The position numbers and the translations under genes are program-made. Under the pieces are notes generated by a model. It was not told the origin of the DNA. It worked only from the letters and a program-made list of their open reading frames with translations, and did no database searches. DNA of 64,000 bases from Mesorhizobium intechi (lineage in GTDB: Bacteria > Pseudomonadota > Alphaproteobacteria > Rhizobiales > Rhizobiaceae). Below are positions 1 through 64,000 of this stretch, one piece after another. Location of the stretch: the NCBI RefSeq assembly GCF_002879535.1, contig NZ_PNOT02000239.1, positions 1-64,000 of the forward strand. Direction: 5' to 3'. How positions within the stretch are numbered: position 1 is the stretch's first letter; each line of letters begins with the position of its first letter.

Positions 1-782
1 ATGTTGTCCTCGACCTCGGAGCGCGTCAGCCCGTCGGGACCTTCGGCCTTGAGCAGCAGCGTCAGGAAATCCTGGGGCACCGCATCGGGATCGCGCCTGA
101 ATTTCTCCTCGCGCATCTTGACGGTATCGGTCACGATCTTGCGGAAATAGGCCATGGTCTTGCGGCCGCGGATGCGGGTCAGCCGCGGCAGCCAGTCGGG
201 CGCGCGCAAGAGATCAAGCGGATCGACGCGGCCCATGGTCTCGAACAGCCGGTCGATCTCGTTGGCGAAACTGCCCGGTTCGCCCGCTATCTCGCCTGAG
301 AACAGCGTCTCGGCCAAGATATCATAGGTGAGCAACGTCATGTCATGGGCGATGTCGGACGTGCCGCCCGCTTCGTAGCGAGTGACAAACTCCCTGGTTC
401 GTTTCAGCATCGGCTGGGCAAAGCCGAAGATATGGCGCGGGGTAAACACCGGTGCCATCGCCTTGCGCGAGCGCTTCCAGACTTCGCCCTCGGCGGTCAG
501 CAGGCCATCGCGCAGGATTGGCCGCAGGATCTTCTGGCGCACCGTCGCCATCTTGTAGTTCTTGGCGTTGTCGACCAGCACGTGGCGGATGAGGCCGGGG
601 TCGTTGGCGATGATCAGATGGCCACCAACGCCATTCGCGGAAATCCACGGCTCGTTGTAGGTCGGCTCGCCCCAGAGTTCGAGAGGATTGCGATAGACGA
701 TGCGGATCATCTCCAGCGTCGACGGCGGCGAGGTGCGCGGCTTCGGCGCGGGAGGAACGAAGGGGGCGGGCTGAATGTCCAT
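1..782 (-). CDS. Cytochrome P450, N-terminal part (cut by window edge)
   Basis: The minus-strand frame stays open from 782 to the left edge, giving about 260 residues; the C-terminal half with the heme-binding cysteine lies outside the window. The visible part reads as a bacterial P450. There is a proline-rich start, then a helix C segment GEVWKRSRKAMAPVF with the W-x3-R motif that contacts a heme propionate, then a region resembling helices D to H. P450s insert one oxygen atom into a substrate using electrons from a reductase; the substrate cannot be told. The start at 782 has GGAG eight bases upstream; a second in-frame ATG at 803 is possible. It diverges from the flavin reductase gene at 983, and the roughly 200 bases between them must hold both promoters. 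Confidence 0.85.
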   Translation of the reverse strand, partial: MDIQPAPFVPPAPKPRTSPPSTLEMIRIVYRNPLELWGEPTYNEPWISANGVGGHLIIANDPGLIRHVLVDNAKNYKMATVRQKILRPILRDGLLTAEGEVWKRSRKAMAPVFTPRHIFGFAQPMLKRTREFVTRYEAGGTSDIAHDMTLLTYDILAETLFSGEIAGEPGSFANEIDRLFETMGRVDPLDLLRAPDWLPRLTRIRGRKTMAYFRKIVTDTVKMREEKFRRDPDAVPQDFLTLLLKAEGPDGLTRSEVEDN

Positions 783-982
783 GAAGTGCTCCGCTGCTCG
801 CATCAATGTAGTGGCTGGCGATCCCGGCGTCCATGTGACCGCACGGCAGGCAATTCGCGTCGCCCAGCAGACGCTCCGTTCATCGGATCGTGACCGCCCG
901 CTCCGGCATCCCGCCTTGTCGGCCGGCACGCTCTGCCGTACTGACAGTCACCAAAAGATACCGACTGAGAAAGGAGCCCGTC

Positions 983-1552
983 TTGAAGCACCAGTTGAGC
1001 ATCATCATCGGCAGCACGAGGCCCGGCCGCGCCGGCCCGGTTCTTGCCGAGTGGCTGGAGACATTCGCGCGCCAGCACGGGAAATTCGAGCCGGTGCTGA
1101 CCGACATCGCCGCGTTCCACCTGCCGGTGCTGGACGAGCCCCACCACCCAAGGCTTGGCAATTATCAGAACGACCACACCAAGGCCTGGTCGAAGGCGAT
1201 CGACGCCGCGGACGCCTTCGTGTTCGTGGCGCCGGAGTATAATTATTTCGCAGCGCCTGCGATCGTCAACGCGGTCGACTACCTGCTGCGCGAATGGAAG
1301 TACAAGCCGGCCGCCATTTTCAGCTATGGCGGCGTGTCCGGCGGCTTGCGCGCGGCGCAGGCGCTGAAGCCGCTTTTGACTTCGGTGGGGATCATGCCGA
1401 TCCCGGAAGGCGTCGCGCTGCCGATGTATCAGAAGCTGCTCGACGAGAACGGCGCCTTCAGCGCCAGCGAACAGGTGACTGGCGGCGCCAGGACCATGCT
1501 GGACGAGCTGTTGCGCTGGAGCGATGCGCTGAAGCCGCTGCGCGCTGCCTGA
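983..1552 (+). CDS. NAD(P)H-dependent FMN reductase (flavodoxin-like fold)
   Basis: A protein of 189 residues of the NADPH-dependent FMN reductase / chromate reductase family, which uses NAD(P)H to reduce FMN or quinones in the cytoplasm. The N-terminal loop GSTRPGR is the FMN phosphate-binding loop, and APEYNY followed by a conserved SYGGVSGG segment are the usual flavin-contact motifs. The start is taken as the TTG at 983 because AAGGAG (971-976) sits six bases before it and the N-terminus MKHQLSIIIGSTR fits the family; the open frame itself begins earlier. It could supply reduced flavin to a monooxygenase, but nothing here ties it to the two LLM enzymes 48 kb away. Family call firm, substrate unknown. 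Confidence 0.88.
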   Translation: MKHQLSIIIGSTRPGRAGPVLAEWLETFARQHGKFEPVLTDIAAFHLPVLDEPHHPRLGNYQNDHTKAWSKAIDAADAFVFVAPEYNYFAAPAIVNAVDYLLREWKYKPAAIFSYGGVSGGLRAAQALKPLLTSVGIMPIPEGVALPMYQKLLDENGAFSASEQVTGGARTMLDELLRWSDALKPLRAA

Positions 1553-1640
1553 AAGGGCGTGCTTGGCCAAACGCGCCGGCTTGCCCGCGCCGTAAAGAGG
1601 TGGAATGGTCGACAGGTGACTGAGCCGGGGGCGGTTCGAC

Positions 1641-4271
1641 TTGCGCTTGCTGTTTGCCTTGCTGCTGACGATTGCGACCACCGCCACCGCGGTGGCTGAA
1701 CGGCGGGTGGCGCTGGTCATGGCAGAGGACGACTACCGGCTGGTCCGCCCTTTGGCCAATCCCATCCATGACGGCGAGGCGATGGAAGCCGCGCTTAAGA
1801 AGCTCGGCTTCCAGGTCACCCTGGAAACCAACCGGGATCTGCGGCGCATGCGGCGCGCGCTCGACGACTTTCGCGAGGATGCCGAGGGCGCCGATGTCGC
1901 GCTGGTCTATTTCTCCGGCCACGGTGTCGAGATCTCTGGCGACAACCGCCTGCTGCCGGTCGATGCCGACGCGTCTTCGCTCGATCAACTGAACAAGACC
2001 AGCCTGCCGCTGGAGGAGGTGCGCGATGCCGTCGCCGCGACCGCCAAGGTCGGGCTGATCGTGCTCGATGCGTGCCGCAGCGACCCGTTCTCGGCAAGCA
2101 GCGGCGAAGGGCGTGGCGCGACTTCGCTGGCGAAGGACGTCGCCGACAAGGTCAAGCCGGGCCTCGGTCGCGTCGGGCGTGCGGAAAACATCCTTTTCGC
2201 CTTCTCGGCCGCGCCTGGCGAGACGGCCGCCGACGGCACCGGCCAGAACTCGCCCTTCACGACCGCGCTGACCAAATATCTCGGCACGGATGGATTGGAG
2301 ATCCGCTCGGTGCTGACGCTGGTGCAGCAGGAGGTCTATGACCTGTCGCGCGGCAAGCAGTTGCCCTATGTCGAAAGCGGCCTGCCGAAACTGTTCTTTG
2401 CCGCTGCGACCAAGGAACAGCTGCCGGAGCGCGAACGGCTGCTGCTCGCGATGGCCGACGTGACCCCGGAAATGCGCGGCGAGGTCGAACAGATCGCCAG
2501 CGACGCCGACATGCCGCTGGCGCCGCTTTATGGCGCGCTGATCAGTTCCGACGCCGGCCATCTCTCCGCCGACAGCCTGAACGCCCGGCTGCGCGAGGCC
2601 GCCGACGCCTTCGTCAAGGTGCGCAGCGAAATGAAGACGCTCGCCTCCGACGATCCGCAGGTGGCGGAATTGCGCCGGCAGGCCGAGGAACAGCTTTCGC
2701 TGGGCGCCTTCGATGGCGTCCGCGCTCTTCTGGCCAAGGCCGCCGACATCGACAATGTTTCGCGCAAGGCGCTGAAGGGCAATTTCGTCAGCCGCACCCT
2801 GTCCGAGGCCGCGACGCGTTTCCTATCCGCTGGTGCGGCGCGCGCCGACCTCGACTACGCCACGGCCATCAGCGATTATGAATCGGTGCTGGCGCTCTAT
2901 GGCGAGGCCGGGCAGACCTCGCTCAACCTGGAACAGGCCGATCGCCAGAGCCGCGCGCTGGAGGAACTCGGTATCCTCTATACGACGGTGGGCAATGTCG
3001 AGGCGGCCGGCCGCGCCTTTGCCGCGCTGTTGGCCAACCTCGAACATCGGTCACGTCAGGAAACCGACCCCAGCGTCAGGCGCGATGTCGCGATCAGCCA
3101 CATCAAGCTCGCCAACATAAAGATGGTGCAAGGCGACCTGGCAACTTCCCTTGAGCACTATGAGGCGGCCCGGGACATGCTGCGGGACCTGACCGCAAGC
3201 GTGCCGGAGAAGAAAGGCTGGCTCGGGGATCTTGCCATGGCCAATGACAAGATCGGCAACGTGCTGGCAACGCAGGGTGATGTGGATGCAGCGGCGAAAG
3301 CCTACCAGAAAAGCCTTTCGATCAAGCAGCAATTGGCCGATGCCGAGCCGAACAGCGCCTACCTGCTGCGCGACCTGACCATAAGCTATGATGAAATCGG
3401 CGACCTTGCCCGGACCGCCGGGCAGCTGGACGGCGCCCAGACGGCCTTTGAAGAGAGCCTGAGGATTCGGCTTGTGCTGGCCGAGAACAAACCCGATGAC
3501 CCTGAGCGCCAGCGCGCGGTTTCCGTCAGCCATGAGAGGATCGGGGATGTGCTGCGCGAGCGCGGCGACGCCGCCGGTGCGCGCGTGGCCTACAGCAAGA
3601 GCCAGGCGATCGCCGAGGAACTGGTACGCCGTGACCCTAACGACACCGGCTTGAAGCGCGACCTGTCGATCAGTTACGCCAAGATCGGCAACGCGCTCAA
3701 CGACCAGGAGAACTGGCCGGCCGCGCTGGCTTCCTATCAGCAAGCGCTGGCCGTGGCGCGCGAACTTGCCGCTGATGACCCCGGCAACACCGACTGGCAG
3801 CGCGACCTCTCGGTCTGCCTGGAAAAAGTTGCCGGTGTGCTTGATGCCCAGGGCAATGTCGCCGGCGCATTGCAAAACTACCAGGACAGTCTTGCCATTG
3901 TCGACCGGCTGACCAAGCTCGATCCAGGCAATTCCGACTGGCAACGCGACCTGTCGATCACCTTGTCGGAAATCGGCATGCTAGAGACCAAGCAGCGCCA
4001 CTTCGAGGGCTCCAAGAAGGCCTTCGAGGCCAGCCTCGGCATCCGCCAGAGACTGGCCCAGTCCGATCCGAACAATGCAATCTGGCAATTCGATCTGGTC
4101 CAGGCCTACATCAACTATGCGTATGTGGCGAAGGATCCGAAGGCTGTCCTGACCAAGGCGCTGAACCTGACGCTGGAGCTCGACCGCACGGGCCGGCTGG
4201 CGCCAAGAGACAAACCCATGATCAAATATTTGCGCGGCCTTCTCGCCAAATTGGACGTTCGGAAAAAATAG
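1641..4271 (+). CDS. Secreted caspase-family (C14) protein with long TPR array
   Basis: 876 residues from a TTG start. An N-terminal signal peptide ends near residue 19 (AVA/ER). Residues about 21-255 form a caspase-like peptidase domain: His94 in FSGHG and Cys145 in VLDACRS are the catalytic dyad, and the late motif FAFSAAPGETA is typical of bacterial C14 domains. After a helical linker, residues about 470-840 hold roughly seven TPR-like repeats spaced about 51 residues apart, with the recurring core WQRDLSxxxxKIGxxL. Such proteins are called orthocaspases or caspase-HetF-associated proteins; they cleave after basic residues in studied cases. The export signal suggests a periplasmic location. 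The gene stands alone 145 bases before gyrB, so there is no functional context. The start could also be a later in-frame codon. Confidence 0.85.
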   Translation: MRLLFALLLTIATTATAVAERRVALVMAEDDYRLVRPLANPIHDGEAMEAALKKLGFQVTLETNRDLRRMRRALDDFREDAEGADVALVYFSGHGVEISGDNRLLPVDADASSLDQLNKTSLPLEEVRDAVAATAKVGLIVLDACRSDPFSASSGEGRGATSLAKDVADKVKPGLGRVGRAENILFAFSAAPGETAADGTGQNSPFTTALTKYLGTDGLEIRSVLTLVQQEVYDLSRGKQLPYVESGLPKLFFAAATKEQLPERERLLLAMADVTPEMRGEVEQIASDADMPLAPLYGALISSDAGHLSADSLNARLREAADAFVKVRSEMKTLASDDPQVAELRRQAEEQLSLGAFDGVRALLAKAADIDNVSRKALKGNFVSRTLSEAATRFLSAGAARADLDYATAISDYESVLALYGEAGQTSLNLEQADRQSRALEELGILYTTVGNVEAAGRAFAALLANLEHRSRQETDPSVRRDVAISHIKLANIKMVQGDLATSLEHYEAARDMLRDLTASVPEKKGWLGDLAMANDKIGNVLATQGDVDAAAKAYQKSLSIKQQLADAEPNSAYLLRDLTISYDEIGDLARTAGQLDGAQTAFEESLRIRLVLAENKPDDPERQRAVSVSHERIGDVLRERGDAAGARVAYSKSQAIAEELVRRDPNDTGLKRDLSISYAKIGNALNDQENWPAALASYQQALAVARELAADDPGNTDWQRDLSVCLEKVAGVLDAQGNVAGALQNYQDSLAIVDRLTKLDPGNSDWQRDLSITLSEIGMLETKQRHFEGSKKAFEASLGIRQRLAQSDPNNAIWQFDLVQAYINYAYVAKDPKAVLTKALNLTLELDRTGRLAPRDKPMIKYLRGLLAKLDVRKK

Positions 4272-4410
4272 CCGGCTGCCAGCCTGGGATTCGGCCCGGA
4301 AATGCCCGCAAATCTTGGAAAAACCGCCTTTAGCGCCTATATCTACGCTATATCAGAAGCGCGATTCGGGGCCGATTTTTCGCGCTATGCAAGCGGCATC
4401 TAGACAATAG

Positions 4411-6888
<2,478 letters not shown>

Positions 6889-6897
6889 TATCGCTTG

Positions 6898-6927
6898 AAC
6901 TGGCGCGCAGATCGCGCGCCAGTTTGT
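6898..6927 (+). terminator. Rho-independent-like terminator of gyrB
   Basis: A perfect 11-bp stem (AACTGGCGCGC at 6898-6908 with its complement at 6914-6924) around a 5-base loop, followed by a short T-containing stretch. It lies ten bases after the gyrB stop codon, before the next operon. The T-run is weak, as is common in GC-rich genomes. Confidence 0.75.
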
Positions 6928-7028
6928 TCCCCAGCCAGCAGACAAAATCATTTCACCGCGCGCCGGAACGGAAGTCTCCGCAGGACATTGTGACATCATC
7001 GATCACATTTTCTTGCAAGGAGGACCCC

Positions 7029-7106
7029 ATGGGACGCGGCATTTTGCTTTGGCTGCTCGGCATTCCGATTCCGATCATCATCCTGATCATGTTGTTCGTA
7101 CGATAG
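7029..7106 (+). CDS. 25-residue hydrophobic membrane peptide
   Basis: A small gene encoding 25 residues: MGRGILLWLLG, then a run of isoleucine, proline and leucine, then FVR. It is preceded by a near-perfect ribosome binding site (AAGGAGG ending about five bases before ATG), which is the strongest evidence that it is translated. Nearly the whole peptide is one membrane span with positive residues at both ends. It ends nine bases before the next membrane protein gene, so the two are probably co-transcribed. Similar short peptides occur in rhizobia as unnamed hypothetical proteins, as far as I recall; no function is known to me. It might be a partner of the neighbouring membrane protein. Confidence 0.7.
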   Translation: MGRGILLWLLGIPIPIIILIMLFVR

Positions 7107-7115
7107 GGGGCCGTC

Positions 7116-8033
7116 ATGCAGTCCACCCTGTCAGCCGTCGACGTATCGGCTTCGACCGAATCCTCCGCTCCCGCCGTCAGCTGGGGGCCTATCATCGCCG
7201 GCGCCTTTGCGGCCTCGACGCTGACGTTTATCCTCATGCTGCTCGGCTCCGGACTGGGGCTGACCATGGTTTCGCCCTGGTCGGGTTCAGGAGCCTCGCT
7301 GACGACCTTCGCGGTGTCCGGCGCGATCTGGCTGGTCATCGTGCAGTGGCTGTCCTCGGGGGTCGGCGGCTATCTGGCGGGGCGGTTGCGGACCAAATGG
7401 GTCGGCATCCACACCGACGAAGTCTATTTCCGTGACACAGCGCACGGCTTTCTGGCTTGGGCACTGGCGACATTGCTGGTGGTCGGCGTGCTTGGATCGG
7501 CGCTATCGGCGGCGATCGGCTCCGGCGTTCAGGCTGTGTCGACGGTAGCCTCCGACGCGGCCATGGGCGCATCGGCCGGCGCGTCGGCCAATGCCGGGAC
7601 GGCAACGGCAGACAATGCGACGTCCTATCTGGTGGATTCGCTGTTCCGACCAGCCGACCCGACCAAGCTTGCCGCCGCCACTCCGGACGGAGAGGCAGCC
7701 GCGACCGCGCAGGCCTCGCGCATTCTCATTGCCGGCGCTGCGGCAGGTGAAATATCGGCCGAAGACAAAACTTATCTGTCGCAGCTGGTCGCCGCCCGCA
7801 CCGGTCTTTCCGAGGCCGACGCCAAGACGCGTGTCGACGCCATTGTCGCCAAGGTTGACGACGCCAAGGTCAAGGCCAAGCAGGCTGCCGATGCCGCCCG
7901 CAAAGGCAGCGCCACCTTCGCATTGCTCGGAGCCCTGTCGCTGGTCATCGGCGCCTTCATCGCCAGTGCCGCAGCAGCGCTCGGCGGCAGGCAGCGCGAT
8001 GACGAGGAAGCGGTTTTCCTGACCACCCGCTGA
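7116..8033 (+). CDS. Hypothetical membrane protein, three or more spans
   Basis: 305 residues, not recognised as a named family. The sequence has an N-terminal span (WGPIIAGAFAASTLTFILML), a second hydrophobic segment at about 65-90, a third near 105-130, a long alanine-rich extramembrane region (about 140-265) rich in charged heptad-like stretches, and a final span (FALLGALSLVIGAFIASAAA) before a short charged tail. The layout resembles stress-related or envelope proteins often described only as hypothetical in rhizobia. It follows the 25-residue membrane peptide by nine bases and ends at a strong terminator, so the two form a small operon. Coding status is well supported by length, codon use and the terminator; function unknown. 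Confidence 0.8.
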   Translation: MQSTLSAVDVSASTESSAPAVSWGPIIAGAFAASTLTFILMLLGSGLGLTMVSPWSGSGASLTTFAVSGAIWLVIVQWLSSGVGGYLAGRLRTKWVGIHTDEVYFRDTAHGFLAWALATLLVVGVLGSALSAAIGSGVQAVSTVASDAAMGASAGASANAGTATADNATSYLVDSLFRPADPTKLAAATPDGEAAATAQASRILIAGAAAGEISAEDKTYLSQLVAARTGLSEADAKTRVDAIVAKVDDAKVKAKQAADAARKGSATFALLGALSLVIGAFIASAAAALGGRQRDDEEAVFLTTR

Positions 8034-8054
8034 ACCCGGCCCGCTCCCGAAATG

Positions 8055-8087
8055 AAAGAGCCCGGTTTCGACGCCGGGCTCTTTGCT
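8055..8087 (+). terminator. Terminator after the membrane-protein operon
   Basis: An 11-bp perfect stem AAAGAGCCCGG (8055-8065) with complement CCGGGCTCTTT (8074-8084) around an 8-base loop. The A-run before and T-run after the stem make it a possible bidirectional terminator, which would also stop transcription arriving from the phosphotransferase gene on the other strand. Confidence 0.85.
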
Positions 8088-8113
8088 ATTCAAGCCTAGA
8101 GCTTTGTTTTTAC

Positions 8114-8181
8114 GCAATTCCCAAGGGCAAGCGCTGCGCGCTTGTCCCCCGAAAACCACTACGCACTTTTCCTGGAATTGC
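8114..8181. repeat. Intergenic palindromic repeat element
   Basis: The outer arms GCAATTCC (8114-8121) and GGAATTGC (8174-8181) are perfect inverted repeats, and an inner imperfect hairpin (GGGCAAGCGC with GCGCTTGTCCC) lies between them. From memory this resembles a dispersed intergenic repeat of Mesorhizobium and relatives, with a typical core ending in cgcacttttcctggaattgc. Only one copy is present in this window, so the repeat status rests on recall rather than on a second copy seen here. It sits between the terminator at 8055 and the pntB remnant. Confidence 0.5.
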
Positions 8182-8192
8182 CCTATAGGCCT

Positions 8193-8270
8193 GGTCAGTG
8201 ATCCATCGCCTTGACGATTTCCTCGGTCATCTTCCGTCGCGTCGCCTAGCAGCATCAATGTGCCGTCCTG
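8193..8270 (-). pseudogene. Remnant copy of the 3' end of pntB
   Basis: Positions 8193-8234 are identical over 42 bases to 9173-9214, the last codons and stop of pntB. Similarity continues, with decay, to about 8270: read on the minus strand it gives DGTLMLLGDA, matching DGTMMLLGDA of PntB, then one extra base shifts the frame before the shared KMTEEIVKAMDH end. There is no start or further coding sequence. The fragment lies just past the stop codon of the phosphotransferase gene, so that gene is bracketed by a full and a broken pntB end. This marks a past insertion or duplication event. Confidence 0.85.
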
Positions 8271-8284
8271 GGCGAGCAGCAGAA

Positions 8285-9151
8285 TTACCGGATCGCGTGC
8301 TGCCGCAGCCAGCCGACCGCGAGATCCAAGATCATCGGCACGTCTTCGCCCGTTTCGACAGCGCCCGCGAGTTCCGAGAGCCGCATGGCGGCGGCGAGGA
8401 GGAAGACCCGTCGCGGATCGAGCGCGTTGCCGCTGCGCGCCTCGTAGGCGCGCATGCTGCGCAGCGCGAGATCGGGATCGATGAGCGAGACCTGCACGAA
8501 TTCGCGATGCGGCGGGCCGAAGCCGGAATCGGCGAAGTCGAAAATTCCGTTGAGGTGCAACCGGTCATGGTCGAAGGCCATGTTCCAGCCATGCGCGTCG
8601 AAGAAGCCGTAGACCTCGCCGAGCGGGTCGGGGCCAACCTCATGATACGCCTTTATTGCCGCTTCGGCCTCCCGGCGCAGCTCTGGCGGCAAAAGCGGCC
8701 AGACTGTTGCGAGCGTGTCCTGCTGCGTGTCCCACCAGCCGACCTGCTCTGCGCCTGCCGCCCGCATGACGCAAGGATCGATGGCATGAAGATCGGCGAA
8801 GAACAGGGCGAGATCGTCCGCAAGGCGCGCCCGCGCCGTATCGTCCAGCTTCGCGTAGTCAGCTGGCTCCAGCGTCCGGCCGGGCAGTTTGCCATGCATC
8901 GAAAACAGCGGCGGGCCGGAATGAATCCTCATATCCGGCACGGGCGTCATCACCAACGGCCGTACGGCTCCGAGCAGCCGTGCTTCCCGCAGCAGCGCGG
9001 TCTCGGCCTCCTCCCCTTGCGGGAACTTGAAGATATGGCGGCCGTCGACCTCAACGGCGAGGCTGTGCCACCCGCGGCCGGCGACCGCGAATGTTGCGCC
9101 GGCAAGGTGCGGATAGGCTGCAATGATCGCATGCCGGCATTCCGCCGGCAC
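8285..9151 (-). CDS. Phosphotransferase, aminoglycoside phosphotransferase (APH) family-like
   Basis: 288 residues with the APH/choline kinase fold signature. The N-lobe has a nucleotide-binding lysine candidate in HIFKFPQG. The catalytic loop reads FFDAHGWN, where Asp and Asn line up with HGDxxxxN but the usual His-Gly is Phe-Phe. The metal-binding motif is FDFADSGFG, the equivalent of DW/DFE. Family members phosphorylate small molecules (aminoglycosides, homoserine, choline, sugars) with ATP; the substrate here is unknown and I would not call it a resistance gene. It starts 23 bases after pntB on the same strand and ends directly before a duplicated pntB fragment, so it may be transcribed with the transhydrogenase operon yet be a later arrival. 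Confidence 0.75.
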   Translation of the reverse strand: MPAECRHAIIAAYPHLAGATFAVAGRGWHSLAVEVDGRHIFKFPQGEEAETALLREARLLGAVRPLVMTPVPDMRIHSGPPLFSMHGKLPGRTLEPADYAKLDDTARARLADDLALFFADLHAIDPCVMRAAGAEQVGWWDTQQDTLATVWPLLPPELRREAEAAIKAYHEVGPDPLGEVYGFFDAHGWNMAFDHDRLHLNGIFDFADSGFGPPHREFVQVSLIDPDLALRSMRAYEARSGNALDPRRVFLLAAAMRLSELAGAVETGEDVPMILDLAVGWLRQHAIR

Positions 9152-9172
9152 ATTCGGAGGTACAGGGACGCC

Positions 9173-9214
9173 GGTCAGTGATCCATCGCCTTGACGATTT
9201 CCTCGGTCATCTTC
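9173..9214. repeat. 42-bp direct repeat, copy at the intact pntB end
   Basis: This block covers the last 12 codons, the stop codon and the two bases after it of intact pntB, and is identical to 8193-8234. The two copies are direct repeats 980 bases apart and enclose the phosphotransferase gene. A direct repeat at the 3' end of a gene is what site-specific integration or a Campbell-type recombination leaves behind, but no integrase is seen. Confidence 0.9.
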
Positions 9215-10572
9215 TTCGCGTCGCCCAACAGCATCATGGTGCCATCCTTGTAGAACAGCGTGTTGTCGATACCGGCATAGCCTGAGCCGAGCGAGCGCTT
9301 GACGAAGAGGCAGGTGCGGGCCTTGTCGACGTCGAGGATCGGCATGCCGTAGATCGGCGAGGACTTGTCGTCGCGCGCGGACGGGTTGGTGACGTCGTTG
9401 GCGCCGATGACATAGGCGACGTCGGCCTGCGCGAATTCGGAGTTGATGTCCTCCAGCTCGAACACCTCGTCATAGGGCACGTTGGCCTCGGCCAAGAGCA
9501 CGTTCATATGGCCGGGCATGCGGCCGGCGACCGGGTGGATGGCGTATTTCACGTCGACGCCGTTGGCCTTGAGCTTATCGGCCATTTCACGCAGCGCATG
9601 CTGCGCCTGTGCGACCGCCATGCCGTAGCCGGGCACGATGATGACCTTCTGCGCGTTCATCATCAGGTAGGCGGCGTCGTCGGCCGAGCCCTGCTTGACC
9701 GTGCGTTCGATGCCGTCATCAGCGGCAGCGGCAGTCTCGCCGCCGAAGCCACCAAGGATGACCGAGATGAAGGAGCGGTTCATGCCCTTGCACATGATGT
9801 AGGACAGGATGGCGCCGGACGAGCCGACCAGCGCGCCGGTGATGATCAGCGCCAGGTTGCCGAGCGTGAAGCCAAGCGCCGCCGCCGCCCATCCGGAATA
9901 GGAATTCAGCATCGAGACGACGACCGGCATGTCGGCGCCGCCGATCGGGATGATGAGCAGGATGCCGAGCACCAGCGAGGCGGCGACGATCAGCCAGAAC
10001 ACCAGCTTCGATTCCGTGGTGACCAAAAGCACGATCAGCACGATGAGCGCGACGCCGAGGGCAGCGTTGATGAAGTGGCGGCCGCCGATCATGATCGGCT
10101 TGCCCGACATGCGGCCATCGAGCTTCAGGAAGGCGATGACCGAACCGGTGAAGGTGATGGCGCCGATGGCAACGCCGAGGCTCATCTCGACCAGCGCCTG
10201 GGCGTGGATGTCGCCCGCCGTGCCGATGCCAAAACTCTCCGGCGCATAGATGGCCGCCGCCGCGACCATGACCGCGGCGAGGCCGACCAGCGAGTGGAAG
10301 GCGGCAACCAGCTGCGGCATCGAGGTCATGGCGATGCGGCGCGCGGTGACGGCGCCGACGCCGCCACCGATGGCAAGGCCGAGCACGATGAGGCCAAAGC
10401 GGCCCGCGGACGGGGTTGCCAGCGCCAGCGTGGTCGCAATGGCGATGCCCATGCCGACCATGCCGTAGAGATTGCCCTGGCGGCTGGTGGTTGGATGCGA
10501 CAGGCCGCGCAGCGCCATGATGAACAGGACGCCGGAGACGAGATAGAGGAAGGACGCGAAGTTGGCGTTCAT
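9175..10572 (-). CDS. pntB: NAD(P) transhydrogenase subunit beta
   Basis: 465 residues, the usual length. PntB forms the membrane proton channel together with PntAB, and its domain III binds NADP(H). Hydride transfer from NADH to NADP+ is driven by the proton gradient in the inner membrane. Residues 1 to about 265 contain eight or nine membrane spans; the C-terminal domain has VIIVPGYGMAVAQAQH and the conserved segment YAIHPVAGRMPGHMNVLLAEA, then GANDVTNPSAR and a DGTMMLLGDAKK end. The ATG at 10572 follows pntAB by six bases, in an operon pntAA-pntAB-pntB. The last 42 bases are duplicated downstream (see 8193). Confidence 0.96.
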   Translation of the reverse strand: MNANFASFLYLVSGVLFIMALRGLSHPTTSRQGNLYGMVGMGIAIATTLALATPSAGRFGLIVLGLAIGGGVGAVTARRIAMTSMPQLVAAFHSLVGLAAVMVAAAAIYAPESFGIGTAGDIHAQALVEMSLGVAIGAITFTGSVIAFLKLDGRMSGKPIMIGGRHFINAALGVALIVLIVLLVTTESKLVFWLIVAASLVLGILLIIPIGGADMPVVVSMLNSYSGWAAAALGFTLGNLALIITGALVGSSGAILSYIMCKGMNRSFISVILGGFGGETAAAADDGIERTVKQGSADDAAYLMMNAQKVIIVPGYGMAVAQAQHALREMADKLKANGVDVKYAIHPVAGRMPGHMNVLLAEANVPYDEVFELEDINSEFAQADVAYVIGANDVTNPSARDDKSSPIYGMPILDVDKARTCLFVKRSLGSGYAGIDNTLFYKDGTMMLLGDAKKMTEEIVKAMDH

Positions 10573-10578
10573 GGCGCT

Positions 10579-11004
10579 CTACTTGTCCTTCTTCTTGTAC
10601 ATGGCCAGCATGCGCTGGGTGACCAGGAAGCCGCCGAAGATGTTGACCGAGACCAGCATCAGCGCGACGAAGCCGAAGCCGGCGGCGACACCGGAAGCGG
10701 CGATGCCGACAGCCAGCAGCGCACCGACGACGATGACCGAGGAGATGGCGTTGGTGACCGCCATCAGCGGCGTGTGCAGCGCCGGGGTCACCGACCAGAC
10801 GACATAGTAGCCGACGAAGATCGCCAGCACGAAGATGGCGAAGCGGAAGACGAAGGGATCGATGACGCCGCCGGACAGGGCATGCGCGGCATCACCCGCC
10901 GCCTCGGCGCCGCCTGGAGCATTGGCCAGGTTCTGCACCGCCAGCCGGACGGCCGCACTTGCCTGGTCGAGCTGGTCGAGGGCTTTCTGCAGGGTCTGAT
11001 CCAT
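10579..11004 (-). CDS. pntAB: NAD(P) transhydrogenase subunit alpha 2 (membrane part)
   Basis: 141 residues carrying the membrane domain that in enterobacteria is the C-terminus of PntA. Three or four hydrophobic helices are visible ([56 protein letters not shown]), and [13 protein letters not shown] is a family hallmark. The start codon ATG at 11004 shares its A with the TGA of pntAA, and a GTG at 11007 is also possible; either way translation is coupled. The split alpha subunit is the normal arrangement in alphaproteobacteria. Confidence 0.93.
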
Positions 11005-12323
11005 CACGCGGTGCCTTTCGACTTGGGCGAGGACGACTTGAGCGAGGACGATTTGGGCGAGGACGATTTGGGCGAGGACGATTTGGCTGCGGCCGGCTTC
11101 CTGGGCGCGGGCTTCTGCGGCGCTGCCGAGGCATCGGCGACCATGGTCGTGGCCGGGATCGCCGCGGGTTCGACATGCGGCTGCTGGTCGGCCTTGGCGA
11201 AGGCGGGATGAACCACCTTGCCGCCATCGGTCAGCATCGTCGCCTTGACCAGTTCGTCATCGCGCTTGATGGCGAGGGTCTTGGTGGTCTTTTCGACCAG
11301 CGTCTCGAGGAAGGCCAACAGGTTCTTCGCATAGAGCAGCGACGCGGACGCCGCGACGCGGCCCGGCACGTTGAGGTGGCCGACGATCTTGACGCCGTTC
11401 TCGGTCGTCACGACCTTGCCGGGAACCGCGCCCTCGACATTGCCGCCGCGCTCGACGGCGAGATCGACGATCACCGAGCCGGGCTTCATCGAGGCGACCA
11501 TGGCGGCAGAGACCAGCTTCGGCGCCGGACGTCCAGGGATCAGCGCCGTGGTGATGACGATGTCCTGCTTGGCGATGTGCTCGGCGGTGAGTGCGGCCTG
11601 CTTGGCCTGGTATTCCTTCGACATCTCCTTGGCGTAGCCGCCGGCTGTTTCGGCGGCCTTGAACTCTTCGTCCTCGACGGCCAGGAACTTCGCGCCGAGC
11701 GAGGCGACCTGTTCCTTGGCGGCCGGGCGCACGTCGGTGGCGGTGACAACGGCACCAAGGCGACGCGCCGTGGCGATCGCCTGCAGGCCGGCGACGCCGA
11801 CGCCCATGATGAAGATTTTAGCCGCCGGAACCGTGCCGGCCGCGGTCATCATCATCGGCAAGGCACGATCATATTCCGAGGCACCGTCGATGACCGCCTG
11901 ATAGCCGGCAAGATTGGCCTGGCTGGACAGCACGTCCATCGATTGCGCGCGGGTGATGCGCGGCATGAATTCCATCGAGAAGGCGGTGACACCAGCCTTT
12001 GCGAGCGCCGCGACCGCCGCATCGTTGCCGTAGGGATCCATGATGGCGATCACAGCGGCACCGGACTTGTAGTTCTTCAGCTCGGGTTCACCAGGCCGGC
12101 GGACCTTCAGCACGACATCGGCCTTGCCAACGTCCCCAGCCTTGCCGATAACGGCCCCTGCCTTGGCAAACTCTTCGTCTGATATGCGCGACCTTGTGCC
12201 GGCGCCGGATTCGACAATCACGTCGAAGCCCAGCCCCGCCAGCCGCTTGACCGTATCGGGCGAGGCCGCGACCCGAGGCTCGTTCGCATCAAGCTCACGA
12301 GGGATGAAAACCGTCTGTCCCAC
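11004..12323 (-). CDS. pntAA: NAD(P) transhydrogenase subunit alpha 1 (NAD-binding part)
   Basis: 439 residues of the soluble NAD(H)-binding domain I, related to alanine dehydrogenase. Motifs include [18 protein letters not shown] at the N-terminus, the conserved [20 protein letters not shown] stretch, the Rossmann loop [18 protein letters not shown], and [14 protein letters not shown]. The start is GTG at 12323 with AAGGA seven bases upstream; a nearby ATG is out of frame. The family is usually about 375-385 residues, so the last 55 residues are an addition: an alanine/proline-rich linker followed by tandem SSSPK units (see 11026-11085). The stop overlaps the start of pntAB. Confidence 0.95.
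11026..11085 (-). repeat. Four 15-bp tandem repeats in the pntAA tail
   Basis: Four consecutive 15-base units, differing at only two positions, encode KSSSP-type pentads at the PntAA C-terminus. In-frame 15-bp units can expand or contract without breaking the gene, so length should vary between strains. The tail is basic and probably flexible. Confidence 0.9.
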
Positions 12324-12410
12324 CGCATGATCCTTTCGGCTGGAACCTGTTTGCGCAAAGTGTCGGCCGGAACATCCGGCGACGTCAATGGCAACTGGGT
12401 TTTGGAAGGT

Positions 12411-12635
12411 CTATCGCAGAATGAAGGCGCCGACGGCCATGATCAGGATGAAGAGGATAGTCGCCGAGAAGAAGCCGCCCACGAAGAAGCCGAAGGCCAT
12501 CGCGATGAGCAGCGCGCCGCAGAACAGCGATCCGTATTTGGCCAGAGCGAGAAAGCCCGCATAGGTGCGGTCGTGCTCGGCATAGTCCATCTTCGCGCCC
12601 AGTTCGACAGGACCGGTCGGCGAGTGATCAGCCAT
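12411..12635 (-). CDS. aa3-type cytochrome c oxidase subunit IV-like protein
   Basis: 74 residues: a polar N-terminus with GAKMDYAEHDRTYAGFL, the conserved core of the bacterial aa3-type oxidase subunit IV family, followed by hydrophobic segments FCGALLIAMAFGFFVGGFF and TILFILIMAVGAFIL. In structures of alphaproteobacterial oxidase this subunit is a single helix of no known essential role; here two hydrophobic stretches are close together. The start at ATG 12635 is chosen over an upstream in-frame ATG at 12668 because it gives the usual MADHSP-like start. It lies 87 bases before pntAA. The same neighbourhood, as I recall, is common in rhizobia, so it may belong to the transhydrogenase operon rather than to an oxidase locus. 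Confidence 0.85.
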   Translation of the reverse strand: MADHSPTGPVELGAKMDYAEHDRTYAGFLALAKYGSLFCGALLIAMAFGFFVGGFFSATILFILIMAVGAFILR

Positions 12636-12800
12636 AGGAATACCCCTTCGAAGACATCTTTGAGGCACATAGCGAAAAGCCGGCCCGAGGGCAATGGCGC
12701 TATTGCCGCATTGGAGCCGACAACTGCCTCAAGGGAAAATTGAAACCGCCGGCCGGTTCGGCGAAAGGGCGGCTTTTGCGGCGGGCCCGCTCGATAGCCC

Positions 12801-12950
12801 TCAGCCGGCGAGGTGCGGGAAAAGCCCGAGCAGGCCAACGACGATCAGATAGAGCGCGACGATGTAGTTCAGCAGCCGTGGCATGATCAGGATCAGCACG
12901 CCGGCGATCAGCGAGATAAGCGGCGTGAGCGCAAGCTGGGAAATATGCAT
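12801..12950 (-). CDS. DUF3096-family small membrane protein
   Basis: 49 residues, almost all hydrophobic: an N-terminal MHISQLALTPLISLIAGVLI and a core LIMPRLLNYIVALYLIVVGL that matches the DUF3096 family of short two-helix membrane proteins. A ribosome binding site (AAGGACC) lies about five bases before ATG at 12950. The function of the family is unknown. It is 165 bases upstream of the oxidase subunit IV-like gene on the same strand; co-transcription is possible but not shown. Confidence 0.82.
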   Translation of the reverse strand: MHISQLALTPLISLIAGVLILIMPRLLNYIVALYLIVVGLLGLFPHLAG

Positions 12951-13082
12951 GTGGGGTCCTTTCCAGAGGCGATGGCATCAACTCCGGCTGATGCGGCCAC
13001 TGATAACGCCTTCGGGCCCGGAAAGCTCCATCGGGATGCGTCGCGACCCGATGACGAGACATCAGGCCCAAGCCGCGTACGC

Positions 13083-13850
13083 TCAGGCCGCTTCGAAATA
13101 TTTGGCGGTGGGCAGGATGGTCAACGGCGCCAGTTCGCCCCTCTTGGGGCGTTGGAAAAGCATGCGTTGCTCGAACGTCGTCGAGTTGAAGAACGGGAAG
13201 CGATCCAGCGTCGTCTGCATGTTTTCGGAACATTTAGACTGGTATAGATGCACGGGAACGGTAAGCCCGGGATAGTTTCGCGGGGGCACCGCCTGCTCCG
13301 ACCTGAAGATGCGGTGGTAGAAGGCGGAATGTTCTTCCTTGATCGCCGTCAGGCAATAGGTCGGTTTGAAGTGACTGCAGGCGACCACCGCCAGCCTGAG
13401 CGTAATGTATGGCAGCACCCGCAGGCTGCTCGACCATTCGAGATCGGCCGCGAACCGGCTTGGATCGACGAACGTCTCACCGGCCGCCAGACGCCGCGCC
13501 AGCACGTCGCCGAAAACATCGGTGCTGGGTGAAACAGGGTATCGCGCGCTGGCATAGTGGAGCCTGATGGTGCTGACGAGCACACCGTCGAAGAACACGC
13601 CAAAGCGATAGGAATTGGGCAGATCGTCGAAACTGTCCTTGACCATGCGGGAAGCCATCGGCTTCACCATGCCGGCGTGAAGGTAGGAATTGTAGCGGAG
13701 CCTGTAGATCGCCTCGAGGTCCTCGGCGCCATCGCACAGCCGATATTCCACGTGCTCCAGAACATCCATGACGTGATTTGAGAACACTGACGGGCGATGC
13801 TTATCGCTGCTCGCAGCCGCCAACGGCGCACCGAATACCTTGTTTTCCAT
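13083..13850 (-). CDS. N-acyl amino acid synthase-like (FeeM/GNAT) protein
   Basis: 255 residues from ATG 13850, which has GAGGA upstream; an in-frame codon at 13901 is less likely. The central part reads like the acyltransferase fold shared by N-acyl amino acid synthases (FeeM) and acyl-homoserine lactone synthases: YRLRYNSYL near residue 50, where LuxI-type enzymes have RxxxF/Y-W, then FGVFFDGVLVSTIRLH and FVDPSRFAADLEW. Such enzymes join a fatty acyl chain from acyl-ACP to an amino acid or homoserine lactone. The product here is unknown. It lies downstream of, and on the same strand as, a GGDEF-EAL gene, separated by 147 AT-rich bases that probably hold its own promoter. Confidence 0.72.
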   Translation of the reverse strand: MENKVFGAPLAAASSDKHRPSVFSNHVMDVLEHVEYRLCDGAEDLEAIYRLRYNSYLHAGMVKPMASRMVKDSFDDLPNSYRFGVFFDGVLVSTIRLHYASARYPVSPSTDVFGDVLARRLAAGETFVDPSRFAADLEWSSSLRVLPYITLRLAVVACSHFKPTYCLTAIKEEHSAFYHRIFRSEQAVPPRNYPGLTVPVHLYQSKCSENMQTTLDRFPFFNSTTFEQRMLFQRPKRGELAPLTILPTAKYFEAA

Positions 13851-13925
13851 TTTGTCCTCGCACCGCCACACAACGACAATAGCGAAGCGCTGGAGGAACA
13901 AGAAGCAAAATTGCCAGCTTTTGCG

Positions 13926-13957
13926 TTTACCCTAAATTAACCTTAACAAATGGTAAA
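13926..13957. promoter_or_regulatory. AT-rich promoter with two near-CtrA sites
   Basis: In a GC-rich genome this 32-base stretch has TTTA-N7-TTAA (13926-13940) and TTAA-N7-TAAA (13943-13957), each one mismatch from the CtrA consensus TTAA-N7-TTAA. They lie about 75-110 bases upstream of the acyltransferase gene start. Either a CtrA-responsive promoter or simply an AT-rich promoter region; sequence alone cannot decide. Confidence 0.35.
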
Positions 13958-13997
13958 TTACAGGCGCGGCGGCGCTTTGGGCAATCGATGGCTGATT

Positions 13998-16313
13998 TCA
14001 GGTGGCGACGCGCCTTGCAACCGGCTGCAATTCCGCCGCGAAAGGCCAGGTCACGTTGGACATGGTTTCGATGCCGGACGCGCTGAGCGCTGCGCCGAAC
14101 AGGAAGCCCTGGACAAGATCCGGCTTCACCGAATGCAGAAGAACCTTGAGCTGCTCGAATGTTTCGACGCCTTCGATAGTGACTACCAATCCCAGGATAC
14201 GGGCCAGGTCGACGACGCCTTTGAGGAGCTCCAGCGAGCGCGGATTCTGGGTGACGTCCATCACGAAGGAGCGGTCGATCTTGATCTTGTCGAGAGGCAG
14301 CTTGTGGAGATAGCTCAGGCTCGAATAGCCGGTGCCGAAATCATCAAGGGCAATACGCACGCCAAGCTGCTTCAGTTCCTCGATGTATTGGCGGGTCTGC
14401 GACTTGTCATCCAGCAGTGCGGTTTCGGTGACTTCGATCTCAAGGCGGTTGGCCGCGAGCCCGGAAACGTCCAGCGCTTCGCGAACCTTCCGGATGACGT
14501 CGCCATTGCGAAAGTCCCTGGCGGACAGATTGACCGAGACGCTGGTCTGGTCGGGCCATTTGGCGCATTCGAGGCAGGAGGCCTGAAGCACAAAGGCGCT
14601 GATCTCGGAAATGATGCCCATCTCCTCGGCCAGCGGGATGAAGACGCCGGGTGAGATCGGTCCGAGATCGGGATGGTCCCAGCGGCACAGCGCCTCGCAG
14701 CTGGCGATGCGCATGGTGTCCATCGCCACGATCGGCTGGTAGACGACGCGCAGACTCTTGCTTTCCACCGCGCTGCGCAGATCCGCCTTCATCAGCTGCC
14801 GGCTGCGGAACGCGGCGTCCATTGCCGCCTCGAACAGCCGCCAGCCGTTCTTGCCGAGCTCCTTGGCCTTGTAGAGCGCGAGGTCTGCCTTGACGATCAT
14901 GGCATCGACATCGGTTTCCGCGACCTTGGACAGAACCGCGCCGGCGCTGGCCTGGATCCGCAATCCATGTCCGGCGACGTCCACCTCGCCCTGCAATGCC
15001 GCGAAGATCTCGTCGATCTGCACGGTCAGATGGCTCTCATCCTCGATGCGGTCGAAGAAGACCATGAACTCGTCGCCGCCGAAACGGCTGACAGTGATGC
15101 CTTGCCCGGCAACGGCGGCGAGGCGCTCGGCGACGGCGTAGATCAAACCGTCGCCGATCGGATGGCCGAGCGTGTCATTGACGCTCTTGAAATCGTCGAG
15201 GTCGAGCACGGCAAGGCCGCACAGGCGGTCGCGCTCTCCAGAGGCCATCAGCTCGCCGACCAGTTCATGGAAATAAGCGCGGTTCGGCAGACCGGTGAGG
15301 TTGTCGTAGCGCGCCATGAAACGGATCTTGTCCTCCGCCTCGACCCGAGCCGTGACGTCTTCAAAGGTGATGACACCCAATTCCTGGTTGCCTTCGCGAG
15401 CGGAGAATTCGTAGTGCTGGCCGTTGGAGAAGGAGACAAGCACCTTGCGGTCGCGTCCTTCGCGCAGCGCGCGCGTCAGTTGCGCCTCGACGTAGCGGCA
15501 ATCCTTCGGTGCCAGCATGCCGCCGGCGACGCCGCGCAGCAACAGTGAATGGATCGACCGTCCGAGCAGTTGGTCCGGCGATCTGAGTGACATCAGTCGG
15601 GCGGCTTCAGCGTTGCCGACGACCACCTTGCCGTCGGGGCCGAGCATCACCAGGCCATGCGACATGGTGTTCAGGGCGCGGTTGAACCGCTGCGCGATCT
15701 GTCGCGCCTGCTTGTGTCCAACCACTGCCGAAAACAGCACATTGCGGACATGGTCGGCACTGCCCTTGATGATAAACATGAAGGGAATGATCAGCAGGCC
15801 CAGCACGACATAGGGGATGTCGAACCTGAGGATAAGCGCCGCTGCGATCGGCCCGACAAAGGTAACCGCGAAGATCATCACCATGCGCGGCGACCCGTAA
15901 TTTCGGCCGACGACGGTCACCAAGGAAGCCATCGTTACCGACAGCGCTCCGATCTCGGCGTAGGAATCGGAGTAGACATAGATGGAAATGAAGCAAAAGA
16001 ATCCCAGCAACAGCCCTTGAAGGCTGCCCTTCAGGATGTATTCCCGCTCCCACTTCTTTGCATCGGCGACGTCGTGAATTTCGCCGCCCGAGCGGTGGAA
16101 GCGCCGCAGGCTGAAGTAGCGCCAGACGCCGATGCCAAGCAGCGCGCCCGCCAGAGCCAGAAAAACCGGCTGGCCATTGCGCCAGTAAACCATGAGGCTG
16201 ATGACAGCGTGGCAAAGCGCGCCGATGATCAGCATGTGCGCGTTGTCGAACAACGAGCGCACAAACTGGATATAAACATCCACGGGGATGTTATCGGCTT
16301 TTGTTTTGCCCAT
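13998..16313 (-). CDS. Membrane-bound GGDEF-EAL cyclic-di-GMP enzyme
   Basis: 771 residues. Residues 1-190 form five or six membrane spans of an uncharacterised sensor. A PAS-like domain follows (about 205-330; RFNRALNTMSHGLVMLGPDG), then GGDEF (about 335-500) with the intact active site RFGGDEF near 409, then EAL (about 510-760) with CEALCRW near 538 and the DDFGTGYSSLSYL loop. It should therefore be able both to make and to break cyclic-di-GMP. The RxxD inhibitory site usually found just before GGDEF is absent, so product inhibition is unlikely. The gene starts with ATG at 16313. Such proteins control the switch between motility and attachment. Confidence 0.93.
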   Translation of the reverse strand: MGKTKADNIPVDVYIQFVRSLFDNAHMLIIGALCHAVISLMVYWRNGQPVFLALAGALLGIGVWRYFSLRRFHRSGGEIHDVADAKKWEREYILKGSLQGLLLGFFCFISIYVYSDSYAEIGALSVTMASLVTVVGRNYGSPRMVMIFAVTFVGPIAAALILRFDIPYVVLGLLIIPFMFIIKGSADHVRNVLFSAVVGHKQARQIAQRFNRALNTMSHGLVMLGPDGKVVVGNAEAARLMSLRSPDQLLGRSIHSLLLRGVAGGMLAPKDCRYVEAQLTRALREGRDRKVLVSFSNGQHYEFSAREGNQELGVITFEDVTARVEAEDKIRFMARYDNLTGLPNRAYFHELVGELMASGERDRLCGLAVLDLDDFKSVNDTLGHPIGDGLIYAVAERLAAVAGQGITVSRFGGDEFMVFFDRIEDESHLTVQIDEIFAALQGEVDVAGHGLRIQASAGAVLSKVAETDVDAMIVKADLALYKAKELGKNGWRLFEAAMDAAFRSRQLMKADLRSAVESKSLRVVYQPIVAMDTMRIASCEALCRWDHPDLGPISPGVFIPLAEEMGIISEISAFVLQASCLECAKWPDQTSVSVNLSARDFRNGDVIRKVREALDVSGLAANRLEIEVTETALLDDKSQTRQYIEELKQLGVRIALDDFGTGYSSLSYLHKLPLDKIKIDRSFVMDVTQNPRSLELLKGVVDLARILGLVVTIEGVETFEQLKVLLHSVKPDLVQGFLFGAALSASGIETMSNVTWPFAAELQPVARRVAT

Positions 16314-16404
16314 TACTGGCGCCCAATGAGCCCCAGCCTTGGCATAGTCCCATTAAAAAACCTTTAGCTTGGCTTGAAATGCCTGATTTCAGAGGCTTTT
16401 TGGA

Positions 16405-19400
16405 TCACTCGGCGGCCTGGAGTTCTGCCCGCGTCGGCGGGCTCGACAGGCGCTCGACCAGTCTTCGACGCTCGCCCGCGGCCTTTTCCGCGCTGGCCTG
16501 CCGGACGTGGCCATAACCGCGGATGAGCGCGGGAACCGAAACCAGAGCAACCGCCGCCTCGGCCTTGCCGGGCGCCAGCGACCTGGCGACGAGTTCAAGA
16601 TCGCCTTCATACTGCGCCAATAGCTGCCGTTCCATGCGCCTTTCGGCGGTATAGCCGAACAGGTCGAAAGCGGTGCCGCGCAGCCCCTTGAGCGCCGCCA
16701 GCAGGCGGAAACCCTTCATCATCCAGGGGCCGAAGCTCGACTTCCTCGGTTTGCCGTCATTGCCGCGACGGCCCATGATCGGCGGCGCGAGATGGAATTC
16801 GAGTTTTTCATAGCTCTGGAATTGCTTGCCGAGCTCGGCGGCAAAGGAACCATCGGTGTAGAGCCGCGCCACCTCGTACTCGTCCTTGATCGCCATCAGT
16901 TTGAACAGGTTCCTGGCCGCCGCCTCGGTCACGGCGGTCGAACCGGGCACGGCCCGGGCCTCGGCGGCGCGCAGCAGCGCCAGCCTGTCGGCATAGCGCT
17001 TGCCATAGGCGCCGTTCTGATAGGCGCTCAGGAAGGCGACACGCCGGGCAATGATCTCGTCCAGCGTCTGTGCGATCGCGGCTGTTTGTCCCGCCTTGCC
17101 CGGCTGAGCGACGAGACCACGCACGAAATCGGGCTGGTGCGCGGCGCGGCGGCCCCACCGGAAGGCTGCGATGTTCATCGCCACCGCTTCGCCGTTGAGC
17201 TCGATCGCCCTCTCGACAGCCTCGGCCGACAGCGGCAGGCCGCCATGCTGGAAGGCGAAGCCGAGCATGAACATGTTGGCGCCGAGCGAATTGCCGAACA
17301 GCGCCGTGGCGGTGCGGGTGGCGTCGAAGAAATGCGCCTTGTCGTCGCCGGCGGCGGTGCGGATCGCCTTCTTCAGGCGCTCGATCGGCAAGGAGAAATC
17401 CGCCGAGCGGGCAAACTCGCCGGGCATGATCTCGGCGGTATTGGCGAGGAAGATCGTATGGCCCTCGCGCACCGCGGTCAGCACCTTCTTGGCGCCCGAC
17501 ACGACGAGGTCGCAGCCAAGCACGAGGTCGGCCTTGCCCGCCGAGACGCGGATGGCATGGATGTCGTCCGGCGTGCGGGCGATGCGGACATGGGTGAACA
17601 CCGAGCCGCCCTTCTGGGCGAGACCGGCCATGTCGATCATGCCGCAGCCCTTGTCCTCGAGATGGGCCGCCATGCCGAGCACGGCGCCGACGGTGACGAC
17701 GCCGGTGCCGCCGACGCCGTCGATGATCGCCGCCCAGCCCTGCTCGCCAAGCGGGAACTCGGCCGGTGTCGGCACGCCGTCAAGCGGATCGGTCTTGCCG
17801 GCAAGGCCCTCGGCCTTGCGGATCTTGGCGCCGTGGACGGTGACGAAGGACGGGCAGAAGCCGTTGACGCAGGAGAAGTCCTTGTTGCAGCTCGACTGGT
17901 CGATCTTGCGCTTGCGGCCGAACTCGGTCTCGACCGGCTGGATCGAGACGCAGTTCGACTGCACGCCGCAGTCGCCGCAGCCTTCGCAGACCAGCTCATT
18001 GATGAAGACGCGCTTGTCGGGATCGGGAAAGGTGCCACGCTTGCGCCGCCGGCGTTTTTCGGCGGCACAGGTCTGGTCGTAGAGCAGGATCGACACGCCC
18101 TTGACGTCGCGCAGCTCGCGCTGGACGAGATCGAGGTCGTCGCGGTGATGGATGGTGGCGCCGGCCGGGAATTCGGCCTTGCCGGCGTATTTGTCCGGCT
18201 CGTCGGTGACGATGGCGATGCGGTCAACGCCTTCGGCCCGCACCTGTCTGGCGATCATGTCGACCGTCAGGCCGCCCTCGTGCGGCTGGCCGCCGGTCAT
18301 GGCCACGGCATCGTTGTAGAGGATCTTGTAGGTGATGTTGGCTTCGCTCGACAAAGCGAAGCGGATCGCCAGCGTGCCGGAATGATTGTAGGTGCCGTCG
18401 CCGAGATTCTGGAAGATGTGGCCCCGCTTCGAGAACGACGCCTGGCCGACCCATTGCGCGCCCTCGCCGCCCATCGCGGTGAAGCCCAGCGTGTTGCGGT
18501 CCATCCACAGCGCCATGAAATGGCAGCCGATGCCGGCGGCGGCGATCGAACCGTCAGGCACCTTGGTCGAGGAATTGTGCGGGCAGCCGGAACAGAAGAA
18601 GGGCGTGCGCGAACCGATGTCGGTGGCGTCAGCCAGCATCGCCTGGAACTGGCGCAGCTTGCCCACCCGCGCCGAGATCTCCTCCGAGGGGCCGATGGTC
18701 TTGACGATCCTCTCACCAAGGGCAATGGCGATCTCATTGGGATCAAGCGCGCCCTTGGCCGGAAACAGCCAGTCGCCGCGCTCGTCCTTCTTGCCAACGA
18801 TGACCGGCTGCGAGGCGGTGCCGTAAAGGCTTTCGCGCAGTTGCACCTCGATCAGCGAACGCTTCTCCTCGACGACGACGATGGTGTCGAGGCCGCGGGC
18901 AAAGTCGGCGATGTGATGCAGGTCGAGCGGCCAGGGGCAGCCGACCTTGAACAGCCGCACGCCGATGCGGTTGGCGGCCGCCTCGTCGACGCCGATATCC
19001 TCCAGCGCCTGGCGGACATCGAGATAGCTCTTGCCCAGCGTGATGATGCCGAGCTTGGGACTGCGGCCGCCCGAATAGACGATGCGGTTCAGCCCGTTGG
19101 CATGGATGAAGGCGGAGGCCGCGGCACGCTTGTATTCGTGCAGCCGCTCCTCCTGGCCCAGCATGTCGATCTCGTGGCGGATGTTGAGGCCGCCCGGCGG
19201 CATGTCGAACTCCGGCACCACGATGTTCAATCGCTGGAGCGAGGCATCGACCGAGGCCGTCGATTCGATGTTGTCCTTGACGCATTTGATCGCCGCCCAG
19301 GTGCCGGCGAAACGCGACATGGCAAAGCCGTACAGCCCGTAATCGATGATCTCCTGGACACCGGCCGGGTTGAGGATCGGCACCATGGTGTCGACGAAGA

Positions 19401-19884
19401 GGAATTCGGTGGCGTGCGCATTGGTCGAGGATTCGGCCATATGGTCGTCGCCCATGAGCGCAAGCACGCCACCATGCCTGGACGAGCCGGCGAGATTGGC
19501 GTGGCGGAACACGTCGCCGGAACGATCGACGCCCGGGCCCTTGCCGTACCAGACGGAAAAGACACCATCATGGGTGCCCTCGCCCAGCAGTTCCGTCTGC
19601 TGCGATCCCCAGCAGGCGGTGGCGGCAAGCTCCTCGTTGAGGCCGGGTTGGAAGACGATATCGGCCCCGGCGAGCTGCTTCTTCGCCTTCCACAGCTGCA
19701 TGTCGAGGCCACCGAGCGGCGAACCGCGATAGCCGGAGACGAAGCCGGCCGTGTTCAGGCCAGCGCGGCGGTCGCGCTCGCGCTGCATCAGGAGCATGCG
19801 GATGACCGCCTGCGCGCCAGACAGGAAGATGCGCTCCTTCCCGAGGTCGAACTTGTCGTCGAGCGCGACATCATGCAGCGTCAT
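16405..19884 (-). CDS. Indolepyruvate ferredoxin oxidoreductase family protein (fused)
   Basis: 1159 residues from ATG 19884, which has AGAGGA upstream. It fuses the alpha, beta and gamma parts of a 2-oxoacid:ferredoxin oxidoreductase. An N-terminal pyrimidine-binding domain includes SGYRGSPLGG. A thiamine diphosphate domain with FCSGCPHNSSTKVP lies near 433, then a cysteine cluster CEGCGDCGVQSNC near 636 for an iron-sulfur centre, a gamma domain with IDGVGGTGVVTVG, and a C-terminal DUF6537-like region. Family members oxidatively decarboxylate arylpyruvates from aromatic amino acids to acyl-CoA, passing electrons to ferredoxin or an equivalent carrier. It stands alone, so the exact substrate is not shown by context. 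Confidence 0.93.
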   Translation of the reverse strand: MTLHDVALDDKFDLGKERIFLSGAQAVIRMLLMQRERDRRAGLNTAGFVSGYRGSPLGGLDMQLWKAKKQLAGADIVFQPGLNEELAATACWGSQQTELLGEGTHDGVFSVWYGKGPGVDRSGDVFRHANLAGSSRHGGVLALMGDDHMAESSTNAHATEFLFVDTMVPILNPAGVQEIIDYGLYGFAMSRFAGTWAAIKCVKDNIESTASVDASLQRLNIVVPEFDMPPGGLNIRHEIDMLGQEERLHEYKRAAASAFIHANGLNRIVYSGGRSPKLGIITLGKSYLDVRQALEDIGVDEAAANRIGVRLFKVGCPWPLDLHHIADFARGLDTIVVVEEKRSLIEVQLRESLYGTASQPVIVGKKDERGDWLFPAKGALDPNEIAIALGERIVKTIGPSEEISARVGKLRQFQAMLADATDIGSRTPFFCSGCPHNSSTKVPDGSIAAAGIGCHFMALWMDRNTLGFTAMGGEGAQWVGQASFSKRGHIFQNLGDGTYNHSGTLAIRFALSSEANITYKILYNDAVAMTGGQPHEGGLTVDMIARQVRAEGVDRIAIVTDEPDKYAGKAEFPAGATIHHRDDLDLVQRELRDVKGVSILLYDQTCAAEKRRRRKRGTFPDPDKRVFINELVCEGCGDCGVQSNCVSIQPVETEFGRKRKIDQSSCNKDFSCVNGFCPSFVTVHGAKIRKAEGLAGKTDPLDGVPTPAEFPLGEQGWAAIIDGVGGTGVVTVGAVLGMAAHLEDKGCGMIDMAGLAQKGGSVFTHVRIARTPDDIHAIRVSAGKADLVLGCDLVVSGAKKVLTAVREGHTIFLANTAEIMPGEFARSADFSLPIERLKKAIRTAAGDDKAHFFDATRTATALFGNSLGANMFMLGFAFQHGGLPLSAEAVERAIELNGEAVAMNIAAFRWGRRAAHQPDFVRGLVAQPGKAGQTAAIAQTLDEIIARRVAFLSAYQNGAYGKRYADRLALLRAAEARAVPGSTAVTEAAARNLFKLMAIKDEYEVARLYTDGSFAAELGKQFQSYEKLEFHLAPPIMGRRGNDGKPRKSSFGPWMMKGFRLLAALKGLRGTAFDLFGYTAERRMERQLLAQYEGDLELVARSLAPGKAEAAVALVSVPALIRGYGHVRQASAEKAAGERRRLVERLSSPPTRAELQAAE

Positions 19885-20103
19885 CAGGCATTTCCTCTGC
19901 GAAGGCCGCGCGGGGGCAGGCGGCCGACGTCGGGATCGGATGACGCATCCTTTCTCCCCTTGCAAGTGAGGTCAAACAAAATCGCAGGGGCCAGACAACG
20001 CGCAACAAACAGTCCTGCGAGCGCGGAAGCGCGCATCAAACCGCACGCCGAGAGTGCCCAGGCGCACGAAAACTCCAGCCGAAATCGATACCTTCCGAAG
20101 GTG

Positions 20104-20637
20104 TCAGCCGGCTTTCGAGCAGTCCGGCTTCGGCTCGCCCGGCAGCTTGCCGTCGGGATGGCCGGCAAGGTCGGGGTTGGCCGTATAGAGCTGGTCGATG
20201 ACCAGCGGCCTGTCGGGCAGGATCGACTGGTCTTCCGTCGACATCAGCGTGGTGTCGATCTTCTGCAGGACCTTGCCGTCGGCGGCCTTGATGCTGATGG
20301 CGATGGCATAGGGCTTGTTCTTGACGATGCAGGTCAGCGCCGGGCTCTCCAGGCTGACCTTGTCGAGCTTCGGCCAGACCTTCTGCTCGACCACCAATGG
20401 CGCACCGCCGGCGGGATTCTGGAAGCTGGCAACCGCCACCTGGCCCTCGCCCATCGGCTGCAAGGGCCGCAGCGTCACGACATAGGTCGCCCTTGCGAGA
20501 CGGTAATTGAAGACGAATATCTTGCCGGACACCTCGAACAGCTTGCCCTCGCCGCCGGTGTCGCGGCAGGCGCCGAGCGCCGAGGCGGCGATCAACATGA
20601 CGCCGGCAACGAGCGCGCGTGACAATCCTCTAGGCAT
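20104..20637 (-). CDS. Putative lipoprotein, unknown function
   Basis: 177 residues with a signal peptide and lipobox ALGAC (Cys24), so it is probably anchored in the envelope. The mature part begins RDTGGEGKLFEVSGKIFVFNYRLARATYVVTLRPL, looks like a beta-sandwich, and is not a family I can name. The start ATG at 20637 overlaps the last eight bases of the CGNR gene, suggesting translational coupling; an ATG at 20649 inside that gene is also in frame. Only the overlap links it to the regulator. Confidence 0.78.
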   Translation of the reverse strand: MPRGLSRALVAGVMLIAASALGACRDTGGEGKLFEVSGKIFVFNYRLARATYVVTLRPLQPMGEGQVAVASFQNPAGGAPLVVEQKVWPKLDKVSLESPALTCIVKNKPYAIAISIKAADGKVLQKIDTTLMSTEDQSILPDRPLVIDQLYTANPDLAGHPDGKLPGEPKPDCSKAG

Positions 20638-21241
20638 CCTTGACCTCATGGGCCGCCATGCGGCGGCGGCGATAGTGACGACTTGCCTTCTGCCGGTTGC
20701 CGCACACCGCCATGTCGCACCAACGGCGGCTGGAATTGCGGCTTCTGTCGACGAACAGCCAGGTGCAGTTGGGGCAGATCCTGAGCCTTGCGACCGTGTC
20801 GTCGCGCAGCAGCGAAAGGGCAGAGACCGCCAGCGCCGCCTCAAAGGGGATCGGCACCAGGGGATCGCCGAACGGCCTTCCCGGCGCGCCGATCTCGGTG
20901 CGGCTGCCGGCCAGGCCGTCGGCACAGGCGCGCAGGAAATCGGGCAGGCCGGCGGTGGCGACCGCGCCCTTCGACACGGCGTCGCGAAACAGCCGGTCGG
21001 TCGTCTCGCGGATCAACAGCACGACAGGTGCGATTGCCGCCGGCGAAGACACGGTAAGCCGCCGGTCGCCAAGTTCGGCGGCGCGAAAACCGCTTGCCGC
21101 GTCGGCGAAGCGGGCAATTTCGGCCGGATCGTCGAAACGGTCGAACGTGCGCTGCGGATCGCCGCGCAGCACGACGGTGTTCGCCGTGTCGAGCGCAAGC
21201 AGGCCGCCGGTGAAGCGGTGCGGGGTCCAGGCAACTGTCAT
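20630..21241 (-). CDS. CGNR zinc-finger protein, probable transcription regulator
   Basis: 203 residues. The N-terminal ABATE-like domain (GGLLALDTANTVVLRG) is followed by a C-terminal zinc finger: CPNCTWLFVDRSRN, then WCDMAVCGNR, and a basic tail KASRHYRRRR that would contact DNA. These proteins are thought to sense a ligand in the N-terminal domain and act as stress or metabolic regulators. It is divergent from the LivH-type permease gene with only about 140 bases between, so it could control that permease and the downstream lipoprotein. Confidence 0.88.
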   Translation of the reverse strand: MTVAWTPHRFTGGLLALDTANTVVLRGDPQRTFDRFDDPAEIARFADAASGFRAAELGDRRLTVSSPAAIAPVVLLIRETTDRLFRDAVSKGAVATAGLPDFLRACADGLAGSRTEIGAPGRPFGDPLVPIPFEAALAVSALSLLRDDTVARLRICPNCTWLFVDRSRNSSRRWCDMAVCGNRQKASRHYRRRRMAAHEVKDA

Positions 21242-21384
21242 GCTGGAAATCTAACCGATAAATCGAATTTGACAAGTTAGATTCCGCGATGCAAACCTCC
21301 GCTGCGCACGGTATCGTCGCCTTTGTCTCGAGCATTTCCCGTCGTCCAACCGCTGTGGGCGAGACGCTTCAGGTGTTGTTGAAC

Positions 21385-22290
21385 ATGCTCTATTTCTTCC
21401 AGCAGGTGCTGAACGGGCTGCACTCCGGCGCGCTGTACGCGCTGCTCGCCTTCGGCTACGTGCTGATCAACGGCATCCTGCACCGCACCAACCTCGCCTA
21501 TGGCGCGCTGTTCGCCTTCAGCGGCCAGGCAATGATCCTGAGCGTCGCCTTCGGCTACCAGGTGCTGTGGCTGACGCTGTTGGCGTCGGTGCTGCTCGGC
21601 GTCGTCGCGGCATTCCTCTATGCCGCGCTGATCAGCCATGTCCTGTCGCGCAGCGTCTTCGAACCGTTGGCCGACCGCTCGCCCAACGCCATCGTGGTGA
21701 CGACGCTCGGCATCCTGATCGTCCTGTCGGAAGCAAGCCGCATCGCCGCCGATACGCATGATCTGTGGCTGCCGCCAATGCTGGCGCACCCCATCGTCTT
21801 CGCCGAAGGCGCCGGCTTCAAGGCGACGCTGACGCTGATCCAGGTGCTCGACTGCGCGGTGGTGCTGGCGGCGGTCGCGCTCGCCACATCAGCGTTTGCC
21901 CATTCCGGCTTCGGCCGGCGCTGGCGCGCCGTCTCCGACGACCCGCGCGCGGCCGCCTTGTGCGGCGTCGACGTGCGCGGCGTGTTCCGCCATGCCGTGC
22001 TGCTCGGCGGCTTCTGCGCCGCGCTGGCCGGCGTCATGGCCAGCCTCTACTACGGCAATGTCAGCTTCGGTTCCGGCCTCGTCTATGGCCTGAAGATCCT
22101 GTTCGTGACGGCGGTCGGCGGCTATCTCTCGCCGCCACGGGCAGCGCTCGGTGCCGCCGCCTTCGGCATGGCCGAATCACTGTGGGCCGGTTATTTCCCG
22201 ATCGAATGGCGCGATGCGTGGATGTATCTGTTCCTGGTGGCCATGCTGATCCTGATCGGCGCCGGCCGCGACACCGGCAAGGTCGTCTGA
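21385..22290 (+). CDS. Branched-chain amino acid ABC permease, LivH type (orphan)
   Basis: 301 residues from ATG 21385. The open frame extends upstream to 21289, but the start chosen gives MLYFFQQVLNGLHSGALYAL, matching the typical LivH N-terminus. About eight membrane spans are seen, and GVDVRGVFRHAVLLGGFCAALAG matches the region that couples to the ATPase. It should be the membrane part of an ABC importer for amino acids, urea or amides. No LivM, ATPase or binding protein gene is adjacent, which is unusual: partners must lie elsewhere or the system is incomplete. Confidence 0.85.
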   Translation: MLYFFQQVLNGLHSGALYALLAFGYVLINGILHRTNLAYGALFAFSGQAMILSVAFGYQVLWLTLLASVLLGVVAAFLYAALISHVLSRSVFEPLADRSPNAIVVTTLGILIVLSEASRIAADTHDLWLPPMLAHPIVFAEGAGFKATLTLIQVLDCAVVLAAVALATSAFAHSGFGRRWRAVSDDPRAAALCGVDVRGVFRHAVLLGGFCAALAGVMASLYYGNVSFGSGLVYGLKILFVTAVGGYLSPPRAALGAAAFGMAESLWAGYFPIEWRDAWMYLFLVAMLILIGAGRDTGKVV

Positions 22291-22473
22291 ACCATCAGAC
22301 TTTGGTTGCATGACGCCAGGGCAGACCGCCGGTCTCCGCCCCTCGCTTTCAGTTGATGCTGTTTTGTTGCTCCCATCCTTGTTGACCCGTCAGTCCACGC
22401 GCGGCATACGGTTGGACCAAGCGGCGTGACGGCATAAGGGGGAGCCGACACGCCTCCGACAAGGGAGGAATGC

Positions 22474-23058
22474 ATGGCAGGGCTTCTCGCTCTATCCAGA
22501 GCGATCGATCGCGCCAACGAATTCATCGGCAAATCGGTATCGTGGCTGATTCTGCTGGCGATCCTGGTGAGTGCGGCCAACGCCGTCATCCGCAAGATCT
22601 TCGACGTTTCGTCGAATGCCTGGCTGGAGTTGCAATGGTATCTGTTCGGCGCCGCCTTCATGCTGGCGGCCGCCTATACGCTGAAGCAGAACGAGCATAT
22701 CCGCATCGATGTCGTCTACGGCCTGTTTTCACGCCGCGTACAGCACTGGATCGACCTTTTCGGCCATCTCCTGTTCCTGATGCCGTTCGTGACGCTGATG
22801 GTCATCTATTTCGTTCCCTACGTCTCGCTGTCGTTTCGCAGCGGCGAGATGTCCAACAATTCCGGCGGTCTTATCATCTGGCCGGCCAAGGCCATCCTGC
22901 TGGTCGGCTTTTTTCTGCTGGCCCTGCAGGGTATCTCCGAAATCATCAAGAAGATCGCCATAATGCGAGGCGACATGGACGACCCCAATCCGTTCATATC
23001 GGCACATGAGCAAGCCGAACTCGAAGCCAAGGCTCTGGCCGACGAGGTCCGCTCATGA
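22474..23058 (+). CDS. dctQ: TRAP transporter small permease (DctQ type)
   Basis: 194 residues with four membrane spans: SWLILLAILVSAANAVIRK, LQWYLFGAAFMLAAAYTL, FGHLLFLMPFVTLMVIYF, and LLVGFFLLALQGISEI. The motif WLELQWYLF with VRIDV-like HIRIDVVYG is diagnostic of the DctQ family. It forms the small membrane subunit of a tripartite ATP-independent transporter for carboxylates or related solutes. It overlaps the large permease gene by four bases (ATGA). An AGGGAGGA-like ribosome binding site precedes ATG 22474. Confidence 0.93.
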   Translation: MAGLLALSRAIDRANEFIGKSVSWLILLAILVSAANAVIRKIFDVSSNAWLELQWYLFGAAFMLAAAYTLKQNEHIRIDVVYGLFSRRVQHWIDLFGHLLFLMPFVTLMVIYFVPYVSLSFRSGEMSNNSGGLIIWPAKAILLVGFFLLALQGISEIIKKIAIMRGDMDDPNPFISAHEQAELEAKALADEVRS

Positions 23059-24848
23059 TGGAATTCATCGCCCTGAACATGGCGCCGATCATGTTCGCCT
23101 CGCTGATCATCTTCCTGCTGATCGGCTACCCCGTGGCGTTCTCGCTGGCCGCCAACGGCTTGATGTTCTTCTTCATCGGCGTGCTCCTCTCGCCCTATTC
23201 CGGTGGATCGATCAATCTCGCCTGGCCGCTTCTGCACGCACTGCCGGACAATTTCTACGGCAGCCGGGTGATGTCGAACGATACGCTGCTGGCCATTCCG
23301 TTCTTCACCTTCATGGGCATCGTGCTCGAACGATCGGGCATGGCCGAGGATCTGCTCGACACGATCGGCCAGCTGTTCGGGCCGATCCGCGGTGGCCTCG
23401 CCTACGCGGTGATCTTCGTCGGCGCATTGCTGGCCGCGACCACCGGCGTCGTGGCGGCGTCCGTCATCGCCATGGGGCTGATCTCGCTGCCGATCATGCT
23501 GCGCTACGGCTATGACCGCCGGCTGGCGTCCGGCGTCATTGCCGCCTCCGGTACGCTCGCCCAGATCATCCCGCCCTCGCTGGTGCTGATCGTGCTGGCC
23601 GACCAACTTGGCCGCTCCGTCGGCGACATGTATGCCGGCGCGCTGATCCCAGGCGTCGTGCTCACCGGCCTCTACGCGCTCTATATCCTCATCGTATCGA
23701 TCTTCCGGCCGAAAATGGTGCCGGCGCTGCCGCTCGAAGCACGCACGCTTGGCCATGGCGTGATGTCGCTGCTGGTGGCGCTGGTGGTAGCGGTGGCCAT
23801 CTCCTATGCCGCGTATCGCTATCTCGCGCCAACCCATGGCGACAATGCCGACATTCTCGGCGCCACCGTGGGGGTGCTCTTCATCTACATCGTGGCGATT
23901 GCCGACAAACGCGTGAACTTCAACATGATGTCCAGGCTGGCGCAGCAAGTGGTCATCGTGCTGATCCCGCCACTGGCACTGATCTTCCTGGTGCTTGGCA
24001 CCATCTTTCTCGGCATCGCCACCCCAACCGAGGGCGGCGCCATGGGCTCCGTCGGCGCGTTGATCATGGCGGCGGCAAAGGGCCGGCTGTCGCTGGACGT
24101 GATCAAGCAGGCACTGACCTCGACGACGCGGCTGTCGTCTTTCGTGCTGTTCATCCTGATCGGCGCGCGCGTGTTCTCGCTCACCTTCTACGGCGTCAAC
24201 GGCCACATCTGGGTCGAACACCTTTTGATCTCGCTGCCGGGCGGCGAAGTCGGCTTCCTGATCGGGGTCAACATCCTCGTCTTCTTCCTGGCCTTCTTCC
24301 TGGATTTCTTCGAACTGGCCTTCATCATCGTGCCACTGCTGGCGCCGGCGGCCGACAAGCTCGGCATCGACCTGATCTGGTTCGGCGTGCTGCTCGGCGT
24401 CAACATGCAGACCAGTTTCATGCATCCGCCCTTCGGCTTCGCGCTGTTCTACCTGCGCTCGGTCGCCGCGCGCGTGCCCTATCTAGACCGCCTTACCGGC
24501 AAGCAGATCGCGCCCGTGACGACCGGCCAGATCTATTGGGGCGCGGTGCCCTTCGTTCTGATCCAGGTGGTGATGATCGGGCTGACGATCGCCTTCCCGC
24601 AAATGGTGATGCGCTACAAGGGCACGGTGACCAATCCGGGCACGATCGACTACCAGGTGCCGGAGGTGCCCGGCCTGGCGCCGCTCGGCACACCGCCGGC
24701 TGGTGGCATGGCCCCGGCCAATGGCGGCAGCGCACCGGCCGCGCCCGGCACGCCTGACCTGTCGCAACCGCCGAGTTTCGGCGATGCGCCGCCGGCCAAG
24801 CCGACGGCACCGGCGCCGGACCTTTCGCAGCCGCCGAGTTTCAATTGA
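23055..24848 (+). CDS. dctM: TRAP transporter large permease (DctM type) with extra tail
   Basis: 597 residues, long for DctM. Around 12 membrane spans carry the family motifs, for example FFTFMGIVLERSGMAEDLL, GVVAASVIAMGLISLPIML, SGTLAQIIPPSLVLIVLAD, and FLDFFELAFIIVPLLAPAADKLGID. It drives sodium- or proton-coupled uptake with DctQ and DctP. Beyond the last span a tail of about 60 residues is rich in proline, alanine and glycine and contains the octad DLSQPPSF twice. Long inserts in the middle and the tail account for the size. It overlaps dctQ and nearly touches the dehydrogenase gene that follows. Confidence 0.93.
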   Translation: MMEFIALNMAPIMFASLIIFLLIGYPVAFSLAANGLMFFFIGVLLSPYSGGSINLAWPLLHALPDNFYGSRVMSNDTLLAIPFFTFMGIVLERSGMAEDLLDTIGQLFGPIRGGLAYAVIFVGALLAATTGVVAASVIAMGLISLPIMLRYGYDRRLASGVIAASGTLAQIIPPSLVLIVLADQLGRSVGDMYAGALIPGVVLTGLYALYILIVSIFRPKMVPALPLEARTLGHGVMSLLVALVVAVAISYAAYRYLAPTHGDNADILGATVGVLFIYIVAIADKRVNFNMMSRLAQQVVIVLIPPLALIFLVLGTIFLGIATPTEGGAMGSVGALIMAAAKGRLSLDVIKQALTSTTRLSSFVLFILIGARVFSLTFYGVNGHIWVEHLLISLPGGEVGFLIGVNILVFFLAFFLDFFELAFIIVPLLAPAADKLGIDLIWFGVLLGVNMQTSFMHPPFGFALFYLRSVAARVPYLDRLTGKQIAPVTTGQIYWGAVPFVLIQVVMIGLTIAFPQMVMRYKGTVTNPGTIDYQVPEVPGLAPLGTPPAGGMAPANGGSAPAAPGTPDLSQPPSFGDAPPAKPTAPAPDLSQPPSFN

Positions 24849-24862
24849 ACGAGGACGGCGCC

Positions 24863-25891
24863 ATGAAAGCGGTGCGGCTGGAAGCGGTGGGCAGCATTGC
24901 GCTGCGCGAAGTCGGCAAACCTGTCGCCGGCCCGGACGAGCTTCTGGTGCGGATCGAGGCCTGCGGTGTCTGCGGCACCGACCGGCATCTTTTCCATGGC
25001 GAATTCCCCTGCCGGCCGCCGGTGACGCCCGGACATGAATTTTCGGGCATCATCGAGGCGATCGGCAACGCCGTCTCCGGCTTTGCCGTCGGCGATCGTG
25101 TCACCGGCGATCCCAACATCGCCTGCGGACGGTGCCCGCATTGCCACGCCGGCCGGGTCAATCTCTGCCGCAATCTCAACGCCATCGGCATCCATCGCGA
25201 CGGCGGCTTTGCCGAGTATGTCGTGCTGCCGCAGAAACAGGCTTTCATCCTGCCCGCCGATCTGCCGCCGACGCATGGCGCCTTCTGCGAGCCGCTCGGC
25301 TGCTGCCTGCATGGCGTCGACCTTGCAGCGATCAAGCCGGGCAGTTCGGTGATTGTGCTGGGCGGCGGCGTGATCGGCCTGCTGACCGTGCAATTGGCAA
25401 AACTGGCCGGCGCCACGACCATCATCCTGTCGACCAGGCAGGCTTCGCGGCGCGCGCTTGCCGAGGCGCTCGGCGCGACGGCGACGGTCGATCCGGCCGC
25501 CGCCGACGTCATCGATGCCATCGGTGGACCAGCGGGCCTGATGCCCGGCGGCGCCGACGTGGTGTTCGAATGCGCTGGTGTGCGCGACACCGTCGAGCAG
25601 TCGATGCGGCTGGCAAGGGCCGGCGGCACTGTCGTCATCGTCGGCGTGACGCCGCAAGGCATGAAGGCGGAATTCGAGCCCTTCGACCTGCTGTTTCGGG
25701 AGTTGAAGGTCGTCGGCTCCTTCCTCAATCCCCACACGCATCGCCGCGCGGCCGAACTGATCGCTTCCGGCGCGATCGAGATCGACCGCCTGATCTCCAG
25801 GCAGGTGCCGCTCGAAGAGGCGGCTGACGTGATCGCCAACCCGCCGGCGCCCGGCGAGGTCAAGGTGCTGGTGGTGCCGCGACCGGATTGA
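24863..25891 (+). CDS. Zinc-dependent alcohol/polyol dehydrogenase
   Basis: 342 residues of the medium-chain dehydrogenase family. Catalytic zinc ligands are in ACGVCGTDRH and GHEFSG, the structural zinc is held by CGRCPHCHAGRVNLC, and the NAD-binding loop is VLGGGVIGLLTVQLAK. It resembles sorbitol, threonine or L-idonate dehydrogenases. ATG 24863 has GAGGA seven bases upstream, so it is preferred over the TTG at 24845 that overlaps dctM. Being 14 bases downstream of the TRAP permease genes, it probably oxidises the imported hydroxylated compound. Confidence 0.88.
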   Translation: MKAVRLEAVGSIALREVGKPVAGPDELLVRIEACGVCGTDRHLFHGEFPCRPPVTPGHEFSGIIEAIGNAVSGFAVGDRVTGDPNIACGRCPHCHAGRVNLCRNLNAIGIHRDGGFAEYVVLPQKQAFILPADLPPTHGAFCEPLGCCLHGVDLAAIKPGSSVIVLGGGVIGLLTVQLAKLAGATTIILSTRQASRRALAEALGATATVDPAAADVIDAIGGPAGLMPGGADVVFECAGVRDTVEQSMRLARAGGTVVIVGVTPQGMKAEFEPFDLLFRELKVVGSFLNPHTHRRAAELIASGAIEIDRLISRQVPLEEAADVIANPPAPGEVKVLVVPRPD

Positions 25892-25941
25892 GCCAGGAGC
25901 GAGCCGCGCCGGTCGAGATCCGTTCCGCGCCGGCCTGAAAA

Positions 25942-25971
25942 GAGAACCCCGGACGAGTTGCCCGGGGTCTC
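25942..25971. terminator. Bidirectional terminator between convergent genes
   Basis: The stem GAGA-(bulged A)-CCCCGG pairs with CCGGGGTCTC around a 9-base loop, with A-rich flanks. It lies between the stops of the dehydrogenase (25891) and dctP (25995), which face each other. Confidence 0.75.
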
Positions 25972-25994
25972 TCAAACGAACGCGAAGGGACAGT

Positions 25995-27320
<1,326 letters not shown>

Positions 27321-27322
27321 CT

Positions 27323-27352
27323 ATTTTGCTGGCAGGATATCCCTTGCAAAAT
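27323..27352. promoter_or_regulatory. Inverted repeat upstream of the amidotransferase gene
   Basis: ATTTTGC (27323-27329) and GCAAAAT (27346-27352) are perfect 7-base inverted repeats separated by 16 bases, the size of a dimeric repressor site. It ends 16 bases before the chosen start of the amidotransferase gene and lies in an AT-richer patch. A regulator cannot be named. Confidence 0.35.
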
Positions 27353-27368
27353 GGAAAACAGACCCAAA

Positions 27369-28142
27369 ATGCACCAGCCGCTCGTCGCCATATCGACCGA
27401 CGTCCGTCAGTTCGACAACTACACCTGGCATGCCGCTCCGCAGCAATATCTGGAAGCGGCCGTTGCCGGAGCCGGCGTGTTCCCGCTGCTGGTGCCGTCG
27501 TTCGGCGACAGGCTCGACTTCGATGAACTGCTGTCCTCTGTCGACGGCGTCATGGTCACCGGTTCGAAGTCGAACGTACACCCCTCGCTTTATGGTGGCG
27601 ATGCCAGCGAGGCCAACGGTCCCTACGATCCGGCACGTGACGCCACGGCGCTGCCGCTGATCCGCCGGGCGATCGAGCGCGGCGTGCCGCTGCTCGCCAT
27701 CTGCCGTGGTATCCAGGAGTTGAACGTGGCGCTGGGCGGCACGCTGGGCACCGAGATCCAGGAGCGCGAGGGTACCCTCGACCACCGCGCGCCGGTGAGC
27801 GACCAACAGGACGAGCGCTTCGCCATGCACCAGACCGTTTCGATCAAACCGGGCAGTTGCCTGGCCGGTGTGTTCGGTGCCGGTGAGATCAAGGTCAATT
27901 CACTGCACCGCCAGGCGATCGACCGGCTCGGGTCGAAGCTCGAGATCGAGGCTGTCGCCACTGACGGCACGGTCGAAGCGGTGTCGGTCAAGGGAGCCCG
28001 CGCCTTCGCCGTCGGTGTCCAGTGGCATCCGGAGTACTGGGTCAACTCGGACAGCAACTCGGCCAAGATCTTCCGCGCCTTCGGCGATGCGGTGCGCCTG
28101 CACGCCGCCGCGAAGGCCGGTGCGCGGGCCGCGGCGGAGTAA
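27369..28142 (+). CDS. Gamma-glutamyl-gamma-aminobutyrate hydrolase family protein
   Basis: 257 residues of the class I glutamine amidotransferase-like peptidase C26 family. The nucleophile is Cys in AICRGIQELNV and the catalytic His-Glu pair is in VQWHPEY. Family members cleave gamma-glutamyl amides, such as gamma-Glu-GABA in putrescine breakdown. I start it at ATG 27369 (MHQPLVAIS); an ATG at 27351 is possible but overlaps the inverted repeat. No polyamine genes are adjacent, though a glutamine synthetase-like gene that could make such substrates lies 11 kb away at 39527. The gene name puuD is avoided because it is also used for the urate hydroxylase at 46903. Confidence 0.88.
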   Translation: MHQPLVAISTDVRQFDNYTWHAAPQQYLEAAVAGAGVFPLLVPSFGDRLDFDELLSSVDGVMVTGSKSNVHPSLYGGDASEANGPYDPARDATALPLIRRAIERGVPLLAICRGIQELNVALGGTLGTEIQEREGTLDHRAPVSDQQDERFAMHQTVSIKPGSCLAGVFGAGEIKVNSLHRQAIDRLGSKLEIEAVATDGTVEAVSVKGARAFAVGVQWHPEYWVNSDSNSAKIFRAFGDAVRLHAAAKAGARAAAE

Positions 28143-28369
28143 TCAGTCGCCGGTCTTGCGGTCGCCCGGATCGACGCCGTTGGCGCTGAAGGCGACCATG
28201 CCGTCATTCTGCTCGCGCCGGAAGGCGGCGGCGATCAATGCGAAAAGCGTTCTGCCTCATCCACGCACACGGGCAGGATGCGGAATGATTTCACAGGGTT
28301 AAGCTGGCGTTGATAAATGTGGCGGTGCCACTGCCGGCGTCAATGAATGCCGGGGACGAAACCGTCCAA

Positions 28370-28954
28370 CTATTGCGGGACGGTCGGCGGATAGCGATCT
28401 GAAAGGAGCTTGAAGAGCCACTCGCGCTCGACATCGGTGGCTGCCGAACCGATCTCGACCCTCTGGGCACCAGCGTCGACTGTCAGGCGATTGCGAGTAT
28501 CGCCGTCGCGAAGCCTCAGCGATTTGAGCTGCATCCGGTCGAACCTGAGCTCGGTCCGCTTCGAAAACAGCTGTGCCCAGGCGGAAGTGCCGTAGGATGG
28601 CATCTTGAACGGCGGCAACCCAGGATCATGGCTGACCCCGGCCGCATCGAGCCTTATCACTTCGGGCACGGAGCGCCGGAAAATGCGGCGAACCACGAGC
28701 ATTGCGAAGATGCCGCCGACGGTCCAAGCGCAGAGCCAGAAGGCAACAAACGCCGTAGGCCCGCCGATCGGCCTGGTCACGAGCTGATACGCGGCTGTTA
28801 TCTCACCGAAGGCCCAACCACCTAGCCAGCAAAGAACGAATATGCCTATCAGGTAGTTGGCGACGGACCGCCTCGGATACGGAATCGAAATGATCTGGTC
28901 CCGGCCATTGGTGGCGACCAAAATCGTGGAATTGTCAGGCGGCTTCACCGTCAT
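28370..28954 (-). CDS. Hypothetical protein with two membrane spans
   Basis: 194 residues. A cytoplasmic N-terminus (about 30 residues) is followed by two spans (ANYLIGIFVLCWLGGWAFGEI and AFVAFWLCAWTVGGIFAMLVV), then a soluble C-terminal part of about 95 residues with a PH-like alternation of hydrophobic and charged residues. Proteins of this kind are common and unnamed. It lies 13 bases downstream of the hydroxyacid dehydrogenase on the same strand, so it may be the last gene of that transcription unit. The base composition is a little less GC-rich than its neighbours. Confidence 0.65.
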   Translation of the reverse strand: MTVKPPDNSTILVATNGRDQIISIPYPRRSVANYLIGIFVLCWLGGWAFGEITAAYQLVTRPIGGPTAFVAFWLCAWTVGGIFAMLVVRRIFRRSVPEVIRLDAAGVSHDPGLPPFKMPSYGTSAWAQLFSKRTELRFDRMQLKSLRLRDGDTRNRLTVDAGAQRVEIGSAATDVEREWLFKLLSDRYPPTVPQ

Positions 28955-28967
28955 CGGTTCGCCTTCG

Positions 28968-29951
28968 CTAGCCGCGAGCCTTCACATGCGCCGTCTCCGG
29001 CACCGGCGTCAGCGGCCGGCGCTCGGTGAACCAGGACACCAGATTGTCGACGCACAGATCGGCCATGGCGCGGCGTGTGTGCTCCGAGGCCGAGCCGACA
29101 TGCGGCAACAGGGAGGCGTTGGGGGCGTCGAGCAACGCCTTGGTCACATTCGGCTCGTCGGCGAAGACGTCGAGCCCGGCGGCGGCGATGGTGCCGTCGG
29201 CAAGCGCCGCCGCCAGTGCCGCCTCGTCGACGGTGCTGCCGCGGCCGATATTGACGAAGACGCCGTCAGCGCCAAGCGCCGACAGGATCTCGGCATTGAC
29301 CGCCTTGTGCGTAGAAGCGCCGCCAGGCGCCACCGAAATCAGCGTATCGACCGCTTCCGCAAGACCTTTCAGCGTCGGGTGATATTGATACGCAAGACCT
29401 TCGACGCGACGCCGATTGTGATAGGCGACCGGCAGGCCGAACGCATCGAGCCGCCGGGCAATGGCCTGTCCGATGCGGCCCATGCCGAAAATTCCGACGC
29501 GCCGGGCGCGCAAGGTCAGCCGGCTCAGCGGATAGTTGCCCTTGCGTACCCAGCTGCCGTCGCGCAGCCAGTTTTCCGCGCGCGGCAGGTCGCGAATGGT
29601 GTTGATCAACAGCCCCACCGCTGTGTCGGCGACCTCCTCGGTCAGCACGTCGGGTGTGTTGGTGACCATGATGTTCTTCGCCGCCGCATGGCCGACATCG
29701 ACCGAATCATAGCCGACGCCGAAGGAGGCGATGAGTTCGAGATTGGGCAGCGCATCCATCATGGCCGCGCCGATGCCGGCAAAGGAGGCGATGCCACGCA
29801 CCATGCGGCGCATCTCGTCGGTGACCAGCGCCGGTTCGGCGCGCTCGATCCTGATCTGTCTGAAGGTACGGTCGATGCGCCCGACGGCATGGTCGCTGAA
29901 GTCAGCCGGCACCAGAATGGCGACGGCTTGCAGTTGTTCGGCCTTGGTCAT
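28968..29951 (-). CDS. D-isomer-specific 2-hydroxyacid dehydrogenase
   Basis: 327 residues. The NAD(P)-binding loop is FGMGRIGQAIARRL, and the catalytic residues are seen as Arg in NIGRGSTVDE, Glu in VFADEPNV and His in LLPHVGSAS. It reduces or oxidises a 2-oxo/2-hydroxy acid such as glyoxylate, hydroxypyruvate or 2-keto-gluconate; the substrate is not evident. Its ATG at 29951 overlaps the stop of the LacI-type regulator gene by four bases, so both are translated from one message and the regulator most likely responds to a related sugar acid. Confidence 0.93.
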   Translation of the reverse strand: MTKAEQLQAVAILVPADFSDHAVGRIDRTFRQIRIERAEPALVTDEMRRMVRGIASFAGIGAAMMDALPNLELIASFGVGYDSVDVGHAAAKNIMVTNTPDVLTEEVADTAVGLLINTIRDLPRAENWLRDGSWVRKGNYPLSRLTLRARRVGIFGMGRIGQAIARRLDAFGLPVAYHNRRRVEGLAYQYHPTLKGLAEAVDTLISVAPGGASTHKAVNAEILSALGADGVFVNIGRGSTVDEAALAAALADGTIAAAGLDVFADEPNVTKALLDAPNASLLPHVGSASEHTRRAMADLCVDNLVSWFTERRPLTPVPETAHVKARG

Positions 29952-30970
29952 GCCCGCTCCACCGGCTTGCCGGTCGACTGGCGCACATGCAGTTCCGGCT
30001 TGATCAATTCCTGCGAGGGCCGCACCGTCTGCCCATTGAGCTTGTCGAGCAGCGCGCTGGCGGCGCGGCGGCCGACCTCGCGCTGGCCGTTCCAGACGGT
30101 GGTCAGCGCCGGCGTGGCGATCGCTGCCTCCTCGAGATCGTCATAGCCGGTGACGGAGATGTCGATGCCCGGCACCAGGCCGGCGCGCGCAATGCCGTTC
30201 ATCAGGCCGATGGCGACGAGGTCGTTCCAGCAGCAGGCGGCGGTCGGTCTGTCCTTCAGCGCCAGGAACTGCCCGGCGGCCTCGAAGCCGGCCTGCTTGG
30301 TGCGCGGACCGGCGATGCGCCAGGACGGCCTGACTTCGAGACCTGCCGCCTCCATGGCGTTGACATAGCCCTGGTAGCGGTCGCGGCCGGTCGAGGTCTG
30401 GTCGGTGCCGCCGATCATGGCGATGCGCTTGTGGCCGAGCGAGATCAGATGGTTGGTGGCAAGCCCGGTTCCATAGGAATCGTCGCCGCGAAACACCGGC
30501 ACGTCGGCGCCCTCGACCGTGCGGGCGATCAGCACCGCCGGCAGGCCGTTTTCCTCGGCCATCAGTATGTCGGCGGCTGGCGTGCCGATGGCCGGCGACA
30601 TGATGACGCCGTCGGCGCCGAGCTGCAGCAGCGTGTCGATGAAGGTGCGCTGCTTTTCGAGCTGGTCGTAGTGGTTGGACAGGATGAAGGTCTGCCGGCT
30701 GCGGTCGAGCTCGCTCTCGATCGAGCGCAGGATCTCGGCGAAGAACGGGTTCATGATGTCGTGCACGACGACGCCGACAATGCCCGAGCGCGAGGTGCGC
30801 AGGCTGGCGGCGCGGCGGTTGTAGATATAGCCGATGGCGCGCGCATGTTCCTTGATACGGTCGCGCGTCGCGCCGGCAACCAGCGGGCTGTCGCGCAACG
30901 CCAGCGACACGGTGGCCGTGGACACGCCGAGTGCATCGGCGATCGTCGAAAGCTTGATTTTTTGTGCCAG
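29948..30970 (-). CDS. LacI-family transcriptional regulator with apparent CTG start
   Basis: 340 residues if it begins at the CTG at 30970. The helix-turn-helix (KLSTIADALGVSTATVSLAL) needs residues upstream of the first GTG (30925), which would cut the DNA-binding helix in half. Reading upstream, the only sensible start is CTG in a context that gives MAQKIKLSTIADAL, with GGGGAG nine bases before it; no ATG, GTG or TTG lies in frame between there and well upstream. The rest is a periplasmic-binding-protein-like sensor domain (VGVVVHDIMNPFFAEI). It is coupled to the hydroxyacid dehydrogenase gene. A palindrome upstream is a likely operator. Confidence 0.9.
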   Translation of the reverse strand: MAQKIKLSTIADALGVSTATVSLALRDSPLVAGATRDRIKEHARAIGYIYNRRAASLRTSRSGIVGVVVHDIMNPFFAEILRSIESELDRSRQTFILSNHYDQLEKQRTFIDTLLQLGADGVIMSPAIGTPAADILMAEENGLPAVLIARTVEGADVPVFRGDDSYGTGLATNHLISLGHKRIAMIGGTDQTSTGRDRYQGYVNAMEAAGLEVRPSWRIAGPRTKQAGFEAAGQFLALKDRPTAACCWNDLVAIGLMNGIARAGLVPGIDISVTGYDDLEEAAIATPALTTVWNGQREVGRRAASALLDKLNGQTVRPSQELIKPELHVRQSTGKPVERA

Positions 30971-31005
30971 CGCCTTGCGCTCCCCGAACGAGCTGAATTG
31001 CGACC

Positions 31006-31016
31006 TAAACAGTTTA
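31006..31016. promoter_or_regulatory. Palindromic candidate operator TAAACAGTTTA
   Basis: A perfect 11-base palindrome TAAAC-A-GTTTA lies 36 bases before the CTG start of the LacI-type gene, in the short gap after the EamA transporter gene. LacI-family operators are typically palindromes of this size. It is the likely site of autoregulation. Confidence 0.45.
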
Positions 31017-31048
31017 AAGGCGGCGTTATGCCACCGATCGGGGGCAAA

Positions 31049-31990
31049 TCAAAGTTTTTTTGCCAGCGCCTCGGCCTCGACATCGGAGGCAGCGCGGCTC
31101 TGCAGCCGAAGCCGGTGCTCGCGGTGGACGATGTAGAGGCCGCTGGCGACAATGATGGCGGCGCCGACCAGCGTCCAGCGATCCGGGAACTGCCTGAAGA
31201 CGATCCAGCCCGAAATGATCATCCAGACCATCTGCGAATAGGGATAGGGCGCCAGTGCCGTGGTCGTCGCCAGCCGATAGGCCTGGACAAGCAGCCAGTG
31301 CCCGACACCGCCGAACACGCCGAGCATGAGCAGGATGAACCAGTGCCAGCCATCATGCGGCAGCGAGAAGGAAAATGGCAGCATCGGCAAAAGCAGCACC
31401 GTCGGCGCCAGCGCCGAAAACAGGATCAGGCTTTCCGACGTCTCCGTCGACGACATGCGGCGCGTCATGATGACATAGAAGCAGTTCGACAGCATCGAGC
31501 CGAGTGCGAAGAGATGGCCGATGCCGAAGACGCCGACACCGGGCCTTGTGATGATGAGGACCCCGGCGAAGGCGGCCAGAATGGCCAGCCAGCGCCGCCA
31601 GCCTGCCCATTCGCCGAGCAGCGGGCCGGCAAGCGCGGTGATCACCATCGGCCCGAAGAAGTAGATCGACGTCGTCTCGGCCAGTTGCAGGGAGCGCAGG
31701 GCCAGGATGTTGCACATGGTCGAGCCGAACAGGAACACACCGCGCAGCACGTGCGCCGGCAGGTTGACCGGGCGAAACCGCAGCGGTTCGCGCCAGCCGC
31801 GCAGGAGCGTGCCCACCAGCACGACGTGCACGGCAAAGCGCACCCAGGCGACGATCAGCGCCGAAACGCCGGCCAGGACGAGATATTTGCTCGATGTGTC
31901 GAGGAAGGTGAAGAAGACATAGGTCGTAAGCATGCACAGGATCGCCACCGGCGGCGTCGCGCTTTCGACATATCTTTTGGAAGCATTCAC
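31049..31990 (-). CDS. EamA-family (DMT) inner-membrane transporter
   Basis: 313 residues from GTG 31990, with ten predicted membrane spans in two EamA repeats (for example FGPMVITALAGPLLGEWAGWRRW and the second-repeat end YPYSQMVWMIISGWIVFRQFPD). Members of the drug/metabolite transporter superfamily export amino acids or metabolites. The open frame continues upstream without a stop, but the RhaT-like core starts after the GTG; no strong ribosome binding site is visible, so the start is uncertain. It is upstream of the LacI-type gene on the same strand, with an intergenic palindrome between them. Confidence 0.88.
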   Translation of the reverse strand: MNASKRYVESATPPVAILCMLTTYVFFTFLDTSSKYLVLAGVSALIVAWVRFAVHVVLVGTLLRGWREPLRFRPVNLPAHVLRGVFLFGSTMCNILALRSLQLAETTSIYFFGPMVITALAGPLLGEWAGWRRWLAILAAFAGVLIITRPGVGVFGIGHLFALGSMLSNCFYVIMTRRMSSTETSESLILFSALAPTVLLLPMLPFSFSLPHDGWHWFILLMLGVFGGVGHWLLVQAYRLATTTALAPYPYSQMVWMIISGWIVFRQFPDRWTLVGAAIIVASGLYIVHREHRLRLQSRAASDVEAEALAKKL

Positions 31991-32133
31991 TTGCAGGCCG
32001 GGGGAAAGCTGGGCTGGAGTGCACCTTTGCGGGAATTGTCGCTTGCCGGCAAGCCAATTGTCACCCGCTGCCGCGCAGCTGAGCTCGCTGGCACAACAAT
32101 AGACGCCGCCAGGCTTGGTCCAGGCCTCCGACG

Positions 32134-32541
32134 CTATGCCTGCATGCGGGCACCCTTGGTGATCTTGTCGACCACCTTCTTGTCGGCGCGCAGCGCGATG
32201 CCGACCACCTTGGCGTCTTCGGGCCCGAATTGCGCGAAGACGGCACGGTTGGCGGCATCGAAGCCGGTGGAAAACATCTCCTCGACATAGAGCGAAGTCG
32301 TCACGTCGCGCTCCAGCGCGCGCCGGTGGATCGCGGCCAATGTCGCCTGGTCTGCCGACAGCACGATGACCGGCTGGATCGACAGCGGATTGTAGAGATT
32401 GCCTGAGCGGTCGCGATAGGGCTCGCCGATGATGTCGGGAAACTGCGCGACGATGCCGCTGGTCAGGAAGGCGGTGACGTTGAGTTTCTGCCAGACGGGC
32501 AAGTCTTCCCGCAGGACGATTGCAAATTTCGTGTCGAACAT
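32134..32541 (-). CDS. DUF2000 family protein
   Basis: 135 residues beginning MFDTKFAIVLREDLPVWQKLNVTAFL, the hallmark of the DUF2000 family; a conserved LSIQPVIVLSAD stretch follows. The structure type is related to peptidyl-tRNA hydrolase 2, but no activity is established as far as I know. It is divergent from the AraC-type gene with 95 bases between, and the pairing suggests that the regulator controls it. Confidence 0.88.
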   Translation of the reverse strand: MFDTKFAIVLREDLPVWQKLNVTAFLTSGIVAQFPDIIGEPYRDRSGNLYNPLSIQPVIVLSADQATLAAIHRRALERDVTTSLYVEEMFSTGFDAANRAVFAQFGPEDAKVVGIALRADKKVVDKITKGARMQA

Positions 32542-32636
32542 GAGAAAAGGACCATTCGAGGTTAGGCCGCGACTGCGAGGCTGAAGGAGACGATGTCATC
32601 GAACTAGACCGGCAGGCCTTCGAGGGTCTTGGACGT

Positions 32637-33464
32637 TTGTGCGCGGATGCGGCGGAGAACTGCATCATCTCCGCACCCGACCCCGCCGGCATGGAGCGGA
32701 TCGAGGCGCGCTTTCATGGCAGCGCCTTCGACCTGCATCGTCATGACACCTACGCGATCGGGGTGACGCTACATGGCGTGCAGACCTTCCGCTATCGGGG
32801 CGCGACGCGGCTGAGCCTGCCCGGCCAGATCATCGTGCTGCATCCCGACGAACTGCACGATGGCGGCGCCGGCACCGAGGACGGGTTGCGCTACAGGATG
32901 CTTTATCTCGAACCGTCGCTGATGCTGGACTGCGTTGGCGGCGCGTCGTTGCCCTTCGTCAGGGATGCCGTGGTGCGGGATGAAGCCTTCTGCGCGACGC
33001 TGCTTTCAGCGCTGGGGCCGCTGCAACAGGAACTCGACGAGCTGTTCGTCGACGATTTTCTCACGCAACTGATGCAAGGCCTGGCCCGCCATGCCCGCGA
33101 GCCGGCAAAGCCGATGGCCCGGACGGCATGGCGGGCGGCCACGCTGGCGCGGGACTATCTTACGGAGAATGCAATGCGCCCGGTGCGTTCCGGCGAATTG
33201 GAAGCCGTCACCGGACTGGACCGCTACGCCCTATCGAGGCATTTCCGCGCCGCCTTCTCGACCAGTCCGCATCGTTTCCTGGTGATGCGCCGGCTTCAAC
33301 GCGCGCGGCGGATGATCACCACCGGCGAGCCCCTGGCGCAGATCGCTGTCGAGGCCGGCTTCACCGACCAGAGCCATTTCAACAGGCAGTTCAAGAAGGC
33401 ATTCGGCATGACGCCGGGGCGTTGGTCCTCATTGATCCGGGACGCGGTTCCGGCAGCGGCCTGA
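32637..33464 (+). CDS. AraC-family transcriptional regulator
   Basis: 275 residues from TTG 32637. The N-terminal cupin-like sensor domain (FDLHRHDTYAIGVTLHGVQTFRYRG, then IIVLHPDELHDG) is followed by two C-terminal helix-turn-helix motifs: TGLDRYALSRHFRAAF and IAVEAGFTDQSHFNRQFKKAFG. It is divergent from the DUF2000 gene and probably regulates it. The start is not well fixed: the frame is open upstream to about 32544 without a normal start codon, and ATG 32691 is an alternative. Its stop abuts that of the convergent MarR-type gene. Confidence 0.9.
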   Translation: MCADAAENCIISAPDPAGMERIEARFHGSAFDLHRHDTYAIGVTLHGVQTFRYRGATRLSLPGQIIVLHPDELHDGGAGTEDGLRYRMLYLEPSLMLDCVGGASLPFVRDAVVRDEAFCATLLSALGPLQQELDELFVDDFLTQLMQGLARHAREPAKPMARTAWRAATLARDYLTENAMRPVRSGELEAVTGLDRYALSRHFRAAFSTSPHRFLVMRRLQRARRMITTGEPLAQIAVEAGFTDQSHFNRQFKKAFGMTPGRWSSLIRDAVPAAA

Positions 33465-33935
33465 TCAGTCGTCCGACTCGGCGTCGTCGTCGATCAGCAC
33501 AAGCTCCTCGTTGGAGAGATTGGCCTCGATGCGGGCCAGCAGCTTGAACAGCGCCTTCTGGTCTTTCTTGTCGAGACCCTTCAGCGCCTGTTTTTCGGTC
33601 TTCTTCACCGATTTCTCGATGGCGTGGATGATATCGCGGCCTGTGTCGGTGAGGAAAATGTGAGCCTGACGGGCGTCGGCCGACGAGGCGCGCTTTTCCA
33701 GAAAGCCCTGCGCCTGCAGGCGGTTGATGGTCTTGGTGATGGTGGGCGGGCGCACGCCGAGGCGACCGGCGAGATTGCCCGGCGTCTGGCCGTCCTCACG
33801 GTCGAGCGCCAGCATGATCTGGTCCTGGCCGGCATAGAAGCCATGCGACAGAAGCCGCGCCGCCAGCGCGGTTCTTGCCAGCCTGGCCGCCGAATGCAGC
33901 CGGCTCATTGTTGCAGTCTTGTCCGCCTTGGCCAT
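33465..33935 (-). CDS. MarR-family transcriptional regulator
   Basis: 156 residues from ATG 33935 (MAKADKTATM), chosen because GAGGGA is six bases upstream. The winged-helix region is GNLAGRLGVRPPTITKTINRLQAQGFLEKR, followed by the wing SSADARQAHIFLTDTGR and a C-terminal dimerisation helix with a very acidic end (DDDAESDD). MarR proteins are repressors released by small phenolic ligands or oxidants. It is divergent from the CobW-type gene, with a 400-base gap between them, and convergent with the AraC gene. Confidence 0.9.
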   Translation of the reverse strand: MAKADKTATMSRLHSAARLARTALAARLLSHGFYAGQDQIMLALDREDGQTPGNLAGRLGVRPPTITKTINRLQAQGFLEKRASSADARQAHIFLTDTGRDIIHAIEKSVKKTEKQALKGLDKKDQKALFKLLARIEANLSNEELVLIDDDAESDD

Positions 33936-34336
33936 GGTCATTCCCTCTTCGGCCATACCGGTAGCGACAGCATAGACGCAGCCGGCCGGTTGGCAATCGG
34001 CGATCAAAAGAATCCGGCGCGTGAAACAGCTTTGCCGGCAAGCATTGCGGTGCCCGCCGTGGCTAATGCCAGATGTTTATTTCAGTTAGATGACAAACGA
34101 CTTTTCGCCGCGCGGGAATCGCCGCAAGGGTGAGGCGCGCATGGCTTGAGACGCGCCTTGTCCGCGACAAGGGCGCACTTTCGCAGTCATCCAGCACGCC
34201 GATATCACACTGGCCGGGCCAAGAGCTTTGGCCCATCGGTTTGCCCCGTGCAAAAGCCCCGCACACATCCTATATGGAACCGACAATCCCTTTATCGCGG
34301 CCTGGATTTCAGGGCCCAGTCATCTCGAGGCAAGCC
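33936..34336. other. Long intergenic region with mutually exclusive hairpins
   Basis: 401 bases without a convincing gene lie between the divergent MarR and CobW-type genes. An open frame from 34130 that joins CobW looks non-coding. Two hairpins share bases: AGGCGCG (34133-34139) pairs with CGCGCCT (34152-34158), while CCTTGTC (34156-34162) pairs with GACAAGG (34166-34172), so only one can form at a time. The loop of the first contains the triplets ATG GCT TGA. This could be a leader attenuator for the CobW-type gene. No known riboswitch signature was recognised. Confidence 0.45.
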
Positions 34337-35407
34337 ATGAGCGACGCACAGACGCAGATCCCCGTAACCGTTCTCACCGGCTATCTCGGCGCCGGCAAGA
34401 CGACGCTGCTCAACCGCATCCTGTCGGAGAACCACGGCAGGCGCTACGCGGTCATCGTCAACGAATTCGGCGAAATCGGCATCGACAACGACCTGATCGT
34501 GGAATCCGACGAGGAAATCTACGAGATGAACAATGGCTGCGTGTGCTGCACGGTGCGCGGCGACCTGATCCGCGTCGTCGAGGGCCTGATGCGCCGGCCC
34601 GGCCGCTTCGACGCCATCGTGGTCGAGACCACCGGTCTCGCCGATCCGGTGCCGGTGGCGCAGACCTTCTTCATGGACGACGACGTGCGCTCCAAGACCA
34701 AGCTCGATGCGGTGGTGGCGCTGGTCGATGCCAAGCACCTGCCGCTCAGGCTCAAGGATTCCAAGGAAGCCGAGGACCAGATTGCCTTCGCCGACGTGGT
34801 CGTGCTCAACAAGACCGATCTCGTCACCCCAGAGGAGCTCGCCAAGGTCGAGGCGACCATCCGCGCCATCAATCCGGCGGCCAGGATCCATCGCACGACG
34901 CGCGCCGGCGTCGCCCTTTCGGAAGTGCTCGACCGCGGCGCATTCGACCTCTCCCGGGCGCTGGAGAACGATCCGCATTTCCTCGAGGCGCATGATGAAC
35001 ACCATCATGACCACGATCATCACGACCATGATGGCCACGATCACCACCACCATGATCATGACGGGCATGACCATCATCACCACGACCACGCGCATCCCTC
35101 CGACATCCATGATGTGACGGTGCAGTCGGTGTCGCTGCGCGGCGGCGAGATGGACCCGAAGAAATTCTTCCCATGGATCGAGAAGATCACCCAGATGGAA
35201 GGCCCCAACATCTTGCGGCTGAAAGGCATCATCGCGCTCAAGGGCGATGACGAACGCTACGTCATCCAGGGCGTGCACATGATCATCGAGGGTGACCATC
35301 AGCGCGCCTGGAAGGACGGCGAGAAACATGAGAGCCGGCTGGTGTTCATCGGCCGCGAACTGGACGCCGAACGGCTGAAGAAGAGTTTTGACGCCTGCCA
35401 GGCCTAG
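34337..35407 (+). CDS. CobW/COG0523 GTPase, metal chaperone with His-rich stretch
   Basis: 356 residues from ATG 34337 with GAGG upstream. The G1 loop is GYLGAGKTTLLN (about 14-25), the metal-binding CxCC motif is in NNGCVCCTVRGD (near 68), and the G4 motif is NKTDLV. A run of alternating His and Asp from about residue 218 to 253, including a 10-residue unit HDHDGHDHHH repeated twice, is a strong metal-binding segment. The CobW C-terminal domain follows. Members deliver zinc or cobalt to client proteins using GTP and are often induced by zinc shortage; no Zur site was recognised here. Confidence 0.92.
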   Translation: MSDAQTQIPVTVLTGYLGAGKTTLLNRILSENHGRRYAVIVNEFGEIGIDNDLIVESDEEIYEMNNGCVCCTVRGDLIRVVEGLMRRPGRFDAIVVETTGLADPVPVAQTFFMDDDVRSKTKLDAVVALVDAKHLPLRLKDSKEAEDQIAFADVVVLNKTDLVTPEELAKVEATIRAINPAARIHRTTRAGVALSEVLDRGAFDLSRALENDPHFLEAHDEHHHDHDHHDHDGHDHHHHDHDGHDHHHHDHAHPSDIHDVTVQSVSLRGGEMDPKKFFPWIEKITQMEGPNILRLKGIIALKGDDERYVIQGVHMIIEGDHQRAWKDGEKHESRLVFIGRELDAERLKKSFDACQA

Positions 35408-35533
35408 TCAGCTTTGCCGTGCGATTCCAGGCTGGATGTATCGGTCGAAGAATTACCGCCGTCGAATTTCACCCGCCGTTGACGATCTTGCCGTCTCCAC
35501 GGACACCACCACGGCGACGCTAGGTCGGCGGCC

Positions 35534-36286
35534 CTAGCGCGAAGTACATCTGTGATCGAGGAGGTGCTCAGCTGCCCTTCCCCAGTTTGCCAGAATATAG
35601 AACCCCGGCCTCGCGTCAGCCAGCGTTGCACCGGCGACGAGCACATTTAGATCATCCATAGTGTGTCGTGCCTGAGGCAAACCGGCAACAACCAGGCCGA
35701 CCACGTTGGTGGTTCGCAGATCCGGCTCACCCACTGCCATTATCCAATAGGGTCGCCCCTTCAATATCAATGGAAACGGTTGCCAAGGCGCGTCTTGCTT
35801 CGGCCCATCCGAGGCAAGCGTCCTTTCAACCGACTTTAGCAAGCAATCGACGTGGATGTGCAGCTGATCCTGGGACCGCTCAGTCCGGGAATTCACCGCC
35901 AGACCGACGGCTGATCGTGGCAGGCCGTGTCCGAGTCTTGCTTCAACTTTCTGTCGGGCTTCCCATGCCCGGTTCCATAGTTGGGCGCTGTCGGTGGAAC
36001 GGGCGGATGGGCTCTCCACGCCCGCAACTGCCGTGATTGGGGCCACCAGGAATTCCGTCCGGTGCAGGGGTGATTTGATGAGGACTGAGCCAGAATCCCC
36101 CTGCTCGGTCAGTATCACCTCGTCGCAGGGAAAGGCGACGCCAAACCGCGCACTTGCAAGTGCGCAGGTCTGCACCATCTCCCACAATATTTTGCGTTTG
36201 AGGAATGCGTAGCCGGCAGCGGCTGACAAGGCGACCAACAATGTCACGGACAGCCGAAGGCCCCTGCGCTCCAACAAGCCCAGCAC
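35534..36286 (-). CDS. cdh: CDP-diacylglycerol pyrophosphatase
   Basis: 250 residues, the same size as the enterobacterial Cdh. An N-terminal signal anchor (LSVTLLVALSAAAGYAFL) is followed by KSPLHRTEFLVAPITAVAGVESP, then SRTERSQDQLHIHVDCL with the HIT-like HxHxD catalytic motif, and an end AAEHLLDHRC. The enzyme hydrolyses CDP-diacylglycerol to phosphatidate and CMP. The AT content is higher than that of its neighbours, it stands alone, and it lies between a CobW-type and a WD40 gene that are often adjacent in relatives (from memory), which suggests it is an insertion. Confidence 0.82.
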   Translation of the reverse strand: MLGLLERRGLRLSVTLLVALSAAAGYAFLKRKILWEMVQTCALASARFGVAFPCDEVILTEQGDSGSVLIKSPLHRTEFLVAPITAVAGVESPSARSTDSAQLWNRAWEARQKVEARLGHGLPRSAVGLAVNSRTERSQDQLHIHVDCLLKSVERTLASDGPKQDAPWQPFPLILKGRPYWIMAVGEPDLRTTNVVGLVVAGLPQARHTMDDLNVLVAGATLADARPGFYILANWGRAAEHLLDHRCTSR

Positions 36287-36551
36287 ATTGTTCCTTTCTC
36301 AAACGACCGGAGCGAGCGGCGCGAGCATCGCCAAGAACATGGTTCGGGTCATCATACGATCGCAGGGTGCGAAAGTTCCGTTCCCGCCTGGCGACCGGGT
36401 CTGGCGACGTTTGCAACTGAACCGCGAGCCAAGGGGCTGCTTTGACTAGATTACAGCCTCTTGCCGCCTCGCCGGTCCTCCAAGGTTGCCGGAACCGTAA
36501 ACGTCGAGTAAGCCCCTGCAACCGCTGCAATTCAACTGAATAAAGATACCC

Positions 36552-37526
36552 ATGCCGACAGTTGCCCCCCTCGACCTCGAAGGCCATTGCGTTGCCGCCG
36601 TCTTCCTTGGCGACGTGCCGCATTTCGCGCTGGCCGATGGCGCCATCCATCGGCTCGACAATGGCCACAAGACCATGCAGGCCAATGACGGGCTGCTCGC
36701 CGCGTTCCACGATGCAGCCAACGACCGGCTGATCACCGGCGGCGAGGACGGCAAGGTGTTTGCCGTGAAAGCGGGCGGCGATGTCCAGGACGTGGCGAGC
36801 ACCGGCAAGAAGTGGATCACCAGCGTTGCCGCCGGGCCGCAGGGCGCCATCGCCTATGCCACGGGCAAGACCGCCTTCGTGCGCTTCGCCGACGGCAAGA
36901 CAAGGGAATTTGCCCATCCGCGCTCGGTCGAGGGGCTGGCGTTTTCGCCCAAGGGCATGCGCTTCGGCGTTGCCCGCTACAATGGCGCGACGCTGCATTT
37001 CCCGGCCGCCGAGGGCAAGCCGATGGAACTGGAATGGGCAGGCGCCCATACCGGTATCACCTTCTCGCCTGACGGCGCTTTCCTCGTCACCACCATGCAG
37101 GAAAACGCCCTGCATGGCTGGAAACTGGCCGACGGCAAGCACATGCGCATGACCGGCTATCCCGGCAAGGTCAAAAGCCTGTCATGGAGCGTCAAAGGCA
37201 AATGGCTGGCGAGTTCCGGCGCGCCGGCGGCGATCGTCTGGCCGTTTTCGGGCAAGGACGGACCGATGGGCAAAGCGCCGCTGGAACTCGGCACGCGCGG
37301 CAACACGATGGTGACTTGCGTGGCATGCCATCCAAGCCAGGACGTCGTGGCGATCGGCTACGAGGACGGCATGGTGATCGCCGCGCGCTTCGCCGACGCC
37401 AAGGAAGTGCTGCTGCGCCGGCAAGGCAAGGGCGCCATCACCTCGATGATGTGGGACAGGGAAGAGCGCCGCATCGCCTTCGGCAGCGCGGCCGGCGATT
37501 GCGGCGTCATCGACATCACGGCCTAG
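36552..37526 (+). CDS. WD40-repeat protein
   Basis: 324 residues with about six or seven beta-propeller blades; recognisable cores are VEGLAFSPKGMRFGVARYNGAT, GITFSPDGAFLVTTMQENALHGW and VKSLSWSVKGKWLASSG. No catalytic motif is present, so it is likely a scaffold. There is no signal peptide, which suggests a cytoplasmic location. As I recall, it is a common neighbour of CobW-type GTPases in rhizobia, which would suggest a role in metal handling; here a cdh gene separates them. The start is ATG at 36552. Confidence 0.86.
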   Translation: MPTVAPLDLEGHCVAAVFLGDVPHFALADGAIHRLDNGHKTMQANDGLLAAFHDAANDRLITGGEDGKVFAVKAGGDVQDVASTGKKWITSVAAGPQGAIAYATGKTAFVRFADGKTREFAHPRSVEGLAFSPKGMRFGVARYNGATLHFPAAEGKPMELEWAGAHTGITFSPDGAFLVTTMQENALHGWKLADGKHMRMTGYPGKVKSLSWSVKGKWLASSGAPAAIVWPFSGKDGPMGKAPLELGTRGNTMVTCVACHPSQDVVAIGYEDGMVIAARFADAKEVLLRRQGKGAITSMMWDREERRIAFGSAAGDCGVIDITA

Positions 37527-37540
37527 TTTCAAAACAGCGA

Positions 37541-37993
37541 TCACTCAGCCCCGCACGACACCTTGCCTGTCAATTCAGCCGGTTTGCCATCCTTGTCCGT
37601 GTCGGCGGCATTGTCATGGACGGCAAGCGTGTATTGCCCGTCATAGACGCCTTCGTCGCTGGCATTGGTCAGGATCGTCAGCTCGACAGAACTGAAGGCG
37701 TTCGCGGACTCGTGCTCGTGGTAGATGTTCAGCCGCAGTTCCTTGTCGTCCAGCCAGTATTGGGTCAGGTTGGAATCCTCGAACACCGTCTTGCGCAGTC
37801 CATCGCCAGCCGGCCTCGCCTTGATTTCGAGATCGCCGCGGAAGTTGAAGGTCGGGCCGCCCATGCCTCGGGTAACGCCGGCGCCGACGTCCAATGTCAC
37901 CACCTTATCGTCGACGCTGCACCAGATGCCGCCCGAGGCGAAGGCAGTGCCGGCCGACGTCAAAAGCATTGCCACACAGAGGATCGTCCGCAT
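37541..37993 (-). CDS. Small secreted protein, unknown function
   Basis: 150 residues with a clear signal peptide (MRTILCVAMLLTSAGTAFA/SGG) and a ribosome binding site GGGGGGAA before ATG 37993. The mature part is beta-rich (VVTLDVGAGVTRGMG, DLEIKARPAGDG) with two cysteines that could form a disulfide. It belongs to no family I recognise. It is convergent with the WD40 gene (14-base gap) and divergent from the aminotransferase gene. The open frame extends upstream, but only this start fits a signal peptide. Confidence 0.72.
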   Translation of the reverse strand: MRTILCVAMLLTSAGTAFASGGIWCSVDDKVVTLDVGAGVTRGMGGPTFNFRGDLEIKARPAGDGLRKTVFEDSNLTQYWLDDKELRLNIYHEHESANAFSSVELTILTNASDEGVYDGQYTLAVHDNAADTDKDGKPAELTGKVSCGAE

Positions 37994-38150
37994 TCTTGTT
38001 CCCCCCGCCTCATTCCCTTTCATATTTGGCACTGACTTCGCCAGCACGGTCAAGCGCCGCCGCAGGCGGCTGAGCCAATGCAGGGCAGGCGCGCGGCCAA
38101 TTGCGGTTGCTGATATGGATTGGCTAAGAGGGAGGACGAGAGGGGTTTTC

Positions 38151-39530
38151 ATGCACAGCAGCGACAGTTCGAAGGCCATTGGCGGCATAAGCCGCGATCG
38201 CATCGCGCAATTGCGCGAGACCGAAGGCGCGGCCTTCCGCAAGGCGCGGCCGAAATCGCAAGCCAAGGTCGGCAACGGGCTGCCCGGCTTCTTTGGCGGC
38301 GTGCCGATGCACTGGATGAACGACTGGCCGACACCGTTTCCGATCCTGGTCGACAACGCCAAAGGCGCTGCGATTACAGATATAGACGGCAACAGGCTCG
38401 ACGATTTCTGCCTTGGCGACACTGGCTCGATGTTCGGCCATTCGCCGCCACCGGTAGCGCGCGCCATCCGTCGCCAGGCCGGCCGCGGCCTGACCTATAT
38501 GCTGCCCTCGGAAGACGCGCTTGCCATCGGGCCGCTGCTGCAGCAGCGTTTCGGCCTTCCATTCTGGCAGATCGCGACGACGGCGACCGATGCCAACCGC
38601 TTCGCGCTGCGCGTCGCCCGCGCCGTCACCGGGCGCGAAAAGATCCTGGTCTTCAACGGCTGCTACCACGGCTCGGTCGACGAGACGATGGTGCGGCTGA
38701 TCGACGGCAAGCCGGTGAACCGGCCCGGATTGGCGGGTGAATTCCGCGACCTGACCCGCACGGCCAAGGTGATCGAGTTCAACGACGTCGCCGCACTGGA
38801 AGCGGCATTGAAGGACAAGGACGTGGCATGCGTCATCGCCGAGCCGGTGCTGACCAATTCCTGCATGGTTCTGGCCGACCCTGGTTTCCATGACGCGTTG
38901 CGAAAGTTGACGCGCGAAGCCGGCACACTGCTCCTGATCGACGAGACGCACACCATCTCGACCGGCCCCGGCGGCTACACCAGGAAATACGGGTTGGAAC
39001 CCGACTTCTTCGTGCTGGGCAAGCCGATCGCCGGCGGCGTGCCGGCAAGCGTGTGGGGCATGAGCGACGAGGTCGCCTCGCGCTACGCGGACTACAACAG
39101 GACCAAGGAGCCCGGCTATTCCGGCATGGGCACGACGCTGTCGGCCAACCCGCTGCAGTTCGCCACCATTCGCGCCACGCTAGAAGAAGTGATGACGGCG
39201 GAGAACTATGACCGCATGGACCATCTGGCGCGGCGGCTCGATGCCGGACTGACCGGGGTGATCGACCGCTATCGTCTGCCCTGGCATGTCGCGCGAGTCG
39301 GTGCCCGTGTAGAGTTCATCTGTGCACCCGGACCGTTGCGCAACGGGGCGCAAGCCGAGACCGCGCATGCGCCGGAACTGGAGGCCGCCATCCATGTCGC
39401 GCTGGTCAATCGCGGCGTGCTGATCGCGCCCTTCCACAACATGATGCTGATCTCGCCGGCGACGTCAGGCGCTCAGGTCAACCGGCTGATCAGCGCCTTC
39501 GGCGCGGTTGCGGCAAAGCTTGCGGCATGA
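38151..39530 (+). CDS. Class III aminotransferase (glutamate-1-semialdehyde aminotransferase-like)
   Basis: 459 residues. Motifs of the class III PLP-dependent family: GDTGSMFGHSPPPVARAI, CYHGSVDETM, DETHTIS (Asp to the pyridine nitrogen) and the Schiff-base lysine in FVLGKPIAGG. It is related to glutamate-1-semialdehyde aminomutase and to omega-amino acid aminotransferases, but hemL itself is unlikely to be paired in this way. ATG 38151 has AGAGGGG upstream. The last four bases overlap the glutamine synthetase-like gene, showing tight coupling. Together they may act on an amine or amino acid used as nitrogen source. Confidence 0.88.
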   Translation: MHSSDSSKAIGGISRDRIAQLRETEGAAFRKARPKSQAKVGNGLPGFFGGVPMHWMNDWPTPFPILVDNAKGAAITDIDGNRLDDFCLGDTGSMFGHSPPPVARAIRRQAGRGLTYMLPSEDALAIGPLLQQRFGLPFWQIATTATDANRFALRVARAVTGREKILVFNGCYHGSVDETMVRLIDGKPVNRPGLAGEFRDLTRTAKVIEFNDVAALEAALKDKDVACVIAEPVLTNSCMVLADPGFHDALRKLTREAGTLLLIDETHTISTGPGGYTRKYGLEPDFFVLGKPIAGGVPASVWGMSDEVASRYADYNRTKEPGYSGMGTTLSANPLQFATIRATLEEVMTAENYDRMDHLARRLDAGLTGVIDRYRLPWHVARVGARVEFICAPGPLRNGAQAETAHAPELEAAIHVALVNRGVLIAPFHNMMLISPATSGAQVNRLISAFGAVAAKLAA

Positions 39531-40942
39531 GACAAGCGGTCATGGACAATGCCATCGTGACCTCCCCTTCGGGGTCCTCGCCCACCGAAGCGCAAGCCTT
39601 TCTCGACGCCCATCCCGAGATCGAAGCCTTCGATATCGTGCTGACCGACGCCAATGGCGTCGGCCGCGGCAAGATCGTGCGCCGGCATGAGTTGAAAAGC
39701 ATTTTCGAGGGCGGCCGGCATATGCCGATCTCGATCCTCGGCCTCGACATCACCGGCGAGGACGTGCACGAGACCGGACTGATCTGGACCACAGGCGACG
39801 GCGACCTCCGGGCCTGGCCTATCCCCGGCACGCTGGTGCCGCTCTACGGCACCAGTCCGCCGCGCGGCCAGGTGCTGATGGCGATGTACCATCTCGACGG
39901 CCAGCCCATGTCGTCGGATCCGCGGCTGGCGCTGGCCCGGCAGGTCGAGATCCTCGCGGCCAGGGGCCTTTACCCGGCGGGGGCGTTCGAGCTGGAATTC
40001 TTCCTGCTGGCCAATGAGCGCGACGCCGACGGCAAGGTGCAGCCGGCGCGCGCCGTGCTTGATGGTCGCGTCTCGGGCAAGACGGAGGTCTATTCGGTCG
40101 ACCATCTGCACGGCATGGAGCCGCTTTTCTCCGACATCTACGCCGCCGCCAAGGCGCAAGGCATTCCGGCCGAGACGGTGATATCGGAATATGCGCCGGG
40201 CCAGTACGAGCTGACGCTGAACTACCGCAAGGATGTGATGCGGGCGGCGGACGACCTTGTCATGCTGAAGCGGCTGGTGCGGGCGCAGGCGCGCCGCCAT
40301 GGCGTCACCGCCTGTTTCATGGCCAAGCCGATCGAGAAATATGCCGGCTCGGGCATGCATTTTCACGTCTCGCTGCAGGACAGAGCCGGCCGCAACGTAT
40401 TTGCCGAGGCCGGCGGCGAGAGCTGGTCGCTACCCCTGTTGCAAGGGCTGGGCGGGCTGATCCAGACGATGGCGGAATCGATGCTGGTGTTTGCGCCGCA
40501 CGCCAATTCCTGGCGGCGCTTCGTCTCGCAATCCTATGCGCCGGTGGCGCCGACCTGGGGCGTCAACAACCGCTCGGTGGCGCTGCGCGTGCCGGCCGGC
40601 GAGGCCAAGAACCGGCGCATCGAGCACCGGCCGTCCGGCGTCGACGCCAATCCCTACCTGATCGCCGCGACGGTGCTGGCCGGCATTGTCAAAGGCCTCG
40701 ACGAAGGGCTCGATCCCGGCCCTGAAACGACCGGAAATGGCTATGAAGCGGCCGTTACCCGCACGACGATGCCGGCGGACTGGCGCGCCGCGATCGAAGC
40801 CGCCAGGGCTTCGAGCTTCCTGAAAGGCGCACTCGGCGAGGACCTGCACCGCACTTTCGTGGCCATCAAACAGTCCGAATATCTGCGCGTGGCACGCACG
40901 GTCAGCGAACTGGATTATCATCTCTATCTGCACGAGGTGTGA
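39527..40942 (+). CDS. Glutamine synthetase-like ligase (gamma-glutamylation enzyme family)
   Basis: 471 residues of the glutamine synthetase family, closest in style to the group that includes PuuA-type gamma-glutamylpolyamine synthetases rather than the nitrogen-assimilating GlnA. Metal- and ATP-binding motifs include GAFELEFFLL, ISEYAPGQYEL and GSGMHFHVSL, with the later ATP/phosphate-binding Arg in NNRSVALRVP. It should attach glutamate to an amine in an ATP-dependent way. It overlaps the aminotransferase gene by four bases (ATGA), so both serve the same pathway. The amine substrate is not evident; no cognate hydrolase is adjacent, though one family member is at 27369. Confidence 0.88.
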   Translation: MRQAVMDNAIVTSPSGSSPTEAQAFLDAHPEIEAFDIVLTDANGVGRGKIVRRHELKSIFEGGRHMPISILGLDITGEDVHETGLIWTTGDGDLRAWPIPGTLVPLYGTSPPRGQVLMAMYHLDGQPMSSDPRLALARQVEILAARGLYPAGAFELEFFLLANERDADGKVQPARAVLDGRVSGKTEVYSVDHLHGMEPLFSDIYAAAKAQGIPAETVISEYAPGQYELTLNYRKDVMRAADDLVMLKRLVRAQARRHGVTACFMAKPIEKYAGSGMHFHVSLQDRAGRNVFAEAGGESWSLPLLQGLGGLIQTMAESMLVFAPHANSWRRFVSQSYAPVAPTWGVNNRSVALRVPAGEAKNRRIEHRPSGVDANPYLIAATVLAGIVKGLDEGLDPGPETTGNGYEAAVTRTTMPADWRAAIEAARASSFLKGALGEDLHRTFVAIKQSEYLRVARTVSELDYHLYLHEV

Positions 40943-41011
40943 TGCGCCTGTGAGGGGCGGCGATCACTTTTTCGCCGCCTGTGTCAAATGAGGTAGCGCG
41001 ACAGTCATCGG

Positions 41012-41026
41012 GAACATATCATGAAC
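41012..41026 (+). promoter_or_regulatory. Candidate LexA (SOS) box GAAC-N7-GAAC
   Basis: GAAC at 41012-41015 and 41023-41026 are separated by exactly seven bases, fitting the direct-repeat LexA operator described for rhizobia and relatives. It lies three bases before the start codon of the radical SAM repair gene, so a bound LexA would block transcription or its early elongation. The position is close to the start, but the downstream function (DNA repair) supports it. Confidence 0.6.
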
Positions 41027-41028
41027 GG

Positions 41029-42264
41029 ATGAGTGTTCTCACCGTACGTGAAAAGCTGGCGATCCTGTCCGACGCCGCCAAATATGATGCTTCCTGCGCC
41101 TCATCCGGCTCGGTGAAGAAGGATTCGCTGAAATCCGGCGGCATCGGTTCCACCGAAGGCATGGGCATCTGCCATTCCTATGCACCGGACGGCCGCTGCA
41201 TTTCGCTCCTGAAGATCCTGCTCACCAATTTCTGCATCTACGACTGCAGCTATTGCATCAACCGCTCGTCATCGAATGTACGTCGCGCCCGCTTCAGCAT
41301 CGACGAGGTGGTGAAACTGACCATGGATTTTTACCGGCGCAACTATATCGAGGGCCTGTTCCTGTCCTCTGGCGTCATCCGCTCGCCTGATGAAACCATG
41401 GGCGAGATGGTCGAGGTGGCGCGACGGCTGCGGCTGGAAGAGAAATTTTCCGGCTATATCCATCTCAAGACCATTCCGGAAAGCTCTGCCGAACTTGTCG
41501 AGAAGGCGGGGCTGTATGCGGACCGGCTGTCGATCAATGTCGAGCTGCCCACCGATGAGGGCGTCAAGAAACTGGCGCCGGAAAAGAAGCCGGAGACGAT
41601 CCGTCTTTCCATGGCCAGGCTCCGTCAGAAGATGGAGGAAAAGGCCGAACCAACGCTGAGGACCAAGAAGCGCGAGCGCTTCGCACCGGGTGGGCAAGCG
41701 ACGCAGATGATCGTCGGCGCCGACGAGACATCCGATGACGGCATATTGCACACCAGCGCGCGGCTCTACGGCAGCTATCACCTGCGGCGGGTCTACTATT
41801 CCGCCTTCAGCCCGATCCCCGACTCGTCATCATCCCTGCCGCTGCAGAAGCCGCCGCTGATGCGCGAGCATCGGCTTTATCAGGCCGACTGGCTGGTGCG
41901 TTTTTATGGGTTCTCGCAGCCGGAGATCCTGGAGGGCAGCGAAGACGGCATGCTTGACCTCGCCATCGACCCGAAGCTCGCCTGGGCGCTGCGCAATCGC
42001 GGCCAGTTTCCAGTCGACATCAACCGCGCGGATCGCGAGGCGCTGCTGCGCGTACCCGGCCTCGGCACCAAGGTGGTGGCGAAAATCCTGGAGACGCGCC
42101 GCCACCGGCGAATGCGGCTCGAAGATGTCGGCCGGATCTGCCATTCGATTGCCATGCTGCGGCCATTCATCATTGCCGAAGGCTGGTCTCCAGGCGCGGC
42201 CACCGACAAAACCGGCCTGCGCGACACCATCGTGCGTTCCTGCGAACAGCTGTCGTTGTTTTGA
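41029..42264 (+). CDS. Putative DNA modification/repair radical SAM protein
   Basis: 411 residues from ATG 41029. The radical SAM cluster is CIYDCSYC (C-x3-C-x2-C), with SSGVIRSPDETMGEMVE and conserved N-terminal AAKYDASCASSGS. Near the C-terminus FPVDINRADREALLRVPGLGTKVVAKIL is a helix-hairpin-helix DNA-binding motif. This is the family labelled as putative DNA modification/repair radical SAM protein, usually found next to a uracil-DNA glycosylase-like gene, as here. It probably performs radical chemistry on damaged or modified bases; the reaction is unknown. A GTG at 40981 could extend it, but the shorter start fits the family and leaves the SOS box upstream. Confidence 0.9.
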   Translation: MSVLTVREKLAILSDAAKYDASCASSGSVKKDSLKSGGIGSTEGMGICHSYAPDGRCISLLKILLTNFCIYDCSYCINRSSSNVRRARFSIDEVVKLTMDFYRRNYIEGLFLSSGVIRSPDETMGEMVEVARRLRLEEKFSGYIHLKTIPESSAELVEKAGLYADRLSINVELPTDEGVKKLAPEKKPETIRLSMARLRQKMEEKAEPTLRTKKRERFAPGGQATQMIVGADETSDDGILHTSARLYGSYHLRRVYYSAFSPIPDSSSSLPLQKPPLMREHRLYQADWLVRFYGFSQPEILEGSEDGMLDLAIDPKLAWALRNRGQFPVDINRADREALLRVPGLGTKVVAKILETRRHRRMRLEDVGRICHSIAMLRPFIIAEGWSPGAATDKTGLRDTIVRSCEQLSLF

Positions 42265-42266
42265 CC

Positions 42267-43736
42267 ATGCAGCCGGCAGAGCTCAACCTGGTCCGCTACA
42301 AGGTCTTGCTCGAAAGCGAGACCGATTTTGCCGGTTGGCGCGACGCGGCCCGGCGCCTGGCTCTGAACGAGGTCAGGCCCGAAGATGTCAGCTGGCATGT
42401 CGCGGCCGGCGCGGACCGGACGCAGCGGGATTTACCGGCCCCGCCTGCCGACGCACAACTTGTGGTGCCGCGCGACTTCATCGGGCACGCCGAAACCGCC
42501 CTCTGCCATTCCGACCCCACCCGGTTCGCCTTTCTCTACCGGATGCTGTGGCGGCTGCGCACCGAGCCGAAGCTGCTGTCGATCGCCTCGGATCCCGACA
42601 CCAGGCGGCTCGAAGCCATGGAGAAAGCGGTGCGGCGCGACAGCCACAAGATGCATGCCTTCGTGCGTTTCCGGAAGATTGGCGATGGCGCCGAGGAGCG
42701 TTATGTCGCCTGGTTCGAACCCGATCATTTCATCGTCGAGCGCAATGCGGATTTCTTCGTCAGGCGTTTCACCGGCATGCGCTGGACGATCCTCACGCCT
42801 TACGCCTGCGCCGACTGGAACGGTGAAAGACTGGCGATCGGGCCGGGTGCGGCCAAAGGCGATGCTCCGACCGAGGATGACATCGAGGCGCTATGGCGCA
42901 CCTATTTCGAGAACATCTTCAATCCGGCACGGCTGAAGGTGAAGGCCATGCGAAAGGAGATGCCGAAGAAATATTGGCGGAACCTTCCCGAGGCCTCGCT
43001 CATTCCAGAGCTGATCGCAGGAGCGGACAAGGCCGCCAAGGAGATGATTGCAAGAATGCCGACAACGCCCGCACCGCATCACGCCAAGGTGCAGGCGAAG
43101 TATTGGCCGAAGCATGAGCCGACGCAGATGCCGGAAGATGATGCCGCCAGCAGCATTTCGGAGTTGCGCGAGGCCGCGAAAGGGTGCCGCCGTTGCCAGC
43201 TATGGCGCGATGCGACGCAGACCGTGTTCGGCGAAGGGCCTGATAATGCCAAGGTCATCTTCGTCGGCGAACAGCCGGGCGACCAGGAAGACCTCGCCGG
43301 CAAACCTTTTGTCGGTCCGGCCGGCAAGGTGTTCGACGCGATCCTCGACGACGCGGGGGTCGACCGCCAGAAGGTCTACGTCACCAACGCGGTCAAGCAC
43401 TTCAAATTCGAGCCGCGCGGCAAGCGCCGCATCCATTCCAAGCCGAATGCCGGCGAAGTTCAGGCCTGCCGCTGGTGGATCGACAGGGAATTCGCGTTGA
43501 TCAAGCCGGATCTCGCCGTGGCTCTCGGCGCCACGGCTGCCTTGTCCTTGCTGGGCAAGGCCATAGCGGTGACGAAGATGCGCGGCCAGGTAATCGAGCG
43601 CGAGGATGGTTTGCGCGTGTTCATCACCATCCATCCCTCCTTCATCCTGCGCATCCATGAGCCTGCGGACAAGGAAGCCGAGCGCGAGCGCTTCCTGAGG
43701 GATATGAGAGAGGTGAAGCGGCTGATGGCTGCCTGA
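42267..43736 (+). CDS. UdgX-type uracil-DNA glycosylase fused to a DUF4130-like domain
   Basis: 489 residues. Residues 1 to about 245 form the DNA-metabolism domain DUF4130-like (FLYRMLWRLR, KMHAFVRFRK, FEPDHFIVERNADFF). The C-terminal half is a family 4-like uracil-DNA glycosylase: C307-x2-C310 iron-sulfur ligands, VGEQPGDQEDLAGKPFVGPAG, NAVKHFKF, C401 and HPSFILRI. The insert GKRRIHS holds the KRRIH motif (386-390), whose His forms a covalent bond with uracil-site DNA in mycobacterial UdgX. A TTG at 42261 overlapping the previous stop is an alternative start; ATG 42267 is preferred. It is coupled to the radical SAM gene. Confidence 0.92.
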   Translation: MQPAELNLVRYKVLLESETDFAGWRDAARRLALNEVRPEDVSWHVAAGADRTQRDLPAPPADAQLVVPRDFIGHAETALCHSDPTRFAFLYRMLWRLRTEPKLLSIASDPDTRRLEAMEKAVRRDSHKMHAFVRFRKIGDGAEERYVAWFEPDHFIVERNADFFVRRFTGMRWTILTPYACADWNGERLAIGPGAAKGDAPTEDDIEALWRTYFENIFNPARLKVKAMRKEMPKKYWRNLPEASLIPELIAGADKAAKEMIARMPTTPAPHHAKVQAKYWPKHEPTQMPEDDAASSISELREAAKGCRRCQLWRDATQTVFGEGPDNAKVIFVGEQPGDQEDLAGKPFVGPAGKVFDAILDDAGVDRQKVYVTNAVKHFKFEPRGKRRIHSKPNAGEVQACRWWIDREFALIKPDLAVALGATAALSLLGKAIAVTKMRGQVIEREDGLRVFITIHPSFILRIHEPADKEAERERFLRDMREVKRLMAA

Positions 43737-43745
43737 ACCGGTCGC

Positions 43746-45011
43746 CTATCGGATCAGGAGCGCCCTCAGATCATTGACATTCGTGCCGGTCGGACCGGGG
43801 ACGAAAAGATCGCCAATTGCATTGAACGCCGTCCAGGCGTTGTTGCCGGACAGCATCGCCTTGGCATCGACGCCGACGGCGCGCATGCGCGAGACGGTCG
43901 AACCGTCGGCGAAGGCTCCGGCATTGTTTTCCGAACCGTCGATGCCGTCGGTATCGGCCGCAAGCGCATGAATGCCTTGCACGCCACTGATGCCGATGGC
44001 GAAGGCAAGCAGGAATTCCGAATTGCGGCCGCCCTTGCCTTTTGCCCGCAAGGTCACGGTTGTCTCCCCGCCCGAGAGAATGAGGACCGGCTTCGGAAAT
44101 GGCCGGTTGCGCGTCGCCACTTCGCGCGCGATGGCCGCGTGGACGCCGCCGACCTCACGCGCTTCGCCCTCGATGGCATCGGAGAGGATGACGGCTTCTA
44201 TGCCTTGCCGCCTGGCTTCCGCCGCTGCTGCTTCCAGAGACACGCCGGCCGAGGCGATCAGATGCACTTCATTGCGTGAAAAGCGCTGGTCGTCGGGACA
44301 TGGAGCGTCGGCCGCCGGCGCATTGATATGCGCCACCACCGGGGCCGGCAGCTTCATGCCATAGGCCGATATCGACGCCAGCGCGTCTTCCCGGCTGCCG
44401 GTATCGGGAACCGTCGGACCGGAGGCGACAAGGGCGGGATTGTCGCCGGGAATGTCGGAGACCACCAGCGACACCACCTTGGCCGGCCAGGCAGCGGCGG
44501 CCAGCCGGCCGCCCTTGATGGTCGAGACATGCTTGCGGATGGTGTTCATCGCCGCGATCGGCGCGCCGGAGGCGAGCAATGCCTCGTTGACGGCGATCTC
44601 GTCGGCCAGGGTCAGGCCGGCGGCCGGTGATGGGAGCAGCGCCGAACCGCCGCCGGAAATCAGCGCCACGACCAGATCGTCCGCGGTCAGTCCCTGGACC
44701 TTTTCCAGCAGTCGCCGTGAGGCCTCGAGGCCAGCGGCGTCCGGCACAGGGTGTGCCGCCTCGATGATCTCGATGCGTTGGCATTTCGCGCCATAACCAT
44801 AGCGGGTGACGACCAGCCCCTCGATCGGCCCGTCCCAGACCTTCTCGAACGCCGCCGCCATCTGCGCCGAACCTTTGCCGGCACCAATCACGATGGTGCG
44901 GCCCTTTGGCCTGGCAGGCAGATGGTCCCTGATCGTCCGTTCCGGATCGGCGGCGGCAACCGCGGCGTCGAAGATGGAGGTGAGGAAGGCCTTGGGGTCG
45001 AGCACGGTCAT
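43746..45011 (-). CDS. Glycerate 2-kinase (MOFRL / DUF4147 family)
   Basis: 421 residues. The N-terminal DUF4147 domain has [37 protein letters not shown] and the conserved [17 protein letters not shown]; the C-terminal MOFRL domain has [28 protein letters not shown]. It phosphorylates D-glycerate to 2-phosphoglycerate. The start at 45011 overlaps the UPF0303 gene by four bases. Next to purine-degradation genes this makes sense: ureidoglycolate yields glyoxylate, which can be converted to glycerate. The carboligase and semialdehyde reductase needed for that are not in the window. Confidence 0.92.
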
Positions 45012-45511
45012 TCAGCTTCCGAAGCCAGTGCCAGCCCACGCCTGTCGACACCCAGATGATCGCACAGCGCATCGACGACCACGCCGTGATCCTCACGCTC
45101 CGGAAGCCCGGAGACCGCGATCACGCCGATGACGCCGGCGCCCTTGACCGTCACCGGAAAACCGCCGCCGGCGAGCACATAGTCGGAGATGTCGAGGCCT
45201 TCGCCAATCTTGAAGGCGCGGTCGGGGCGTTGCTGCTCCAGCACCATGCGGTAGGTGCTTCTCAGGAACCGTTTCACCACATTGATCTTGCGGCGCGCCC
45301 AATCGGGATTGGAAGCGTTCGATCCCGGCATGGCCGCATAGAACAGCGGCCGGTCCCACAGCCTGATGTCGACGATGATGGGCAGGTTTTCGGTGATTGC
45401 GCGGTGGCGGATGGCGGAGCCGATCTTGAAGGCGACGGCCTCATCGAAGGCCGGGAAGACAAGAACTTCTTCCTGTTTGCGGATCAGAGCGATGTCGTCA
45501 GCAACGGCCAT
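45008..45511 (-). CDS. UPF0303 / heme-degrading-domain family protein
   Basis: 167 residues of the UPF0303 family (PduO/GlcG-like fold): [23 protein letters not shown] at the start, then [17 protein letters not shown] and [26 protein letters not shown]. The role is unclear; related proteins bind heme or act as small-molecule sensors. It precedes and overlaps the glycerate kinase gene, and lies 76 bases downstream of guaD on the same strand, so it belongs to the guanine/glyoxylate transcription group. A role in glyoxylate or glycerate metabolism is only a suggestion from context. Confidence 0.85.
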
Positions 45512-45587
45512 GTCGTTCCCCTGTCAACTTCGCCGCACGCTTTGACCGATGGCTGCCTCCGGGTCAAGCAATGAACGCATCAGGTGC

Positions 45588-46901
45588 CTAATTCGCGATG
45601 TCGCTCTTGGCGGCTCGCCCGGCGACATAGACCTCGCGCACGGCGCGGTCGTCGCCCAGCGTCTGCAGCAAAAACAATTCCTGCGCCAGCGTCTGCGCCG
45701 TTTCCATCCTCAGCCGCATCGCCGGCGTCGCCCGGGCGTCGAGCACGACGATGTCGGCGTCGGTGCCCTGATCCAGCGTGCCGATCTTGCCGACCACGGA
45801 CAGCGCCTCGGCATTGCCGCGCGTGATCTGCCAGAAGGACTGGAAAGGGTTCAGTTTCTCGCCGTTCAGCGCGATCACCTTGTATCCCTCGTCCATGGTG
45901 CGCAGCATGGAATAGTTGGTGCCGCCGCCGACATCGGTGGCAGCGGCGATCCTGAGCGGCTTGTCACGGCGGCGAAAGCGCTGGTAGTCGAAAAGACCGG
46001 AGCCGAGGAACAGGTTCGAGGTCGGGCAGAACACAGCCACCGAGCCGCTCTGCGAAAGCGCATCCGCCTCACGTTCCGACAGATGGATGCAGTGGCCGAA
46101 CAGGCTCTTTTTGCCCAGCAACCCGTAATGTTCGTAGACGTCGGTGTAGTCGCGCGACCGGGGATAAAGCTGCTGCGTGAAGGCGATCTCGGCGTGGTTT
46201 TCCGACAGGTGCGTCTGCATGTGCAGGTCGGGATGCTCGCGGCACAGAGCGCCGGCCATCTCCATCTGCTCCGGCGAGGAGGTGATGGCGAAGCGTGGGG
46301 TGATGGCATAGTGCTGGCGCCCCTTGCCGTGCCACTCCTTGATCAGCGCCTTGGTGTCGTCATAGCCGGATTGCGGCGTGTCGAGCACGCCTTCGGGCGC
46401 GTTGCGGTCCATCATCACCTTGCCGGCGATGTTGAGCATGTTGCGGTCGTGCGACTCGGCGAAAAAGGCTTCGGCCGAAGCCTTGTGCACCGAGCAGTAG
46501 GCGGTGACCGTCGTGGTGCCGTGCCGCACCATCTCGTCGAGGAAGAGCCGCGCGATGCGTCGGCCATGCTGGGCGTTGGCGAATTTCGTCTCTTCGGGAA
46601 AAGTGTAGGTGTTCAGCCAGTCGAGCAGTTCGGCGCCGTAGGACGCGATGACCTGCATCTGCGGGAAATGCACATGGGTATCGATGAAGCCTGGCAGCAA
46701 GAGGTGCGGCCGGTGATCGATTTCCTTGGCCGCCTCACCGGCCTGCCTCTCGACATCGCGGTAGGCGCCTGAGGCGACGATCCGACCGTCGCTTATCAGC
46801 ACGCCGCCATCTTCCTCGTAAAGCCAGGCCGCATGGTCGTCGATGGTTTCAGGCCAGCGCACGAAGGACAGCGTGCGGCCGCGCAGAAGTGTCGAGGTCA
46901 T
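45588..46901 (-). CDS. guaD: Guanine deaminase
   Basis: 437 residues from ATG 46901. It hydrolyses guanine to xanthine and ammonia. Amidohydrolase motifs: GFIDTHVHFPQMQVIASYG (metal-binding His pair and substrate Gln), QTHLSENHAEI, FGHCIHLSE, and ATDVGGGTNYSMLRTMDEGYK with the last metal ligand Asp. Its start codon is one base from the stop of the urate hydroxylase gene, so the two are translationally coupled. A frame running further upstream is not needed. Confidence 0.95.
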   Translation of the reverse strand: MTSTLLRGRTLSFVRWPETIDDHAAWLYEEDGGVLISDGRIVASGAYRDVERQAGEAAKEIDHRPHLLLPGFIDTHVHFPQMQVIASYGAELLDWLNTYTFPEETKFANAQHGRRIARLFLDEMVRHGTTTVTAYCSVHKASAEAFFAESHDRNMLNIAGKVMMDRNAPEGVLDTPQSGYDDTKALIKEWHGKGRQHYAITPRFAITSSPEQMEMAGALCREHPDLHMQTHLSENHAEIAFTQQLYPRSRDYTDVYEHYGLLGKKSLFGHCIHLSEREADALSQSGSVAVFCPTSNLFLGSGLFDYQRFRRRDKPLRIAAATDVGGGTNYSMLRTMDEGYKVIALNGEKLNPFQSFWQITRGNAEALSVVGKIGTLDQGTDADIVVLDARATPAMRLRMETAQTLAQELFLLQTLGDDRAVREVYVAGRAAKSDIAN

Positions 46902-46902
46902 G

Positions 46903-48120
46903 CTATTTCCCCGCGCCTTCGAACCAGGCCACCAGCAGCGCCCGTTCCTTGTCGGTGATCTGGCTGACATTGGCGGGCGGCATGGCATGGCTGCGGCCGG
47001 CCTGCAGATAGATCTCGCGGGCGTGGTTGGCGATACCAGCGTCGGTGTCGAGCATCACCCCCTTGGGCGCGTGGTAGATGCCTTCATAGACCGGTTCGGC
47101 CGCATGGCACATCGAGCAGCGGCCGAGCACGGTGTCGCGCACCGCCGGGAAATGGGCGGAAGCGATATAGATGTCCGCCGAGGCGGATGCCTTTGGCTCA
47201 CCGGTCAGCACCTTCGGCACGGTCGACAGCCAGATGATGATGATGAACAGGACGAGCGCGCCGAGCCAGGTCCAGTGCGGGTTGCCGGCCCGCATGTGCA
47301 CGGTGTTGAAATAGTGCCGGATCAACACGCCGATGATGAACACCAGCGAGGCGATGACCCAGTTGAACTGCGTGCCGAACGCCAGGGGATAGTGGTTCGA
47401 CAGCATCAGGAACAGAACGGGCAGCGTCAGATAGTTGTTGTGGAGCGAGCGCTGCTTGGCGATCTTGCCGTATTTCGGGTCGGGCTTGCGCCCGGCGATG
47501 AGGTCGGCGACGACGATCTTCTGGTTGGGGATGATGACCATGAAGACGTTGGCTGACATGATCGTGGCGGTGATGGCGCCCAGATGCAGGAAGGCGGCGC
47601 GGCCAGTGAACAGATGCGTCAGTCCCCAGGCGATGAACACCAGCACGCAGTAGAGCACCAGCATCAGGCCGGTGTCGCTTTTGCCGAGAGGCGAGCGGCA
47701 GAGCAGATCGTAGACCACCCAGCCGACGCCGATCGTCGCCATGGACAAAAGGATGCCGACCGGCACCGACATCGGCAGCACATTGGGATCGATCAGGAAC
47801 AGGTCGGCGCCGGCATAGTAGACCACGCACAGCATGGCAAAGCCGGACAGCCAGGTGGCATAGGATTCCCATTTGAACCAGGTCAGATGCTCCGGCATCT
47901 CGGCCGGCGCCACCAGGTATTTCTGGATGTGGTAGAAGCCGCCGCCATGCACCTGCCATTCCTCGCCGAAGGCGCCGACCGGCATGCCCGGCCGCTGGCG
48001 CAGGCCGAGATCGAGCGCGACGAAATAGAAGGACGAGCCGATCCAGGCTATGCCGGTGACGACATGCAGCCATCGCACGGCAAAGCTCAGCCAGTCCCAG
48101 AAAATCGCGAAATCCATCAT
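46903..48120 (-). CDS. puuD: Membrane urate hydroxylase with cytochrome c domain
   Basis: 405 residues. The N-terminal urate oxidase N domain (DUF989) contains about eight membrane spans, starting MMDFAIFWDWLSFAVRWLHVVTGIAWIGSSFYFV; the C-terminal domain carries the heme site CSMCH and a later PPAN segment with the axial Met. Membrane-bound urate hydroxylase converts urate to 5-hydroxyisourate and passes electrons through its own cytochrome to the respiratory chain, instead of making hydrogen peroxide like soluble uricases. The start is ATG 48120 or 48117. Gene symbol puuD here means purine, not putrescine, utilisation. It is divergent from the LysR gene. Confidence 0.93.
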   Translation of the reverse strand: MMDFAIFWDWLSFAVRWLHVVTGIAWIGSSFYFVALDLGLRQRPGMPVGAFGEEWQVHGGGFYHIQKYLVAPAEMPEHLTWFKWESYATWLSGFAMLCVVYYAGADLFLIDPNVLPMSVPVGILLSMATIGVGWVVYDLLCRSPLGKSDTGLMLVLYCVLVFIAWGLTHLFTGRAAFLHLGAITATIMSANVFMVIIPNQKIVVADLIAGRKPDPKYGKIAKQRSLHNNYLTLPVLFLMLSNHYPLAFGTQFNWVIASLVFIIGVLIRHYFNTVHMRAGNPHWTWLGALVLFIIIIWLSTVPKVLTGEPKASASADIYIASAHFPAVRDTVLGRCSMCHAAEPVYEGIYHAPKGVMLDTDAGIANHAREIYLQAGRSHAMPPANVSQITDKERALLVAWFEGAGK

Positions 48121-48193
48121 TGATGTCGTCCCTGCCGATGACGCGACTTTACGGTGTCGCACGCAAACGGAAAGAGGCGAGGTGTACGATGAC

Positions 48194-48212
48194 TTTCAAA
48201 AAAAAATGGAAA
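48194..48212. promoter_or_regulatory. TTTC-N11-GAAA dyad in the puuD-lysR intergenic region
   Basis: TTTC (48194-48197) and GAAA (48209-48212) are inverted repeats separated by 11 bases, including a run of nine A. The T-N11-A layout fits LysR-type binding sites, and the location between the divergent LysR and urate hydroxylase genes suits a regulator that controls both. The low-complexity centre weakens the case. Confidence 0.4.
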
Positions 48213-48252
48213 ATACTAGGTTTATCGCTGCAAACCGGCGAAGGTGCTCCGC

Positions 48253-49173
48253 ATGGCCTATCTCGACAACATCGCCGTCTTCGTCCGCGTCGTCGAACTC
48301 GGCAATTTGTCGGCGGCAGGCCGAGACATGCGCATTTCGCCGGCGGTCGCCTCCAACCGCATCAAGGAACTGGAGAAGCATCTGGGCGTGCGGCTGTTCA
48401 ATCGCACGACACGGCAATTGATGCCGACCGAGCATGGCACGGTTTTCTACTCGGGCGCCAAGCAGGTGCTGGAGGCGATCACCGAAGCGGAAGCCGCGGT
48501 GTCGGCTTTGTCCGGCCAACCGCGCGGCACCATCCGCGTGACAGCACCCTTGGGCCTTGGCCGGCGACTGGTGGCTTCGGGTATTCCCGATTTCCACGAC
48601 AAGTATCCTGATATCGAGGTGCGGCTCAGGCTCTCGGACCACAATGTCGACATCATGAAGGAAGGCATCGATGTCGCCTTCCGGCTCGGCATTATCGAGG
48701 ATTCCAGCCTCAGGATGCGCGGCATCATGGAGTGCGAGCGCGTGCTGGTGGCGGCGCCGAAATATCTGGAGGCGCGCGGCGAGCCAGCCGAGCCGCAGGA
48801 GCTGATCGGCAAGAAACACGACTGCCTGATGCTGCGCTATTCCGGTGCGCGCGAATATGTCTGGACCTTGCAGACCCCGACCGGGCCGCAGAAATTCGAA
48901 GTGCACGGGCCTTACGACACCGATGACGGGGACGTGCTGACCGGCTGGGCACTGTCGGGGCGCGGCATCATCAACAAGCCGCGCTTCGAGGTCGAGCCGT
49001 TCATCCGCGACCGGCGGCTGCAGGTGATCCTGGCCAACACGCCGCCGACACCGGTACAATTCGCCGCCGTCTATCCGCACAAAAAGCTGCAGGACCCCAA
49101 GGTGCGGCTTTTGCTCGACTTCATGGCGGAGCGCTGCCAGCGGCTGATCAAGGATATCCTGGCCGGCAGGTGA
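48253..49173 (+). CDS. LysR-family transcriptional regulator
   Basis: 306 residues from ATG 48253, which gives MAYLDNIAVFVRVVELGNLSAAG; an in-frame GTG at 48244 is possible. The helix-turn-helix is GNLSAAGRDMRISPAVASNRIKELEKHLGVRLF and a LysR substrate domain follows (GTIRVTAPLGLGRRLVASG). Divergent orientation to puuD and guaD, with the monooxygenase pair downstream on its strand, makes purine catabolism its likely target. The ligand is not known. Confidence 0.9.
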   Translation: MAYLDNIAVFVRVVELGNLSAAGRDMRISPAVASNRIKELEKHLGVRLFNRTTRQLMPTEHGTVFYSGAKQVLEAITEAEAAVSALSGQPRGTIRVTAPLGLGRRLVASGIPDFHDKYPDIEVRLRLSDHNVDIMKEGIDVAFRLGIIEDSSLRMRGIMECERVLVAAPKYLEARGEPAEPQELIGKKHDCLMLRYSGAREYVWTLQTPTGPQKFEVHGPYDTDDGDVLTGWALSGRGIINKPRFEVEPFIRDRRLQVILANTPPTPVQFAAVYPHKKLQDPKVRLLLDFMAERCQRLIKDILAGR

Positions 49174-49251
49174 TCGACTGGCCGACAAGTGAGGGTCCAC
49201 TGGTCTATCCGCCGGACTTGCCTTGCGCACCGGCGAACCTAGGTTGACGCA

Positions 49252-50226
49252 ATGCATCTCGCCATTTCGCTCAACATCGCCGCCGCCGACAAACAGGCCG
49301 TTCTGGATTTCGGAGAGATCAAGACCTTCGTGCGGGCGGCAGAGGCGGCCGGCATCGATATGGTCGTGATTTCCGACTCCGCGGAGGGCTTATCAAGCGC
49401 CCCGTTCGAAGCGACGACGCTGCTGGCCGCCCTGGCGACCGTCACCGACAAGATCGGGCTGGTCGCCGCCGCCTCGACCGTTGCCCACCAGCCCTACAAT
49501 CTGGCGCGCCGCTTCGCTTCGCTCGACATCATCAGCCATGGCCGCGCCGGCTGGCATGCGACGATGGCGCAAGGCTCCCGCGAAGCCGCCAATTTTAGCC
49601 GGCCGGAAGGATTTTCCGACACGGACTTTCGTCGCCGCACCGCGGAATATATCGACATCGTTCAAGGCCTGTGTCGGGGCTGGGATGCGGATGCGCTGCT
49701 GTTCGACAAAACAGGTGGCCGCTTCCATGACCCGGAAAAGATGCATCTGCTCGACCACAAGGGCGAGTTCTTCTCCGTGCGGGGGCCGCTGAACGTCGCA
49801 CGCTCGCCGCAGGATACGCCGGTGCTGGTGCTGTCCGGCCTGTCCGGGCCCGACCTGGATATTGCGACCCGCACCGCCGATGTCATTTTGCTGGAGGACG
49901 GCTCGACCGAGAGCGCGAAAATACGCTTCGATGATCTGAAGCGTCGCGCAACGGCCGCCGGGCGCGATCCGGACGCTGTGAAGATCCTGACGAATATCTC
50001 GTTCGCCCCGGATGATGGGCCAGCCGCGACCGCGGACAGGCTGGAAACTGAATTGCGGCTGAAAAGTTGCGACGGTTTCAACATCCAGCTGACCGCGCAC
50101 TCAGCGCTCGACGATTTCGCCGATCGGGTTCTGCCGGAGTTGCGGCGACGCGGCCTCGTTCGAGAGGGCTATCGCGGGGCGACGTTGCGCTCGCATCTTG
50201 GACTTGCCGGCGGAGGTGGCCAATGA
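49252..50226 (+). CDS. LLM-class flavin-dependent oxidoreductase 1
   Basis: 324 residues of the bacterial luciferase-like monooxygenase superfamily, NtaA/SnaA/DszA branch. Signatures are VVISDSAEGLSS, TLLAALATVTDKIGLVAAAST, HQPYNLARRFASLDIISHGRAGW and QDTPVLVLSGLSGPDLDIATR. Such enzymes use reduced FMN supplied by a separate reductase to oxidise sulfur- or nitrogen-containing substrates. It is shorter than usual (about 430), with the region near 170-190 keeping the family pattern. Its last four bases overlap the second LLM gene. In the middle of a purine cluster, it may act on a purine-derived or alkylated purine compound, but this is inference. Confidence 0.86.
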   Translation: MHLAISLNIAAADKQAVLDFGEIKTFVRAAEAAGIDMVVISDSAEGLSSAPFEATTLLAALATVTDKIGLVAAASTVAHQPYNLARRFASLDIISHGRAGWHATMAQGSREAANFSRPEGFSDTDFRRRTAEYIDIVQGLCRGWDADALLFDKTGGRFHDPEKMHLLDHKGEFFSVRGPLNVARSPQDTPVLVLSGLSGPDLDIATRTADVILLEDGSTESAKIRFDDLKRRATAAGRDPDAVKILTNISFAPDDGPAATADRLETELRLKSCDGFNIQLTAHSALDDFADRVLPELRRRGLVREGYRGATLRSHLGLAGGGGQ

Positions 50227-51470
50227 CCGCGCAGATGAAGCTCGGCGCCTTCCTCTGGGCGACTGGTCACCACATCGCCGCCTGGCGCCACCCGAAGGCG
50301 CATGCGACGGCCGGCATCGATATCGACCATTACGTCCAGCTGGCGCGCACGGCGGAGCGGGCGAAGTTCGACATGATCTTCTGCGAGGACGCCGCAGGCC
50401 TGCGCGAAGCCAATGTCGGGATCGCCAGCCAGACCTCGCGTTCGATCGGCTTCGAGCCGATCAGCCTGCTGTCGGCGTTGGCCGTGCAGACCAGCCGCAT
50501 CGGTCTCGTGTCGACGGCGTCGACAAGCTACAACGAGCCTTACGGGCTGGCGCGGACCTTTCTGTCGCTCGATCATCTCAGCGGCGGACGGGCGGGCTGG
50601 AACCTGGTCACCTCGGCCAGCCCGATCGAAGCAGCCAATTTCGGCTCGACGGGCCTCAAGCCCCATGCCGACCGCTACGAGCGGGCGCGCGAATTCGCCG
50701 AGGTGGTCAGCGGGCTATGGCACGGCAAGGCTCCCGGCCATGACGGCCAGAGCTTTTCGGTTCGCGATCCGCTCGATCTGCCACGCTCGCCACAAGGCGC
50801 ACCGGTCATGGTGCAGGCCGGCGCCTCGGATGTCGGCCGCGACCTTGCCGCCTGCACCGCCGATGTGGTGTTCACGGCTGCGCAGACTTTTGAGGAAGCC
50901 AAAGCCTTCTACGATGATCTCAAAGGGCGCATGGCCGCCTATGGGCGTGAGCCCGACGACATCAAGATCATGCCCGGCGTCTCGCCCGTGGTGGCGGAAA
51001 CCGAGGCCGAGGCCCGGGAGAAGCATGAGGAATTGCAGGAGTTGATACCCGACGATGTCGGCGTGGCGCTGTTGTCCAGCTATCTCAGCATCTCCGATCT
51101 CTGGCGCTATCCCATCGACGGACCGCTGCCCGAATTGCCCGAGAGCGAGGGGATGAAAAGCCGGCAGGCGCTGGTCGTCGAACAATCGCGCCGCGACGGC
51201 CTGTCCATCCGCCAGCTGGCCCGCCATTTCGCCGGCGCGCGCGGTCATTGGCGCATAGTGGGCACGGCGGCTCAGGTCGCCGACGAATTGCAGGCCCGTT
51301 TTGAAGGCGGCGCGGCCGACGGCTACAACGTGATGCCGTCCTATTTCCCTGGCGAACTCAATGCCTTTACCGCGCTGGTGGTGCCGGAACTGCAGCGGCG
51401 CGGCCTGTTCCGCCGGGAGTATGAGGGTCGCACCTTGCGCGACCATCTGGGCTTGAAACGGCCGGTTTAG
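50223..51470 (+). CDS. LLM-class flavin-dependent monooxygenase 2 (NtaA/SnaA/DszA family)
   Basis: 415 residues from ATG 50223, overlapping the previous stop (ATGA). The start KLGAFLWATGHHIAAWRHP is typical of nitrilotriacetate and related monooxygenases. Other family motifs are FDMIFCEDAAGLRE, SLLSALAVQTSRIGLVSTAST, NEPYGLARTFLSLDHLSGGRAGWN and the FMN-binding QAGASDVGRD. It needs reduced FMN from another protein; no reductase is adjacent. The tight overlap with LLM 1 suggests the two work in one pathway. Function within purine breakdown is not established; sulfur or nitrogen heterocycle oxidation is a reasonable guess. Confidence 0.9.
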   Translation: MTAQMKLGAFLWATGHHIAAWRHPKAHATAGIDIDHYVQLARTAERAKFDMIFCEDAAGLREANVGIASQTSRSIGFEPISLLSALAVQTSRIGLVSTASTSYNEPYGLARTFLSLDHLSGGRAGWNLVTSASPIEAANFGSTGLKPHADRYERAREFAEVVSGLWHGKAPGHDGQSFSVRDPLDLPRSPQGAPVMVQAGASDVGRDLAACTADVVFTAAQTFEEAKAFYDDLKGRMAAYGREPDDIKIMPGVSPVVAETEAEAREKHEELQELIPDDVGVALLSSYLSISDLWRYPIDGPLPELPESEGMKSRQALVVEQSRRDGLSIRQLARHFAGARGHWRIVGTAAQVADELQARFEGGAADGYNVMPSYFPGELNAFTALVVPELQRRGLFRREYEGRTLRDHLGLKRPV

Positions 51471-51483
51471 CAGCAGCGCAAGC

Positions 51484-52386
51484 TTAGCCGGCCATCACCC
51501 TGCCATGCGGCCGGTCGGCACTCGGTGCGGCGTTGCGAAGCACCAGCGCCGTCATGATCTCGGCGGCGGCAAGCGCGGCAATGACCTGAGGGCGTTTGTC
51601 CTTGACGGCATCGCCGCCGATCGGCGAAACGAGGCGGGCAAACTGCGCGTCCGTGCCTTCAGCCGATTTCAGGAACCAGTTCCTGAAAGTCGCCTTCTTT
51701 GTCTTAGAGCCGATCATGCCGACATAGGCCGCGTCGTCGCGTTTCAAGGCTTCGGCGACGATCAGGAAATCCAGCGCATGGTCGTGGGTGAGAATGGCGA
51801 AAACAGTGCCGGCGGGAGCGTTGCGCACCTCGGCCTCGGGCATCGGCGTCAGCCGCGTCTCGACGGTTTCCGGCATGCCTTCCAGCGCCTCGGCCCGGGT
51901 CTCGATGACGACGCCGCGCACGGGAAGGAGAGCGATCGTCGACGCCAGCGCCTGGCCGACATGGCCGCCACCGAAGATATAGACGTGCGGCAGGTGGGCT
52001 TCTTCGACTTCGGCAGCCGAAACCAACCCGGCAGCGAGCGCGCTGTCGACAAGCCGGATCAAGACTTCGACGCGCCCGCCACAGCATTGGCCAATCTCCG
52101 GCCCGAGAGGCACGTCGAGCGTGGCGCCGACTTCATCGACCTCGATGCGGCCCCCTTTGCGCTGCCGCTTGCCGGGTGAAAACGCCACCATCTGTCGCGC
52201 CTTGTCGATCGCCATATATTCGAGCTGGCCACCGCCGATCGTGCCAAAAATCGCCTGCCGCGAGACGAGCATGAAGGCGCCCTTCTCGCGCGGCGTCGAG
52301 CCTTTGGTGCCGGCCACCTCGACCAAAGCGATGCGACCCGGGCCAGCCAGGAAGTCTTTCAGGCTTTGCACATTCGAAGTCATCAT
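51484..52386 (-). CDS. xdhC: Xanthine dehydrogenase accessory protein XdhC
   Basis: 300 residues from ATG 52386, chosen because GGGA is six bases upstream; ATG 52383 and 52392 are also in frame. XdhC binds molybdenum cofactor, helps to sulfurate it, and inserts it into XdhB. Motifs: VEVAGTKGSTPREKGAFMLV, IGGGQLEYMA, GQCCGGRVEVL, and a Rossmann-like IFGGGHVGQALA, ending with the conserved HDHALDFLIVAEAL and YVGMIGSKTKKATF segments. It follows xdhB by 53 bases in the operon uraH-xdhA-xdhB-xdhC. Confidence 0.93.
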   Translation of the reverse strand: MMTSNVQSLKDFLAGPGRIALVEVAGTKGSTPREKGAFMLVSRQAIFGTIGGGQLEYMAIDKARQMVAFSPGKRQRKGGRIEVDEVGATLDVPLGPEIGQCCGGRVEVLIRLVDSALAAGLVSAAEVEEAHLPHVYIFGGGHVGQALASTIALLPVRGVVIETRAEALEGMPETVETRLTPMPEAEVRNAPAGTVFAILTHDHALDFLIVAEALKRDDAAYVGMIGSKTKKATFRNWFLKSAEGTDAQFARLVSPIGGDAVKDKRPQVIAALAAAEIMTALVLRNAAPSADRPHGRVMAG

Positions 52387-52445
52387 CCACATTCCCGTGC
52401 GGGAAACATAGGGTTTTTCGGTCTGAATTGCACGTTTTGCCGGAT

Positions 52446-54794
52446 TCAGGCCTTCGCCTCGCCTTTCAGCCGCTCGATCGTCATCAGCACACGCTCCGGC
52501 GTCGCCGGAGCATCAAGGCGCGGACAGATCCTGTGATCGGCGACGCTGGCCACCGCATCCGACAGCGCGTGCAGCACCGACATGCCGAGCGGGAAGGGCG
52601 GCTCACCGACCGCCTTGGAGCGGTGGATCGTCGGCTCACCCGCTTCCGGCCAGTCGGCCAATGTGACATTGAAGATCTTCGGCCGGTCGGAGGCGAGCGG
52701 GATCTTGTAGGTCGAAGGCGCGTGGGTGCGCAGGCGGCCCTTCTCGTCCCACCACAATTCCTCGGTCGTCAGCCAGCCCATGCCCTGGATGAAGCCGCCC
52801 TCGATCTGGCCGAGGTCGATGGCGCGGTTCAGCGAACGGCCGGTCTCGTGCAGGATGTCGGTGCGCTCGACCACATACTCGCCGGTCAGCGTGTCGACCG
52901 AGACTTCCGAGCAGGAGGCGCCATAGGCGAAATAGTAGAAAGGGCGGCCCTCGCCCTTGTCGCGATTCCAGTGGATTTTCGGCGTCTTGTAGAAGCCCGC
53001 GGCTGAAAGCTGGATGCGCGCCATATAGGCCTGCTTGACGAGATCGGCGAAGGCGATCTCCTGGTTGCCGATACGCACCCGGTTGGGCAAGAACAGCACC
53101 TGATCGCGCGGCACCTGGTATTTCTCGGCGGCGAAATCGGTCAGACGGTCCTTGATCTGGCGAGCGCCATTCTGTGCCGCCATGCCATTGAGGTCCGAAC
53201 CGGACGATGCCGCGGTTGCCGAGGTGTTGGGTACCTTGCCGGTGGTGGTCGCGGTGATCTTCACCTGGTCGAGATCGATCTGGAATTCTTCCGCCACCAC
53301 CTGCGCGACCTTGAGGTACAGCCCCTGCCCCATCTCGGTGCCGCCATGGTTCAGATGCACCGAACCATCGGTGTAGACATGCACCAGCGCGCCGGCCTGG
53401 TTGTAGTGCGTGGCGGTGAAGGAAATGCCGAACTTGACCGGTGTGAGCGCCAGGCCGCGCTTGATGAAACGGCTGTTGGCATTGAAGGCCGATATTTCGC
53501 GCCGTCGCCGCGCATAGCTGGCGCTCTGCTCGAGTTCGGCGACGATGCGCTGGATGATGTTGTCCTCGACCGTCTGGTGGTAGGGCGTGATGTTGCGGTC
53601 GCTGGTGCCATAGAAATTCTTCTTGCGGATCTCGAGCGGATCCTTGCCAACCGCGAACGCAACCTCGTCGATGACGCGTTCGGCGCCGACCATGCCTTGC
53701 GGACCGCCAAAGCCCCGGAAGGCGGTGTTCGACACGGTGTTGGTGTAGAGCGGCGCCGATTGCGCGTGCACCGCCGGCCAGAAATAGGTGTTGTCGCAAT
53801 GGAACAGCGCGCGATCGGTCACCGGGCCCGACAGATCCGACGAGAAGCCGCAACGTGCGGCGAACATGAAATCGACACCGAGAATGTTGCCCTCGTCGTC
53901 GAAGCCGACTTCGTAGTCGACGAGGAAGTCATGACGCTTGCCGGTGGCGATCATGTCGTCGTCGCGGTCGGGCCGGATCTTGACGGCGCGATGGTGCTTC
54001 TTGGCGGCGATGGCCGCGAGCGCGGCAAACTGGTTGCCCTGCGTTTCCTTGCCGCCGAAACCGCCGCCCATGCGGCGGATCTCCACCGTGATGGCATTGC
54101 TGGGTATGCCGAGCGCATGGCTCACCATGTGCTGGACTTCGCTCGGATGCTGGGTCGAGGAATAGATGGTGACGTCCTGATCCTCGCCCGGAACGGCCAT
54201 GGCGATATGGCCTTCAAGATAGAAATGTTCCTGGCCGCCGACGCGCATCTTTCCCTTCAGCCGGCGTGGCGCCGCCTTGATCGCAGCGGCCGCATCGCCG
54301 CGCTTCAAGGTAAGCGGCGGCGTGACGAGCTTGTCCTTCCTCGGATCGAGTTCGCCAATGTCGGTGACGAAGGGCAATTGACTGTATTCAACCTTGGCCA
54401 GCCCGGTGGCGCGGCGTGCCTGCTCGCGGGTTTGGGCGATGACGCAGAAGATCGGCTGGCCGAAGAACTCGACCTTGCCGTCGGCGAGCACCGGCTCGTC
54501 GTGCCGGCCGGTCGGCGAAATGTCGTTCTCGCCCGGAACATCCTTTGCCGTCAGCACATCCACGACTCCGGAAGCAGCGCGCACCGCCGAAAGATCCATG
54601 CGGGTGATGGTGGCATGCGCGGCGGCCGACAGACCGAGGCAGCCATGCAGCGTGCCGGCCGGTTCCGGCATGTCGTCGATGTAGACGGCTGTGCCACTGA
54701 CATGCTTGTGGGCGGAATCATGCCGCTGATCGGTGGCGACGCCCCCGACGATCTTCTCAGCCTTGAGATTTGATGTGGCGTGCTTGTTCATCAT
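52446..54794 (-). CDS. xdhB: Xanthine dehydrogenase molybdopterin-binding subunit
   Basis: 782 residues from ATG 54794 (MMNKHATSN), overlapping xdhA by four bases; ATG 54791 is an alternative. It holds the molybdenum cofactor and catalyses hydroxylation of hypoxanthine or xanthine to urate. Signatures are RMGGGFGGKETQG, FRGFGGPQG, LNHGGTEMGQGLY and the C-terminal VGEPPFPLGMS with the active-site Glu. Length and motifs are those of intact two-subunit bacterial XDH. Confidence 0.96.
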   Translation of the reverse strand: MMNKHATSNLKAEKIVGGVATDQRHDSAHKHVSGTAVYIDDMPEPAGTLHGCLGLSAAAHATITRMDLSAVRAASGVVDVLTAKDVPGENDISPTGRHDEPVLADGKVEFFGQPIFCVIAQTREQARRATGLAKVEYSQLPFVTDIGELDPRKDKLVTPPLTLKRGDAAAAIKAAPRRLKGKMRVGGQEHFYLEGHIAMAVPGEDQDVTIYSSTQHPSEVQHMVSHALGIPSNAITVEIRRMGGGFGGKETQGNQFAALAAIAAKKHHRAVKIRPDRDDDMIATGKRHDFLVDYEVGFDDEGNILGVDFMFAARCGFSSDLSGPVTDRALFHCDNTYFWPAVHAQSAPLYTNTVSNTAFRGFGGPQGMVGAERVIDEVAFAVGKDPLEIRKKNFYGTSDRNITPYHQTVEDNIIQRIVAELEQSASYARRRREISAFNANSRFIKRGLALTPVKFGISFTATHYNQAGALVHVYTDGSVHLNHGGTEMGQGLYLKVAQVVAEEFQIDLDQVKITATTTGKVPNTSATAASSGSDLNGMAAQNGARQIKDRLTDFAAEKYQVPRDQVLFLPNRVRIGNQEIAFADLVKQAYMARIQLSAAGFYKTPKIHWNRDKGEGRPFYYFAYGASCSEVSVDTLTGEYVVERTDILHETGRSLNRAIDLGQIEGGFIQGMGWLTTEELWWDEKGRLRTHAPSTYKIPLASDRPKIFNVTLADWPEAGEPTIHRSKAVGEPPFPLGMSVLHALSDAVASVADHRICPRLDAPATPERVLMTIERLKGEAKA

Positions 54795-56272
54795 GCCGCC
54801 TCGTTGCGGGAAACCTGGAAGGGCGCCCTGGTGCCGGAAGTTTCGACGAAAAAGCGCAACAACAGGTTCTTGGCCGCCAGAGCCCGGTATTCGGCTGACG
54901 CCCGCATGTCGGTGAGCGGGGTGAAATCCCTGGCGTATTGCGCCATCGCCGTCTCGACCGTCTCTTCGGTCCATGGCTTGCCGAGCAGCGCCTTTTCGAC
55001 GAAAGACGCCCGCTTCGGCGTCGCCGCCATGCCGCCATAGGCGATGCGCACATCGGCGACCGTGCCGTCCTTCGCCAGCGCCAGGAAGAAGGCGGCGAGG
55101 GTAGCGGTAATATCCTCGTCGCGGCGCTTGGTGATCTTGTAGACGGCAAATTTCTCTCCCTTGGCGGGCACGGGTACGTGCACGGCCTCGACGAATTCGC
55201 CCGGCTGCCGGTCCTGCTTGCCATAGGCGATGAAGAAGGTTTCCAGCGGGATCGTGCGCCGCTTCTTGCCCTTGCGCAGCGTCAGGCGCGCGCCGAGCGC
55301 GATCAAGGGCGGCGGCGTGTCGCCGATCGGCGAGCCGTTGGCGATGTTGCCGCCGATGGTGCCCATGTTGCGCACCTGTTCACCGCCGATGCGGTCGAAC
55401 AGCGGCCCCAGCGCCGGGATGCGTTTCGATAGTGTCGAAAAAGCCTCGGTGTAGGTGACGCCGGCGCCGATCGACATGACGCCCTTGTCTTCGGCGATGG
55501 TGCACAGCCCGTCGAGATTGCCGATGAAGACCGCCGGAGAGATGTCGCGCATATGCTTGGTCACCCACAGGCCGACATCGGTCGAGCCGGCGACGATCGT
55601 GGCGCCCGGTTCCTTGTCCAGGATAGTGGCGAAATCGTCGACATTGGCCGGCACGATGACCCGTCTCTTGCCCGAACCGATCTCGACCCGCGCGCCGTCC
55701 CGCAAGGCCTCCAGCCTCGCCGTGACAGCCTTGCGCTCCGTCGCCAGCGGATCTTTCCCCGCCTTGCCGTAGCTGGAGATGGCGTGCGCGGCGCGCATGA
55801 TCGCCTCATAGCCGGTGCAGCGGCAGAGATTGCCTTGCAAAGCCTTTTCAATCGCCGCGTTCGACGGATCCGGCGACTTCATCCACAGGCCATAGAGCGA
55901 CATGACGAAGCCCGGCGTGCAGAAGCCGCATTGCGAGCCATGGAAATCGACCATCGCCTGCTGGACCGGATGCAACTGGCCGGGCTGGCCGCGCAAATGT
56001 TCCACCGTCACGACATGCGTGCCGTCGAGCGAGCCAAGGAAGCGGATGCAGGCATTGACGCTTTCATAGACCAGTCCCCCGGTCGACAGCCTGCCGACCA
56101 GAACGGTGCAGGCACCGCAATCGCCCTCGGCGCAGCCTTCCTTGGTGCCGCGCAGCGAACGGTCGAGCCGCAGCCAGTCGAGCAGGGTCGTGTCCGGCGC
56201 CACTGAGGACAGCACGACATCCCCTCCGTTGAGGATGAACCGGATTTCGTTGCGGATGTTGACCTTGGCCAT
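54791..56272 (-). CDS. xdhA: Xanthine dehydrogenase small subunit (2Fe-2S and FAD)
   Basis: 493 residues. Two [2Fe-2S] clusters are at the N-terminus (GCAEGDCGACTVL and, in the second domain, SQCGFCTPGF with CRCTGY), and an FAD-binding domain follows (ATIVAGSTDVGLW, then TIGGNIANGSPIGDTPPPLIAL). Electrons from the molybdenum site pass through these to NAD+. ATG 56272 lies three bases after the stop of uraH, so the genes form one operon. Confidence 0.96.
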   Translation of the reverse strand: MAKVNIRNEIRFILNGGDVVLSSVAPDTTLLDWLRLDRSLRGTKEGCAEGDCGACTVLVGRLSTGGLVYESVNACIRFLGSLDGTHVVTVEHLRGQPGQLHPVQQAMVDFHGSQCGFCTPGFVMSLYGLWMKSPDPSNAAIEKALQGNLCRCTGYEAIMRAAHAISSYGKAGKDPLATERKAVTARLEALRDGARVEIGSGKRRVIVPANVDDFATILDKEPGATIVAGSTDVGLWVTKHMRDISPAVFIGNLDGLCTIAEDKGVMSIGAGVTYTEAFSTLSKRIPALGPLFDRIGGEQVRNMGTIGGNIANGSPIGDTPPPLIALGARLTLRKGKKRRTIPLETFFIAYGKQDRQPGEFVEAVHVPVPAKGEKFAVYKITKRRDEDITATLAAFFLALAKDGTVADVRIAYGGMAATPKRASFVEKALLGKPWTEETVETAMAQYARDFTPLTDMRASAEYRALAAKNLLLRFFVETSGTRAPFQVSRNEAA

Positions 56273-56275
56273 GCC

Positions 56276-56650
56276 TCAGCTCCCCCTGTAGGTCGAATAG
56301 CCATAGGGCGAGATCAGCAATGGCACGTGATAATGCACCGCCTCCGCCATGCCGAAACGGATCGGCACGCTGTCAAGGAACGCCGGCTCGGGCAATTTGG
56401 TGCCCTGGCCGCGCAGATAATCGCCGGCCGCGAACACCAGTTCGTATTCGCCAGTGCGGAATTCAGCCCCCGCCAGCAGCGGCGCGTCGCAGCGGCCGTC
56501 GGCATTGGTCGCGACCGTCTTCAGATGCGTCCTGGCCGAGCCGTCGTGACGATAGAGCGCGATCGACAACCCAACCGCCGGCTTGCCGGTCGCGGTGTCG
56601 AGGACATGCGTCGTCAGACGTCCGCCATCGGCTTTCGACGTTTCTGCCAC
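56276..56650 (-). CDS. uraH: 5-Hydroxyisourate hydrolase
   Basis: 124 residues, transthyretin-like. It hydrolyses 5-hydroxyisourate from PuuD to OHCU. The family signatures are [16 protein letters not shown] at the start, the active-site histidine regions [14 protein letters not shown] and [21 protein letters not shown], with the YRGS C-terminus. The start is taken as GTG 56650 because GGGAGG is five bases upstream; an ATG at 56701 would add 17 residues. It heads the operon uraH-xdhA-xdhB-xdhC, divergent from puuE. Confidence 0.95.
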
Positions 56651-56832
56651 TGGCGCCTCCCATTTCCCTGCAGTCGAACAAAGCGATGAATTGTGCGCCA
56701 ATTAAAGGCGATGCATAAGTCCCGGTCGAGCGGAGCGGCACAAAAACACTTTCAAAAATTTCAAGGGAATGCGGCGGCAACCCTTTCGACTATCCTGATC
56801 ACAACTTCCGGCGGTGTCCGGCAGGAGGGGCA

Positions 56833-58251
56833 ATGCGTTACGAAAGAGACATGCGCGGCTACGGAGCCAATCCACCGGATCCGAAATGGCCCGGCGGGGC
56901 GCATGTCGCGGTACAGTTCGTCGTCAATTACGAAGAGGGCGGCGAGAATTGCGTGCTGCATGGCGACAAGGCGTCGGAAGCCTTCCTGTCGGAAATCGTC
57001 GGCGCCGCGCCCTGGGTGGGACAGCGCCATTGGAACATGGAATCGATCTACGAATATGGTGCGCGGGCCGGCTTCTGGCGGCTGCTGCGCCTGTTCAGCG
57101 ATTCGCAAGTCCCTGTGACCTGCTACGGTGTCGCTTCGGCACTTGCCCGCTCGCCCGACCAGGTCACCGCAATGCAGGACGCAGGGTGGGAGATCGCCTC
57201 GCACGGGTTGCGGTGGATCGACTATCGCGATCATAGCGCCGAGGACGAGCGCCGCGACCTCGAAGCGGCAATCAAGCTGCATTACGAGGTGACGGGCCAG
57301 CGCCCGACGGGTTGGTATACGGGCCGCACATCGGTCAACACGGTGCGGCTGGTGGCCGAAGAAGGCGGCTTCGACTACGTCTCCGACACCTATGACGACG
57401 AACTGCCCTACTGGTTCGAGCACAGTGGCGGCACGCAGCTTATCATTCCCTATACGCTCGACGCCAACGACATGCGCTTCGCCACGCCGCAGGGCTTCAA
57501 TTCGGGCGACCAGTTCTTCGCCTATCTCAGGGATAGTTTCGACACGCTCTATGCCGAGGGCCAGGCCGGGCGGCCGCGCATGATGAATATCGGCCTGCAT
57601 TGCCGCCTCGTCGGGCGGCCGGGCCGGGTGGCGGCGCTGAAGCGCTTCGTCGACTATGTCAAGTCGCACGACAGGGTCTGGCTGGCGCGGCGCATCGACA
57701 TCGCCAAACACTGGCAGGAGAACCATCCCTACAAGCCGGCCGCGCTGCGCCCCTCGAAGATGGAATTCGAGACATTCGTCCACACTTTCGGCGGCGTGTT
57801 CGAGCATTCGCCCTGGATCGCCGAGCGCGCCTACGAGCTGGAGCTGGGCCCGGCGCACGATACGGCCGGCGGCCTGCACAATGCGCTCTGCCGCATCTTC
57901 CGTTCAGCCAGCGAAGCCGAGCGGCTGGGCGTGCTCAACGCCCATCCCGACCTTGCCGGCAAACTGGCCAAGGCCAGGCGGCTGACGGCGGAATCGACAA
58001 GGGAACAAGCCTCCGCCGGCCTCGACGCGCTGACCGACAAGGAACGCGAACTGTTCTCCAAGCTCAACGCCGCTTACGTCACCACCTTCGGGTTCCCCTT
58101 CATCATCGCGGTGAAGGGCAAGACGAAGGAGGAAATCCTCACCGAGTTCGAAGCGCGCATCGGCAACAGCCGCGGCGTCGAATTCGAGACCGCCTGCAAA
58201 CAGGTCGAGCGCATCGCGCTGCTTCGCCTCAGAGACATGCTACCGCAATAG
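56833..58251 (+). CDS. PuuE allantoinase fused to OHCU decarboxylase
   Basis: 472 residues joining two consecutive activities. Residues 1 to about 305 are a polysaccharide-deacetylase-like (NodB fold) PuuE allantoinase (MRYERDMRGYGANPPDPKWPGGAHVAVQFV, RTSVNTVRLVAEEGGFDY, MNIGLHCRLVGRPGR). From about 310 the OHCU decarboxylase UraD follows, with NAHPDLAGKLA and the end motif FGFPFIIAVKG. The protein thus turns OHCU into S-allantoin and then allantoate. A strong GGAGG precedes the ATG. It is the first gene of the ureide operon; the next genes follow with 10-base gaps or overlaps. Confidence 0.95.
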   Translation: MRYERDMRGYGANPPDPKWPGGAHVAVQFVVNYEEGGENCVLHGDKASEAFLSEIVGAAPWVGQRHWNMESIYEYGARAGFWRLLRLFSDSQVPVTCYGVASALARSPDQVTAMQDAGWEIASHGLRWIDYRDHSAEDERRDLEAAIKLHYEVTGQRPTGWYTGRTSVNTVRLVAEEGGFDYVSDTYDDELPYWFEHSGGTQLIIPYTLDANDMRFATPQGFNSGDQFFAYLRDSFDTLYAEGQAGRPRMMNIGLHCRLVGRPGRVAALKRFVDYVKSHDRVWLARRIDIAKHWQENHPYKPAALRPSKMEFETFVHTFGGVFEHSPWIAERAYELELGPAHDTAGGLHNALCRIFRSASEAERLGVLNAHPDLAGKLAKARRLTAESTREQASAGLDALTDKERELFSKLNAAYVTTFGFPFIIAVKGKTKEEILTEFEARIGNSRGVEFETACKQVERIALLRLRDMLPQ

Positions 58252-58261
58252 GTTTGAACCC

Positions 58262-59125
58262 ATGGATACGATCAGGATGCCAGAGCGCACCTACTACGCA
58301 CCGCATGGCGGCCATCCCGGCCAATCGGAATTGCTGACAGGCCGCGCCGTCTTCACCGATGCCTACGCCGTCATTCCCAAGGGCGTCATGCGGGACATCG
58401 TCACCAGCGCCTTGCCGTTCTGGGACAAGACCCGCGTCTGGATCCTGTCGCGGCCACTGTCCGGTTTTGCCGAGACATTCTCGCAATACATTGTCGAGGT
58501 GGAGCCCGGCGGCGGCAGCGACCGGCCGGAGCCCGATGCCGGCGCAGAAGGCGCCCTGTTCGTGGTCGAAGGCGAGCTGACCGTTCTGCTTTCCGGCAAG
58601 AAGCATGTGTTGCGGCCCGGCGGCTTTGCCTTCCTGCCGCCGGCGAGCGGCTGGACCGTTCGCAATGGGAGCAAGGCGCCTGTGCGCTTCCACTGGATTC
58701 GCAAGGCCTACGAAGTGGTCGACGGCCTCGACGTGCCGGAAGCCTTCTTCACCAACGAACAGGATATCGCGCCGACGCCGATGCCGGGCACCGAAGGCCG
58801 CTGGGCGACGACACGCTTCGTCGATCCCGCCGATCTGCGCCACGACATGCATATGACCATCGTCACCCTCGAGCCGGGCGCGGTCATTCCCTTCGCCGAG
58901 ACGCATGTGATGGAACACGGGCTCTATGTGCTGGAAGGCAAGGCGGTCTACCGCCTCAACCAGGACTGGGTCGAGGTCGAGGCCGGCGACTATATGTGGC
59001 TGCGCGCCTTCTGCCCGCAGGCCTGCTATGCCGGCGGCCCAGGAAAGTTCCGCTATCTGCTCTACAAGGACGTCAACCGCCACGCCAAGCTCGGTGGGGC
59101 CGGCTTTGGCGGTCACGCGCGGTGA
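58262..59125 (+). CDS. allE: (S)-Ureidoglycine aminohydrolase
   Basis: 287 residues with two cupin domains. The N-terminal cupin has VEVEPGGGSDRPEPDAGAEG and the C-terminal cupin VTLEPGAVIPFAETHVMEHGL, where the metal-binding Glu-His-Gln-like ligands lie. The family converts ureidoglycine to ureidoglycolate and ammonia, using Mn2+. The start may also be MPERTYYAP a few codons later. It follows the allantoinase-decarboxylase fusion by ten bases and overlaps allA by four bases (GTGA). Confidence 0.93.
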   Translation: MDTIRMPERTYYAPHGGHPGQSELLTGRAVFTDAYAVIPKGVMRDIVTSALPFWDKTRVWILSRPLSGFAETFSQYIVEVEPGGGSDRPEPDAGAEGALFVVEGELTVLLSGKKHVLRPGGFAFLPPASGWTVRNGSKAPVRFHWIRKAYEVVDGLDVPEAFFTNEQDIAPTPMPGTEGRWATTRFVDPADLRHDMHMTIVTLEPGAVIPFAETHVMEHGLYVLEGKAVYRLNQDWVEVEAGDYMWLRAFCPQACYAGGPGKFRYLLYKDVNRHAKLGGAGFGGHAR

Positions 59126-59613
59126 CCCGCATCACGGCACAGAGGCTGACCCGTGAGGCCTTTGCCCCCTTCGGCGATGTCATCGACATGAGCGGCGACA
59201 ACCACTATCCGATCAATGGCGGCAAGGCCGAGCGCTACCATGATCTGGCCACGGCTGAAGCCACCGGACCGAACGCCCGCGTGCTGATCTCAATGGTGCG
59301 CGGCACGCCTTACGAACTGCCGCTGAAGCTGACCATGGTCGAGCGGCACCCGTTCGGCAGCCAGGCCTTCATTCCGCTGTCGCCGCGTCCGTTCCTGGTC
59401 GTCGTGTGCCAGGACGGCAAGGAAGGACCGGGCGAACCGCACGCCTTCATCAGCGCGCCCGGACAAGGCATCAACTATTCGCGCAATGTCTGGCACGGCG
59501 TGTTGACGCCGCTCGGCGACCCCCAGGATTTCCTGATCGTCGACCGTGGCGGCGACGGCTCCAACCTCGAAGAGTTTCATTTCTCGCACGCCTACGAGAT
59601 CCATCTCCCCTGA
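59122..59613 (+). CDS. allA: Ureidoglycolate lyase
   Basis: 163 residues from GTG 59122. Family motifs: LTREAFAPFGDVI, MVERHPFGSQAFIPLSPRPFLVVV, and the end SRNVWHGVLTPLG with the metal or substrate-binding His. It splits ureidoglycolate to glyoxylate and urea, the last ureide step. It is tightly coupled to allE (overlap) and followed by a deaminase gene 14 bases later. Confidence 0.95.
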   Translation: MTRITAQRLTREAFAPFGDVIDMSGDNHYPINGGKAERYHDLATAEATGPNARVLISMVRGTPYELPLKLTMVERHPFGSQAFIPLSPRPFLVVVCQDGKEGPGEPHAFISAPGQGINYSRNVWHGVLTPLGDPQDFLIVDRGGDGSNLEEFHFSHAYEIHLP

Positions 59614-59627
59614 AAGCTTTGATTCCC

Positions 59628-60221
59628 ATGACCGATATATCGCTGATCGACCGCCTGCTCGACGTGATCGAGCACGACATCGTGCCGAAGACGGCCGAAG
59701 GCATTGCTCATGGCAACAAGCTGTTCGGCGCGGCGATCCTGCGTAAGGACGACCGTTCGCTGGTGCTGGCCGAGACCAATAACGAGATCGAAAACCCGCT
59801 CTGGCACGGCGAGGTGCATTGCCTGAAACGGTTCTACGAAATGCCCAGGGCCGAGCGCGTCGACACCAGGGACGCGCTGTTCATCGCCACGCATGAGCCC
59901 TGCTCGCTCTGTCTGTCGGCGATCACCTGGACGGGCTTCGACAATTTCTACTATCTCTTCAGCCACGAGGATTCGCGCGACAGCTTTGCGATCCCGCACG
60001 ACCTGAAGATCCTGAAAGAGGTCTTCACCCTCGACCCAGGCGGCTACAATGCCCAGAACGCCTATTGGAAGAGTTTCTCCATCCGCAGAATGGTGCGGGC
60101 GCTGCCCGAGGCAGAACGGCAGCGGCTGGAGACGCGCATCGGCAAGATCTCGGCACGCTACGACGAGATGTCCGACGCCTACCAGGCGAGCAAGGCCGAC
60201 AACGACATTCCGCTGAACTGA
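59628..60221 (+). CDS. Cytidine deaminase-fold nucleoside deaminase family protein
   Basis: 197 residues. Zinc-binding motifs of the CDA/TadA fold are WHGEVHCLKRFYE (HxE) and EPCSLCLSAI (PCxxC). Homologues include guanine, cytosine or tRNA adenosine deaminases, but the C-terminal extension of about 90 residues (PHDLKILKEVF onward) makes a typical TadA unlikely. It sits at the end of the ureide operon, 14 bases after allA. A role in deaminating a purine or ureide intermediate is suggested by position only. No strong ribosome binding site is visible at ATG 59628. Confidence 0.82.
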   Translation: MTDISLIDRLLDVIEHDIVPKTAEGIAHGNKLFGAAILRKDDRSLVLAETNNEIENPLWHGEVHCLKRFYEMPRAERVDTRDALFIATHEPCSLCLSAITWTGFDNFYYLFSHEDSRDSFAIPHDLKILKEVFTLDPGGYNAQNAYWKSFSIRRMVRALPEAERQRLETRIGKISARYDEMSDAYQASKADNDIPLN

Positions 60222-60318
60222 GGGGGTGTCCTCGTTAGCAGTACAGGTCGCATAATTCGCTGCTCCAGTCGCGAATGGCGATTGAAACTTGCCGCGCCTC
60301 GGGGCGTTATGCGCACCC

Positions 60319-62304
60319 ATGAAAACCGTCACCGAATTTCCCCGCAAGGTCGTTGAATTTCCCGACATGGGCATCGTCATGCCGGATGGCTGCCGCCTGT
60401 CCGCCAGGGTGTGGATGCCGGAGGATGCCGGCGAGGATCCGGTGCCTGTCATCCTCGAGCACCTGCCCTACCGCAAGCGTGACGGCACCATTTTTCGCGA
60501 TCAGCTGACGCATCCCTATTTCGCCGGCCACGGCTACGCCTCGATCCGCGTCGACATGCGCGGCAATGGCGATTCCGAAGGGCTGATGGACGACGAATAT
60601 TCGGAGCAGGAATTGCAGGACGCCTGCGACGTCATCGCCTGGGCGGCGGCTCAGCCCTGGTGCAACGGCAATGTCGGCATGATGGGCATCTCCTGGGGCG
60701 GCTTCAACTGCCTGCAGGTTGCGGCCAGGCAGCCGCCGGCGCTGAAGGCGGTTATCAGCCTGTGCTCGACCGTCGACCGCTATGCCGACGACATCCACTA
60801 CAAGGGCGGCTGCCTGCTGAGCGAGAATTTCGGCTGGGCCTCGACCATGCTCTCCTATTCATCGCGGCCGCCGGACCCGCTGATCGCCGGCGACAACAGA
60901 TGGCGCGATCTGTGGCTGACCCGGTTGGAGAACCAGCGCTTCCTTTTGCCGCTGTGGCTCAGCCACCAGCACCGCGACGCCTATTGGAAGCGCGGCTCGA
61001 TCTGCGAGGATTTTTCGGCCGTCAAGGCCGCCGTTTTGTCGATCGGCGGCTGGCATGACGGCTACCGCAACACGATCTCGCACCTCGTCACCAACATCGA
61101 GGCGCCGGTCAAGGGCATTGTCGGCCCCTGGATCCACAAATACCCGCACTATGCAGGCCCCCAGCCGGCCATCGGCTTCCTGCAGGAAGCGCTGCGCTGG
61201 TGGGACCGCTGGCTGAAGGGCTCTGTGACCGGCGTCGAGAACGAGCCCGCCTACCGCGCCTATGTGATGGACAGCGTGCGCCCGGCGCGCTGGCACCCCG
61301 AGCGGCCCGGCCGTTGGGTGGCCGAGCAACAATGGCCGTCACCCACGATCAAGACCCAGGTCATCGAACTGCTGCCTAAGGGGAGCCAACCCACCATTGT
61401 CGCCTCGCCGCAGAGCTGTGGGCTTGCCGGCGGCGAATATTTTCCGTTCACCTTCGGCCCCGAATTGCCCGGCGACCAGCGTGCCGACGATGCACTGTCG
61501 GCGTGTTTCGACCAACCGGAACTCGCCCAGACCATCGACATTGTCGGCGCGCCGGAAGTCGAGGTCACGTTCGCTTCCGATCGCCCGCAGGCCAACATCG
61601 CGGTGCGGCTCTGCGACGTCCATCCCGACGGAGCTTCCGAACTGATCTCCTACGGTGTGCTCAATTTGACGCATCGCGAATCGCACGAATTCCCACAGGC
61701 CCTGGTGCCGGGCGAGACCGTGTCGGCGCGCGTCGTGCTCGATCAATGCGCCTACCGCATGCCGGCCGGCCACCGCCTGCGCGTCGCCGTGTCGAACGCC
61801 TATTGGCCCATGATCTGGCCATCGCCGGAGCCGGTGCAGTTGAGCTTGTCGGCGGCGACACTCGCCTTGCCGCTGCGCCCGCTGGCGAAAGGCGACGAAG
61901 CGACGTTCGCCGAGCCCGAAGCTGCTACCCCCTGGGCGACCGAGACGATCCGTGCAGCCAATTCCGAGCGCCATGTCGATCGCGACGAAAAGACCGGAAT
62001 CGTCACGCTTTCCATAACGGATGATTTCGGCGAGGTGCGCGATCTCGACCACGGCCTGGTCAATGGCAGCATCGCGCGCGAAACATGGACGATCCATCCT
62101 GACGATCCATCGTCAGCCTCCGGGAAAACACACTGGACGCAAACACTGTCGCGAAATGGATGGTCGGTGCGCACCGAGACATGGGCCGACATGCGATCGG
62201 ACGCACAAAACTTCATCGTCAGCGCCAGAATTGAGGCCTATGAGGGCGAAAAAATCGTCTTCGAGCGCGATTTCGAGGAGAAAATTCCACGTGCGCTTGT
62301 TTGA
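60319..62304 (+). CDS. CocE/NonD-family alpha/beta hydrolase
   Basis: 661 residues from ATG 60319. The alpha/beta hydrolase part starts with LEHLPYRKRDGTIFRDQLTHPYF and contains the nucleophile in GISWGGF; the family's His is probably in GPWIHKYPHY. A C-terminal X-Pro dipeptidyl-peptidase-like beta domain (VEVTFASDRPQANIAVRLCDV) follows. Members cleave esters or acyl-peptide bonds; the natural substrate is unknown. The gene begins 97 bases after the deaminase and is followed at 155 bases by a peptide-type ABC binding protein gene. Confidence 0.87.
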   Translation: MKTVTEFPRKVVEFPDMGIVMPDGCRLSARVWMPEDAGEDPVPVILEHLPYRKRDGTIFRDQLTHPYFAGHGYASIRVDMRGNGDSEGLMDDEYSEQELQDACDVIAWAAAQPWCNGNVGMMGISWGGFNCLQVAARQPPALKAVISLCSTVDRYADDIHYKGGCLLSENFGWASTMLSYSSRPPDPLIAGDNRWRDLWLTRLENQRFLLPLWLSHQHRDAYWKRGSICEDFSAVKAAVLSIGGWHDGYRNTISHLVTNIEAPVKGIVGPWIHKYPHYAGPQPAIGFLQEALRWWDRWLKGSVTGVENEPAYRAYVMDSVRPARWHPERPGRWVAEQQWPSPTIKTQVIELLPKGSQPTIVASPQSCGLAGGEYFPFTFGPELPGDQRADDALSACFDQPELAQTIDIVGAPEVEVTFASDRPQANIAVRLCDVHPDGASELISYGVLNLTHRESHEFPQALVPGETVSARVVLDQCAYRMPAGHRLRVAVSNAYWPMIWPSPEPVQLSLSAATLALPLRPLAKGDEATFAEPEAATPWATETIRAANSERHVDRDEKTGIVTLSITDDFGEVRDLDHGLVNGSIARETWTIHPDDPSSASGKTHWTQTLSRNGWSVRTETWADMRSDAQNFIVSARIEAYEGEKIVFERDFEEKIPRALV

Positions 62305-62324
62305 GCGCTGACACCGTTGGTCCA

Positions 62325-62361
62325 AATGCGACGTACGATTTACGCCACGGCATGTCGCATT
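62325..62361. promoter_or_regulatory. Inverted repeat AATGCGAC...GTCGCATT upstream of ABC gene
   Basis: AATGCGAC (62325-62332) and GTCGCATT (62354-62361) are perfect 8-base inverted repeats separated by 21 bases, about 100 bases before the substrate-binding protein gene. A dimeric regulator site is the best guess. The spacing is not that of a simple hairpin terminator, and no T-run follows. Confidence 0.35.
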
Positions 62362-62458
62362 CGGTCTTGCTTACGGCATGAGCTTGCCCTCATTATTCAG
62401 GGAGAATTAACAACAAAAATCGACCGCAGAGTCGAACCAACAGAGTGAGGAACTCAAC

Positions 62459-64000
62459 ATGTCGAACGAACTGGAATTCCTTAGCCGGCGTGTCGCGGCG
62501 GGCAAGCTGAGCCGTCGTGATTTTCTCGGTCGCGCGGCGGCGCTCGGCATCGCCGCGCCCTTCGCCAATTCGCTGCTTTCAAGCGCGGCGCGCGCGGCAG
62601 GCCCGGTCAAGGGCGGCACGCTGAAGGCCGGCCTGGTCGGCGGCGAATCCACCAACAGTCTCGATCCGGCCCTGTTCATGACGCAGGTGCCGTTCGCCTT
62701 CGGCAAGTGCTGGGGTGAAATGATCGTCGAGCTGTCGCCCGAGGGCAAGCTCGAGAACCGCATCGCCGAAGAGATCGGCTCGTCCAAGGATGCGAAGGTC
62801 TGGACGCTGAAGATCCGCGACGGCGTCGAATTCCATAACGGCAAGACCGTGACCGCCGAGGACGTTGCCGCTACCCTCGAGCGCCATTCGGACGAGAAGT
62901 CGAAATCCGGCGCGCTCGGCTACATGAAGGGCATCGATTCCATCAAGGCCAGCGGCAAGGAAGTGGTGCTGACGCTCAAGGAGGCCAATGCCGACCTTCC
63001 CTACCTGCTCAGCGACTACCACCTGATCGTCCAGCCCAACGGCGGCAAGGACAAGCCCGATGCCGGCATTTCGGCCGGCCCGTATGTGGTCAAGACAAAC
63101 GAGCCCGGCGTGCGCCACGGCGCCGAGCGTTTCGCCAATTACTGGCAAGGCGACAAGATGGGCCATGCCGACCAGATCGAAGTCATCGTCATCAATGACG
63201 CGACGGCGCGCACGGCGGCCCTGCAGGGCGGCCAGGTCAACATGATCAACCGCGTCGAGCCGAAGATCGTCGATCTGATCAAGCGCGTGCCGGGCGTGAC
63301 CATCCGCAATCATGCGGGGCCGGGCCACTATGTGTTCATCATGCATTGCAACACGGCGCCCTTCGACAACAACGACCTGCGCATGGCGCTTAAGCTCGCC
63401 ATCGATCGCGAGGAGATGCTGACCAAGGTGCTGCGCGGCTATGGCTCGCTCGGCAACGACTTCCCGATCAACGCCTCCTATCCGCTGTTCACCGAAATCG
63501 AGCAGCGCAAGTACGATCCCGACAAGGCCAAGTTCCACTACAAGAAGTCCGGTCATGACGGCACCGTTCTGCTGAGGACTTCGGACGTCGCCTTCCCCGG
63601 CGCGGTCGACGCCTCGCAGCTCTTCCAGCAGAGCGCGGCCAAGGCCGGCATCAAGATCGAGCTCAAGCGCGAGCCCGGCGACGGTTACTGGAACGAGGTC
63701 TGGAACAAGCAGCCCTTCTGCGCTTCCTACTGGGGCGGACGCTCGACGCAGGACCAGATGTACTCGACCGCCTATCTGTCGACCGCCGACTGGAACGACA
63801 CGCGTTTCAAGCGTCCGGACTTCGACAAGATGGTGCTGGCGGCGCGCGCCGAGCTCGACGAGGCCAAGCGCAAGCAGATGTACCACGACATGGCCGTCAT
63901 GGTGCGTGACGAAGGCGGCCTGATCCTGCCGATGTTCAACCAGTTCATCGACGCCACCGGCGCCAAGGTCGATGGCTGGGTGGACGATCCGCACCAGGAA
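62459..64000 (+). CDS. Peptide-type ABC transporter substrate-binding protein (cut by window edge)
   Basis: 514 residues are visible and the frame is open at the right edge. It starts with MSNELEFLSRRVAAG and has a twin-arginine signal (LSRRDFLGRAAALG) with a hydrophobic core and AARA cleavage site. The mature part is a family 5 solute-binding protein (DppA/OppA type): VWTLKIRDGVEFHNGKTVTAEDV, KLAIDREEMLTKVLRG, and the C-terminal Lys/Glu-rich region. It would capture peptides, opines or similar compounds in the periplasm. GAGG lies eight bases before ATG 62459. The permease and ATPase genes presumably continue beyond the window. Confidence 0.92.
   Translation, partial: MSNELEFLSRRVAAGKLSRRDFLGRAAALGIAAPFANSLLSSAARAAGPVKGGTLKAGLVGGESTNSLDPALFMTQVPFAFGKCWGEMIVELSPEGKLENRIAEEIGSSKDAKVWTLKIRDGVEFHNGKTVTAEDVAATLERHSDEKSKSGALGYMKGIDSIKASGKEVVLTLKEANADLPYLLSDYHLIVQPNGGKDKPDAGISAGPYVVKTNEPGVRHGAERFANYWQGDKMGHADQIEVIVINDATARTAALQGGQVNMINRVEPKIVDLIKRVPGVTIRNHAGPGHYVFIMHCNTAPFDNNDLRMALKLAIDREEMLTKVLRGYGSLGNDFPINASYPLFTEIEQRKYDPDKAKFHYKKSGHDGTVLLRTSDVAFPGAVDASQLFQQSAAKAGIKIELKREPGDGYWNEVWNKQPFCASYWGGRSTQDQMYSTAYLSTADWNDTRFKRPDFDKMVLAARAELDEAKRKQMYHDMAVMVRDEGGLILPMFNQFIDATGAKVDGWVDDPHQE

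Follow-up and report, generated by a model that had tools for sequence, protein, structure and literature searches.

A radical SAM gene followed directly by a gene that carries a UdgX-type uracil-DNA glycosylase raises two questions: whether such a pair belongs to the DNA-damage response, and which of its parts belong to each other. The locus lies in the window, a stretch of 64,000 nucleotides of the Mesorhizobium intechi genome. The GAAC-N7-GAAC direct repeat that the first-pass annotation had seen ahead of the radical SAM gene is present as an exact match, GAACATATCATGAAC, at 41012-41026 on the plus strand; it had been placed three bases before the start, where the actual gap is two bases (GG), with the ATG of the TIGR03916 radical SAM gene at 41029. 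The promoter of the operon thus contains the alphaproteobacterial LexA operator form, GAAC-N7-GAAC/GTTC-N7-GTTC, and in the accessible text of PMC9578287 and PMC12700426 the consensus for Caulobacter LexA is given as GTTCN7GTTC. As the repeat is also conserved upstream of the gene in relatives, we assign it as a predicted LexA operator (SOS box), and control of the operon by LexA is very likely. Between the promoter and an upstream glutamine-synthetase-like gene, a perfect hairpin of 8 bp (GGCGGCGA/TCGCCGCC, 40956-40979, plus strand), read from the sequence, is a possible terminator.

The second gene of the operon (42267-43736, plus strand) starts with an ATG two bases after the radical SAM stop codon. 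The coupling to an adjoining UdgX-bearing gene was thus correctly anticipated, but the product is not a bare UdgX. According to profile matches it is a fusion of a DUF4130/TIGR03915 domain (42312-42995, plus strand; 209.6 bits) and a UdgX/TIGR03914 domain (42999-43715, plus strand; 329.1-331.4 bits at a cut-off of 189.95). The UdgX part aligns with Mycobacterium smegmatis UdgX (PDB 6ail, E 7.9e-52) and its predicted fold matches with a Z score of ~30 over ~195 residues. It contains the motifs GEQPG, KRRIH and HPSFILR, in line with the UdgX hallmarks, namely motif A GEQPG, the KRRIH loop with the cross-linking histidine, and motif B HPS, listed in the accessible part of PMC10359453. All 67 aligned fusions retain this histidine (His390), although the exact word KRRIH occurs in 35 of 68. 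The GEQPG, KRRIH and HPS motifs are shared with the M. smegmatis protein (6ail and other structures); unlike the latter, the domain is here fused behind DUF4130 in an SOS operon, and the solved chain of 229 residues aligns to residues 295-470 of the fusion only. For DUF4130, neither single-sequence nor profile searches gave a credible relative of solved structure, and in a fold search with the whole fusion model the match list was filled by the UDG domain. A role in anti-phage defence was also considered and rejected, as PADLOC returned no match at 0.1.

The distribution of the three parts over genomes separates the constant from the optional. Above its curated cut-off, TIGR03916 is found in 65 of 146 genomes of the genus, in 54 of 121 of a family sample and in 70 of 349 of a phylum sample; in the same 349 genomes, DUF4130 scores above cut-off in 73 and UdgX in 68. 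DUF4130 is present in all 70 radical SAM genomes, whereas UdgX over cut-off is missing from 16 of them, in which a divergent UdgX below the cut-off is possible. A LexA-type box precedes the gene in 15 of these 16 genomes (10 exact, 5 with one mismatch) and is lacking in one. A second collection consists of named relatives, the best 80 of at least 584, which from their genera we take to be Alphaproteobacteria. Within these best 80 of at least 584, the next frame is DUF4130-like, 271-293 aa long and without UdgX motifs in eight cases, and unclear or cut in four. Seven of the eight DUF4130-like frames align as DUF4130, and the two that were tested both match the Pfam family.

The radical SAM protein and UdgX might nevertheless form one obligate pathway, with the radical SAM protein, for example, resolving the UdgX-DNA adduct or preparing its substrate. 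The operon and the fusion are what such a pathway would predict, as are the occurrence of UdgX in 54 of 70 genomes with the radical SAM gene versus 14 of 279 without it and the size of the second gene, which is that of the fusion (440-520 aa) in 68 of the best 80 of at least 584 named relatives, 67 of these with GEQPG. However, the radical SAM-DUF4130 pair occurs without an above-cut-off UdgX not only in the 16 genomes of the phylum sample but also in all eight genomes with the short DUF4130-like frame, whose completeness is not given and which, like two control genomes, have only weaker UDG matches. UdgX in turn occurs without either partner in 12 of the 14 genomes that have it without the radical SAM gene. 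Five of these belong to the window's own genus (L300-L304) and retain the same flanking genes and all three UdgX motifs intact, with no radical SAM match; of DUF4130, three keep a stub and two nothing. We therefore consider an obligate pathway unlikely.

These five genomes form a natural deletion series; an exact box is found in one of them (L302). Among the nine genomes examined out of the 14 with UdgX but no radical SAM gene, two more (L306 and L310) showed no box within the fetched stretch. In family f3, which we guess to be probably Bradyrhizobium-like, three genomes carry DUF4130 without the radical SAM gene, two of them with UdgX, and each has a box upstream. Because DUF4130 is present in all 70 genomes with the radical SAM gene, while UdgX can be missing from them and survives alone elsewhere, the comparison suggests that the SOS-controlled core consists of the radical SAM protein and DUF4130, with UdgX as an optional extra. 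The emphasis of the first-pass annotation on a radical SAM-UdgX pair is thus not supported: it is DUF4130 that is always present, with UdgX being dispensable.

The first gene (41029-42264, plus strand) codes for a radical SAM protein of family TIGR03916 (rSAM_link_UDG; 558.6 bits at a cut-off of 343.5), which we take to correspond to COG4277, and its earlier identification as a radical SAM protein is thereby confirmed. The helix-hairpin-helix tail that had been described is also supported: with the whole protein, HHH_3 scores 24.6 bits and stays under the Pfam cut-off of 27, and with the tail alone it scores 27 bits (E 4.8e-6). The CxxxCxxC motif at residues 69-76 (C69, C73, C76) and three further cysteines at positions 23, 48 and 57 are invariant in 22 of 22 and in 68 of 68 aligned sequences. 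A predicted model has a mean pLDDT of 84.7, with residues 23-47 below 50, and its closest folds are HydE, lipoyl synthase and biotin synthase (Z 17.5-18.1, identity 9-18 percent), with which it shares the radical SAM barrel. All three of these enzymes have a second Fe-S cluster. Cysteines 23, 48 and 57 may possibly hold an auxiliary Fe-S cluster as well; what distinguishes the protein from the three enzymes is the DNA-binding tail and the extra cysteines, which lie where the model has low confidence.

SOS control and a DNA-binding tail would also suit an enzyme that, like spore photoproduct lyase, directly reverses pyrimidine photoproducts, with UdgX being incidental. Spore photoproduct lyase (SplB) is absent among the 50 matches listed per fold search, and none of the operon proteins gave a match to an NCBIfam or Pfam spore photoproduct lyase family at 0.001. 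The preference for the folds of HydE, lipoyl synthase and biotin synthase and the three extra invariant cysteines speak against such an enzyme, although the fold ranking alone would still be compatible with the activity. Overall, we regard this reading as doubtful.

The assignment of the box was evaluated at loci from two collections, which overlap (L201/L125, L247/L039, L253/L158) and contain related sequences, and all counts therefore refer to loci and not to independent events. The first comprises 149 loci, i.e. the window, all 54 matches of the family sample, 69 of the 70 of the phylum sample (all except G200) and about half of the genus matches; by source, these are the window, 30 loci from the family, 30 from the genus, 28 new ones from the phylum and 60 further ones. 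The second is the named set, in which the closest relative among the matches listed is Mesorhizobium erdmanii (L203), with a radical SAM protein that is 95 percent identical. Loci are called alphaproteobacterial if they belong to the class of the window or to the 80 named loci, and other Pseudomonadota if they belong to the same phylum but to another class. In the first collection, 122 of 127 alphaproteobacterial loci have the exact box, on either strand, no more than 100 nt upstream of the HMM match, and all 127 have it no more than 150 nt upstream; at 150 nt, the second collection gives 77 of 80 (the best 80 of at least 584). Seven altered motifs, used as control, were found in 0-3 of the 127 and in 0-2 of the 80 loci (best 80 of at least 584), and in each of ten 100-nt windows within the gene body the box occurred in 0 of 127. 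In the window as a whole GAAC-N7-GAAC occurs twice, with 1.58 occurrences expected and 49 of 100 shuffled sequences reaching two. Judged on sequence, the position and the conservation of the box are far beyond chance, though its count alone is not unusual.

The three exceptions among the best 80 of at least 584 relatives are L221 and L263, which have a box with one mismatch, and L229, for which none was seen by eye. None of the 22 loci from other Pseudomonadota has GAAC-N7-GAAC within 100 nt upstream; its place is taken by the E. coli-type motif CTGT-N8-ACAG, which is exact in 14 and present with at most one mismatch in 19, while L091, L141 and L142 lack it even at one mismatch. In family f3, five of six loci have no box within 100 nt and show, by eye, a repeat similar to GAATC-N5-GATTC near the ATG. 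A separate repressor was considered for this family and dropped, because ~100 nt upstream the same five loci carry the window's box in reverse complement, GTTCATGATATGTTC, and in all six genomes an exact box also stands upstream of the main lexA. That the box is a chance match or the site of another repressor, with the operon outside SOS control, is very improbable: any 64-kb window should contain one or two such boxes and the genome holds no excess of them, but its place near the start codon in 127 of 127 loci and in 77 of the best 80 of at least 584, set against near-zero controls, speaks against a chance match, and in most of the other Pseudomonadota loci the E. coli-type LexA motif stands in its place. 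On a contig from the IMG/VR viral collection (L279), a radical SAM gene that is 62 percent identical lies at about 4980-6240 among other long open frames, with GAACGTATATCGAAC two bases before its ATG.

A scan of the window's genome for the box, as the first-pass annotation had suggested, finds this operator form at known SOS genes. The bare motif is not enriched, with 158 occurrences in 6.58 Mb and 159 for the reversed control, while the narrower form GAACRWANNNNGAAC occurs 16 times versus 6 for the control. The window's box is among these 16 sites. Another is found 24 nt ahead of an ImuA-like gene, whose match (E 7.3e-14; 52.1 bits) falls short of the family cut-off of 150, and a third ~170 nt ahead of a uvrA match; the boxes of recA (GAACAAAAAAGGTAC) and lexA (GTTCTGGGTTTGTTT, at a contig end) are imperfect, with one mismatch each. 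For the 13 remaining sites, the open frames beside nine (all but L183, L185, L187 and L195) were scanned. Matches were to pyruvate phosphate dikinase, CpaB, an M50 peptidase, DnaB, ribosomal protein L25 and an AAA/UvrD-type helicase, and at three of the nine the neighbouring frames have no family match. At eight of the nine, the scanned neighbours include genes that lack a known SOS role (pyruvate phosphate dikinase, CpaB, the peptidase, L25, DnaB) or give no family match. Even so, with the same form at the ImuA-like gene and at uvrA, and with boxes at 127 of 127 and 77 of 80 loci (best 80 of at least 584), the proposed SOS control by LexA is strongly supported by the comparison.

The position of the box relative to the start codon was analysed for 207 alphaproteobacterial loci with 202 distinct upstream regions; in 193 of them a box lies no more than 90 nt from the chosen start codon. 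The box starts at -16 to -18 in 102 of these, at -19 to -23 in 46, at -28 to -33 in 33 and elsewhere in 12. In the -16 to -18 register, 86 of 100 promoters have a hexamer with at least four matches to TATAAT at exactly -12. In the window this predicted -10 hexamer is TATCAT at 41017-41022 (plus strand), inside the operator and -12 to -7 from the ATG, which would place the start point about at the A of the ATG. A predicted -35 hexamer, TAGCGC at 40994-40999 (plus strand), lies 17 nt before it; its match to TTGACA is weak, and the 100 promoters of the same register have the consensus T.GCc at -35 to -31. At about -45 to -32 from the ATG, this 100-promoter consensus shows, as does the window at 40984-40999, a TCAAA-like word and then T.GC; of the two, only T.GC corresponds to the -35 position. 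A -10-like hexamer is most often at -12 in the -28 to -33 register too, yet in only 12 of 30. For the -19 to -23 group, such a hexamer is found at -16 in 16 of 43 and at -4, running into the start codon, in 20 of 43. In the upstream region of L041, two boxes (GAACTTTTCAAGAAC and GAACATAAATTGAAC) overlap with an offset of 11 bp, roughly matching the two operator registers, and the region is a possible intermediate.

Shine-Dalgarno pairing before the radical SAM gene is weak, with a mean of -2.46 kcal/mol and 35 of 195 regions at or below -4, compared with a mean of -4.22 kcal/mol and 117 of 255 for neighbouring open frames, the starts of which are unverified. The pairing is close to that of shuffled upstream sequence (mean -2.58 versus -2.33). 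Taken together with the hexamer positions, this is consistent with an mRNA that is probably leaderless or nearly so, with LexA covering the predicted -10. The layout is not universal, since in five of six f3 loci the box is ~100 nt upstream and reversed.

For the operon in the window, LexA bound at 41012-41026 would cover the predicted -10 and the start point, and we propose that RNA polymerase is blocked in this way. DNA damage would lead to RecA-stimulated cleavage of LexA and free the promoter, from which an mRNA that spans both genes, with little or no leader, may be transcribed. We infer the binding, the cleavage, the induction and the transcript from the sequence together with the established behaviour of LexA. 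The products would constitute a repair or base-modification module, with a constant core of the radical SAM protein, with its helix-hairpin-helix tail and radical SAM cluster, and DUF4130, to which UdgX may be an optional C-terminal addition that uses its known covalent chemistry to capture uracil or abasic sites. We are confident, short of certainty, that LexA controls the operon with the radical SAM-DUF4130 couple as its constant pair. As likely as not, in our view, is the wider proposal that this pair is a self-sufficient, SOS-induced machine for repair or base editing, with an auxiliary Fe-S cluster and an undescribed chemistry, run from two LexA motifs across Pseudomonadota and with UdgX as an add-on, and that the UDG-linked annotation pointed to the wrong partner. 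As for the chemistry, our best guess, speculative and improbable as it stands, is that the pair reverses or edits a damaged pyrimidine base and that UdgX handles remaining uracil.

SOS control of such a gene pair is known in kind and already in print. According to the accessible text of PMC8565304, earlier work had reported SOS regulation of a putative UDG-based excision system in Verrucomicrobia and Alphaproteobacteria, and the paper itself adds evidence from Bacteroidetes. The SOS-regulated COG1573-COG4277 operons described there share with the present one the two-gene arrangement, a UDG-family protein with a partner and LexA-type control. The present analysis differs from the accessible part of that paper in describing how the promoter is laid out and how the motif switches across Pseudomonadota, with DUF4130 as the constant partner and UdgX as an optional one. 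The frequent overlap of the box with the predicted -10, for an mRNA that is probably leaderless, is probably new; among the matches listed for literature on leaderless transcripts and LexA/SOS in Alphaproteobacteria, as far as their text is accessible, this layout was not found. The literature searched yielded no paper that treats UdgX and radical SAM together, and three papers in which DUF4130, TIGR03914-TIGR03916 or COG4277 is named. Four UDG-family genes of Caulobacter are listed in PMC1839093, the accessible text of which makes no SOS link; the accessible parts of Caulobacter papers and a review do not name this operon, and the Dinoroseobacter paper PMC6473078 makes no mention of uracil or radical SAM.

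What this work adds is the promoter layout, the switch of the LexA motif across Pseudomonadota and the modular pattern of the operon. As a LexA-type box stands before nearly every copy examined, the role of the gene would be testable in any easily handled relative. Genomes with radical SAM-DUF4130 but without UdgX, and genomes with UdgX but with neither of the other two, would provide ready-made comparisons for the role of each part, and they shift the focus from UdgX to DUF4130.
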